Below, in pieces: positions 1 through 38,157 of a stretch of DNA of 38,157 bases; within the stretch, counting starts at the first letter, position 1; each line of letters opens with the position of its first letter. Origin of the DNA: a virus; IMG/VR virus record IMGVR_UViG_3300008117_000203, positions 1-38,157 of that record; one strand, given 5' to 3'. A model generated the notes under the pieces. It was not told the origin of the DNA. It saw only the letters and a list, made by a program, of their open reading frames with translations, and searched no databases. Both the position numbers and the translations under genes were made by a program.

Positions 1-1482
1 CTCAAGATATGTGTTCAGCTTACCTGTAGCTCTGAAATAATCTTTGATAATCTTGTCTGCATCACTTACTTCAATACTTAGAGTATCAGCAAGTTTAAAC
101 TTAGACATGCCATAGATTAAACCAAAGTTGACTGTTTTAGCAGCATCACGATAAGATTTACCTCTAAGAAAGTCTGGTTTATCTTTGACTTGTTGAAGAG
201 GTACATTGAATACCATAGATGCTACCTCAGAATGTAAGTCTTTACCATTGTTAAATGCATCAAGCCACAATGGTTCCTGACTACCTTCTGCACATAGTCT
301 AAGCTCCTGCCCACTAAAGTCACAGCTTACCATCTTAAAGCCTGGTCTTGCAATGAAACAATTCCTATATTCTGCTTTAGCTGGGATATTCTGCATGTTA
401 GGAGCTCTTTCTTCTTTAGATCCTGATGTAACACGACTGGTATCTGCTATTTGCCAGAATGATGTATGTATCCTTTGTGTATAAGGATTTACATACTTTA
501 GAAAGTCTTCACCATAAGTTGTAACAAGCTTTTGTTGCTTCTTGTAATCTATGAACTGCTTTACCAGAGGATACTTATTCTGATACTTAGTAAGGAATCT
601 TTCTGATGTACTTTCAAGATCCAATCCTAAGCTTCTAAATACCCTATCTACCTGACTAGGACTAGACCACATTATGTCTATATCCCTCTCATGCTCATAA
701 CCTTCTTCTATACCTGCAAACATGTTAACTTGTATTTTGCGTTTCACATACTTATTAAGTAGTGGTTCTTGCCTTACAAGTTCATCAAGTTTATCTGTAT
801 AGTCCTTCTCATTGAATTTAGCTTTACTTGCTAGTTCAAGCCATAGTTCTTTGCTGAATCCCATGCCATTGTACTCTATGTCAGCTAGAGCTAAGCATGC
901 ATTACATTCATTTTCTACCCAACTTAGAATACCTTTCTGATTGATAAGGTGTAGTTGCTTGTCTTTGATACAAGTAAGACAAGTAACATCCCCTACACCA
1001 TAAGTAATCTGTTGCTCTGTGAATGGTTCTCCTGACATTTTAGAGAACTGTCCACGTATAGCCTTATTGAGTTTAATGTTGCAATACTTCTCAGCTAAAT
1101 AGCCTAAGCCCAATGTTCTTACCTCATAACCATTGGTAAGACAAGCTTCTGCCAGCATAGTATCATAAGTATGATTTAGCTCTATGCCGTGAAACCTAAG
1201 ATACTTGTAGTCAAACTTTAGGTTCTGACCTACTACAAGTATAGATTCAAGATAAGGTTTAAGAAAGGATATGTCTATAGTCCTGACGTCTATCACATAA
1301 GATATATCAGCCCAATTGAGCTGAAGCATTAGTATCTTATTAGAATGATTAAACTGACCTTCAGTCTCAGTATCTAGGTTTATTTCTGTGAGCCCTTTTA
1401 TCCATTCCTCACATTGCTCTGGTGTAGCAAGTTCATAGAGACTTGTCTGGATTAATCCAGCATTCCCTATGAAATAAATCAT
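1..1482 (-). CDS. polA-like: DNA polymerase family A (PolI-like), C-terminal part outside the window
   Basis: Replicative phage DNA polymerase with 3'-5' proofreading exonuclease. Translating the minus strand from ATG at 1482 gives an open frame to the window edge. The exonuclease domain shows DTET (residues 37-40, the DxE motif), FDYKYL near residue 92 (Exo II) and YGVGDV (Exo III type). The polymerase domain shows SGSKEERAPNMQNIP, motif A CDFSGQELR and motif B RDAAKTVNFGLIYG. Motif C (HDE) lies beyond base 1, so the gene is truncated by the window, not broken. There is no 5'-3' exonuclease domain, as usual for phage PolA. The start overlaps the stop of the preceding gene as ATGA, suggesting translational coupling in a leftward early operon. 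Confidence 0.95.
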   Translation of the reverse strand, partial: MIYFIGNAGLIQTSLYELATPEQCEEWIKGLTEINLDTETEGQFNHSNKILMLQLNWADISYVIDVRTIDISFLKPYLESILVVGQNLKFDYKYLRFHGIELNHTYDTMLAEACLTNGYEVRTLGLGYLAEKYCNIKLNKAIRGQFSKMSGEPFTEQQITYGVGDVTCLTCIKDKQLHLINQKGILSWVENECNACLALADIEYNGMGFSKELWLELASKAKFNEKDYTDKLDELVRQEPLLNKYVKRKIQVNMFAGIEEGYEHERDIDIMWSSPSQVDRVFRSLGLDLESTSERFLTKYQNKYPLVKQFIDYKKQQKLVTTYGEDFLKYVNPYTQRIHTSFWQIADTSRVTSGSKEERAPNMQNIPAKAEYRNCFIARPGFKMVSCDFSGQELRLCAEGSQEPLWLDAFNNGKDLHSEVASMVFNVPLQQVKDKPDFLRGKSYRDAAKTVNFGLIYGMSKFKLADTLSIEVSDADKIIKDYFRATGKLNTYLE

Positions 1483-1664
1483 TCTTCTTTGATTGTTTTT
1501 AATCTTCTAAGATAACCAAGCAAAGTGCTAAAGTTCTTAGCTCTTAACACTTCGCTTTTTGTTTGCTCTCCATTAAAGTATTTCTCTTTATCTTCCCGTT
1601 TAAAGGCATTCCATTCCTTGCTATAAGGATTGAAATGAAAGAGGTAATCATACAGGATGTTCAT
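1479..1664 (-). CDS. Small hypothetical protein coupled to DNA polymerase
   Basis: A 61-aa charged protein rich in Lys and Glu, with no membrane segment or cysteine motif. It ends RRLKTIKEE and its TGA stop overlaps the polymerase ATG by ATGA. Its own start overlaps the end of the next upstream gene by 4 bases. The tight overlaps and polymerase neighbourhood suggest a replication accessory role, but no family is recognised. Confidence 0.75.
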   Translation of the reverse strand: MNILYDYLFHFNPYSKEWNAFKREDKEKYFNGEQTKSEVLRAKNFSTLLGYLRRLKTIKEE

Positions 1665-1855
1665 GCGTCTTTCTTTTTAGTAGTGTCCCAAAAATAGTCA
1701 CATTTTAGGACAGAGGTATCATCATCTTGCTTTACTTCTCTTATAGGACTTTCTATAAAGTAAGACTGATATTGTTTATCTGGTTTTGCAGTATGCCTGT
1801 AGCATTTCTGTTTGTTTGCACAGCCTTGTCCTCTGCACATTGTAATATCTGGCAT
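1661..1855 (-). CDS. Small Cys-rich protein (MCRGxGC motif)
   Basis: A 64-aa protein with MCRGQGC near the N-terminus, then KCYRHTAKP and a C-terminal CDYFW. The four conserved-looking Cys plus His could bind a metal. I recall similar small proteins with the pattern MCxGxGCxxKxxCYR...QSYF in many phages of Gram-negative hosts, always without function. It starts on the TAATG overlap with the upstream gene stop, so it is in the same operon. Confidence 0.78.
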   Translation of the reverse strand: MPDITMCRGQGCANKQKCYRHTAKPDKQYQSYFIESPIREVKQDDDTSVLKCDYFWDTTKKKDA

Positions 1856-2109
1856 TAGTCTTTAGCTTTATTCAAGAATTCAAGGATTGATTTGTCTGAT
1901 GTAGTAAGCTTATCTAATGCATCTTGATGTCTTTGCATTACTTTCTTAAGCTCTTCTACATTGTTAGAAGTCATTGCTGTAGCAAGTTCATTTATACCAT
2001 TCTTACGTATCTCATTAGCTGTTTCTTGATTAACAGCTAACAATAAATCTGCAGTTTGATTAAGCTTATCGTAGCTTACTACCTTGAAGAATCTTAATAG
2101 CGCACTCAT
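1855..2109 (-). CDS. Hypothetical helical protein
   Basis: An 84-aa, probably all-helical protein (LNQTADLLLAVNQETANEIRK, then VEELKKVMQRHQDALDKL). No domain recognised. It sits in the leftward operon, its stop overlapping the next ATG. The heptad-like Leu/Val pattern suggests self-association. Confidence 0.7.
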   Translation of the reverse strand: MSALLRFFKVVSYDKLNQTADLLLAVNQETANEIRKNGINELATAMTSNNVEELKKVMQRHQDALDKLTTSDKSILEFLNKAKD

Positions 2110-2122
2110 TTTGTTTATGGCT

Positions 2123-2356
2123 TTATGACTTTAATAATACCTCTGTAATTCTAGAGGGGTATATACCAATGATTTGATCTATGCGATTGTACATAATAAT
2201 GTTATTCTCTGTTATAGTAAGTCTATTTGCTTCAATAGTAGACTCATATATATCATCATTAGCGAATATACGAATTGCATAGGTCTTTTGTTTACCAGTA
2301 GCTGAGTCTTTTACAGCTCTTTCAAAGTCTTTTCTTTGTTCAGATTTAATACCCAT
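2123..2356 (-). CDS. Hypothetical protein
   Basis: A 77-aa protein with an N-terminal charged helix (GIKSEQRKDFERAVKD) followed by alternating hydrophobic beta segments (AIRIFANDDIYESTIEANRLTI). Its start overlaps the stop of the upstream secreted protein by 11 bases, so the two are probably cotranslated. No family recognised. Confidence 0.68.
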   Translation of the reverse strand: MGIKSEQRKDFERAVKDSATGKQKTYAIRIFANDDIYESTIEANRLTITENNIIMYNRIDQIIGIYPSRITEVLLKS

Positions 2357-2705
2357 TACCTCGTTTTTTGTCTACATCTACCTCTACAGGTGTCTTTACA
2401 GGAAAGTAACTACCTAATAATCCTTTACGATTAGTAAAGTATACACATGTATCAGCTTCTTGTCTTTTTTCTGTGTAACATATTACCCAACCTGGATCAG
2501 CTGAATGTGCACTATCTACAAAGTACCAATGAAACTTCTCAGGTAATGTCCAATCAAATGTTCTAGACACTACAAGATGTGCTTCACAGAAGTATTTAAC
2601 TCTGTATACAACAAGATCTGCTTTATTCTTTTTATCAGTTACATAGACTCGTTGAGCTATGCATAAGTTTGTACTAAGTAATAAGATAATAGTTAATAAT
2701 CTCAT
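2346..2705 (-). CDS. Predicted secreted protein with DUF6150-like beta repeats
   Basis: A 119-aa protein that begins with a signal peptide (MRLLTIILLLSTNLCIAQ, cleavage near residue 18). It then carries several short repeats of the type Y-x-T/V-x(4-6)-AD/EA-x-x-V-x-Y, for example KADLVVYRVKYFCEAHL and EADTCVYFTN. This resembles the repeat pattern I recall for Bacteroidetes DUF6150 secreted proteins, which have no known function. The signal sequence sends it out of the cytoplasm, unusual in a replication operon. The assignment is by eye. Confidence 0.7.
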   Translation of the reverse strand: MRLLTIILLLSTNLCIAQRVYVTDKKNKADLVVYRVKYFCEAHLVVSRTFDWTLPEKFHWYFVDSAHSADPGWVICYTEKRQEADTCVYFTNRKGLLGSYFPVKTPVEVDVDKKRGNGY

Positions 2706-2709
2706 TATA

Positions 2710-2946
2710 CTAATCCTTTATTGTTTTATATGTTTCGTTGTAGTATTGTTCTGCTTGGTCATTAGTCCACTGAGTATGTGGATGTTTATCAAATACCCGT
2801 TGCCCTTCAATGTGAGCATCCATTATCTGCTCCTTTTCCATTTCTTTGGCTTGATGTTTAATGAATTGAACATCTTCCACATTGTACATATCACCATCTT
2901 CAAATCGTTGAAGTAACCATTCAACTGCGGTTTGTTTCTTTTCCAT
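2710..2946 (-). CDS. Hypothetical protein, EKxQTAVEWL type
   Basis: A 78-aa acidic helical protein beginning MEKKQTAVEWLLQRF and containing KEMEKEQIMDAH and AEQYYNETY. I recall many small proteins with this N-terminus and an EQYYNETY C-terminal motif in Bacteroidetes phages and prophages, all uncharacterised. Its start overlaps the end of the next upstream gene by 26 bases. Confidence 0.75.
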   Translation of the reverse strand: MEKKQTAVEWLLQRFEDGDMYNVEDVQFIKHQAKEMEKEQIMDAHIEGQRVFDKHPHTQWTNDQAEQYYNETYKTIKD

Positions 2947-3169
2947 CTATTTGTAATTTTAGAATGTTTATAATGTATTTAGCACCTTCAATCCACCAAG
3001 ACCTTTTAGAATCGTTGTATAATATTTCATGTTTGCTGATTTCTTTTAGGTCATTTTCATCAGGTATATATATTGAAGCAAACGGACTCATTATGTCATA
3101 GTACCCATCATATCCACCGTGAGCTCTATCAATCATTTGCTTTACTTGTTCTTCTGTGTATAGTTTCAT
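2921..3169 (-). CDS. Hypothetical protein (MKLYTEEQV type)
   Basis: The preferred start is ATG at 3169, giving 82 aa beginning MKLYTEEQVKQMIDRA, an N-terminus I recall from small Bacteroidetes phage proteins. A longer frame from 3202 adds a basic MDKRKRRNRKA extension that is less typical. No domain recognised. It overlaps the downstream gene start by 26 bases. Confidence 0.65.
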   Translation of the reverse strand: MKLYTEEQVKQMIDRAHGGYDGYYDIMSPFASIYIPDENDLKEISKHEILYNDSKRSWWIEGAKYIINILKLQIDGKETNRS

Positions 3170-3217
3170 GGCTTTTCTATTTCTTCTTTTACGTTTATCC
3201 AATAGTTATAACCAATG

Positions 3218-3370
3218 CTAAAGAATCGACATCCTAAATTCATCTTCCGTTCCTTCGACATAGATTATTATTTCAGTTCCACTACAAAGCAATTTGAAAG
3301 CATAAGTTTGATGCTTCTTTTTCATAGCCTTTAACCATTTGACCATTTTCCAATATTTCCAATTAATCAT
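3218..3370 (-). CDS. Small hypothetical protein, 50 aa
   Basis: ATG at 3370 to TAG at 3218 encodes 50 aa: a very basic N-terminal half (NWKYWKMVKWLKAMKKKH) and a beta-like C-terminal half (YAFKLLCSGTEIIIYVEG). It fills the gap between the tRNA cluster and the preceding small gene. The alternating hydrophobic strands look like real coding sequence, but nothing is recognised. Confidence 0.55.
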   Translation of the reverse strand: MINWKYWKMVKWLKAMKKKHQTYAFKLLCSGTEIIIYVEGTEDEFRMSIL

Positions 3371-3428
3371 GTGTATAGTTATTTTTGTTTAATAAAGTAA
3401 TTCAATTTATTGTGCAATTTAATGTTTG

Positions 3429-3568
3429 TAGTCAGGACAGGACTCGAACCTGTTACAGCTATTTAGGCCATGCGAGCTCATCTGCATACTTAGGCTTTTT
3501 GTCTTCTCGGCTCCGGAACCTTACGACTGTAGCGTCACCTTGTTGGCTACCAATTACGCCACCTGACT
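3429..3568 (-). tRNA. Anomalously long tRNA-like gene (about 140 nt), anticodon not assignable
   Basis: The ends are tRNA-like on the minus strand: a perfect 7-bp acceptor AGTCAGG/CCTGACT, discriminator A, a D-loop motif AATTGGTAG, and a perfect T-arm ACAGG-TTCGAGT-CCTGT. Between D-arm and T-arm lie roughly 90 nt where 25-40 are normal. Possible split anticodon stems are TACAG...CTGTA or GCTA...TAGC around an inserted segment with its own hairpin ATGC...GCAT. It could be an intron-containing tRNA, a tRNA decoy or mimic, or a decayed gene. No CCA is encoded. Confidence 0.55.
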
Positions 3569-3600
3569 AACCTGTTTTACTGTGTATGATTTAATGTTTG

Positions 3601-3685
3601 TACCTAAGACAGGAGTTGAACCTGCACTCTATTTTGTAGAAAGGGATTTTAAGTCCCTCGTGTCTACCAATTCCACCACTTAGGC
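3601..3685 (-). tRNA. tRNA-Leu (UAA)
   Basis: Minus strand. Acceptor GCCTAAG pairs with CTTAGGT (one G-U), the D-arm contains AATTGGTAGACAC, and the anticodon arm has anticodon TAA in a loop closed by GGGA/TCCC. A long class II variable arm is present, and the T-arm CAGG-TTCAACT-CCTG is intact. No CCA is encoded. It reads UUA codons, which are abundant in this AT-rich genome. Confidence 0.92.
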
Positions 3686-3690
3686 AATAG

Positions 3691-3764
3691 TGGGCCCTGT
3701 AGGGATTGAACCTACGACATACAGATTATGAGTCTGTCGCTCTAACCTACTGAGCTAAAGGCCC
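3691..3764 (-). tRNA. tRNA-Met (CAU), or Ile2 if lysidine-modified
   Basis: Minus strand, 74 nt. Acceptor GGGCCTT/AGGGCCC (one G-U), D-arm GCTCAGTAGGTTAGAGC, anticodon stem ACAGA/TCTGT with loop CTCATAA giving CAT, T-arm GTAGG-TTCAATC-CCTAC. The standard G-C first pair argues for elongator rather than initiator Met. Lysidine-modified Ile (CAU) cannot be excluded from sequence alone. Confidence 0.92.
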
Positions 3765-3769
3765 TACTA

Positions 3770-3910
3770 TTAGTAAGAAAAATGTTGCAGATTAATCTGC
3801 TGAGTCTTGTATGCCTTACGAGCTACGTCAGGTCTTGTAGGATCTGTCACTTGTTGTGCACAGCCTGTACACAAAACAATAAGTATTACCAAGGCACAGA
3901 TTCTTTCCAT
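3770..3910 (-). CDS. Small lipoprotein (candidate outer-membrane spanin subunit)
   Basis: ATG at 3910 to TAA at 3770 encodes 46 aa with a lipoprotein signal (MERICALVILIVLCTGC) and a lipobox-like LCTGC, giving a mature lipoprotein of about 30 aa (CAQQVTDPTRPD...). A tiny lipoprotein overlapping the end of a coiled-coil membrane gene (25-base overlap, different frame) recalls Rz1-type o-spanins, which join an inner-membrane i-spanin to disrupt the outer membrane at lysis. Pro-Thr-Arg-Pro in the mature part fits the proline-rich tendency. The role is inferred from topology only. Confidence 0.6.
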   Translation of the reverse strand: MERICALVILIVLCTGCAQQVTDPTRPDVARKAYKTQQINLQHFSY

Positions 3911-4371
3911 GAGTAGTGTGTGATAAATATACTAGCTGTTGCAGCAATAGCTACTGTAAACCAGAATCTTTTAGCTCTAGTTTTCTTAACTACTTGCTTT
4001 TCTAAACCAATATTCTTTGCTTCAAACTCAGATACCAAGTCATTGCAATCATTAATCTGCTTTCTAAACCCTGCTTCTTTCTGTTTATGCAGTTGAATTA
4101 CAGTATCTTGTTTAGTAATTACCTCTTGCTTGATGTCTAAGCCTTTCTTAAGTAATACAATCTCTTCAGCATAAGAGTCTGCTTTAATTGCATCTTGTAT
4201 AAGATACAATGTAAGAGTCTTAGGAATGCCTATGATAGTATCGTTCTTAAGAGTATTAATTGATAGTGTCTTTTGGGGTGGTGGTGGAGTCTTTACTTCC
4301 GTAGTATCTGTTTGACAAAAACTTGATGATGTCATCAGAAGCATACTTGTTAATAGAATTAAGTTTTGCAT
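3886..4371 (-). CDS. Signal peptide - coiled coil - C-terminal TM protein
   Basis: The start is placed at ATG 4371 because MQNLILLTSMLLMTSSSF is a clear signal peptide. The frame upstream of it is only the shadow of the neighbouring gene. The mature part has a Pro-rich linker (TPPPPQK), a long coiled coil (about residues 70-135, KKGLDIKQEVITKQDTVIQL...) and a C-terminal membrane span (FWFTVAIAATASIFITHY). The protein would be periplasmic, anchored in the inner membrane by its C-terminus. It overlaps the preceding TM/coiled-coil gene by 116 bases and the lipoprotein gene by 25. It is probably one of three partners in an envelope complex. Confidence 0.7.
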   Translation of the reverse strand: MQNLILLTSMLLMTSSSFCQTDTTEVKTPPPPQKTLSINTLKNDTIIGIPKTLTLYLIQDAIKADSYAEEIVLLKKGLDIKQEVITKQDTVIQLHKQKEAGFRKQINDCNDLVSEFEAKNIGLEKQVVKKTRAKRFWFTVAIAATASIFITHYSWKESVPW

Positions 4372-4645
4372 TTCTCTTTCTTTTAAGTTGTTGGATTTGA
4401 AGTTCATTAGAGGCAAGCAGTGCATTAAGTACACTGATAGAATCATTAAGTGTATTAATCTTAATGTTGAGTGCTTTACGATCAAAGTCATATGCATTCA
4501 GTACGACTTGTAGGCTGTCTATGCGTAAGTCATTCTGATACAGCTGTGTTTCAATCTGTTCGTTTGCTTTGTGGTCTTTCTTGTACCACATAAATAGTAG
4601 TATACCTAATACACATACTATTACAAGTTTGTAGTCAATTTGCAT
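4256..4645 (-). CDS. N-terminal TM plus coiled-coil protein (i-spanin-like)
   Basis: A 129-aa protein with one N-terminal membrane span (KLVIVCVLGILLFMWY, residues 6-21), a following KKDHK stop-transfer sequence, then a long coiled coil (IETQLYQNDLRIDSLQVVLNAY...) and a Ser/Thr/Lys tail. This N-in, C-out topology with a periplasmic coiled coil is that of phage i-spanins such as Rz. The neighbouring overlapping coiled-coil and lipoprotein genes support, but do not prove, a spanin role. A general envelope coiled-coil protein is the alternative. Confidence 0.68.
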   Translation of the reverse strand: MQIDYKLVIVCVLGILLFMWYKKDHKANEQIETQLYQNDLRIDSLQVVLNAYDFDRKALNIKINTLNDSISVLNALLASNELQIQQLKRKRNAKLNSINKYASDDIIKFLSNRYYGSKDSTTTPKDTIN

Positions 4646-4647
4646 GG

Positions 4648-4947
4648 TTATTTATCTGAGTTAAATTCATATTCATTGTCATTGTCACTACTACTATGAT
4701 TTGATAGATCTATAGAGTCTAATGCATCATGTAGCATGTTTAATGTAATCCATTCAGGGTGTGTATCATCAAGACATTTACCCCAACTTGTAATCTCTAC
4801 AGATCTTGAACCTGGATGTCCTGGGTTACCATTGTAGTATGTGTGCACCTCAGGCTCATCTACAATATCTGCATCAATCCATACGTGTTCTTCTTCCTGT
4901 GTTTCAGGATGGTAGAATACATGCATTATTGTTACTGAATAATCCAT
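4648..4947 (-). CDS. Hypothetical acidic protein
   Basis: A 99-aa protein with a beta-rich first half (SVTIMHVFYHPETQEEEHVWIDADIV) and a disordered C-terminus rich in Asp, Asn and Ser (SSSDNDNEYEFNSDK). No domain recognised. It lies 2 bases upstream of the i-spanin-like gene and probably shares its message. Confidence 0.68.
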   Translation of the reverse strand: MDYSVTIMHVFYHPETQEEEHVWIDADIVDEPEVHTYYNGNPGHPGSRSVEITSWGKCLDDTHPEWITLNMLHDALDSIDLSNHSSSDNDNEYEFNSDK

Positions 4948-4990
4948 TGTTTGTGGTTATTGTGTGGTTTTGGTTGATAAAGATAATAAC

Positions 4991-5038
4991 AAAAAAGTAA
5001 TAGGGGGAAGACTATCCCTAACTTCCCCCTAATTACTT
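4991..5038 (-). terminator. Rho-independent terminator after the ssDNA-binding-protein candidate
   Basis: An inverted repeat AAGTAAT-AGGGGGAAG / CTTCCCCCT-(A)-ATTACTT (4995-5010 with 5022-5038) forms a 16-bp stem with one bulged base and an 11-nt loop. On the minus strand it is followed by TTTTTTG. It lies just past the stop at 5061. Confidence 0.88.
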
Positions 5039-5060
5039 CTATAGATTGATTATCAATCTA

Positions 5061-5528
5061 TTACTTTACTGCAATATCATTAGCTGCAATTACTCTTGCT
5101 GCTGTAGACAGTGCATTTTCATGCTGTACAAGCATGTCAACTTTGTTCATATCCATAGTGAACTCAGTTTGACGGTAGATAGGAAGTTTTTCACCATTGC
5201 GGGTTACAAAGAGAACTTCACCATCTACACCAGCACGCTTAGGCTGTTGTCCTTCATAGAAAGGCGTTCCAGCCTGTTCCATTACTACAATCTGACCAGG
5301 AATTTCATAGCCTACAGATACATTATTCTTACGAATGAATGTCTGCAAGTCTGCTACTTTACCTTTAATCAGAGCTGATTTGCTCTTAGAGTTAAGCCAG
5401 CCTCCATTGCCAAATGATAATCCTTCATTTGCTTCTACACGAATGTAGCCAAACTCTGGATTGTTGTTAGATACTCCGATGATTTCTGATGTGCTGTTAG
5501 AAGCAGTTGTTACTTTTACTGTTGACAT
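5061..5528 (-). CDS. Candidate ssDNA-binding or replication accessory protein
   Basis: A 155-aa protein with beta-rich N-terminal half (GYIRVEANEGLSFGNGGWLN, KSALIKGKVADLQTFI) and a central GQIVVMEQAGTPFYEGQQPKR...GEVLF segment, then IYRQTEFT. The layout (about 150 aa, compact beta core, polar tail, own strong terminator, early region near polA) fits an abundant single-stranded DNA-binding protein. Crassvirales SSB-like genes are known in this neighbourhood. No OB-fold signature can be proven by eye. An alternative is an unrelated early DNA-binding protein. The coding start is unambiguous (MSTVKVTTASNS). Confidence 0.65.
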   Translation of the reverse strand: MSTVKVTTASNSTSEIIGVSNNNPEFGYIRVEANEGLSFGNGGWLNSKSKSALIKGKVADLQTFIRKNNVSVGYEIPGQIVVMEQAGTPFYEGQQPKRAGVDGEVLFVTRNGEKLPIYRQTEFTMDMNKVDMLVQHENALSTAARVIAANDIAVK

Positions 5529-5684
5529 GATTTTTGTTTTTTGAATTGTTGAACTGTTTGAGTTAATTTAAATTTTGTATTAGATATAGTAATAGTATTA
5601 CCTTCACTGTGACCAGTCATTAGTCTCTGTTTCATGCCTTGGCTGTGTAGACTAGCTGGATTTAGTTATTCTTATACTATGGTA

Positions 5685-5984
5685 CTACAGATTTGCAGCA
5701 CGACAAATACCCGTAAGTAATCTGAATGTTATACGGTTATTTTCATACTCTTTTCTACGCCTCATTTGTGCCAATTGTATTGCAGCTTCAATATTATCCA
5801 AATAGCATTTTTGCTCTGCACTGTCCTTGGCGGCAAAAGCCTCAATCCAATCTTGAGCAGAATGCCCGTACCATTTAGTACTTGCATTCTGCCGAATCTT
5901 TCTTAAAATCTTTAGTTTGTAATTCTCATTGATTCGTGCAATAGGAATATTGTTCCATCGCATCAGGATTTGGGCTTCTGTCAT
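5685..5984 (-). CDS. Hypothetical basic helical protein
   Basis: A 99-aa helical protein with basic clusters (KLKILRKIRQNASTKWYGH, QMRRRKEYENN). No domain recognised. It follows the HTH gene by 2 bases, so is cotranscribed with it, and may be another nucleic-acid-binding early protein. Confidence 0.68.
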   Translation of the reverse strand: MTEAQILMRWNNIPIARINENYKLKILRKIRQNASTKWYGHSAQDWIEAFAAKDSAEQKCYLDNIEAAIQLAQMRRRKEYENNRITFRLLTGICRAANL

Positions 5985-5986
5985 AA

Positions 5987-6274
5987 CTATATCTGTATAA
6001 TTACTGTGTTACCACTAATTTCTACAGATTTGCAGTTCTTAAATATATAAGTAGTCTGCTTATTACCTAGCTTTTTTGATTTACTAGGTACAGAAGCAGT
6101 GCTACTTTCTAATATATTCTTCTTTGTAAATCTTCTGTATGCTGCTGTTACAGAAGAATAGGTACGGCCCGTTTGACGAGCAAATGCAGTGATGTCTTTA
6201 CCAGATGTAAAGACTGTCTTGGTTAGCGCTTTGCGCTCAGCCTTAGTCCAGGCTTTGTAAATCCTTTTTGGCAT
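5987..6274 (-). CDS. Small HTH (homeodomain/SANT-like) DNA-binding protein
   Basis: A 95-aa protein whose N-terminal half reads KAWTKAERKALTKTVF, then a turn (TSGKDITAFARQTGR) and a probable recognition helix TYSSVTAAYRRF. This W-x(n)-E-x(n)-A-x(n)-GR-x-x-x-S-V pattern is typical of Myb/SANT-like or SWIRM-type phage HTH proteins. The C-terminal part is beta-like (SVEISGNTVIIQI). Probably a regulator or DNA-associated early protein. Confidence 0.68.
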   Translation of the reverse strand: MPKRIYKAWTKAERKALTKTVFTSGKDITAFARQTGRTYSSVTAAYRRFTKKNILESSTASVPSKSKKLGNKQTTYIFKNCKSVEISGNTVIIQI

Positions 6275-6316
6275 GATGTGTAGGATGGTTTGATTGTTAA
6301 TGGAACTATGTGTGTA

Positions 6317-6673
6317 TTATACTGGTTTCTTCGGTTCGTAGTAAGTCTTAGCCAAGTTGAATTTGAATGGTCTATCATGATCTATTGTAGGTATGTCTTG
6401 TACCTCTTCATAATAGTTTACTGTGCGTGTACCTATTACTTTAATAGGTTCTTGCTTTAATTTAATCTGTTCAGTTTCTTCTTTTTCTTCTATTACAGCC
6501 TTATTCCATAGTGTATCATGTGTATAGAATAATACCATGTTTAACACTATTGCAAGGAATGGGTAAAATGCATTCTCTGTAAACAGATAAACTGAAATAC
6601 CTGAGCCTACTGTGCTTATGACAAACAAGTATGCTCCAATAAATCCTTTGATGTAGTTAGATGCTTTGTCCAT
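6317..6673 (-). CDS. Membrane protein with cytoplasmic tail
   Basis: A 118-aa protein with two membrane spans (GFIGAYLFVISTVGSGISVYLF and FYPFLAIVLNMVLFYTH, residues 9-51) followed by a hydrophilic tail rich in Glu, Lys, Pro and Tyr. No family recognised. It lies in a run of three small membrane or basic genes beside tRNA-Arg and may act in host takeover or exclusion, which is speculation. Confidence 0.68.
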   Translation of the reverse strand: MDKASNYIKGFIGAYLFVISTVGSGISVYLFTENAFYPFLAIVLNMVLFYTHDTLWNKAVIEEKEETEQIKLKQEPIKVIGTRTVNYYEEVQDIPTIDHDRPFKFNLAKTYYEPKKPV

Positions 6674-6694
6674 TGTGAGTGTGTGTAGTGTGTG

Positions 6695-6841
6695 TTAGTT
6701 AAGATGGATGTGTAGAAATCCTAGTTCTTTAGTTTCTATTACTTCTGCTACAGGATAGTTATTCCTGTCTCTTGGTGTACTTCTGACAAACCACAGTAAT
6801 GTGATTAGTCTAAGATTAGGTTTAGGTTTAACTGGTTGCAT
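6695..6841 (-). CDS. Small hypothetical protein, 48 aa
   Basis: ATG 6841 to TAA 6695 encodes 48 aa beginning MQPVKPKPNLRLITLLWFVRS, with basic and proline residues and one short hydrophobic stretch. It fits neatly between tRNA-Arg and the membrane gene. No homologue recognised. The coding claim rests on the open frame and spacing only. Confidence 0.45.
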   Translation of the reverse strand: MQPVKPKPNLRLITLLWFVRSTPRDRNNYPVAEVIETKELGFLHIHLN

Positions 6842-6861
6842 GTGTGTGTTGGTTGGTTGAT

Positions 6862-6936
6862 TGGTGGTCCTGCTACGAATCGAACGTAGAATAGATGCTT
6901 AGAAGGCAACTGGTATATCCGTTTACCTACAGGACC
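6862..6936 (-). tRNA. tRNA-Arg (UCU) with encoded CCA
   Basis: Minus strand. Perfect acceptor GGTCCTG/CAGGACC, discriminator A and genomically encoded CCA. The anticodon loop CTTCTAA gives TCT, with one T-T mismatch in the anticodon stem (GTTGC/GCATC). T-arm CTACG-TTCGATT-CGTAG is perfect. It reads AGA codons, which the phage uses heavily. It stands alone, about 3 kb from the other tRNAs, and is the only one with CCA. Confidence 0.88.
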
Positions 6937-6942
6937 TTACTA

Positions 6943-7104
6943 TTACTTACGATCGTAATGTAAGCCTACCATAGCAAAGCCTCCCATCATAAGACAGAAT
7001 ACTAATGCTACTATGTATATCTCTAATTCTAATGCACTAAAGAAGAAGAAACTACAAATTAATGCCATTAACATTGATAGAACTGCTTTGCTTGAGTTTG
7101 ACAT
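6943..7104 (-). CDS. Small two-TM membrane protein, 53 aa
   Basis: ATG 7104 to TAA 6943 encodes 53 aa with two hydrophobic segments (AVLSMLMALICSFFFFSAL and YIVALVFCLMMGGFAMVGL) ending in HYDRK. The helical-hairpin topology and size match small phage membrane proteins of unknown role. It is directly upstream of tRNA-Arg on the same strand. Confidence 0.55.
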   Translation of the reverse strand: MSNSSKAVLSMLMALICSFFFFSALELEIYIVALVFCLMMGGFAMVGLHYDRK

Positions 7105-7139
7105 GATGTATGTGGGATTTTAGTGAGAATGCTATATTA

Positions 7140-7612
7140 ATGGTATTGAGTAAAATTTAATAGAACGGTTTAAGCCTCACCGTAAAGCTTCTATTGTGTG
7201 AAGTCCAATAGATAAAGTCCTGTATCATTCCTGTGCACTCAGTTGTAGTACCAACCTGATATTTTTGCACTCCACATGGTATGGACTAACTCTCATTACT
7301 GAGACTGCATATTTCCTGGTCTACAACTGCTCACAAGTGAGTGTGCAAAGAGATTAAATAAACCTAGTATTGTTTCAGCCCGTTTAACTAGGATAAGGCT
7401 TTGCACGTTTAGTCTTGCGACTTACAATGAATTGTGCGATACATTGATTTGATGCATGATGAACAGTTTGGTTGGTATGACATGTTCAGGTCATATTATT
7501 AAGCATTTGTATCACCTAACAGGTTGGTGTTACATTGGTCTCCGGGTCCACTAGATTGCTCTAGCCCTAATTAAATAGGATGATTAGCCCAACATACAAA
7601 TGCTATATGAAA
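7140..7612. ncRNA. Gene-free structured region, candidate large non-coding RNA (strand uncertain)
   Basis: About 470 bases with no plausible gene but many paired segments: ACGGT/ACCGT (near 7165-7183), CTATTG/CAATAG (7191-7211), AGTTGTAG/CTACAACT (about 7241-7328), TACCA/TGGTA inside it, TTTGCAC/GTGCAAA, CCTAGT/ACTAGG (7363-7393), ATGAC/GTCAT (near 7478-7495), and an 11-bp closing helix (7502-7512 with 7594-7604). Flanking genes and tRNA-Arg read leftward, which favours the minus strand, but no promoter was found. Large ornate phage RNAs such as ROOL and GOLLD often sit near tRNA genes. Membership is not claimed. Confidence 0.5.
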
Positions 7613-7615
7613 TAA

Positions 7616-7654
7616 GCAAAAAGGGTGCACGCTATGTTCGTAACATGCACCCTT
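7616..7654 (-). terminator. Rho-independent terminator after the 60-aa gene
   Basis: AAGGGTGCA (7621-7629) pairs with TGCACCCTT (7646-7654), with an inner ATGTT/AACAT extension. On the minus strand the stem is followed by TTTTT (7622-7618). It would end the leftward message of the gene stopping at 7671. A second hairpin, GCAACC/GGTTGC, overlaps that stop codon. Confidence 0.85.
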
Positions 7655-7670
7655 CGGACCATAAGCAACC

Positions 7671-7853
7671 TTACGGTTGCCATACTTTAAACGTCCCATT
7701 CTCGTTAGTCTTGTCAACTAACTGATTGAGAACTCTTAAAGCATCCTCCAACTCTATATCAGCCTCTTTAAAACTGACATCAACACATGCCCAAAAGGTC
7801 ACGTAGTTACCTGTTTCACCTTTACCAAGGTTTTTAAGTTTTGCCTTCGTCAT
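7671..7853 (-). CDS. Small hypothetical protein, 60 aa
   Basis: ATG at 7853 (MTKAKLKNLGKGETGNY) is preferred over ATG 7874, because the imperfect promoter-like TAATCTTG at 7872-7879 would place the longer start at or upstream of the transcript start. The product is beta-alpha like (NYVTFWACVDVSF, then an amphipathic DIELEDALRVLNQLVD). No family recognised. It is the first leftward gene at the divergent centre and is followed by its own terminator, so it could be strongly and separately expressed. Confidence 0.62.
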   Translation of the reverse strand: MTKAKLKNLGKGETGNYVTFWACVDVSFKEADIELEDALRVLNQLVDKTNENGTFKVWQP

Positions 7854-7942
7854 GGCGGGATAGTTTTGGTACAAGATTAGGTGGGGGTGGCTTTTATAGG
7901 GTGGATCTCCCTCTAATTCACTTAAAAAAATTAAAAAATTTT

Positions 7943-7950
7943 TATATTTG
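7943..7950 (+). promoter_or_regulatory. Bacteroidetes-type -7 box
   Basis: TATATTTG matches TAnnTTTG exactly and lies 22 bases before ATG 7972. No TTG is visible at the -33 position, so this promoter is weaker than the others or needs a phage factor. Confidence 0.6.
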
Positions 7951-7971
7951 TATATGCTACAATTAAATCCT

Positions 7972-8163
7972 ATGATACCTATCTATTCTATTGAGCATAA
8001 AATGGAGGGGTATGCTTTTCTTGTAATAGATTATAGTCAGGAGCATGATTTGCTGTTTACCTGTGCTTTGGATAATGGGGAGATATGGACTATATCTAAT
8101 AAAAAGTTGAGGTTTTGCCACAATCCTAGTTTGGATAGGGTTAAAAATGCTATAGCCCCATAA
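7972..8163 (+). CDS. Small conserved hypothetical protein, 63 aa
   Basis: The start is set at ATG 7972 (MIPIYSIEHKMEGYAF) because the TATATTTG box at 7943-7950 puts transcription onset near 7955, making the upstream ATG 7954 and TTG 7948 unlikely. The sequence LVIDYSQEHDLLFTCALDNGEIWTISNKKLR resembles a small protein I recall in many Bacteroidetes phages and elements (IDYGxEHxLLWxC...GExWTVxNxxIR). No function is known. It is the first rightward gene at the divergent centre. Confidence 0.7.
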   Translation: MIPIYSIEHKMEGYAFLVIDYSQEHDLLFTCALDNGEIWTISNKKLRFCHNPSLDRVKNAIAP

Positions 8164-8180
8164 CTTTTTTTTACATTTTT

Positions 8181-8211
8181 TTGGTGTTTGTAAAAATGAG
8201 TATTATATTTG
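8181..8211 (+). promoter_or_regulatory. Bacteroidetes sigma promoter for the 8214-8640 RNA
   Basis: TTG (8181-8183), a 20-base spacer, and TATATTTG (8204-8211), an exact match to the Bacteroidetes TTG-N(19-21)-TAnnTTTG pattern. Expected start near 8217-8219, with no ORF following. Confidence 0.8.
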
Positions 8212-8216
8212 CCCCG

Positions 8217-8640
8217 CATGTCATGCAAAAGTAGCCCGTAAGCTACTTTTTAATACAAGACTCGTCTGTTAGACCTACTCCTGCACACTTGGAGTACAAA
8301 GGCAGACTCTCTTGGGGGTAATAAACCTTGGAATACAAGTGAAAAACCCTTACTGTTCATACGCTTCTTGACTGGGTTAAAGGCTAAGGGTTGATAGAGA
8401 TGCCTCCAGTATAACGGTAAAAGCTGAAAGGCTCAGACGACTTGAAGGAAAGACAGTAAAATGATGCACGCAAGTGCTTAAAGGATGAAAATCCCAAGGG
8501 CATAAGTGTGCAAAAATAATAAAGTTAGAAAAGGTAGATTTTTCTAATTTAGGACAAAGGTGTTGCTTATAGATTAGGTTCTAAAGATACTCATCAACCC
8601 AAGAATTAGCCTGACTCTCAATGAGTTGGGCTTTTTCTTT
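8217..8640 (+). ncRNA. Ornate structured non-coding RNA, about 420 nt, with pseudoknots
   Basis: Bounded by a promoter at 8181-8211 and a terminator at 8608-8640, with no ORF. Helices seen: 8228-8235/8242-8249; 8264-8268/8303-8307; TACTCC/GGAGTA 8276-8281/8291-8296; CTTGGG/CCCAAG 8311-8316/8493-8498; ACTGG-AGGC/GCCT-CCAGT 8371-8384/8402-8410; GCAC-GCAA-GTGC 8466-8477; GGAT-GAAA-ATCC 8483-8494 (the ATCC strand shares two bases with the CCCAAG partner, so these two compete at the edge); TTAGAAAA/TTTTCTAA 8525-8532/8540-8547. Two loops pair at distance: all nine bases of loop 8282-8290 with 8504-8512, and 8345-8352 with loop bases 8385-8392. Tetraloop hairpins and kissing pairs indicate selected tertiary structure. 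It matches no family I can name. ROOL/GOLLD-type phage RNAs are the nearest concept. Confidence 0.82.
8608..8640 (+). terminator. Rho-independent terminator of the ncRNA
   Basis: AGCCTGACTC (8608-8617) pairs with GAGTTGGGCT (8623-8632), 10 bp with two G-U pairs and loop TCAAT, followed by TTTTTCTTTT. Confidence 0.88.
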
Positions 8641-8670
8641 TGTTTTAATGTAGGAAGTCCTTTATATTTG
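8640..8670 (+). promoter_or_regulatory. Bacteroidetes sigma promoter for the packaging operon
   Basis: TTG (8640-8642), 20-base spacer, TATATTTG (8663-8670). ATG 8675 begins 5 bases after the box, so the first gene may have almost no 5' leader. Confidence 0.8.
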
Positions 8671-8674
8671 GTGC

Positions 8675-9025
8675 ATGATAACTATCAAAACGCCTAGAAA
8701 TAAGTTCTTTGTGACTTATTTAAATTGGCTAAATCCTGTACTACATCTTAGTAAGGGGGAGATTGATATACTAGCTGCTTTATTGACTTTGCACTTTGCA
8801 CATAAGGATTATCCTACTCATGTGCTAGAGGAATACCTGCTTTCAAAGAGTACTTTGGAGGCTATACGTAAGAAGATGAAGATTAATGCTAGGTTATTTG
8901 AGAAGTTGCTGCAAGGATTAAAAGATAAGGGACTTATAGAGCCTAATGGGTTAAACCCTAAGCTGACTAATTATCCTAAGGATGGTAAGTTTAGGTTGTT
9001 TGTAGCATTTGAGTTTGAGAAATGA
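8675..9025 (+). CDS. Predicted winged-helix-like protein
   Basis: A 116-aa protein, first gene of the rightward operon. Helical segments (HLSKGEIDILAALLTLHF, STLEAIRKKMKINARLFEKLLQGLKDKGLI) followed by a beta-like tail (DGKFRLFVAFEF) fit a winged-helix fold: segment LFEKLLQGLKDKGLIEPN looks like the recognition helix and wing. I infer a regulator or DNA-binding accessory of the late genes. No specific family recognised. The stop overlaps the IHF-like start by 4 bases (ATGA). Confidence 0.7.
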   Translation: MITIKTPRNKFFVTYLNWLNPVLHLSKGEIDILAALLTLHFAHKDYPTHVLEEYLLSKSTLEAIRKKMKINARLFEKLLQGLKDKGLIEPNGLNPKLTNYPKDGKFRLFVAFEFEK

Positions 9026-9327
9026 AGTTAGAGCTGAAGGAAGTATATGAGGATGTGGCTAGGAAATCAGGAATTTCTAAAAAGGATGTAGAACTGGCGT
9101 TTAGGTCTGTCTTTGAGATGATTGTAAGTACTATGCGTGAAGAAAAGGGGCATAATATTATGGTTCCTAAAATGGGAAAATTCGTCGTACCGTTAAGAAA
9201 GTTAAAGTATGTCAACACTGAAAGATATGTTCAACAGCTTTCCAGATATAGTGGAAGGTTGGAGCAACCTGATAGTAAGGGATCAGGAGATAGAGGAGAA
9301 GGCTTTGAAGAGGCTGATGGTATGTAA
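9022..9327 (+). CDS. IHF/HU-like DNA-bending protein
   Basis: A 101-aa protein whose N-terminal 65 residues match the HU/IHF layout: helix 1 (ELKEVYEDVARKSGISKKDVELAF), helix 2 (RSVFEMIVSTMREEKG) and the beta start HNIMVPKMGKFVVP. IHF-like subunits are a conserved Crassvirales gene and probably act in DNA architecture during packaging or replication. The usual beta arm is cut short; the C-terminal 35 residues (SRYSGRLEQPDSKGSGD...) are low-complexity and overlap the next gene. Confidence 0.82.
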   Translation: MKLELKEVYEDVARKSGISKKDVELAFRSVFEMIVSTMREEKGHNIMVPKMGKFVVPLRKLKYVNTERYVQQLSRYSGRLEQPDSKGSGDRGEGFEEADGM

Positions 9328-9457
9328 GGATTGTGTATCTAATACTACTAAACCTAATGTTAATTTAGGTAGTAGGTGTAGAGATTGTGGATGTGTATTG
9401 GAAGCTAAGGCTAGGACTCAAAACGGTAAATGCCCTAAAGACAAATGGCCATTGTAA
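9209..9457 (+). CDS. Zinc-ribbon-like small protein
   Basis: An 82-aa protein with a helical N-terminal half (MSTLKDMFNSFPDIVEGWSN) and a Cys cluster: CKDC (residues 39-42), CRDCGC (about 57-62) and a final C near 75 (KCPKDKW). The four-to-six-Cys arrangement suggests a zinc ribbon. The phrase NTTKPNVNLGSRCRDCGC matches small proteins I recall beside packaging genes in Bacteroidetes phages. It overlaps the IHF-like gene by 119 bases. An internal ATG at 9227 is an alternative start. Confidence 0.72.
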   Translation: MSTLKDMFNSFPDIVEGWSNLIVRDQEIEEKALKRLMVCKDCVSNTTKPNVNLGSRCRDCGCVLEAKARTQNGKCPKDKWPL

Positions 9458-9840
9458 AACTAGGTGGTGGGACTATTCAGGTAAGGTACATTACGCATCT
9501 TACTGGAGAGAAGGATAAGATCATTCGCAGGAATGTGAAAGGTGTTACTGTAATGCACTTGTCTGACGTCAAGCTAGTAGATAATTTTTTTACAGATAAG
9601 GGTATTATTGATCTTTCAAGATGTAGGATATTTCATGAGGATATAGGCTGGATGGTATTACAGGAGCCTTATGATGAAATGGTTCATTTAAAGATGGATG
9701 GTACTATAAGAGTGACAGGATTTAAACAGAGGTTCTATGGTAGGGTCTCTAAGCCAAAAGTTAAAAAGTGTAAAACAAAACCTAAAAATAATGTCAAACC
9801 AAGATCAAGTAACCGTGGAAATCCACGAAAAAATGCGTAA
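9445..9840 (+). CDS. Hypothetical protein with basic tail
   Basis: A 131-aa protein, beta-rich first 100 residues (AIVKLGGGTIQVRYITHL...) then a strongly basic tail (KPKVKKCKTKPKNNVKPRSS) probably contacting nucleic acid. Starts 13 bases inside the preceding gene and ends inside the GroES-like gene. No family recognised. Confidence 0.7.
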   Translation: MAIVKLGGGTIQVRYITHLTGEKDKIIRRNVKGVTVMHLSDVKLVDNFFTDKGIIDLSRCRIFHEDIGWMVLQEPYDEMVHLKMDGTIRVTGFKQRFYGRVSKPKVKKCKTKPKNNVKPRSSNRGNPRKNA

Positions 9841-10168
9841 GCACTTTACTCCTATGAGTGACCATATGCTTATTGAATTTGTAGAGAACCTTAAGACTTC
9901 AGGTGGGATTTTTCTGCCTGTTAGTTCTGAAGAAACTAAATCTATTGCTCACCCTGTTATTAGTACGGGAGATAAAGTACAGGGCATAGAAATTGGTGAT
10001 TGGGTTTCTTTGCGTCCAATGAACGTAGATATTTTTAAAATGTATAATAGGAAGTTTGCTCTTATTCGTGACTTTGATGTACTCATGAAAGTAGATATGA
10101 ATTACATTAAGGATGAGTTGGAGTACAAGCAAGCTATTAAAGACAGTGCTAAATCTATTTTAAACTAA
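9791..10168 (+). CDS. GroES/Cpn10-like co-chaperonin
   Basis: The start is set at ATG 9791 (MSNQDQVTVEIHEKM) since upstream codons only shadow the previous gene. The 125-aa product has the Cpn10 signature layout: HMLIEFVENLKTSGGIFLPVSSEE, equivalent to GroES VLVKR...KTAGGIxxP with the mobile loop at KTSGG, then PVISTGDKV...IGDWVSLRP corresponding to the G-x-V-x-x-GDxV beta strands. Phages such as T4 (gp31) use their own co-chaperonin with host GroEL to fold capsid protein, and this gene sits in the packaging/capsid block. The C-terminal 30 residues are extra. Confidence 0.75.
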   Translation: MSNQDQVTVEIHEKMRKHFTPMSDHMLIEFVENLKTSGGIFLPVSSEETKSIAHPVISTGDKVQGIEIGDWVSLRPMNVDIFKMYNRKFALIRDFDVLMKVDMNYIKDELEYKQAIKDSAKSILN

Positions 10169-10169
10169 A

Positions 10170-10601
10170 ATGGCTAACGCTTATAATATTATGAACCTAC
10201 CAAAACCTCCCAAATCTATGGGGTCTAAATCTTCTAAAGAAGGTGAATTTATTTCTTATTTATTGGGCTGCAGTATGCAAGTCCATGTTTATCATTTGTG
10301 CACAAAAGGTGCAGGTGCTTTTGCTATGCATATGGCACTTGGTGGTCTTTATGATGCTTTGCCTGACATGGTGGATGCTCTCGCAGAATCTATTCAGGGT
10401 AAGTATGGAATCCTGAAGTATGATTATTCTCATTCTGTAGATAGTAATGTAGGTAACGCACTTACTTATGTAAAGAAGTGTCTTAGTTATGTAGAGACTG
10501 AGCGTAAAGCTATTTGTTCTGAGACTTATGTACAGAATCAAGTAGATGAGATTGTAGCTCTGTTCTATACTACTATTTACAAGCTGGAAAACTTACAATA
10601 A
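10170..10601 (+). CDS. DUF5856-like (ferritin/Dps-like helical) protein
   Basis: A 143-aa helical protein. The region GEFISYLLGCSMQVHVYHLCTKGAGAFAMHMALGGLYDALPDMVDALAESIQGKYG resembles the DUF5856 pattern I recall (FISxLLxxxxxxHxxHLxTxSxAxHxALxxxYDxxxxxxDxLxExxQGxxG), a four-helix-bundle group related to ferritin/Dps. His residues at VYHL and AMHMA could bind metal. It starts 2 bases after the GroES-like gene. Role in the phage unknown; DNA protection or capsid association are guesses. Confidence 0.72.
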   Translation: MANAYNIMNLPKPPKSMGSKSSKEGEFISYLLGCSMQVHVYHLCTKGAGAFAMHMALGGLYDALPDMVDALAESIQGKYGILKYDYSHSVDSNVGNALTYVKKCLSYVETERKAICSETYVQNQVDEIVALFYTTIYKLENLQ

Positions 10602-10602
10602 A

Positions 10603-10833
10603 ATGGTTAAGAAAGGTTATACTTTGTATTACTTTCAAAGTATGAGTAGTAAACTCTGGTTCTGGAGACTATTAGGTAGGAAGAACAATGTCATAGCATA
10701 TTCTGATAAAGGATATGCTAGTGATGTAAATCTTAGGAGAGCTGTTAAGAAGATTAAGGCTTTAAACTTTGATTATATTCTTGTACGTACTAATGGTTTA
10801 CCTGAACCTAAAGAAGATCTTACTCTAAGATGA
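10603..10833 (+). CDS. Small YegP/DUF1508-like domain protein
   Basis: A 76-aa protein with the arrangement FQSMSSKLWFWRLLGRKNNVIAYSDKGYASDVNLRRAVKKIK, like the DUF1508/YegP pattern (F...W+F+L...G..IA.S..GY.S...C..AI..++), a small alpha-beta fold of unknown role. Starts 1 base after the preceding stop and overlaps the next start by ATGA-type coupling. Confidence 0.68.
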   Translation: MVKKGYTLYYFQSMSSKLWFWRLLGRKNNVIAYSDKGYASDVNLRRAVKKIKALNFDYILVRTNGLPEPKEDLTLR

Positions 10834-11354
10834 AAGTAATAGATTCATGGGATTTACTAGCAAACTTTTGGGAAGTAAATCCACAGCTTAAAGCCCCTGC
10901 CCTGTATAATAAGCTTTATATAGAGGACAAATCTAAGAATAAATCCCACTCTAGCAAACTTATGTGGGCAGTGGCTTTTTATGCTGACTTTGAGTCTAAG
11001 TATAGGCCTTTATCTGAACCTGAAAGAAAGAAGCTTATAGCTGAAGATGTGTTGAAGGAGGAATCTTTTGACTGGTCTCAGCTTGATAAGTATATTAAGG
11101 ACTGGGAAAGGTACAAGTCTGTACCTATGAAGCAGATGTCTGAATGGGAAAGGCTTATGAATGAAAAGACTGAGTACATGAAGACTTTAAAGTACTCTGC
11201 AGAGACTGCTGATGAAATTGAGAAGAGACTTTTGTCTAACTCTAAGCTATATGCAGAGTATGAAGAGATTATGTCAAGACTTGTACAAGATGGTGAAGCA
11301 GGTACTATGCTTGGTGGAGCTATGGAAAGTCTTACTGAAAAAGGAGAGATATAA
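10830..11354 (+). CDS. TerS-position packaging protein (candidate small terminase)
   Basis: A 174-aa, mostly helical, charged protein directly upstream of terL, whose ATG overlaps its stop. Helices such as SKLMWAVAFYADFESKYRPLSEPERKKLIAEDVL and YMKTLKYSAETADEIEKRLL are visible, with no Walker motif. Position, size and helical content suit a small terminase or packaging regulator. No sequence signature proves it. Confidence 0.6.
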   Translation: MKVIDSWDLLANFWEVNPQLKAPALYNKLYIEDKSKNKSHSSKLMWAVAFYADFESKYRPLSEPERKKLIAEDVLKEESFDWSQLDKYIKDWERYKSVPMKQMSEWERLMNEKTEYMKTLKYSAETADEIEKRLLSNSKLYAEYEEIMSRLVQDGEAGTMLGGAMESLTEKGEI

Positions 11355-13429
11355 TGTGGGACAATAGGAAGGCATTTGCATTACCATCTGTACCTAAACT
11401 GCACCCTCTTAGTCAGGGCTATCTGGATTTCTGGAGGTCTGAGAAAAAGAAGGTTATTGAAGGTGTTTGGATAAATGGAGTATGGTGCCCTCCCCAGTTA
11501 TATCATTATATTAATTATGCTACTATAGTTCTTGGAGACAAGAAAAGTAGAAAGAAGGATAGGCCTTGGGATCTGGATTATGTTTGGGACTTGGCTTACT
11601 ATTGGATTGAAGCTAGAGGATTGTCTGGCTTTGAGAAGGTAGGAGATGTAGATGATATTAGGTCTTTCCTTAGGCAGAAGCAAAAAGAAGATTTAGGTAA
11701 ACCTTTGTATAATAATGAGGCTCAGAATTTGCTTGTCTTGGGTCCTCGTGGTTGGGGTAAGTCTTATTGGGGAGCTAATGTAGCAGCTCATGAGTATTTG
11801 ACAGACGGGCAGAAAGAGTACACTCCTGGAGAGGTACCAAAAGAAACTGCAGAGATTTTATTGTCTGCTTATAACTCGCCTTATGTTAATGACCTTATTA
11901 CAAAGATTCAAGACGTACTTAATAATTACCCTGGTGGTATGGAAGTCAATGGTGTATACTATCCAGCACCATTCCTTAAGACTTTGGCAGGAACTTGGGC
12001 TATTGGTAAGAAAGCAGAAAACTACTACAAGAAAAAGGTAGGTGGTAAATGGCAGATGGTAGGTACCAGAAGTTGCTTTAAGCCTAGGGTTTACAAGGAT
12101 AAACCACTTGCAGGTGTGGGTGGTCGTAATACAGTTAAAATAGGAGAAGAAATTGGTCTTTGGGAAAATCTTATTGAGTCACACTTTGCTGACGAAAATA
12201 CTCAACGCCTTAATAATTATAAATTTGGTTCCACTCTGTATATTGGTACTGGTGGTGACATGGTTGGTGGTGGCACCCTCGCAGCTCAAAAGATGTTCTA
12301 CGACCCAGAGGCGTATGATTGTCTGGTATTTGAGGATATTTATGAGAACAGAGGAAAGATAGCTTTATTCTTTCCTGCTACTTATACCAAGATTAATTAT
12401 AAGGATGAGTTTGGTAATACGAACTTTTCATTAGCTAAAGCTGGAGAAGAAGATCAGAGAGAGAAGAAGAAGCTTGCTAAGGATGCATCTGCATATGATG
12501 AGTATGTAGTGTATAATCCGATTGTACCTAGTGAGGTATTTCTTTCTAAGACTAATAATATATTCCCTCTTAAAGATCTACAATATACTCTTGCACATAT
12601 TGAGACTACTAAACTTGCAGATGCAGACTGGGTAGGAGATATAGCTATTACACCTGAGGGAGAAGTTGAGTGGAGGAATAATGCTAAAAACAGACCTATA
12701 TATGATTTCCCACTTAAAGCAGAAGCTAATACAGAAGGCTCAGTTGTTATATATGAACATCCAATTAAGTCTGATGAAGGCCATATACCTTGGGGACGTT
12801 ACATCGCAGGTATTGACCCTTATGACCATGATAAGTCTAATTCTGGGTCTTTGGGTTCTATCATCCTGCTAGATAATCTGACAAATAGAATAGTAGCTGA
12901 ATATAGCGGAAGGCCTGAGACGGCAAATGACTTTTATGAGAATTGTAGAAGATTACTTGTTTACTATAATGCTTTGGCCTTGTATGAAAATGAGAAAAAA
13001 GGTGTGTTTACCTACTTTGAGTCATGTGGAGCCCTTTATTTACTTGCTAAGCAACCTAAACTGGTAAAAGATGTAGTAGCATCTAGTACTGTAGACAGAG
13101 GTTATGGTATGCACATGCCTATGGAAATCAAAAGGTATGGCGAAGGATTGATTAACAGCTGGCTTAGAAGAACATATGAGGGTGATGTTAAGGTTTCACA
13201 TAAGATTAGATGCGTACCTTTGCTTAAAGAATTAATTTTATATAATCCTGATGGTAACTTTGACCGTGTAATGGCTTTAATGCTAGCACTTTACCAAAAG
13301 GAAGAGATGCGTAAGTATGAAGTACAGGTAGAAGAAAAGGTAAAAACCTTCTTGGACCATGAATTTTTCCACAATGGTATTACCTCAAATAAAAAAATTG
13401 CTATAGGGAAGGGACAATTTTTCATGTAA
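11354..13429 (+). CDS. terL: Terminase large subunit (TerL)
   Basis: DNA-packaging ATPase and nuclease, 691 aa. Walker A is GPRGWGKS (residues 130-137). A Walker B-like CLVFEDI lies near residue 323. The nuclease domain begins with AGIDPYDHD near residue 485 (metal-binding Asp), followed by LYENEKKG (Glu) and VMALMLAL near the end. N-terminal WINGVWCPPQLYHYINY matches the adapter-like region seen in crAss-type terminases. The length fits the large TerL of Crassvirales. It begins on the overlap with the preceding gene. Confidence 0.95.
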   Translation: MWDNRKAFALPSVPKLHPLSQGYLDFWRSEKKKVIEGVWINGVWCPPQLYHYINYATIVLGDKKSRKKDRPWDLDYVWDLAYYWIEARGLSGFEKVGDVDDIRSFLRQKQKEDLGKPLYNNEAQNLLVLGPRGWGKSYWGANVAAHEYLTDGQKEYTPGEVPKETAEILLSAYNSPYVNDLITKIQDVLNNYPGGMEVNGVYYPAPFLKTLAGTWAIGKKAENYYKKKVGGKWQMVGTRSCFKPRVYKDKPLAGVGGRNTVKIGEEIGLWENLIESHFADENTQRLNNYKFGSTLYIGTGGDMVGGGTLAAQKMFYDPEAYDCLVFEDIYENRGKIALFFPATYTKINYKDEFGNTNFSLAKAGEEDQREKKKLAKDASAYDEYVVYNPIVPSEVFLSKTNNIFPLKDLQYTLAHIETTKLADADWVGDIAITPEGEVEWRNNAKNRPIYDFPLKAEANTEGSVVIYEHPIKSDEGHIPWGRYIAGIDPYDHDKSNSGSLGSIILLDNLTNRIVAEYSGRPETANDFYENCRRLLVYYNALALYENEKKGVFTYFESCGALYLLAKQPKLVKDVVASSTVDRGYGMHMPMEIKRYGEGLINSWLRRTYEGDVKVSHKIRCVPLLKELILYNPDGNFDRVMALMLALYQKEEMRKYEVQVEEKVKTFLDHEFFHNGITSNKKIAIGKGQFFM

Positions 13430-13433
13430 ACTA

Positions 13434-13465
13434 TTGGTTAATCCATACTTAAAAAAGTACTTTTG
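13434..13465 (+). promoter_or_regulatory. Bacteroidetes sigma promoter upstream of portal
   Basis: TTG (13434-13436), 21-base spacer, TACTTTTG (13458-13465), in the 59-base gap between terL and portal. The start would lie near 13471, 18 bases before the portal ATG. Confidence 0.7.
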
Positions 13466-13488
13466 TAAATTGGGTTAATTAGAGCTTC

Positions 13489-15909
13489 ATGGAAGTTGTA
13501 TATCAAGATAGGGTAATACTACCCAGACAGAAAGTTGCCCGTTCAGTGAAAGAAACACTTGAATGGAAACATAAGTGTGTAGATGCTATTATAGCCTCTA
13601 CCAAGGGTAAGGATTCTCAAAGGAGAAGGTCTGTTACAGAGAGAAAGAGGAATTATGATCTTATAAATAATAAGATTGATATTACTCACTTTGAGCATAT
13701 CACTAATCCTTTTAATTTAGGGAAGAACCAGCCTAACAAGTTTCAGCTTCCAGCTACATTACAGCCTTACGACGTCTTATACCCGATTTTTAATGTTCTT
13801 TTTGGTGAAGAACATAAGAGATTTTTTAATCCTATAGTACGGGTAGTCAATGAGACAGCAATCACTGAAAAAGAGGAAAGAACTAAAGAACTTATCGTCC
13901 AGGCGTTGTTCCAATACCTCATGCAAGGGGTGGAACAAGATCCTAATAACCCTCAACCTCCTCCTGAAGAAGTTCTTAAAGCAGCGCAGATGTCTGCAAA
14001 AGACATGCGTGAACTTACAGCTGAGAAATTTCTTTCGTACTACAAGAAAAAATTCCGTTTAAAAGATGTCTTTGCCACAGGATGGAAGGACTGGCTAATT
14101 GCAGGCGAGGAGTTTTATAGAGTTGAAGAAGTAGCAGGCGAAGTGTCTGTGAAAAGGGTTAACCCCTTGCAGCTTTTCTTTAAGATTGGTGAGAACAATG
14201 ATTCTATTGAAGAATGTGATCAGATTCTTGAAGAGAATTACCTAACCGTCAATCAAATTATTGATGAGTTTTATGAAGTTCTGACTCCTGAGCAGATTGA
14301 TGAACTTGAGAACTACTATCCTAGTGGTATTCCAGGTAATCAGGTAATCAATCCTTTGACTATTAAGGAAGTTGAGACTATCTATCACTTTCAAAACCAA
14401 GAAAGTTTTATTGATAGGATTCCTGTGTACAGAGTACGCTGGAAGTCTTTTCGTAAGATAGGTACATTCTATTATATTGACCCTCAGACTGGAGAAGAGC
14501 AAAGCTTTACTGTAGATGAGGATTGGAAATGGGATAAAAAAGACCCACAACAGAGAGTAGAATGGTATTGGGTATCTGAGTATTGGGAAGGTGTACGTAT
14601 TGGTATGGATATGTACATTGAACCTACAATTCGTAGGAGACCTCAGCAGTTCAGGAATATGGATAACCTGTCTAAGTGTAAGTCAGGTTACTTTGGACGT
14701 ATGTGCTCTGCTACTAATACTCAAAGTACTAGTCTTATGGATAGGCTTGTACCTTGGGTATACCTTTATTTCATCCTTTGGTATGATACTGAGCTAGCCT
14801 TAGCTACCAACATGGGTAAGATTGCACTTGTAGATGTATCCATGATTCCTGATGGATGGGAAATTGATAAGTGGATGTATTATGCCCGTGCAATGCGTAT
14901 AGGCTTTGTTAATTCTCTTAATGAGGGTAACAAGCGTATGGGTATTAACCAGAATATGTCTACCCAAAACAAGGAGCTTAACCTTGAGATGGGTAATTAC
15001 ATTCAGTTTAACATTCAACTCCTACAAGAAATTGAACGAAAAATCCAAAATACAGCAGGTGTACCTCCACAGCGTCTTGGAGCTATCTCTAATCAAGAGC
15101 TCGTGGGCAATGTTGAAAGAAGTATTACACAGTCTAGCCTTGTAACAGAAGATCTGTTTAGAATGCACACTTTGACTAAGCTTGACGTATGTGAAGCTAT
15201 GCTTGAAGTGGCAAAAGATGTTTATAAGGATAAAAGTAAAGCCCTTCAGTATGTTACTGATGATTTACAGACTGTACTTTTCCAGCTTGATGGTATGGAG
15301 TTCAATAATGCAGATTACGGAGTGTTTGTAACTGATGAGAACAAGGATATGGAAGTATTCCAAGCTATGAAGGAACATATGAAGTTTGCTCTTCAGAATG
15401 ATCAGATGGCTTTTCATCAGATTGCAGATATATATACTACTGAGTCAGTATCTGAGATTCGTGCTACTCTGTCTAAATATTATGAAGATAAGCAGCAGCA
15501 GATGCAAGCTCAACAAGAGCAAGTATCTCAGATTGAACAGCAGAAGATAGCTGCACAACAACAGATGCATGCAGAAGATATGCAGCTTAAGCAGTATATT
15601 GCTGATACTACTAATGAAACTAAGATTCAAGTTGCACAGATTGCTACCTACAACAGGCAGATGGATCTTGATGTAAATGAGAATCTTATTCCTGATCCTC
15701 TTGAAATAGGAGCACAAGCTTTAAAACAAAGAGAGCTTGACTCTAAAAACTTTATTGAGAACCTTAAGCTTCAAGCTGATAAGGTTACTAAAGCTAAAGA
15801 GCTGAACATTAAAGAGAAAGAGATTCAATCTAAAGAAAAGATTGAAAAGATGAAAGCTGATACAGCCCTTAAAGTAGCTAAGACTAACAAAAATAAATAC
15901 GATAAGTAA
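13489..15909 (+). CDS. Portal protein
   Basis: An 806-aa protein immediately after terL, length typical of crAss-type portals (about 750-850 aa). N-terminal basic region (QRRRSVTERKRNYDLINNKID), clip/wing-like middle (ITHFEHITNPFNLG, LYPIFNVLFGEE), KKDPQQRVEWYWVSEYWEG near residue 345, the QNTAGVPPQRLGAI segment and a long Gln-rich C-terminal coiled coil (KYYEDKQQQMQAQQEQVSQIEQQK..., from about residue 660). The last 80 residues are Lys-rich. It forms the dodecameric vertex through which DNA enters. Own promoter upstream. Confidence 0.92.
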   Translation: MEVVYQDRVILPRQKVARSVKETLEWKHKCVDAIIASTKGKDSQRRRSVTERKRNYDLINNKIDITHFEHITNPFNLGKNQPNKFQLPATLQPYDVLYPIFNVLFGEEHKRFFNPIVRVVNETAITEKEERTKELIVQALFQYLMQGVEQDPNNPQPPPEEVLKAAQMSAKDMRELTAEKFLSYYKKKFRLKDVFATGWKDWLIAGEEFYRVEEVAGEVSVKRVNPLQLFFKIGENNDSIEECDQILEENYLTVNQIIDEFYEVLTPEQIDELENYYPSGIPGNQVINPLTIKEVETIYHFQNQESFIDRIPVYRVRWKSFRKIGTFYYIDPQTGEEQSFTVDEDWKWDKKDPQQRVEWYWVSEYWEGVRIGMDMYIEPTIRRRPQQFRNMDNLSKCKSGYFGRMCSATNTQSTSLMDRLVPWVYLYFILWYDTELALATNMGKIALVDVSMIPDGWEIDKWMYYARAMRIGFVNSLNEGNKRMGINQNMSTQNKELNLEMGNYIQFNIQLLQEIERKIQNTAGVPPQRLGAISNQELVGNVERSITQSSLVTEDLFRMHTLTKLDVCEAMLEVAKDVYKDKSKALQYVTDDLQTVLFQLDGMEFNNADYGVFVTDENKDMEVFQAMKEHMKFALQNDQMAFHQIADIYTTESVSEIRATLSKYYEDKQQQMQAQQEQVSQIEQQKIAAQQQMHAEDMQLKQYIADTTNETKIQVAQIATYNRQMDLDVNENLIPDPLEIGAQALKQRELDSKNFIENLKLQADKVTKAKELNIKEKEIQSKEKIEKMKADTALKVAKTNKNKYDK

Positions 15910-16409
15910 TGTTCGACTTTTCAAAACTTACAGCTAGACGTCAAGCTAAATCACAAGGTCAAATAGTTCAACTTGGCACTTTAAACTCTACTTTAAAAGG
16001 GTTTGTAAATATTTTTGATACTACAGGAGCAGCTGTTACAAATGTAGCTCTAGATACTTGGACAAAACTTAATACTAATAGTGTTGAAGGATTTACAAGT
16101 AATGATTTTATTACTTCTACTAATAGAGTAACTAGTACTAAAAAAAGAAGAATAGTAAAACTAAATCTTATAGTGTCTGTAATATCTGGTAGTAATAATA
16201 TTATACATATTGCATTTTTTAAAACTGGTAATATTATAGCTTCTACCGAACAAGATTTAACTACTAGTAGTAATGGTGAAATTACTATACCTATTCAAGG
16301 TATTACAGAAGTTTTACCAGGAGATTATATAGAAGTGTGGGTAAAGAATAAACAACATACTACTCCTGTTACTTTAAACCATTTTAATGTTATTGTCGCT
16401 GAATTATAA
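15909..16409 (+). CDS. Head-fibre or appendage protein, jelly-roll-like
   Basis: A 166-aa protein beginning right at the portal stop (ATG overlaps TAA). N-terminal MFDFSKLTARRQAKSQGQ looks like an anchor peptide; the rest alternates short beta strands (RRIVKLNLIVSVISGSNNIIHIAFFK...IPIQGITEVLPGDYIEVWVKN), a TNF/C1q-like jelly-roll pattern common in phage appendages. In phiCrAss001 the gene after the portal encodes the head fibre, so this is the positional equivalent. Confidence 0.72.
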   Translation: MFDFSKLTARRQAKSQGQIVQLGTLNSTLKGFVNIFDTTGAAVTNVALDTWTKLNTNSVEGFTSNDFITSTNRVTSTKKRRIVKLNLIVSVISGSNNIIHIAFFKTGNIIASTEQDLTTSSNGEITIPIQGITEVLPGDYIEVWVKNKQHTTPVTLNHFNVIVAEL

Positions 16410-16834
16410 TGAGTACACAAAATTCTAAAACTAGAGCTTGGGAAGAAATACAGCTTGTAAGAGACATACGTCCTTATAGAATGGCTGTAATTCAAATAGG
16501 TTGTGATGGAGTAAATGCTCCTACATATTCTTATGTATTTAATGAATTTGGTAGTTCTGTAGTTACAGGTGTTACTCGTACAAGTCAAGGAGTTTATAGT
16601 GTAGCTCTTACATCAGCTGCTTTTAAAAATACAGAGCTTGTGACAGCATCTATATCTTTAGCAGGATCTACTGCTGATCCAGCAGGTGTATCTTACCCAC
16701 TTATAACTTCTTCTATAAATACTACATTTACTACAGTATTTATTAAAAGTATAGATATGTTTACTGCTAGTACAGCTTTAGATGTTACTGGTAAAATTAT
16801 TTTAGTAATAAAAGAGTATTACGCTGCAAAATGA
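16409..16834 (+). CDS. Fibre/appendage beta-domain protein
   Basis: A 141-aa protein with basic N-terminal AWEEIQLVRDIRPYRMAV then a beta-rich GCDGVNAPTYSYVFNEFGSSVVTGVTRTSQGVYSVALTS. The fragment resembles small structural domains (TGV.SxG.Y...L) I recall in phage fibres. Start overlaps the previous stop. Probably part of the head-fibre set. Confidence 0.62.
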   Translation: MSTQNSKTRAWEEIQLVRDIRPYRMAVIQIGCDGVNAPTYSYVFNEFGSSVVTGVTRTSQGVYSVALTSAAFKNTELVTASISLAGSTADPAGVSYPLITSSINTTFTTVFIKSIDMFTASTALDVTGKIILVIKEYYAAK

Positions 16835-17304
16835 TAAACGTAAAAACATCTAGACCTTATGATTTTTTTACATTTACTGTAAACTTTACAGGAGCTCAAG
16901 CACCTTACTATACTTTTGGTAAAGTGTTAAAAAATACTTTTTCTACTACACCTAATATTACTCTTGATAATAATCTTCTTATTAATGCTGCAGCAATCAC
17001 TTTAAATAACTATACTGATTTTTATGGGCCTTATGATGTTGTAGAAATAGAGACATCTATTTTACAAAATTCATTCGCTAATAATACTGAAGTAGTTACT
17101 AGTTCTTCAAGTTTAAATTTAGCTAACCCTACTCAGTTGTTATTAAGCCTGTACAAACCTGCAGGAGGCACCTTTTTAAATGACTACACAATTAAAATAA
17201 CACTTAAAAAGTATCTCATCACACCTACATATGCTTCTTATGTACAAACTACTTACGCAGGAGCTACTGTAAATCCTTTAAACTGGTCTAATCTTGTATT
17301 CTAA
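16831..17304 (+). CDS. Fibre/appendage beta-domain protein
   Basis: A 157-aa Asn/Thr-rich beta protein, starting RPYDFFTFTVNFTGAQAPYYTFG. Its layout resembles the previous gene (N-terminal RPY motif, IQIGCDG.NAPTYSYVF versus VNFTGAQAPYYTFGK), so the two may be diverged duplicates. Start overlaps the previous stop by 4 bases. Confidence 0.58.
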   Translation: MINVKTSRPYDFFTFTVNFTGAQAPYYTFGKVLKNTFSTTPNITLDNNLLINAAAITLNNYTDFYGPYDVVEIETSILQNSFANNTEVVTSSSSLNLANPTQLLLSLYKPAGGTFLNDYTIKITLKKYLITPTYASYVQTTYAGATVNPLNWSNLVF

Positions 17305-17996
17305 TGCCTTACTCATACTCGACTCAGCAGATTAAAGGTTCTACACGGCAAGTAAAATTGCAAATAGTGTTTAGCACTCCGTCTTTTACTCAAGGACAAT
17401 TATATTATAAAATAGATACTGCTAATCCTGCAGGTACTTATAATACTGCTAACTCTCCTACTACATATAGTTTTACAGCCGTAAATAATTATGGTAATAT
17501 TTTTATTAACCCTAACCAATATTTAACTTTTAGTTTAGTAGGGACTGGTAGTCCTGCAAGTACTTATGTTAATGTTGTAAATGTTAGTGATAATTTTAAA
17601 AGAATAGGTAGGTTTTTAGCAAACGTGCAAACAGGAAGTGGAAGTTTAGACCCTGTTCCTGCTTTAAACTTTTCAGATGATAGTAGCAATACAGGGACAG
17701 CTGAGACTAGCGTACAAACTGTATTAGGGTTAAGCCAAGCAATTAATATTAGAGTAGAGTATGTAGAAAGCGGCTCTCCTAATTTTAATTGGACATTTTA
17801 CGTGTTAAAAAATGGAGATCTTATACCTTTAGTTGATTTAGATACTATAAGTGTTAGCAATGACACTACATTAAGGTTTGTACTAGATAATCCTGAAACA
17901 ACTGCAACGACACTAGTCGTAACTTTATATAATGAATCTAACAATGATTCTACGCTTGATACTTTTAATTTAACAGCTAGTAATGCAGGACCATAA
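17304..17996 (+). CDS. Beta-sandwich-rich fibre protein
   Basis: A 230-aa Ser/Thr/Asn-rich protein. After MPYSYSTQQIKGSTRQVK, repeated beta segments suggest two stacked sandwiches (about 1-110 and 120-230). Tandem Ig-like or fibre domains are likely. The exact family is not recognised. Confidence 0.6.
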   Translation: MPYSYSTQQIKGSTRQVKLQIVFSTPSFTQGQLYYKIDTANPAGTYNTANSPTTYSFTAVNNYGNIFINPNQYLTFSLVGTGSPASTYVNVVNVSDNFKRIGRFLANVQTGSGSLDPVPALNFSDDSSNTGTAETSVQTVLGLSQAINIRVEYVESGSPNFNWTFYVLKNGDLIPLVDLDTISVSNDTTLRFVLDNPETTATTLVVTLYNESNNDSTLDTFNLTASNAGP

Positions 17997-17998
17997 TA

Positions 17999-18292
17999 AT
18001 GGCTGATAATATATCATACATCCATAGTAATAAACTTGCCAAACACAATTATAGGTATATTGGCAAGGACGGTACTATTTATATAGGCCAGAAAGATGGA
18101 CGTCTTGCTAAACAAGAAGTTTCAACTACAGATATAAACTGGGGAGCTATCCAAGGTAATATCAATAATCAGCAAGATCTTACTACATATATAAACAACA
18201 TTGTAAATAATGTTGTAAATAATATTACTAATAACAATACCACAATAATTCAAGAAGGAGTTGATTATTCCTTCTTATTAATGGGAGCCTAA
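17999..18292 (+). CDS. Short fibre protein with collagen-like shaft motif
   Basis: A 97-aa protein. TDINWGAIQGNINNQQDLTTYI matches the tail-fibre motif WG-N-I-x-G-x-L-x-x-Q-x-D-L, followed by an Asn/Val coiled-coil repeat (NNIVNNVVNNITNNN). Such motifs trimerise fibres. Two bases separate it from the previous gene. Confidence 0.68.
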   Translation: MADNISYIHSNKLAKHNYRYIGKDGTIYIGQKDGRLAKQEVSTTDINWGAIQGNINNQQDLTTYINNIVNNVVNNITNNNTTIIQEGVDYSFLLMGA

Positions 18293-18630
18293 TGCCTAAC
18301 GTATATAAAATACTTGGTCAGGTACATGCTAATAATGCAGGTCAGTACTATAATTTATATACTGTACCTAATGGAGTGTCAGCTATATGCAGTTCTATTA
18401 TAGTAACTAACTTAAATACTAGCCCTGCTAAGTTTAATATAGCAGTATGTCCAAGTGGAGTAGCTTCTCCTAATGAGCAACATTTTATTTATTACGAAGT
18501 AAATTTACCTATTAATGATACATTTATTGCTACTGTAGGTGTTACATTGGCAGGAGGAGATTCTATAAAAGTATACAGTGATGTAGGTAAAACTGTTACT
18601 TTTAATCTTTCAGGTACAGAAATAGTTTAA
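18292..18630 (+). CDS. Fibre domain protein (phage structural beta-domain)
   Basis: A 112-aa protein matching a small phage structural domain I recall: VHANNAGQYYNLYTVPNGVSAICSSIIVTNLNTSPAKFNIAV, then HFIYYEVNLPINDTFIATVGVTLAGGDSIKVYS. The pattern LYTVPxGxSAxxSSIxVxN...NDTFxAxxGxTLAxxDxxxVY recurs in unrelated phage fibres and capsid decorations. Confidence 0.7.
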   Translation: MPNVYKILGQVHANNAGQYYNLYTVPNGVSAICSSIIVTNLNTSPAKFNIAVCPSGVASPNEQHFIYYEVNLPINDTFIATVGVTLAGGDSIKVYSDVGKTVTFNLSGTEIV

Positions 18631-18631
18631 T

Positions 18632-18985
18632 ATGGCACAAGGATATACAGGTAATACAAGTACAGGTGGCAGTGGAGCCATTACTGGATTAACAGGTGAT
18701 GTTATTGCAGTAGGTGGAGGTGTAGCAGTAGCTGTAATCCCACCAGCTACTGTAGATTACAGCCAAATTCAGAATGTAGCAATTGGGGCATTATTAGGTA
18801 GAGGTACTTCAGGTGGTCCAGGATCTATGCAAGAGATTCAACTAGGAGCTGGCCTGCAAATGAATGGTACAATACTAACTGTAACTGGAGGAGGTGGAGT
18901 AGGAACTTCTTCTAATGTTTTAATAGATTGTGGTACCTTTACTACACCAAGTAATTATGTACTAATTGATTGTGGTACATTTTAA
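18632..18985 (+). CDS. Short fibre protein with duplicated C-terminal octapeptide
   Basis: A 117-aa protein, glycine-rich N-terminus (GYTGNTSTGGSGAITGLTGDV), then QIQNVAIGALLGRGTSGGPGSMQEI...GAGLQMNGTILTVTGGG, the classic fibre-shaft motif GALLGRGTxGxPGxMQEI. The C-terminus repeats VLIDCGTF twice, once per 14 residues (18917-18940 and 18959-18982), with different synonymous codons. Confidence 0.68.
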   Translation: MAQGYTGNTSTGGSGAITGLTGDVIAVGGGVAVAVIPPATVDYSQIQNVAIGALLGRGTSGGPGSMQEIQLGAGLQMNGTILTVTGGGGVGTSSNVLIDCGTFTTPSNYVLIDCGTF

Positions 18986-18997
18986 TATCTAGATGTA

Positions 18998-19399
18998 ATG
19001 AGTTTAAAAATAAGAAGAGGTTCAGAGTCACAACGACTAGCAGTTACACCAGAAGACGGTGAATTGCTATTTACTACAGATACTAAACAGTTATATGTAG
19101 GCTGGAATAACACTCCTGGAGGGTATCTTATTTCTGGAGCAGGTGGACCTGGAGCAGATTTTCAAATTGATTATACTTTAGGGTTACTTACAATTGTAGG
19201 TAATGTAATAAATGGATTGAATGATACATTCACTACTTCTACAAATTTTATTGCAAATACTACAAGAGTTTATGTGAATGGTCTAAGAATGGACAGAGGT
19301 CAAGATTATAACGAAGCAGGTAATAGCCAAATACAGTTTATTGGTACCGCAGTACCTGCTACAGGATCTAACCTTATAATTGAATATATAAAACTATAA
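18998..19399 (+). CDS. Fibre protein with receptor-type N-terminal module
   Basis: A 133-aa protein. It begins with LKIRRGSESQRLAVTPEDGELLFTTDTKQLYVG, a widespread fibre head-domain pattern (IRRGTxxQRxxVTxxxGEIxxTTDTKKLxVGDG). The C-terminal part (NGLNDTFTTS...TRVYVNGLRMDRGQDYNEAGNSQIQF) is the same module as the C-terminus of the 510-aa protein downstream. Confidence 0.68.
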   Translation: MSLKIRRGSESQRLAVTPEDGELLFTTDTKQLYVGWNNTPGGYLISGAGGPGADFQIDYTLGLLTIVGNVINGLNDTFTTSTNFIANTTRVYVNGLRMDRGQDYNEAGNSQIQFIGTAVPATGSNLIIEYIKL

Positions 19400-19426
19400 T
19401 AATTAACATTTAAAAAATAAAAAAAA

Positions 19427-20959
19427 ATGCCAAATACAAAAATACAAGCCGCAAGACAATTTTTTGTAGCTTCAGATGTAAGTTTTGAATCTACAAATGG
19501 AACAAACGGTAATTTATTACAAGGTTTAAAAAATCCTTCTGGTGATCTTGATGCAGCAAATAAACTTTATGTAGACTCAGTAGCTTCAGGATTAGATATA
19601 AAAAATAGTTGTCGTGTAGCAACTATAGGTACTGAACAATTTATTATTGGAACAGGTGCAGTTACTCAAATCAATGGATTGACTGTAGATGGAATAACTC
19701 TATCAATTGGTGATAGGATTCTTATTAAAAATGCTAATACTGGTACTGGAGCAGCATCTCCTAGTAACTCAAATCAACCTGCAAATGGTATTTATAGAGT
19801 TACTGCTAATACTACTAACCTTACTGTAACTAGAGATACAGATGCAGATACTAGTGCTGAAGTTACTTCAGGCCTATTTACTTTTATAACAGCAGGTACT
19901 ACTAATACTGCTTTAGGGTTTGTTTTAATTACACAAGGTACTATTACTCTTAATACTACAGCATTACAGTTTACTCAATTTAGTGCTGCTACTCAAATTA
20001 CAGCTGGTGCAGGGTTAGGACAAACTGGTAATGCGTTTGATGTAAATATTGTAGCAGGCAGAACTGCTATTACTGGAGATGCAGTAGATATTGCATCAAC
20101 TTATGTAGGTCAAGGATCTATTACTACAGTAGGTACTATCACAGCAGGTACTTGGAATGGTAGTGTTATTGATGTTCAAAGAGGAGGTTCAGGTAGAAAT
20201 AGTGCTACTGTTCATATGCCTATTTGTGGAGGGACGAATAGTACAACTGCACATCAAAGTGTAGCAGCTTCAGGAACTTCAGGTCAAGCTTTGATTTACC
20301 AAGGTGCAGCAGCAATTCCTGCTTGGGCAGCTTTAAACTTAAGTGTAGGTACAAGTGTTACAGGAATTTTAGGAGCAGTAAATGGTGGTACTGGAAATAG
20401 CACTTACACTCAAGGAGACATTTTATACGCTGCTTCTACTGGTACTAGTCTTAGTAAATTGGCTATTGGCGCAGCAGGTACTGTACTAAAAGGTGGATCT
20501 AATCCATCTTGGGGTGCTGTATCTTTAACAGCTGATGTTTCAGGTACTTTACCTATTGCTAGTGGTGGTACTGGTTTAAATACTACACCTACTAATGGTC
20601 AGCTACTTATAGGTAATACTGCTACTAGTAGTTATGTACGTGCCACTCTTACATCTTCTGATAGCTCAGTAACTATTACTAATGGTAATGGTAGTATTGA
20701 TTTGACTGTTTCTTCTGGAATAGCTCTTACTGCTGCTAAATTTATTTTTAACGAGGCTCTTACAGGAGCAAATGGTGTAAATACTATCTTTACATTAACA
20801 CAAACACCTGTACTAGGTAAAGTAATGGTATTTGTAAACGGTGTTTTACAAGCAGGTGGTACTAATGACTATGCTATTGCAGGATCTACTATTACTTTCC
20901 AACCTGCATCTATTCCAGCTGCTGGAGATTTTGTAACTGCTACGTACATTGCTCAATAA
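19427..20959 (+). CDS. Tail/head fibre protein, 510 aa
   Basis: Starts after an A-rich leader (AAATAAAAAAAAATG). N-terminal RQFFVASDVSFESTNGTNG, then a classic fibre module DAANKLYVDSVASGLDIKNSCRVATIG (x.YVDSVAxGLDIKxxxRVAT), then QINGLTVDGITLSIGDRILIKNANTG (DGxTLxxGDRxLVK). The middle holds repeats of the (TG)-x-GT/GGTGxxxxT type shaft, and the C-terminal 60 residues share the NGxNxxF...VxVNGxxxxxGxDY module. Likely an elongated trimeric appendage or receptor-binding protein. Confidence 0.74.
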   Translation: MPNTKIQAARQFFVASDVSFESTNGTNGNLLQGLKNPSGDLDAANKLYVDSVASGLDIKNSCRVATIGTEQFIIGTGAVTQINGLTVDGITLSIGDRILIKNANTGTGAASPSNSNQPANGIYRVTANTTNLTVTRDTDADTSAEVTSGLFTFITAGTTNTALGFVLITQGTITLNTTALQFTQFSAATQITAGAGLGQTGNAFDVNIVAGRTAITGDAVDIASTYVGQGSITTVGTITAGTWNGSVIDVQRGGSGRNSATVHMPICGGTNSTTAHQSVAASGTSGQALIYQGAAAIPAWAALNLSVGTSVTGILGAVNGGTGNSTYTQGDILYAASTGTSLSKLAIGAAGTVLKGGSNPSWGAVSLTADVSGTLPIASGGTGLNTTPTNGQLLIGNTATSSYVRATLTSSDSSVTITNGNGSIDLTVSSGIALTAAKFIFNEALTGANGVNTIFTLTQTPVLGKVMVFVNGVLQAGGTNDYAIAGSTITFQPASIPAAGDFVTATYIAQ

Positions 20960-20980
20960 TTTACTTTAAACTTTTAAGCC

Positions 20981-21514
20981 ATGCCTAGTACAGTAATTAG
21001 AGGAGCTCAGATTAAAGATGCTGATATAGCTACAGCGGATATTGCAAATAATGCTGTTACATATGGTAAGATACAAGTTACTAGTGCTAACAGTAGATTA
21101 CTTGGAAGTCCTTCTACTGGTACAACTGTTGGAGAAATTACAGTAGGCTCTGGATTAAGTTTATCAGGTTCTACATTAACTGCTACTGGAGGTGCAGGTA
21201 GTGGATTTACTAGACAAATTCAAACTCAAGTAGCAACACTAGTTACTGTTGGTGGTATTGCTGCTAATACTGACCTTTATGTTGTCATGAACAATCCTAC
21301 TACTGGCACTATCACTCTTCCTTCATTAGCTAATACTACAGGTAATCAGATTGTAACAGTTAAAAGAATTAATGCTTCAGTCAGTATTGTACCTACAGCA
21401 GGAGATGCTATTGAGTCAGTTGTAAACTTAAACGTAACTTTGTCTAGACAATTTCAGTCAGTAACTCTTATTCCTAATAACAATACTACTCCTGCTAGCT
21501 GGTTTATTATTTAA
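20981..21514 (+). CDS. Fibre protein (shaft and tip)
   Basis: A 177-aa fibre-type protein. N-terminal RGAQIKDADIATADIANNAVTYGKI is a phage fibre adhesion-type repeat, followed by LLGSPSTGTTVGEITVGSGLSLSGSTLTATGG (shaft). The end, ITLPSLANTTGNQIVTVKRI...DAIESVVNL...SWFII, is a familiar tip domain. About 20 bases after the 510-aa gene. Confidence 0.68.
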   Translation: MPSTVIRGAQIKDADIATADIANNAVTYGKIQVTSANSRLLGSPSTGTTVGEITVGSGLSLSGSTLTATGGAGSGFTRQIQTQVATLVTVGGIAANTDLYVVMNNPTTGTITLPSLANTTGNQIVTVKRINASVSIVPTAGDAIESVVNLNVTLSRQFQSVTLIPNNNTTPASWFII

Positions 21515-21526
21515 TAACTTATAATA

Positions 21527-22114
21527 ATGGCATATAATCCAATACCCCCAAATGGGCAAGCTACAATGGCTAACTCACAGCCAGTTGTAGTAGCGTCAGA
21601 TCAAAGTTCTCTACTTGTATCTCCAAGAGTTGTAGGATCTACTCCTGTAACTGTAACATCTAATTTACTAAATAACTTAGCAGCTAACGGTGTTTGGTAT
21701 AGTAATAGAATAGATATTAGTTATACTACGACAGGAAACAATTATTCAGATATACTTATAGGTATAAAAACATCTGTTGCTAATTTAACACCTACGGGAG
21801 AAAAAGCTGCTTATGTATTTATTGTGCCTTGGTATAAAGTAGATAATACTCCTACTTGGATTCCAGCTAGTGTAGGAGCTACTACTGATCTAGGAGCAGG
21901 TCAATCCACTTTAGTGACTTTTGGACCTCTTCATAGTGCTAAACTTGCGGCAATTTTACCTGCTAATGCTGGTAGTAATATATTATCTGATGTTATCCTT
22001 TTGAGTAATGTATTTGGTAAAAATATGCCTGATGCATTTACTATTCTTATTCAAAACTCAACTGGTATAGCTTTAGGGGCTACTTCGACAATTTCTTATA
22101 ACAGATTAGTATAA
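21527..22114 (+). CDS. Fibre/structural protein
   Basis: A 195-aa beta protein opening with NGQATMANSQPVVVASDQS, a motif I recall at the start of many phage fibre proteins (NGQATMANSxPVVIASDQSxLxV). The rest is a compact jelly-roll-like region. Role unclear beyond a virion component. Confidence 0.65.
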   Translation: MAYNPIPPNGQATMANSQPVVVASDQSSLLVSPRVVGSTPVTVTSNLLNNLAANGVWYSNRIDISYTTTGNNYSDILIGIKTSVANLTPTGEKAAYVFIVPWYKVDNTPTWIPASVGATTDLGAGQSTLVTFGPLHSAKLAAILPANAGSNILSDVILLSNVFGKNMPDAFTILIQNSTGIALGATSTISYNRLV

Positions 22115-22124
22115 ATTAATTACC

Positions 22125-22496
22125 ATGCCAACAACTAGAATTTACGCATTAGGAAGAACTGTAGAAGAAGCAGAAGGTATAGGTCAAAATGGTTATGTAA
22201 CAGTAAGTTGTGAGCTTACATTTGATATTCCTACATATGGACTATCAGGAGTAAGTGATAAAGACATACTATTAAATCAATTTCCTGAATTTTCAATAGT
22301 GACTATTAGTACTATAGACTACGCAAGATTGACTATTCCTATAGTATCAATTACTAAAAACATAGCGCTTACTGACCTGCAGGGTGCTTTAGAAGCTGCT
22401 TGGACAGATATTGATACAGAGATTAATGCTTTTACTCCATATAATTTTGACGGTATTATAAAAAGAAAGTGGGATGGCACAACTTGGAGCTATTAA
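22125..22496 (+). CDS. Hypothetical structural-array protein, 123 aa
   Basis: MPTTRIYALGRTVEEAEGIGQNGYVTVSCELTF then a helix near the end (LTDLQGALEAAWTDIDTEI). Overlaps the following gene start by 23 bases. Not recognised. Position inside the fibre gene array suggests a virion component. Confidence 0.58.
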   Translation: MPTTRIYALGRTVEEAEGIGQNGYVTVSCELTFDIPTYGLSGVSDKDILLNQFPEFSIVTISTIDYARLTIPIVSITKNIALTDLQGALEAAWTDIDTEINAFTPYNFDGIIKRKWDGTTWSY

Positions 22497-23367
22497 GCCA
22501 GGTAGATATAAACCAAATCTTAGCTCAACTATAGATTGGACACATCCTCTTAGTCAAGGGTTAGAGCTTTGTTTACCTTTTAATACTTTATATTCAAATT
22601 GCTTTATAGAATCAGTATCAGAATCTAAATATCTTTTAGGTAATACTGTAGGTGGAGCAGCTCCTACTGTAACTTACGGGCCTACAAGTACAGCAGTGAA
22701 CAGTGGGTTACCTAATGACCCCTCAATAAACTTTGTTACAGGTATTACAAGTAATGCGCTAATTGTAGATACTAATGACACTACTACTACTCTTAGTAAT
22801 ATATCTTCTGAAAAGATATTTACTATGAGAGTAAAATTTTGTTTAAATGCTTTACCTAGTAACCAAAACAGTACTTGGAGATGTTTTTTTTCAAAAGGTA
22901 ATGCGTTTGAAACTGTAGGAACTGTTAATACTAGCCTTTTTATGGGCATTAGTAACTCTGGTGTAAGAGCTACATTTGGAGCACAGAATAATGGAAATAG
23001 TACGTATAATATTAATAGTAGTCAAATTACAGCAGCTACTTTAGGTATAACTGCAAATAAATGGATAGATCTTGTTGTAGTATGGAGACAAAGTAATGCT
23101 ATTCATGATTGGTATGTAAATGGAAATTTTATCACTTTACAAACTGGAATTACAGCAGTTACTCAACCTGTAACAAATGTAAATCCTATAGTTGTAGGAG
23201 GCTATCCTGTTTATAATCCATCTACTAGTATAAGTGCTTTGAATACTACTGCTCCTACATATGCTATGCTTGGAAGAATTAGTAATATTATGTTGTGGTC
23301 ACGTAGATTAACTGCTAATGAAATTAAGCAGTTATACCAGTTCCCATATACAATGTTTAATAATTAA
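22474..23367 (+). CDS. LamG/concanavalin A-like virion protein
   Basis: A 297-aa protein with LamG/ConA-like features: WTHPLSQGLELCLPFN near the N-terminus, a middle hydrophobic strand set (TMRVKFCLNALPSNQNSTWRCFFSKG), KWIDLVVVWRQSNAIHDWYVNGNFI and the terminal MLGRISNIMLWSRRLTANEIKQLYQ, which is the usual closing motif. Such domains bind carbohydrates, so this may recognise host surface glycans. The start overlaps the previous gene by 23 bases. Confidence 0.78.
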   Translation: MAQLGAIKPGRYKPNLSSTIDWTHPLSQGLELCLPFNTLYSNCFIESVSESKYLLGNTVGGAAPTVTYGPTSTAVNSGLPNDPSINFVTGITSNALIVDTNDTTTTLSNISSEKIFTMRVKFCLNALPSNQNSTWRCFFSKGNAFETVGTVNTSLFMGISNSGVRATFGAQNNGNSTYNINSSQITAATLGITANKWIDLVVVWRQSNAIHDWYVNGNFITLQTGITAVTQPVTNVNPIVVGGYPVYNPSTSISALNTTAPTYAMLGRISNIMLWSRRLTANEIKQLYQFPYTMFNN

Positions 23368-23379
23368 ACAAATAAAACC

Positions 23380-23541
23380 ATGTTAGACAAAATCACAGAA
23401 TTAAAAGCTAAAGGTTATGATTTGATTGCTCAGTTAGAAGCTGTACAAAAGCAACTAGCTGAAGTAAATCAGCAAATTCAAGAAGAACATAATAGACTTG
23501 TTCTTCAAAGCCAGACTACTAATGTAGAGCTAGACCAGTAG
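23380..23541 (+). CDS. Coiled-coil peptide, 53 aa
   Basis: ATG 23380 to TAG 23541. MLDKITELKAKGYDLIAQLE...VQKQLAEVNQQIQEEH is a single amphipathic coiled coil with no signal. It could multimerise virion proteins. The coding claim rests on the heptad pattern and tight placement between neighbours. Confidence 0.62.
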   Translation: MLDKITELKAKGYDLIAQLEAVQKQLAEVNQQIQEEHNRLVLQSQTTNVELDQ

Positions 23542-23571
23542 CTCTATTAACTCTAACTAAATATTTTAGCC

Positions 23572-24144
23572 ATGAAAAATCTTGTTTACTTAATTGTATT
23601 TCTTGCGTTTGTAGCTTGTAAAAAAGAAGCTACATCTATTGAACCTAAAGTTGTTCCAGCTAGTGGCGGTCAGGATGTTATGCCTACAGATGGTACAGAA
23701 GTAATGCGAGTTGATTCTAAAGCTGTAGAGTTTACCTCAGTTGAAAAAAGAGGAGGGAATGGGAATGGTAATGGAAATACACCCCCACCACTGCCAGAGT
23801 ATCAAAAGATTGATATGCCTGCTACTGATTGGAAAGTAACTTGGGATACATCTTGGTGCGGATGGTTAGTAATGAGGTGGGAAAACCAAATTAGACCAGC
23901 TAGTACTGCTGATCTAGAAGTTAGTCCTTACAGAATTGTAGTAACCCCTAGGGATTGCCCTTATTCTGCTGATTGCCTTACTAACTTATTCTACATGCGT
24001 TATGGTACCAGCTGCATGATGAAGGCTAGCAGTGTTTATGATATGCAAGTAGCATATACCATAAATGATAAAATAAATAGAGTACTTTATTATTATTATA
24101 GTACGCCTGTTAGAGTATATACAGGTGTAATGCTTTGTCAGTAA
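23572..24144 (+). CDS. Predicted surface lipoprotein
   Basis: A 190-aa lipoprotein: signal MKNLVYLIVFLAFVAC with lipobox FVAC, then KKEATSIEP. The Lys-Lys-Glu right after Cys resembles the Bacteroidetes lipoprotein export signal (Lys and acidic residues at +2 to +4), so surface exposure is possible. A Gly-Asn linker (GGNGNGNGN) and PPP precede a folded C-terminal domain with many Cys and aromatics (WDTSWCGWLVMRWEN, CPYSADC, CMMKA, final C). Placed among virion genes, a superinfection-exclusion or envelope-modifying role is possible. No homologue recognised. Confidence 0.68.
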   Translation: MKNLVYLIVFLAFVACKKEATSIEPKVVPASGGQDVMPTDGTEVMRVDSKAVEFTSVEKRGGNGNGNGNTPPPLPEYQKIDMPATDWKVTWDTSWCGWLVMRWENQIRPASTADLEVSPYRIVVTPRDCPYSADCLTNLFYMRYGTSCMMKASSVYDMQVAYTINDKINRVLYYYYSTPVRVYTGVMLCQ

Positions 24145-24150
24145 ATAATT

Positions 24151-24297
24151 ATGGCTAAACAGATTAAAAGCGGCTCGTCTAAATACCAAAAAAGAGCTAA
24201 AGTTAGACGTCCTGGAGTACATAGTAAAAAGAAAAATAGCACTCTAAAAAGCTCTAAAAACTATCGAAAGAAGTATAGTAGACAGGGTAGGAAATAA
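24151..24297 (+). CDS. Small very basic protein, 48 aa
   Basis: ATG 24151 to TAA 24297. The peptide MAKQIKSGSSKYQKRAKVRR...GVHSKKKNSTLKSS... has over one third Lys/Arg and is likely nucleic-acid binding. I recall similar short proteins with KRAKVRRPGVHSK near capsid genes in Bacteroidetes phages. Could condense DNA in the head or be a packaged cargo protein. Confidence 0.68.
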   Translation: MAKQIKSGSSKYQKRAKVRRPGVHSKKKNSTLKSSKNYRKKYSRQGRK

Positions 24298-24312
24298 AAA
24301 TGCTATAGGAGA

Positions 24313-24371
24313 GATACAAAATTTTAGTCTATCTATTGTTTAATAGATTTGACTTAAATTAACTTTGTATC
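24313..24371. promoter_or_regulatory. Nested inverted repeats at the capsid promoter
   Basis: Outer arms GATACAAA (24313-24320) and TTTGTATC (24364-24371) are perfect complements. The inner palindrome is ATCTATT-GTTT-AATAGAT (24331-24348). The right outer arm overlaps the -7 box of the promoter and the inner palindrome overlaps its -33 element, so either could be an operator. A terminator hairpin is an alternative for the inner palindrome, but it lacks a T run. Confidence 0.5.
24336..24367 (+). promoter_or_regulatory. Bacteroidetes sigma promoter for scaffold and capsid genes
   Basis: TTG (24336-24338), 21-base spacer and TAACTTTG (24360-24367). Transcription would start near 24373, about 40 bases before the scaffold ATG. 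Confidence 0.72.
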
Positions 24372-24411
24372 TTGTTTATACGTGTAGTTGTAAAGAAGAT
24401 AAGACATAAAC

Positions 24412-25485
24412 ATGAAAATAGAGGAAACCAAACTTGATTTGTCAGTACTTGACAAGATCACCATTCCTGAAGTGGAAGATTTGACTCACTTTGAAACTAA
24501 AGTAGAGTCAGAGCAAAAAGAGGAGCTTGAAGAAGCTGCCTTAGAAGAAGTAGAAGGTATTGATCAATTCAATACTGGGCAAGCACAAGAAGAGGAAGAG
24601 GAATCTGAATCTTTTAGTAGTTCTGAAAATACTGAAGAAGATCAAGACTCTCTCAAAGAGATTGCAAAGTGGGCCCATGACTTGGGCATCTTTGACTATG
24701 ATGAGAAAGACTTTCAATCTTCTGAAGAGTATTTTAAAGAGAAGTTCTTTGAAAAGGTAAAAAAAGAAGCACTTGAAACTTTACCTGATGAGATTAAGTA
24801 CTTGGCAGATGGATACATGAAAGGTATTCCTTTGTCAGAACTTATTAACTCAAAAGCTCGTGAAGAGTCTTACGCTAATCTCACAGATGATGAGCTTAAA
24901 GAAGATGAGACTTTGCAAGAGGAACTTGTAGGCCAATGGTTGGCTTTACAAGACCACGACCAAGACGAGATTAAAGAAAAGCTTGAGTCTTATAAGGATG
25001 GCTTGCTACTTGAAAAAGAAGCTAAAGTTGCACTTAAGAAGCTTAAAAAGTATGAGAGTTCTTACCAACAACAACTTGCTGCTGAGGCACAACAGCAACA
25101 GATGCTTGCTCAAAGACAATATGAGCAGCAGATGGATCAGCTTAAGAAAGACATAGAGTCAGCTGAAAGTTTCATCCCTGGTATCCAATTACAGAAGACT
25201 GATAAAGAAAGACTGTTTTCTGCAATTACTAGAAGAGACAGGGAAGGTAAGACTGAACTTGAGCGTAAGATGTCTACTAAAGATATGCAATTGGCAGTAG
25301 CTCAATTCGTGCTTCAATTAGAGGGTAAACTAGATGCAGTTGAAAGAAAGGCTTACACAAAAGCTGCTCAAAAGACTAAAACTGTAGTTAACAGTTACCC
25401 TGATGAAAGTAATAAAAATAAGAAGATTGATATTAGCGTCGTGCGTAAAGCTATAGATCAGTCTAAAAAACAGTATAAATTCTAA
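24412..25485 (+). CDS. Capsid scaffolding-like protein
   Basis: A 357-aa highly acidic protein (N-terminal EEVEGIDQFNTGQAQEEEEESESF) with coiled-coil Gln-rich middle (KKLKKYESSYQQQLAAEAQQQQMLAQRQYEQQMDQLKK) and a basic C-terminal end (KKIDISVVRKAIDQSKKQYKF). Acidic coiled-coil genes directly before the major capsid protein are typical scaffolds, with the basic end binding capsid protein. No protease domain seen. First gene of the capsid message. Confidence 0.72.
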   Translation: MKIEETKLDLSVLDKITIPEVEDLTHFETKVESEQKEELEEAALEEVEGIDQFNTGQAQEEEEESESFSSSENTEEDQDSLKEIAKWAHDLGIFDYDEKDFQSSEEYFKEKFFEKVKKEALETLPDEIKYLADGYMKGIPLSELINSKAREESYANLTDDELKEDETLQEELVGQWLALQDHDQDEIKEKLESYKDGLLLEKEAKVALKKLKKYESSYQQQLAAEAQQQQMLAQRQYEQQMDQLKKDIESAESFIPGIQLQKTDKERLFSAITRRDREGKTELERKMSTKDMQLAVAQFVLQLEGKLDAVERKAYTKAAQKTKTVVNSYPDESNKNKKIDISVVRKAIDQSKKQYKF

Positions 25486-25503
25486 TCTAATTCTAATTTT
25501 AAA

Positions 25504-26946
25504 ATGAGCGCAACACAAAAACTTAATTCTTTGCAGGTAAGTTATGCCAAATCGTGGGCAGGACTTACCACTGAGAACCACCTATACGCTATTTACCAAA
25601 ATGACGTACAGCTGGCTTCTGACATTGTAACGGAGGTATTCAACCGTATGGGTTACATCGGTCTGGATTCTTTCCTTTCTAAGTACCCCACTAAACTCTT
25701 TGACCATGATGGAGAGTACAAGTGGATGCTTAAAGGTGATAGCCGTCGTGCTATTCCTATCGCAGTAACTTACTCTGCTACTGCAACTCCTGGCATTAAC
25801 AAAACTACGTTTGAAATTACTCTTACTGAGAAATTTTTCGTAGCTTCTGATTATGTGTCTTTCGATGATGTAGATCATGGTGTACGTATTGAGGATGATG
25901 GTCGTCCTGACGGAACTAACTGGGTTTACACCGTACGTCACATGCGTTCAGACTCTGCTTATTTTATTCCTCTTGAACTTTTGAAAGCTGGTCGTAAAGT
26001 AGCTAAGCTGTACAATTCAGTAACTAACACTCTGAATGATCAGTATGGTGAGACTCAGTTCAGCTCAATGTTTGAGATGCGTAACCAGTTCTCTACCTTG
26101 TCAAAGAAGTATGTAGTACCTGGTAACATGCAGGATCGTCCTTTACTTATCAAGATGACTGGTTCTGAAGGTAAGTCTGTGACTGTATGGACCAAATGGC
26201 AAGAGATGGAATTCAACTTCCAGTGGCAGAAAGAGAAGGCTAACCAACTTATGTATTCTACTTTAAACCAGAATACTGATGGTACCTTTACTCAGAAGGC
26301 TCCTAATGGTTTCCCCATTAAGCAAGGTGCTGGTCTGCGTGAGCAAATCTCTCCGACCTATAAGTTCTACTACAACACCTTGACCTTGGATTACCTGTTG
26401 GAAGTTATGACCAACTTGTCTATCAACATTTTACCTGAAGATGAGCGTGAGTTCTTGATTCTTACAGGTGAAAGAGGAATGATTATGTTCCATAAGCTTG
26501 TAGAAGATAAGATTGGTATCCTTATTCCTCTTGGTGATACTGAGCGTATCAAAGGCTCAGGTCAGAACAAAGGACTTGGAGGCCAGTACAAGCAATTCAT
26601 GGGACCACAGGGTATCAAGATTACTGTAGCCCACATGCCTCAGTATGATGATCCAGTATTGCACCGTATGGAAGCACCAGATGGTGGATACACTGAAAAC
26701 TATCGTATGACTATCTTCAATATTGGTACTACTAATGGTGAGCCTAACATTCAGAAAGTTGCTCCTAAAGGTCGTGCTGAAGTGAAGTGGTATGTACCTG
26801 GTTCTACTACTCCTTTTGGTCCGCAGAATGGTGGTATGGGCGCATCTCCTGTAGATGGCTATGAAATGTACTGCCAGACTACTCAGGGTATTATGTTGAA
26901 AAACCCCTTGAGTGCTGCTGAACTTATCATGGATGTAACTTATTAA
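25504..26946 (+). CDS. Major capsid protein (HK97-fold expected)
   Basis: A 480-aa protein after the scaffold gene; length and position match Crassvirales MCPs (about 480-500 aa). Recognisable text: LDSFLSKYPTKLFDHDGEYKWMLKG, EKFFVASDYVSFDDVDHGVRIEDD and NILPEDEREFLILTGERG. Codons are noticeably biased to C-ending forms (TTC, TAC, AAC, ATC) compared with the T/A-ending neighbours, as expected for the most abundant virion protein. Starts after an A-rich leader without Shine-Dalgarno sequence. No cleavage site can be read. Confidence 0.9.
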   Translation: MSATQKLNSLQVSYAKSWAGLTTENHLYAIYQNDVQLASDIVTEVFNRMGYIGLDSFLSKYPTKLFDHDGEYKWMLKGDSRRAIPIAVTYSATATPGINKTTFEITLTEKFFVASDYVSFDDVDHGVRIEDDGRPDGTNWVYTVRHMRSDSAYFIPLELLKAGRKVAKLYNSVTNTLNDQYGETQFSSMFEMRNQFSTLSKKYVVPGNMQDRPLLIKMTGSEGKSVTVWTKWQEMEFNFQWQKEKANQLMYSTLNQNTDGTFTQKAPNGFPIKQGAGLREQISPTYKFYYNTLTLDYLLEVMTNLSINILPEDEREFLILTGERGMIMFHKLVEDKIGILIPLGDTERIKGSGQNKGLGGQYKQFMGPQGIKITVAHMPQYDDPVLHRMEAPDGGYTENYRMTIFNIGTTNGEPNIQKVAPKGRAEVKWYVPGSTTPFGPQNGGMGASPVDGYEMYCQTTQGIMLKNPLSAAELIMDVTY

Positions 26947-26984
26947 TACGTTCTAGTAGTTCGTTATAAACTATAAACTTTAAA

Positions 26985-27872
26985 GTGATGGAGAAAAGTG
27001 CAGTTGAAAGTAAAGTAAAAGAACAAGTCAAAGTGTCAAATCCTCTCGCTAATATAAACGGTAAATGGTCAGTGAAGCCTTGCAGAAAGTCTTGGCTTCA
27101 CACCATTAACCCTAACCATGATGGTAACACTATTTTTAGTGGTGCTCAAATCTGGATTGTAGCTGCGAGAAGTGCTTCAAATCCTGATGTTGTAATTACA
27201 GGGCTAAGTGAAGAAGAACGTGAAGCTTTTGAAAAAGAGATGTTTCTTCAAGCTGGTGCCTTGTCACCTTACAACCTTAAGTTTTGGGCAGACAAAAAGA
27301 ATGCTATCAAGATTCCCAAGGATGGTTTGACACTTGATTGTGACAATAACGTAAAGCATAAACTTTGGTTTAAGATTCTCTCAGCCTCTAAGCGTGTAGC
27401 TAAGGGCAAAGAAGATTTAGCTGTAAACTCTATAGCTGATGTTCTTCTTTCTTCGGTTGAGCAAGAAGCTAAGTTTGATTCTGAAAAGATCAATACTAAG
27501 ACTAAGGCTTATGTCAAGTTCAGCGGAATGAGCTTGCAGGATAAGATTAACTATCTTAAAGTATTTAATGAGGGTGCTTCTAAGGTAGACGCTATTACTA
27601 AACCTGATCTTATTGAGCAGACTTTAGGTAATATCGTAGAAAATGATCCTCAAGAATTCCTAGACACGTTTGATAATCCTTACTTTAAAGATTATGTTCT
27701 TCTTGAAGACCTTTTGAGCAAAAACATTATTTCTCGTAAAGGTGGAAAATTCTTTATCACAGGAGGTATAGAGATTGGCATTAGCAAAATGCAAGTCATT
27801 ACAAACCTTCGTGCTGATGATTTTCAAGAAACAAAGATTGGTTTAATCGCTAAACTTAATGCTACGAAATGA
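26985..27872 (+). CDS. Conserved post-capsid protein, 295 aa
   Basis: A mixed helical protein (ITKPDLIEQTLGNIVENDPQEFLDTF, VLLEDLLSKNIISRKGGKFFITGGIEIG) with basic N-terminus. It follows the MCP within 40 bases and overlaps the next gene. Genes in this place in crAss-like phages encode virion or assembly proteins of unknown role. No family recognised. Confidence 0.65.
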   Translation: MMEKSAVESKVKEQVKVSNPLANINGKWSVKPCRKSWLHTINPNHDGNTIFSGAQIWIVAARSASNPDVVITGLSEEEREAFEKEMFLQAGALSPYNLKFWADKKNAIKIPKDGLTLDCDNNVKHKLWFKILSASKRVAKGKEDLAVNSIADVLLSSVEQEAKFDSEKINTKTKAYVKFSGMSLQDKINYLKVFNEGASKVDAITKPDLIEQTLGNIVENDPQEFLDTFDNPYFKDYVLLEDLLSKNIISRKGGKFFITGGIEIGISKMQVITNLRADDFQETKIGLIAKLNATK

Positions 27873-28576
27873 TAATGCCCGTTGCAGATATGCATCAACA
27901 GTTCCTGCATTGGTATGACAAGCAGAGTAATTTCTCTGCTCCTGAAGTCACACCAGAGGAGGTTGATCTTTATCTAAACAACGCACAATATCAGTTTATT
28001 AAAATACTTACTGAACAGGGACTGGAAAAATCACAGGAGTGGCTGGATTATCTGAAGAACATAACTACAGCATATTCAGTCGCTCCTTTACCAGTTGTTG
28101 CTACTAACAAGCCGAATGGGAGATATGTAACTATTCCTAATGTTAGTCCAAATCAGCTGTACAGATTAGCTTTGCTTGAAGAAGCAAGTATAACTTACAC
28201 AGATTGTGGGGCAAGTGTTACAGCAAGAGTTCCAGTTATTCCAATGACTAGGGATGAATATAATAAAGTAGTTAATAACCCTTTCAAGAAGCCTTGGAAA
28301 GAAGAAATTATAAGACTTGTCTCGGATAGTAACAGATTTGAATTAATCAGTTTTCCAGGCAGTGTTATAAACACATATTACTTAGATTATCTAAGAGAGC
28401 CTGCTAAGATTACTTACGGTACGCAATACTCTGTTCAAGTTGCTAATGTAGATTGTGAACTAGAGTCTAAAGCTGCTACTAAAGTTGTAGAAATAGCAGT
28501 ACAACTAGCTCTTAAAACAGTAGGTGATCCAAGGCTTCAATTAGAACAACTTGATCCTATAATTAAAACAATTTAA
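27869..28576 (+). CDS. Head-tail connector/ring-type protein
   Basis: A 235-aa protein opening MIMPVADMHQQFLHWYDKQSN...PEEVDLYLNNAQYQFI. This D-M-H-xx-F-xx-x-Y/F-DK...P-E-E-x-D-x-x-LN-x-A-Q pattern is familiar in crAss-type phages in connector or ring proteins linking portal and tail. Starts with ATGA-type overlap on the previous gene. A family name is not certain. Confidence 0.68.
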   Translation: MIMPVADMHQQFLHWYDKQSNFSAPEVTPEEVDLYLNNAQYQFIKILTEQGLEKSQEWLDYLKNITTAYSVAPLPVVATNKPNGRYVTIPNVSPNQLYRLALLEEASITYTDCGASVTARVPVIPMTRDEYNKVVNNPFKKPWKEEIIRLVSDSNRFELISFPGSVINTYYLDYLREPAKITYGTQYSVQVANVDCELESKAATKVVEIAVQLALKTVGDPRLQLEQLDPIIKTI

Positions 28577-28579
28577 ACC

Positions 28580-29020
28580 ATGCCACTCTTAAATAAAATC
28601 AAAATTTATTCTGGGCGTGTAGCCCAAGGCAAAAGACCTGTTGGTAATAATCAACAGGGACGTGCGTCTGATATTAATCCTATTATTGAGTGGGTTAATC
28701 AGCGTTCAGATGTTAATACTGCTGCTAATGCAGTAACAGGTAGTGGAACTGCTGCTACAATTAATACAATCAGTGGTACTATTACTACTTCTTCTCTTAG
28801 TACTGCTGCAGTTACTTCTGTAACTTACACAGTTACTAACTCTGCTTGCACTGCAAATAGTACAGTTTTAGTAACTATTGCTGGAGGAACTAATAGTACT
28901 GGTGTTCCAGTAATTTTGCGTGCTACTGCTGCTGCAGGTAGTTTTACAATTGTGTTCCGTAATATTGATGCAGCTGTTGCTTTAAACGGAACTCTTATCT
29001 TTAAATATATTATCCTTTAA
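28580..29020 (+). CDS. Structural protein, 146 aa
   Basis: N-terminal LLNKIKIYSGRVAQGKRPVGNNQQGRASDINPIIEWVNQR, a short helical anchor with the INPIIEWVN motif, followed by a Ser/Thr-rich beta domain. The domain ends LNGTLIFKYIIL like other fibre/decoration domains. Probably a capsid decoration or appendage. Confidence 0.62.
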   Translation: MPLLNKIKIYSGRVAQGKRPVGNNQQGRASDINPIIEWVNQRSDVNTAANAVTGSGTAATINTISGTITTSSLSTAAVTSVTYTVTNSACTANSTVLVTIAGGTNSTGVPVILRATAAAGSFTIVFRNIDAAVALNGTLIFKYIIL

Positions 29021-29044
29021 TTAACCTTTTAAAAATTAAATAAA

Positions 29045-30370
29045 ATGAGCGTATTAAGTGTTCAAAATATTCAAGAGACTTTTGTAGGAAAGAGCCTTTC
29101 TCGTACAGCAAGTCTTCAAATTACTAGTCCTGGAACGACTGGTTACATTGCTGATGGAGAAGTAGCTATTCTTACTTCTACTGGAGCTATTGCTACTAAC
29201 ACAGCTACTTATGCTAACTCACCTTTCATCCAAATTGTAGAGCGTGTTGGTAATGAGTTAGTATTTTCTTCTAAAATTTTTGGTAATAGAGTAACTGCTT
29301 ATCGTGGTAGAGCTGGTGCTCAAGGTCAAGAGCAGATTTACCATATTGGTTACAATGGTTCTGCTGGTAGTCTTGACATTACTTCAGGTCTGGATTTTCA
29401 ATTGACTGTAATTGAGAATCAGGATGATATGATGTGGGCTGAACAAAAGAAAAAGAATGTAGTAAACGTACCTAACAATTTGGTTACTACTCAACTTGAT
29501 CTTGCTAAGGCTATTGTTAAGAACCAGATGAAAAAATATATTACTGATGGTTCTTCTATTACTGCTTGCATGTTAAATAATGCAGCTGCTGGCGCAGTAA
29601 CTACACAAGGTACTACTTTAGGTGTTACACATGGATCTAATTTAATTGTTTATGGCGCAGCACCTGCTGTAAGTACTGTAGGTACATTACTTCGTATTGG
29701 TGTTACTGGTAGTACTTATCAAGTAACAGATCCTGTTTACACTATTGCTGGTGCTGGTCCTGTTGCTAATTCTTTCTATTTAGACCAACCTTATGCTGGT
29801 CCTACTAATGCTTTATTAGCAGCTACAGCACATGGTTATATTGCTACTCCTGGAGCTTCTTATGGCGTACGTTTTACTGGTAAATCACTTCCTTTCCGTC
29901 GTGATTTCTTCAAGTTTAAGCGTGTAGCTTTTACTCTTCAGATGAGTGGTTATGGAGCTACCCCTTTGACTAAGACTCAAGAAGCTCTTTATGGTTATGG
30001 AGATGGTCGTCTGGTACTTGAAGAAGAATCATTTAGCAAAGGATTTGAAGGAGCACTCAACCGTATGACTGTTCCCCTGCCTTTAGCTAATGAGATTTTT
30101 ATGGCTGATGGTTCTACTTCTACTAGTGTCAGTACTGCATTTGGAGATGCTTTCACAACAGCTGCTGCACTTTATGATGCTATTACTATTGAATTTTTCA
30201 GTCAAGATCAAGCTACTGTAGTTGCTGTACCTACTATGCCACAGCTTATTAAATTCTTTGGATTTGACGGTGCTGGACAAAATGCTGCTGCTACTAACGG
30301 TGTTCAAGTAGTTTTAAATGCTTGGATGGCTACTGTACCTGGTGCATTTGCCAACCTTTCAGTAATGTAA
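29045..30370 (+). CDS. Structural protein, 441 aa (candidate second capsid/auxiliary protein)
   Basis: Starts at ATG after an A-rich leader. N-terminal SVQNIQETFVGKSLSRTASLQIT, a long Ala/Thr/Gly-rich middle, and KFKRVAFTLQMSGYGATPLTKTQEALYGYGDG near residue 295. The composition is that of a large virion protein. It is followed by a strong terminator, so it ends the capsid transcription unit. No family recognised; an auxiliary capsid or tail component is most likely. Confidence 0.65.
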   Translation: MSVLSVQNIQETFVGKSLSRTASLQITSPGTTGYIADGEVAILTSTGAIATNTATYANSPFIQIVERVGNELVFSSKIFGNRVTAYRGRAGAQGQEQIYHIGYNGSAGSLDITSGLDFQLTVIENQDDMMWAEQKKKNVVNVPNNLVTTQLDLAKAIVKNQMKKYITDGSSITACMLNNAAAGAVTTQGTTLGVTHGSNLIVYGAAPAVSTVGTLLRIGVTGSTYQVTDPVYTIAGAGPVANSFYLDQPYAGPTNALLAATAHGYIATPGASYGVRFTGKSLPFRRDFFKFKRVAFTLQMSGYGATPLTKTQEALYGYGDGRLVLEEESFSKGFEGALNRMTVPLPLANEIFMADGSTSTSVSTAFGDAFTTAAALYDAITIEFFSQDQATVVAVPTMPQLIKFFGFDGAGQNAAATNGVQVVLNAWMATVPGAFANLSVM

Positions 30371-30408
30371 TTTTTTAGTGATTTTTTAATTTTCTGTAAT
30401 TGTTTGAA

Positions 30409-30448
30409 GAGAAAGAGGGGTGGGGATTTCCTCACCCCTTTTCTCAAA
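30409..30448 (+). terminator. Terminator ending the capsid transcription unit
   Basis: GAGAAA-G-AGGGGTG (30409-30422) pairs with CACCCCT-TTTCTC (30433-30445), 13 bp with one bulge and an inner GGA/TCC. The shorter AGGGGTG/CACCCCT stem is followed by TTTCTC, so the T run lies in the arm. Confidence 0.7.
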
Positions 30449-30469
30449 ATAAAGTATAATAATTAACTG

Positions 30470-31087
30470 ATGCCTGTAATAAACACTAATCTAGTCTTAG
30501 GAGTACATTTATGTCAATCTAGTAATTGTAAGATAATTACTCTTACTGAAACTACTGGTGCTTACAATGTCAGTAATAATCCAGGAGGTTGGGGAGCTCC
30601 TAACCCAGAAACTAATTCCTTGGATTCCTTACAGGTAATTATAACTACTCCTGCTAATACTCCCTATACTTTTACTACTATAGCGGGGTGGCCTGATGTT
30701 ACAGGTAATGTAGAAGCAAATTTTTCAATAGGTAGTAATGGAGCTATTCAAAATAACCCTAATGGTACTACTGCTTTTTCAGATGGTATTTATACTGTTC
30801 AATATACTGTTAATGGTACCATAGCTCCTAATACTTATACAGCTACTACTACTCAACAGTTCCTTTTAACTTGTCAAATTAGATGCTGCATTGATAAAAT
30901 GTTTCATCTTGCTTCTCAGTCTGATTGTACAGATTGTAAGAATGAAAAATTAAGTAATGCTCTTGAAGCAGAAGCTTTTCTTAAAGCTGCTGAATATGCT
31001 GCAGCATGCGGCAAAATAGAAATGGCTAAGAAACACCTTGCCAAAGCTCAATGGATTTGTAACACTAAAAACTGCCTTAACTGCTAA
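30470..31087 (+). CDS. Tail-associated protein with Cys-rich helical C-terminus
   Basis: A 205-aa protein: an Ig-like N-terminal domain (VHLCQSSNCKIITLTETTGAYN..., YTVQYTVNG) and a C-terminal Cys cluster after TCQIRCCIDKMFHL, with CTDC, ACGKIEMAKKHLAKAQWICN and CLNC. I recall the RCCIDKM...CGKI...A..H...A..IC pattern in crAss-type tail proteins. It may anchor the spike. Confidence 0.66.
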   Translation: MPVINTNLVLGVHLCQSSNCKIITLTETTGAYNVSNNPGGWGAPNPETNSLDSLQVIITTPANTPYTFTTIAGWPDVTGNVEANFSIGSNGAIQNNPNGTTAFSDGIYTVQYTVNGTIAPNTYTATTTQQFLLTCQIRCCIDKMFHLASQSDCTDCKNEKLSNALEAEAFLKAAEYAAACGKIEMAKKHLAKAQWICNTKNCLNC

Positions 31088-34000
31088 TGAGTACAAATAA
31101 TTGCTGTGGAGATTCAGCCGTACAATCCATAAATACATTTATTCCTGGTCCAGCAGGTAGCTCATATTATGTATACGTAGCTTATGCTACTACTGTAAGT
31201 AACGTAGGTCAAGGTAATAGCTCTGCTCAAAGCGGCTTTCAACTTACTCAGCCTACATCTACTTCTGCATACTTTGCTATTCTTACAAGTCCTACTATTG
31301 TAAACAATGGTAGTCCTACAGCTGTAAACTTTCAAGGATTATGGGCACCTTTTGGAGGAGTTACAGTAAGTGGTATTAACTTAGAGCAGGCACAAGTTCT
31401 AGTAGCTAATGGTCCTTTTAACACTGTTAACTTCCAAGGTACTGGATTATCTGGAGTAACTGTTGTAAATGATGCGTTAAATCAAGCTACTGTAGAAATT
31501 ACTACAGCTGCTTTTATCAAAACATACTATTCACAAATAAAGACTTTAGCTACTAATGGTCAATTAAAACCAGGCTCAAGCTATTGGATTGTGGATGTAG
31601 GTGATGGAGAAGGTGCAGGAACTAATAATGCATATAAAGCAGAGTGTGAAGCAAACTATTACGATTTTGCTACACCTAACTTTACAAACTATGCTCATAA
31701 TGCAGGTATTGTAGTAAGAGCTCTTACACCTAATAAATTAGCAGCGCACGCAATTTATTTAGCAAGAGTACCTAACCCTATAAATACTTCTTTTTTCCAA
31801 GCTGGTAAAAGTTATGCCGTTGATACTAGGATTGTAAGTTACAATCAAGTATTTCAATTTACGGCAGGTGGAGTCTTAAATACTGAGCCTGCAGATACTC
31901 CAGCTACTTGTACTTATGTACCTAGACAAAATAATAATTATTACGTTTTAGATCCTCAGCTTTGTATTTATGAGCTTGAAAGTGGTACTAGTCCTTATGG
32001 TATAGTAAGGGCTCGTTGGGATTCTAAAGGTAATTATGTACGTAACTTAAATCCTAGTTCTACAGGAACTAATGGAAATGAGTTTATGAAAAATGTCTTT
32101 AGATGGGGTACAACAGGTATTGTAAGTAACACAATTAACTTCTGGGATGATAGTAACAGAAGACCTGCAAATGATTCTAAACGTAGTCCTGCTTTTCAAG
32201 ACCAGCTTATAAACTATTGCAACATTGCTAACTTTAGATCTAATAAAATAGATTTAGATTTAGGAGCATCTGATGAAAGTACAAAAACAGGTACTAGGTT
32301 TTTTAATATTTACATAGACTCTAAGTCAGATATTCACGGTAATACTTTTAACAATGCTACTATTACTAATATAAATGATTTAACACTTCCTGCTACTAAC
32401 ATACAGAACAATGTAATAGAAAATTCAATAGTAGCTAATACTAATATAAACTCTTTTTTAAATAATAGTATTACAGACAACTCTGTAATAGGAGATTTAT
32501 ATTTTATTAACAGCACTCTTAATTTATTACCTAACGCTACTTTTACTTCTATTCCTACTTCAGGTATATTAAATAACTTAGGAAGTAAAACTTGGGCAGC
32601 AAATGGTAATAGTACAACTACTATTACTGTAGCAGGTAGTAATGTAACTATAAATTTTGGAGGTACTGTAGCTAATGCAGCTGTAGGAGATATTGTACAT
32701 ATTCTTTCAGCTCCAGCAGGTAGTAACTTAGCAGTAGGATATTATACTATTACTGCTGCTTCTGCTGGTAGTCCTTACACAAGTATAACTTTTGTAGCAT
32801 CTGGAGTAACTACTACTACTGGTGCAGTATCAGCTAATTTTTACGCTCCTGCTATATCTACATCTTTTGCTACTTTTTCCAATAATCTCTTAAGTAATAC
32901 TATTGTAAGAGGGTTAAATAAACAGATAGGTACAGGATGTATTTTTAGCGGTAATACTATTACTAATTCAATCTTAGAAAATTATGCAGCTCATACTCCT
33001 ACTATAACAGGAGTATTTGATGCTAATAGTTTTTATAGTGACCCAGGAGAAGAGTTTGGAAAGACTAATGGTACTATAGGATTTTCTAATAATAATATTA
33101 AATACTCTTTATTCTTAAACAATAAAATAGTAAATACTAGTGGAGCAGCATTTTATAATAACATTATAGAAGGCGCTACTTTTAAGAATAATAATAATAT
33201 TGCAGCTCCTAACATAGGATTAGAAGGTGCTTTTTACAGTAACTCTATTATTTCTTCAAAAGGACAATATCCTTTAGACGGATTTACTAACTACAGATCT
33301 GCTGTAAGTCCTATACAATTTACTAATAACTCTTTTTATAATGGAAGTTTCTTTAGGTTTAACAGCATAGAGAATCAGACTATTATAACAGGTGTTAGCT
33401 TAAATACTGGCAGTAATGTAGCAGACTGTAAATTTTTAGGTCAGGAATATCAAACATTTACAGGAGAGTTAACTGCGGCTTCTTACACACCAGGACTATT
33501 TCAAACAGTTCTTCAAGCTAATGTACAGTTTAGGAGTGTTACATTTGAAGGTAGAAGTCCTGCACTAGGTGCTATAACTCTTGCAAATGTAGATGAGGCT
33601 AAACAGATTACTGGAGCTGGTGGAGGAAATGAAAGTACTGTAATAGGCTCTACATACTTTGAAAATTTCAATTTAAAAGATGTAAGGCTTTTACCTAAAG
33701 CTGCTCCTTATAATGTCCTTAAGCCTTTCTTATTTCAAGGTAATCCTAATCCTATTAGAAATATTACTTATGCAGAAGGAAGTGCTGTAAATAGTGTTGT
33801 AGGCGGTATTACTTTTAAAACTACTACATATACTCTTACTATTACTACACATCTTCCACATCTTATCAATCAAGCATTTGTAGGATCTACTGTAGCCTTA
33901 TCTGTAGGATCTTTTACTTCTAATTTTGTAAGAACTGATGCCATAGCTATTGCACAATATCAGACTTTTAGTACTTCTGGATCTTCAGGAGGATTTTTAA

Positions 34001-34761
34001 CTAGAGGTACTGTAACTAATATAATAGATGAATATACGTTTGTAGCTACAATTACAGGGCAAATTTATTTAGGAGCTCTTTTATTACATAGTAGTAACAA
34101 CGTATTAGATATTGATGGTACTGCTGCCCCAGGTCCTGGACTAGTAGGTACATATAATGATGCTAATGATCCGTCAGGAAATGTTAGGTTTCCTTTTGTA
34201 TGGTATAGCAACTATGGAAAAGTAAAGCAAACCTTTGTTACTACTAACAACTTTGCTGTAATTGAGCCTAACTCTTTTGATGCAGTAGCTAGGATTTCTA
34301 TGGCTCCTACTATTCCTGTTCCTAACATTCCAGGGCAAGCTTCTAATACTAATAGATTGTATGCAGCTTGGAAAAACTATGCTACCAGTACAGGTACAGT
34401 TAGGTTATACGACTCATCAGTAGATGGAGGTACACTAACTTTACCTCATTATATTGATTCTATATCAAGTACTATAGTATTAGGTACACACCAAACAGCT
34501 GCTACATATCAAGTAAGTAGAATTGTAGATATGCCTAACTTATTACCTGTAAGATTTGTAGCAGGTCCAGGTTGTACTGTTCAATTTAATCTTACTCCAG
34601 CCGCAAGTATTACAGCTAATAGTATTATAAAAGATAGTGCAGCGGCTAGTTACACTATTACTAGTAGAGTTGTTGCTACAGATAAGTTAATCTATGATGA
34701 GCTTATTCTTATGAGAGATGGAGACTTCATCAAGGTTATCAGTAAAATTATCAATCAATAA
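31087..34761 (+). CDS. Large tail spike/fibre protein, 1224 aa
   Basis: The largest gene here. N-terminal SINTFIPGPAGSSYYVYVAYATTVS fits a fibre head. A middle region carries an Asn-rich ladder (NNATITNINDLTLPATNIQNNVIENSIVANTNI...) suggesting a right-handed beta-helix with Asn stacks, resumed at SNNLLSNTIVRGL...FSGNTITNSILEN. A Gly/Thr linker domain (about residues 500-580) separates the two ladders. Near the end TLTLPHYIDSISSTIVLG suggests a tip domain. Likely a receptor-binding or depolymerase spike. No catalytic residues can be assigned. Starts in the TAATG overlap of the previous stop. Confidence 0.78.
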   Translation: MSTNNCCGDSAVQSINTFIPGPAGSSYYVYVAYATTVSNVGQGNSSAQSGFQLTQPTSTSAYFAILTSPTIVNNGSPTAVNFQGLWAPFGGVTVSGINLEQAQVLVANGPFNTVNFQGTGLSGVTVVNDALNQATVEITTAAFIKTYYSQIKTLATNGQLKPGSSYWIVDVGDGEGAGTNNAYKAECEANYYDFATPNFTNYAHNAGIVVRALTPNKLAAHAIYLARVPNPINTSFFQAGKSYAVDTRIVSYNQVFQFTAGGVLNTEPADTPATCTYVPRQNNNYYVLDPQLCIYELESGTSPYGIVRARWDSKGNYVRNLNPSSTGTNGNEFMKNVFRWGTTGIVSNTINFWDDSNRRPANDSKRSPAFQDQLINYCNIANFRSNKIDLDLGASDESTKTGTRFFNIYIDSKSDIHGNTFNNATITNINDLTLPATNIQNNVIENSIVANTNINSFLNNSITDNSVIGDLYFINSTLNLLPNATFTSIPTSGILNNLGSKTWAANGNSTTTITVAGSNVTINFGGTVANAAVGDIVHILSAPAGSNLAVGYYTITAASAGSPYTSITFVASGVTTTTGAVSANFYAPAISTSFATFSNNLLSNTIVRGLNKQIGTGCIFSGNTITNSILENYAAHTPTITGVFDANSFYSDPGEEFGKTNGTIGFSNNNIKYSLFLNNKIVNTSGAAFYNNIIEGATFKNNNNIAAPNIGLEGAFYSNSIISSKGQYPLDGFTNYRSAVSPIQFTNNSFYNGSFFRFNSIENQTIITGVSLNTGSNVADCKFLGQEYQTFTGELTAASYTPGLFQTVLQANVQFRSVTFEGRSPALGAITLANVDEAKQITGAGGGNESTVIGSTYFENFNLKDVRLLPKAAPYNVLKPFLFQGNPNPIRNITYAEGSAVNSVVGGITFKTTTYTLTITTHLPHLINQAFVGSTVALSVGSFTSNFVRTDAIAIAQYQTFSTSGSSGGFLTRGTVTNIIDEYTFVATITGQIYLGALLLHSSNNVLDIDGTAAPGPGLVGTYNDANDPSGNVRFPFVWYSNYGKVKQTFVTTNNFAVIEPNSFDAVARISMAPTIPVPNIPGQASNTNRLYAAWKNYATSTGTVRLYDSSVDGGTLTLPHYIDSISSTIVLGTHQTAATYQVSRIVDMPNLLPVRFVAGPGCTVQFNLTPAASITANSIIKDSAAASYTITSRVVATDKLIYDELILMRDGDFIKVISKIINQ

Positions 34762-35072
34762 TGGCTAGAACGGCAGAAAATTTCTTAGATGTTATTATGC
34801 GGGCTCAATGCTGCGCTGCAGACATGGCTTATAAGGCTTTGAAAGAAGAAATGTTTTTAAAGCCTGATAGAATAAAAACTTTTAATAACGTCAGATATGT
34901 ACAAGTATTACTTAGAATCTTAAATAGATATTATGATACAGTATATACACTAAATGATACACCTTGTATCACAGAAACAAATATTGAAGATATTATCCAA
35001 GAAGTGTTTGAGTTGTGTGACCTCTGCGGATGTTGCACAGACCCTGCGGCAATCAAGAAAGATATAATTTGA
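34761..35072 (+). CDS. Small Cys-rich helical protein
   Basis: A 103-aa helical protein (AENFLDVIMRAQCCAADMAYKALKEE) ending in a Cys cluster CDLCGCCTDP. Starts on the TAATGG overlap with the spike stop. Possibly a tail-fibre chaperone or assembly protein by position. Not recognised. Confidence 0.6.
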   Translation: MARTAENFLDVIMRAQCCAADMAYKALKEEMFLKPDRIKTFNNVRYVQVLLRILNRYYDTVYTLNDTPCITETNIEDIIQEVFELCDLCGCCTDPAAIKKDII

Positions 35073-35101
35073 AACTAACATTAAAAACACTTAAACACAC
35101 T

Positions 35102-35344
35102 ATGTCTACAGCAATTGACACTCAAAGTGTCCAGGGTACAATTCTTAGTCTTATGTTACTTGGTATAGCCAAGTTTTTTGAAGCTATAAGCGTAGTAACC
35201 TTTTTACAAGGTTCTGCTTATTTCTTTACAGTTGTAGTAGCTATAGACACTCTTACTGGTAATACTATTCAAAAATGGATAGTAAAGAAATGTAAATGTT
35301 ATGCAAATAAGTCAAAAGGGTCTGGATCTAGTAAAGCGCTTTGA
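35102..35344 (+). CDS. Holin-like membrane protein
   Basis: The start at ATG 35102 (MSTAIDTQSVQGT) is chosen because the longer frame from 35030 reads through another gene. The 80-aa product has two hydrophobic segments (GTILSLMLLGIAKFFEAISVVTFL and GSAYFFTVVVAIDTLTG) and a basic C-terminal tail (KKCKCYANKSKG), the layout of class II holins. It overlaps the lysozyme start by 44 bases, favouring holin over a general membrane protein. Confidence 0.68.
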   Translation: MSTAIDTQSVQGTILSLMLLGIAKFFEAISVVTFLQGSAYFFTVVVAIDTLTGNTIQKWIVKKCKCYANKSKGSGSSKAL

Positions 35345-35747
35345 GGGATTCAGAGCTAAGCCATACTTATGCCCCGCAGGAGTGCCTACTATAGGATATG
35401 GTTCTACTTATTACGAAAATGGAGTAAAAGTAAAACTTACCGACAGGTCAATAAGTGAAGAATGGGCCGAAGAACTTTTAAGAAGAAACATGGTACATTA
35501 TGAACGTGGCGTAGATGCTATGACTAAGGACCATGTGAATCAGAATCAATTTGATGCTTTAGTAAGCTTTGCGTATAATGTGGGTCTTGTAAACTATAAG
35601 AACTCTACATTACTCAAAAGAATTAATGCTAATCCTAATGATCCAGATATTGAAAAGCAATTTATGAGATGGGTAAGAGCAGGGGGCAAAGTAATCAAGG
35701 GTCTGATAACAAGGAGACAGGCAGAAGCAACTCTGTATTTCTCATAA
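35301..35747 (+). CDS. Endolysin, GH24 phage lysozyme
   Basis: A 148-aa T4-type lysozyme (N-acetylmuramidase) that degrades peptidoglycan at lysis. MQISQKGLDLVKRFEGFRAK is followed by YLCPAGVPTIGYGSTY. The catalytic triad positions correspond to E15, C24 and T30 (T4: E11, D20, T26), so this is the E-Cys-Thr variant found in many phage lysozymes. Other family segments: NQFDALVSFAYNVG and RRQAEATLYFS. No signal peptide, so it needs a holin. The start lies inside the holin-like gene, and the end overlaps the next frame. Confidence 0.93.
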   Translation: MQISQKGLDLVKRFEGFRAKPYLCPAGVPTIGYGSTYYENGVKVKLTDRSISEEWAEELLRRNMVHYERGVDAMTKDHVNQNQFDALVSFAYNVGLVNYKNSTLLKRINANPNDPDIEKQFMRWVRAGGKVIKGLITRRQAEATLYFS

Positions 35748-36061
35748 TCTTGGAGTGGTTCAGACAATCCTTTGAGTATAGAGGTAAGGCTTCTGCAAGG
35801 AAACTTACCGTCTTTATAGCCTTCATTCTTTTAGTAACAGCTTTTGTAGATCATCTGTATACTACACAAACCATACAGGTAGAACTACTGGTAATATTCA
35901 GTGTAATAGTGCTTCTTGGACTGGGGTTCCTGACAGCCGAGAATCTAGTACAGATAGTCAGGGGAAGATTTAACCAAAAGTCAATGTATTCAAGCTATGA
36001 TGAAGACAATTATATCTATCCTACTCGTGTGGACAATCCTGAAGATAGTCCTGAACCTTAG
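35669..36061 (+). CDS. Two-TM membrane protein, lysis cluster
   Basis: A 130-aa protein with two membrane spans (KLTVFIAFILLVTAFV and VELLVIFSVIVLLGLGFL) and a hydrophilic tail with Tyr/Asp/Pro (SSYDEDNYIYPTR). It overlaps the lysozyme by 79 bases. The N-terminal 25 residues (GKSRGQSNQGSDNKETG) may be shadow. An internal TTG at 35750 is a possible alternative start. May be a holin, antiholin or pinholin. Confidence 0.6.
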   Translation: MGKSRGQSNQGSDNKETGRSNSVFLIILEWFRQSFEYRGKASARKLTVFIAFILLVTAFVDHLYTTQTIQVELLVIFSVIVLLGLGFLTAENLVQIVRGRFNQKSMYSSYDEDNYIYPTRVDNPEDSPEP

Positions 36062-36152
36062 TTACTTAGAGACTCTTAAAGTCACTATTGATAGTGTAAG
36101 AGTAGCTATTATGGACTTCTTCTCAAAAGTTTCAAATAGAAAGAAATTTTAA
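35997..36152 (+). CDS. Small TM protein overlapping the lysis cluster, 51 aa
   Basis: ATG at 35997 (a second at 36000) to TAA 36152. MMKTIISILLVWTILKIVLNL is a membrane or signal segment, then an amphipathic helix (LETLKVTIDSVRVAIMDFFSK). Overlaps the previous gene by 65 bases in another frame. Could be a third lysis protein. Coding support is moderate. Confidence 0.5.
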   Translation: MMKTIISILLVWTILKIVLNLSYLETLKVTIDSVRVAIMDFFSKVSNRKKF

Positions 36153-36205
36153 TAGCCTGAAAAACAATAATTTACAGAACGGGCTATAATATACGAAATT
36201 CTTTT

Positions 36206-36213
36206 TATATTTG
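36206..36213 (+). promoter_or_regulatory. Bacteroidetes-type -7 box
   Basis: TATATTTG fits TAnnTTTG. No clear TTG at -33. It lies in the gap before the metallophosphatase gene, 13 bases before its ATG at 36227. Confidence 0.6.
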
Positions 36214-36226
36214 AAAAAAAACTTTA

Positions 36227-37327
36227 ATGATACAAAACGACCAAATAAGGCAGTATATAAGGGAAAACCCTCATGCTTCTACACGGGATGTAGCTCAGCA
36301 TTTTGGTGTTTCCTTTGATCGTGCCAGAGGGGTTAAAAGAAGACTTGAGGATAATTCTACTGAAGGTCAACAAGTTGAAACCCCTGAAGGTTACAAAGGA
36401 GTTTTTACAAAAGGTAAAGTTTGGCAGTTACATGATGGCTCTTGGCGAGAGTCTTTACAGTTTGAAGTAGATTGGTTAGAAAAGTGGGACAAGTTTAAAG
36501 AAGGATTTCTTAAAGACTTGACTATGCTTGGGGCATTATCTACTCCTATAAAATCTAAATCTTCTAAACCAGGTGAAGTATGTTTGGAAATAAGTTTACC
36601 TGACGCACACTTTGGTAAAGGAGATATAGACACTACTGTAACAAACTTTATAAATACAGTCTTTGTTCTACTTGAAAAAGCTGAAAAGTTTGGAGTGGAT
36701 AAGATACTCTTACCCATTGGGAATGATGGGTTAAACTCAGAGGGTAAGAGGAAGACCACTACAGGTGGAACACCACAAGAAGATTCTGTAGATTGGCAGG
36801 AATCTTTCAGACATTACTGGACTACTATTGCTGCAGTAGTTAAAGTACTTAGTGACAAGTATCCAGTAGATGTAATGATAGTCCCTGGTAACCATGACAT
36901 GGAACGTATGTTTTATATAGGAGAAGTGCTTGGAGCATTTTTCCGTTCTAATAATAATGTCAAAGTAAATAACTCAGGAGATTACAGAAAGTATTATCAG
37001 TATGGAGTAAATATGTTAATGTTCACGCACGGGGACAAAGAAAAAACTGCTACTCTACCTCTTATAATGGCTACTGAACAACCTGAGATGTTTGCCCAAA
37101 CAAAGTTTAGGGAAGCTCACCTTGGTCACTTTCATAAGGAGATGCTGAACGAATACTGTGGTGTAAAGACTAGGTTCTTACCTAGCATTTGTCCTACAGA
37201 TGATTGGCATAAGATGATGGGCTACAGCCATCTTCGTGCAGCACAGGCTTACATATGGAACAAGGAATATGGTCTAGAAGGTTATTTTCAAGTCAATATC
37301 CATGAAAAACAAGAAGCCAAACACTAA
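36227..37327 (+). CDS. HTH - calcineurin-like metallophosphatase
   Basis: A 366-aa protein. N-terminal HTH-like domain (residues about 5-45: IRQYIRENPHASTRDVAQHFG, VSFDRARGVKRRLEDN) resembles a winged-helix DNA-binding unit. The catalytic domain carries metallophosphoesterase motifs in order: LPDAHFG (D-x-H), PIGNDGLN, VPGNHDMER (GNHD), FTHGDKE and HLGHFHKE (GHxH), so metal binding looks complete. The Mre11/SbcD superfamily has this set. Probably a DNA or nucleotide phosphatase/nuclease targeted by the HTH; the substrate is unknown. Confidence 0.83.
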   Translation: MIQNDQIRQYIRENPHASTRDVAQHFGVSFDRARGVKRRLEDNSTEGQQVETPEGYKGVFTKGKVWQLHDGSWRESLQFEVDWLEKWDKFKEGFLKDLTMLGALSTPIKSKSSKPGEVCLEISLPDAHFGKGDIDTTVTNFINTVFVLLEKAEKFGVDKILLPIGNDGLNSEGKRKTTTGGTPQEDSVDWQESFRHYWTTIAAVVKVLSDKYPVDVMIVPGNHDMERMFYIGEVLGAFFRSNNNVKVNNSGDYRKYYQYGVNMLMFTHGDKEKTATLPLIMATEQPEMFAQTKFREAHLGHFHKEMLNEYCGVKTRFLPSICPTDDWHKMMGYSHLRAAQAYIWNKEYGLEGYFQVNIHEKQEAKH

Positions 37328-37523
37328 AGGATGGGTAGAGGGTGACCCAGAAGAAGAGGATGAACTCTATGAAAATGATAATATTCAAATAGAACTTCCA
37401 CAAATCCCTCAATTAAAAAACAAAGCAAGGAAGCAAGTAAAAAAGTTTAAATTAAATGGCAACTCAGAGGGAACTGATCTACGCAGTAAAAAGCATTCTA
37501 AGGGGAGGACTTATTACAGATGA
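37302..37523 (+). CDS. Small charged disordered protein, 73 aa
   Basis: A 73-aa protein rich in Lys, Glu and Asn (GWVEGDPEEEDELYENDN, KNKARKQVKKF). Overlaps both the metallophosphatase (26 bases) and the next gene (68 bases). No family recognised. Confidence 0.5.
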   Translation: MKNKKPNTKGWVEGDPEEEDELYENDNIQIELPQIPQLKNKARKQVKKFKLNGNSEGTDLRSKKHSKGRTYYR

Positions 37524-38151
37524 TGATAAGATTTCTGATAGGCTTGTAGCATTTTTAATAGATGGTGCTCGTGCTGCATTACTTAGACAACAAGTAAATA
37601 AAGGTCAAAGCCTATCTGAAAATAACATACAGCATATCAAATGTATGCCTTTAGAATCTGTAGATACTTCTTTAGATCCTAACTTTAATCTGGATTGCAA
37701 GGTTTATAAAACACAACAGACTATTCCTAAACCTATTGAGGGTAAGAATAAAGACTTGCTTACAGCTATATCTCCACCTGAAATGGGAGGTATGGGTTAT
37801 GAGTTTATTTCTTACGCTAGATTACCATACGCTAGGTCTACTAGATTTAAAAGACCTTTAGCTGTACTTTTTAATAGTTATATTTATTTAGTAGATGCCC
37901 CTTATACAGAAGTAATTAGTATAGCAGGGGTATTTGAGAATCCTAATGACTTAGCTAATTATGATGATTGTGCTGGAGGAGTATGCTTCAGTTGGGATAG
38001 TAACTATCCTATGTCTTCACACTTAGTTGATCCATGTATTAAAATGGTTGTAGAAGAACTTACTCTTAGCTTGAAGGTACAACAGGATAAAACTAATAGT
38101 GCTAATCAAGGTATGGAAACTCAAAGTAAAACACAAGAGGGAGGACAATGA
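37456..38151 (+). CDS. Connector/ring or tail-stub-type virion protein
   Basis: A 231-aa protein. N-terminal MATQRELIYAVKSILRGGLITDDDKISDRLVAFLIDGARAALLRQQ has the pattern I recall for crAss-type structural (tail/connector) proteins: a short N-terminal helix, then G-G-x-x-x-DDxxIxxR and a Arg/Gln-rich segment. A beta-rich middle and a Gln-rich end (TNSANQGMETQSKTQEGGQ) follow. The stop overlaps the next gene as ATGA. Confidence 0.65.
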   Translation: MATQRELIYAVKSILRGGLITDDDKISDRLVAFLIDGARAALLRQQVNKGQSLSENNIQHIKCMPLESVDTSLDPNFNLDCKVYKTQQTIPKPIEGKNKDLLTAISPPEMGGMGYEFISYARLPYARSTRFKRPLAVLFNSYIYLVDAPYTEVISIAGVFENPNDLANYDDCAGGVCFSWDSNYPMSSHLVDPCIKMVVEELTLSLKVQQDKTNSANQGMETQSKTQEGGQ

Positions 38152-38157
38152 GCAGAC
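38148..38157 (+). CDS. Start of a further gene, cut by the window edge
   Basis: ATG at 38148 overlaps the preceding stop (ATGA) and continues to the end of the window (three codons visible). The overlap style matches the other genes here. Identity cannot be given. Confidence 0.4.

Follow-up and report, generated by a model that had tools for sequence, protein, structure and literature searches.

A family of mobile phage lipoproteins with an exchangeable fibronectin-III-like domain, predicted to act at the envelope of the infected host

A phage genome fragment of 38,157 nucleotides (IMG/VR record IMGVR_UViG_3300008117_000203, positions 1 to 38,157; this whole stretch is referred to as the window) carries, among its virion genes, a gene for a 190-aa protein that starts like a bacterial lipoprotein, which raises the question of whether such a protein is part of the particle or acts at the envelope of the infected cell, and to what end. 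The window comes from a crAss-like phage, as its capsid, terminase, portal, and ring proteins all belong to the Crassvirales set. The capsid matches PF23898 with an E-value of 7.3e-125 and the ring protein matches PF25710 (E 1.6e-14), while the terminase and the portal belong to phrog_6681 and phrog_6547, two families that also match the contig of locus L047. The capsid is 30–32% identical to the best 20 of 133 matching phage records, and the matches to known RNA families consist of three tRNAs. The endolysin is encoded at positions 35301–35747, 11 kb from the lipoprotein gene, and two overlapping membrane-type genes lie on the minus strand at 3886–4497 and 4256–4645, the second of which matches the Rz-like spanin PHROG 89 (E 8e-4). 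A similarly overlapping pair of membrane-type genes is present in the phage of loci L004 and L005.

Table 1. Features of the lipoprotein gene and its neighbours, in coordinates of the window
Feature	Position	Strand	Basis or remark
Fibre-type ORF, upstream neighbour	22474..23367	+	Weak Laminin_G_3 match, E 1.4e-5, under the Pfam cut-off
53-aa ORF directly upstream	23380..23541	+	Coiled-coil-like by eye; no PHROG match
Lipoprotein gene, 190 aa plus stop	23572..24144	+	ATG to TAA
Predicted signal peptide, residues 1–15, ending in lipobox FVA/C	23572..23616	+	Pattern test; kept in 9/9 members
Codon of Cys16, the +1 residue predicted to carry the lipid; KKEA comes next as a partial export motif	23617..23619	+	Sequence
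Asn/Gly/Pro tether GGNGNGNGNTPPP, residues 61–73	23752..23790	+	Sequence
Predicted FN3-like domain, residues 84–190, with four family-invariant Cys (96, 129, 148, 189)	23821..24141	+	
Gene for strongly basic 48-aa peptide, downstream border of the slot	24151..24297	+	No PHROG match
Promoter-like site, presumably Bacteroidetes-type, TTG-N21-TAACTTTG	24336..24367	+	Before the scaffold/capsid genes
Scaffold-position gene, before the capsid gene	24412..25485	+	No family match
crAss-like major capsid protein	25504..26946	+	PF23898, phrog_11589

The initial annotation placed the gene within the virion cluster, and it does sit between a fibre-type ORF and the scaffold-position and crAss-like capsid genes (Table 1). 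Downstream of it is a TTG-N21-TAACTTTG site that we take to be promoter-like and of the Bacteroidetes type, in which an alignment of 14 loci shows no variation in CTATTGTTT or the TTTG core and a variable spacer; RNA structure prediction for this conserved region gave no structure. A sigma-70 scan for a promoter belonging to the lipoprotein gene itself gave no more than expected by chance, and such terminator-like sites as there were lay on the minus strand. As the promoter-like site lies downstream of the lipoprotein gene, this gene would form the end of the fibre-gene block. In most of the listed relatives an open homologue of the basic 48-aa peptide (RRPGVHSKKK core) precedes the promoter-like site.

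The protein begins MKNLVYLIVFLAFVAC-KKEATS and its signal (LAFVA/C-KKEA) holds the lipobox that had been pointed out in the initial annotation, F-V-A-C with Cys16 at the +1 position. A signal peptidase II (SPII) pattern made for this analysis (basic n-region, hydrophobic 12-mer, and lipobox) fits one of the 83 ORFs in the window that start with ATG and are no shorter than 50 aa; the same pattern was found in 17 of 16,600 shuffled ORFs (0.1%) and in 23 of 20,000 shuffles of the lipoprotein itself. The lipobox, and with it the SPII substrate pattern, is kept in all nine distinct members of the family described below. Judged from this signal, the gene probably encodes a small protein that is lipid-anchored in the envelope of the infected cell, and the lipobox together with the conserved cysteines suggests that the C-terminal domain lies outside the cytoplasm.

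The domain may be exposed at the surface or may lie in the periplasm. KKEA had been read as a Bacteroidetes surface-export signal, of which the lysine at +3 and the glutamate at +4 stand, while the alanine at +5 breaks the strict K-(D/E)2 form, described as the minimal surface-export signal of C. canimorsus (optimum C-X-K-(D/E)2-X) in an account that also gives SDDDD for B. fragilis and SDDFE for F. johnsoniae (PMC5080379). None of the nine members has a strict K-(D/E)2, SDDDD, or SDDFE after the +1 cysteine, motifs that may not be those of the actual host, and one acidic residue at +4 or +5 is present in seven of the nine. The family therefore has in common with the surface-exposed lipoproteins of the Bacteroidota the SPII signal and a lysine at +3 (in eight of nine members), but lacks the strict motifs of the three species throughout.

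The family was assembled by querying IMG/VR contigs with the lipoprotein, its relatives, and the capsid, and an alignment search on 25 chosen records matched 12 of them. Nine members are distinct (those of the window, L003, L004, which equals L005, L014, L028, L031, L037, L047, and L058). Contigs that belong to the phage of the window or to a virtually identical one (L001, L002, L007, and L010–L013) were not counted as distinct, L005, L008, and L009 were left out as repeats of L004 or its phage, L061 repeats L058, and L006, L045, L046, and L048–L057 were left out of the counts as their places were already covered. In the window, the mature protein starts CKKEATS after the signal peptide, continues through a low-complexity segment that includes GGNGNGNGNTPPP, and ends in a Cys-rich domain; a Gly/Asn-rich stretch is also present in L003, L004, L028, L031, and L037, and is not found in L014, L047, and L058. 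The domain alignment of the nine members has 15 invariant columns, including the four cysteines in Table 1.

Database searches gave little to which the family could be tied. Searches of NCBIfam with seven of the nine members returned only matches far below the cut-off, and a search of PADLOC-DB with seven members gave no match. Among phage records, five of the six members queried were without a match and the sixth (L028) gave two, both at E 0.9, to Acinetobacter tail fibres. Two scans of bacterial genome contigs seeded on short patterns (one of them low-complexity Gly/Asn) recovered no homologue, a search of plasmids with L028, the sole member queried, gave no match, and no paper on the lipoprotein was found among open PMC articles.

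A structural model of the domain built from the nine-row alignment is all beta, with a mean pLDDT of 89.6 and a pTM of 0.80 (an earlier model from a four-row alignment, pLDDT 46.8, was set aside), and its top matches are fibronectin-III-type (FN3). With Foldseek the best E-value was 3.7e-3 and none was at or below 1e-3, and with VIA-align the best match had a Z of 8.4 (rmsd 2.7, 91 residues aligned), with six of 1000 chains at a Z of at least 8, a value under which, by the tool's own warning, a match may reflect merely a common arrangement. FN3 and tail-protein domains were also matched in BFVD, with similarly weak E-values, and the structures of Llp, Cor, and Rtp45 are absent among the fold matches listed, an absence that does not establish a different fold. 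On the fold of the model, which agrees with a seven-stranded FN3 beta sandwich, we read the domain as an FN3-like sandwich, a reading that claims no shared ancestry with FN3. The predicted fold is thus what the domain has in common with FN3 domains, including those of phage tail proteins; it differs from them in its four invariant cysteines and in the lack of a meaningful Pfam match, FN3 included, in all nine members, and the family carries a lipid anchor that sets it apart from FN3 tail proteins. FN3 profiles often miss diverged domains. A stretch of the L058 member, C-G-L-Q-P-R-T-T-Y, resembles what we take to be an FN3 motif, L-x-P-x-T-x-Y.

Nineteen loci were compared for the slot between the fibre-type ORFs and the scaffold/capsid genes, of which L020 was dropped (its contig has 52 bases ahead of the scaffold gene), and the family occupies the slot in six of the remaining 18 (the window, L003, L014, L028, L031, and L037) and is absent from 12, a count of loci and not of independent lineages, given that L017–L019 are near-identical, as are L025 and L043. 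L036, which has the gene elsewhere, was scored as absent from the slot, and 27 distinct contigs with capsid hits that are near-copies of the window's phage or have no sequence upstream of the scaffold gene stand outside the count. An empty site can be seen directly in L017 and L018, whose sequences match that of L014 to either side of the gene (73–74% identity), with the gene in L014 only. In another crAss-like contig (L032, capsid 90% identical), the slot is taken by a 532-aa ORF (positions 177–1775) with an M12-type metallopeptidase domain, two PKD-like domains, and a type IX secretion sorting domain whose match is weak and under the cut-off; it has no evident signal peptide.

Elsewhere, the gene takes up several other positions. 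In L058, on the contig of L036, it lies directly before the terminase gene, and in L047, a contig whose terminase and portal are crAss-type, it comes after a holin-like ORF (phrog_962, E 0.0043). The L047 contig encodes its own GroEL at 2823–4487 (phrog_5725, E 1.3e-130) and, at 4701–4958, a small ORF that is GroES-like by eye. In L004 and L005 the genes close to it include those for an ERF recombinase and for a VRR-NUC nuclease, and the phage has a phrog_2 terminase and is not recognisably crAss-like (a search of these contigs for PF23898 gave no match, but neither did control genomes). Based on its presence or absence as a unit among close relatives and on these other positions, the gene is best read as an accessory, horizontally moving phage 'moron'. 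Three of the carriers come from contigs with the same metagenome prefix, 3300008450 (L005, L012, and L036), so unlike carriers occur in one sample and may share hosts.

Between the window and L003 the ORF is 85% identical and dN/dS is 0.145 overall, with 0.46 for residues 1–70 and 0.022 for residues 71–190, where 4 nonsynonymous and 31 synonymous differences were counted. The C-terminal domain is the constrained part of the protein, under strong purifying selection between near relatives, and the identity and dN/dS in this comparison, together with the lipobox in all nine members, argue that the ORF is a real gene. Between lineages, the domain is replaced. The window and L014 have capsids that are 97% identical and domains that are 32% identical; the capsids of L028, L031, and L037 are 91–92% identical to that of the window, and the window's domain is 28–30% identical to those of all members other than L003, L004, and L014. 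The domain from L004, the phage of another type, is 66% identical to the window's in the wider alignment and 70% in the core, and in the tree it groups with those of the window and L003 (SH-aLRT 89, bootstrap 85), which gives moderate support to domain transfer between phage types.

The exchange is also visible at the DNA level, where the domain of L028 is 55–73% identical to those of L031 and L037 and the stretches just before and after it are 88–98% identical, in a region whose scaffold gene further downstream is itself variable (65–95%). L028 and L031 have capsids that are 97% identical, fibre-type ORFs that are 92% identical, and domains that are 52% identical, and the mismatch runs in the other direction for the window and L003 (domains 97% identical) and for L031 and L037 (domains 76% identical), in both of which pairs the adjacent fibre-type ORFs are unrelated. 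From these mismatches it follows that the domain changes independently of the adjacent fibre-type gene, and this independence suggests a partner in the host. Across the six occupied slots the adjacent fibre-type genes are mostly unrelated despite 90–98% capsid identity, and some of them are glycine-rich. Constraint between near relatives combined with fast replacement between lineages fits a binding module that faces the host or a rival. As support was obtained for the lipoprotein signal, for the predicted fold, for the movement of the gene, and for the swapping of its outer domain, it is highly probable that the gene encodes a mobile envelope lipoprotein with an exchangeable FN3-like domain, and the family of such phage lipoproteins is newly described here.

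As for what the lipoprotein does, an envelope role such as superinfection exclusion is plausible and the most likely single guess, a reading that leads on the analogy with known phage lipoproteins, the accessory nature and mobility of the gene, and the exchange of its outer domain; to the whole statement, that this is an accessory envelope lipoprotein whose domain binds a host envelope component and brings about superinfection exclusion, we assign a probability of roughly 0.4. After export through Sec, the protein would undergo cleavage and lipidation at Cys16 and come to sit in the outer membrane of a presumed Bacteroidota host, where a flexible tether would carry the FN3-like domain, putatively braced by disulfides. 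The domain would then bind some part of the host envelope, most likely an outer-membrane protein through which phages enter, and may in this way keep rival phages from adsorbing to the infected cell and released progeny from adsorbing to debris. Which component is bound, on which face of the outer membrane, and that exclusion results are all inferred.

The analogy is with small envelope lipoproteins of coliphages that exclude from the periplasmic side of the outer membrane, Llp of T5 by acting on FhuA (PMC9586334) and Rtp45 of phage Rtp by acting on LptDE (PMC12685063). The crAss-like phage gene is likewise downstream of receptor-binding-type (fibre-type) genes, just as the exclusion lipoprotein genes of coliphages are described as following immediately on the receptor-binding locus (PMC9586334), and the conserved cysteines of the family have a counterpart in the intramolecular disulfide of Llp and Cor (PMC9586334). 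In contrast to Llp, Cor, and Rtp45, the last of about 6 kDa (PMC12685063), the crAss-like phage protein is about two to three times the size, has an FN3-like predicted domain, and belongs to a family with a different host phylum and several genome positions; profile searches of PDB sequences with two family alignments (A1 and A4), which would include the solved Llp, gave no match. A further likeness, by description, is to Ltp of the Streptococcus thermophilus phage TP-J34, a surface-exposed exclusion lipoprotein in which the variable exposed part sets the phage excluded (PMC3952083). Ltp differs in being encoded in the lysogeny module of Gram-positive temperate phages.

Against exclusion count the absence of the gene from 12 of 18 slots and of a strict surface-export motif from all nine members, the smaller size of the Llp/Cor lipoproteins, and the lack of a PADLOC-DB match for the seven members searched. 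The failure of the domain to track the adjacent fibre-type gene argues against an exclusion protein matched to the neighbouring adhesin, as the two should co-vary. Many exclusion proteins are expressed early, according to the T5 paper (PMC9586334); if the lipoprotein is expressed late with the structural genes, this would be late for exclusion, with protection of progeny from debris still possible.

Ranking close behind exclusion, and to be considered a tentative alternative, is an envelope lipoprotein that acts on the host otherwise, on an outer-membrane transporter, secretion, or envelope stress, or by countering a surface-based defence. The anatomy and mobility of the gene suit this as well, as does the independence of the domain from the adjacent fibre-type gene, and a subtype common to a crAss-like and another phage type (66–70% domain identity) fits a shared host target; however, the neighbours and the domain point to no particular pathway, the searches of PADLOC, NCBIfam, and Pfam included. 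It is improbable that the gene is cargo of benefit to infected or surviving hosts (an adhesin or a vesicle-shed binding protein) with no part in phage competition, which would agree with an accessory and mobile gene but would pay only in a long-lived infection.

A virion-associated or particle-borne adhesin is more improbable still. Six of the nine members lie between fibre-type and capsid genes and FN3-like domains are common in phage tail proteins, as the BFVD matches illustrate, but the lipobox in all nine members would direct the protein away from the cytoplasm, the site of virion assembly, and many phages do without the gene. The initial annotation had taken the place of the gene in the virion cluster as a hint of its function or of its being carried in particles, an argument from position that we reject given the relatives outside the virion genes and the empty slot in close phages. 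An outer-membrane spanin acting in lysis is the least probable, as the lipobox and the holin-like neighbour in L047 that would suit it are set against fibre-type and capsid genes as the neighbours in the window, a separate spanin-like pair (3886–4645) and a distant endolysin, the lack of the gene in many relatives, and a folded, Cys-rich domain of about 107 residues, which is not spanin-like.

To return to superinfection exclusion, a broader version of it, which we regard as unlikely, is that crAss-like phages draw, together with phages of other types that infect the same hosts, on a common stock of lipid-anchored FN3-like domains, exchanged as cassettes on a constant anchor, each of which would jam a particular host surface protein from outside. 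If so, the family would parallel the periplasmic Llp and Rtp45 plugs in a modular form that works outside the cell, and phages would contest the surface of the infected cell. The action of crAss-like phages on the host envelope has been little explored, and the word 'superinfection' occurs zero times in one Crassvirales review (PMC10136315). The natural domain variants and the empty-slot controls would make exclusion, the host target, and the evolution of the family testable in Bacteroidota, and an outer domain that moves between unlike phages would point to a host protein for which they compete.
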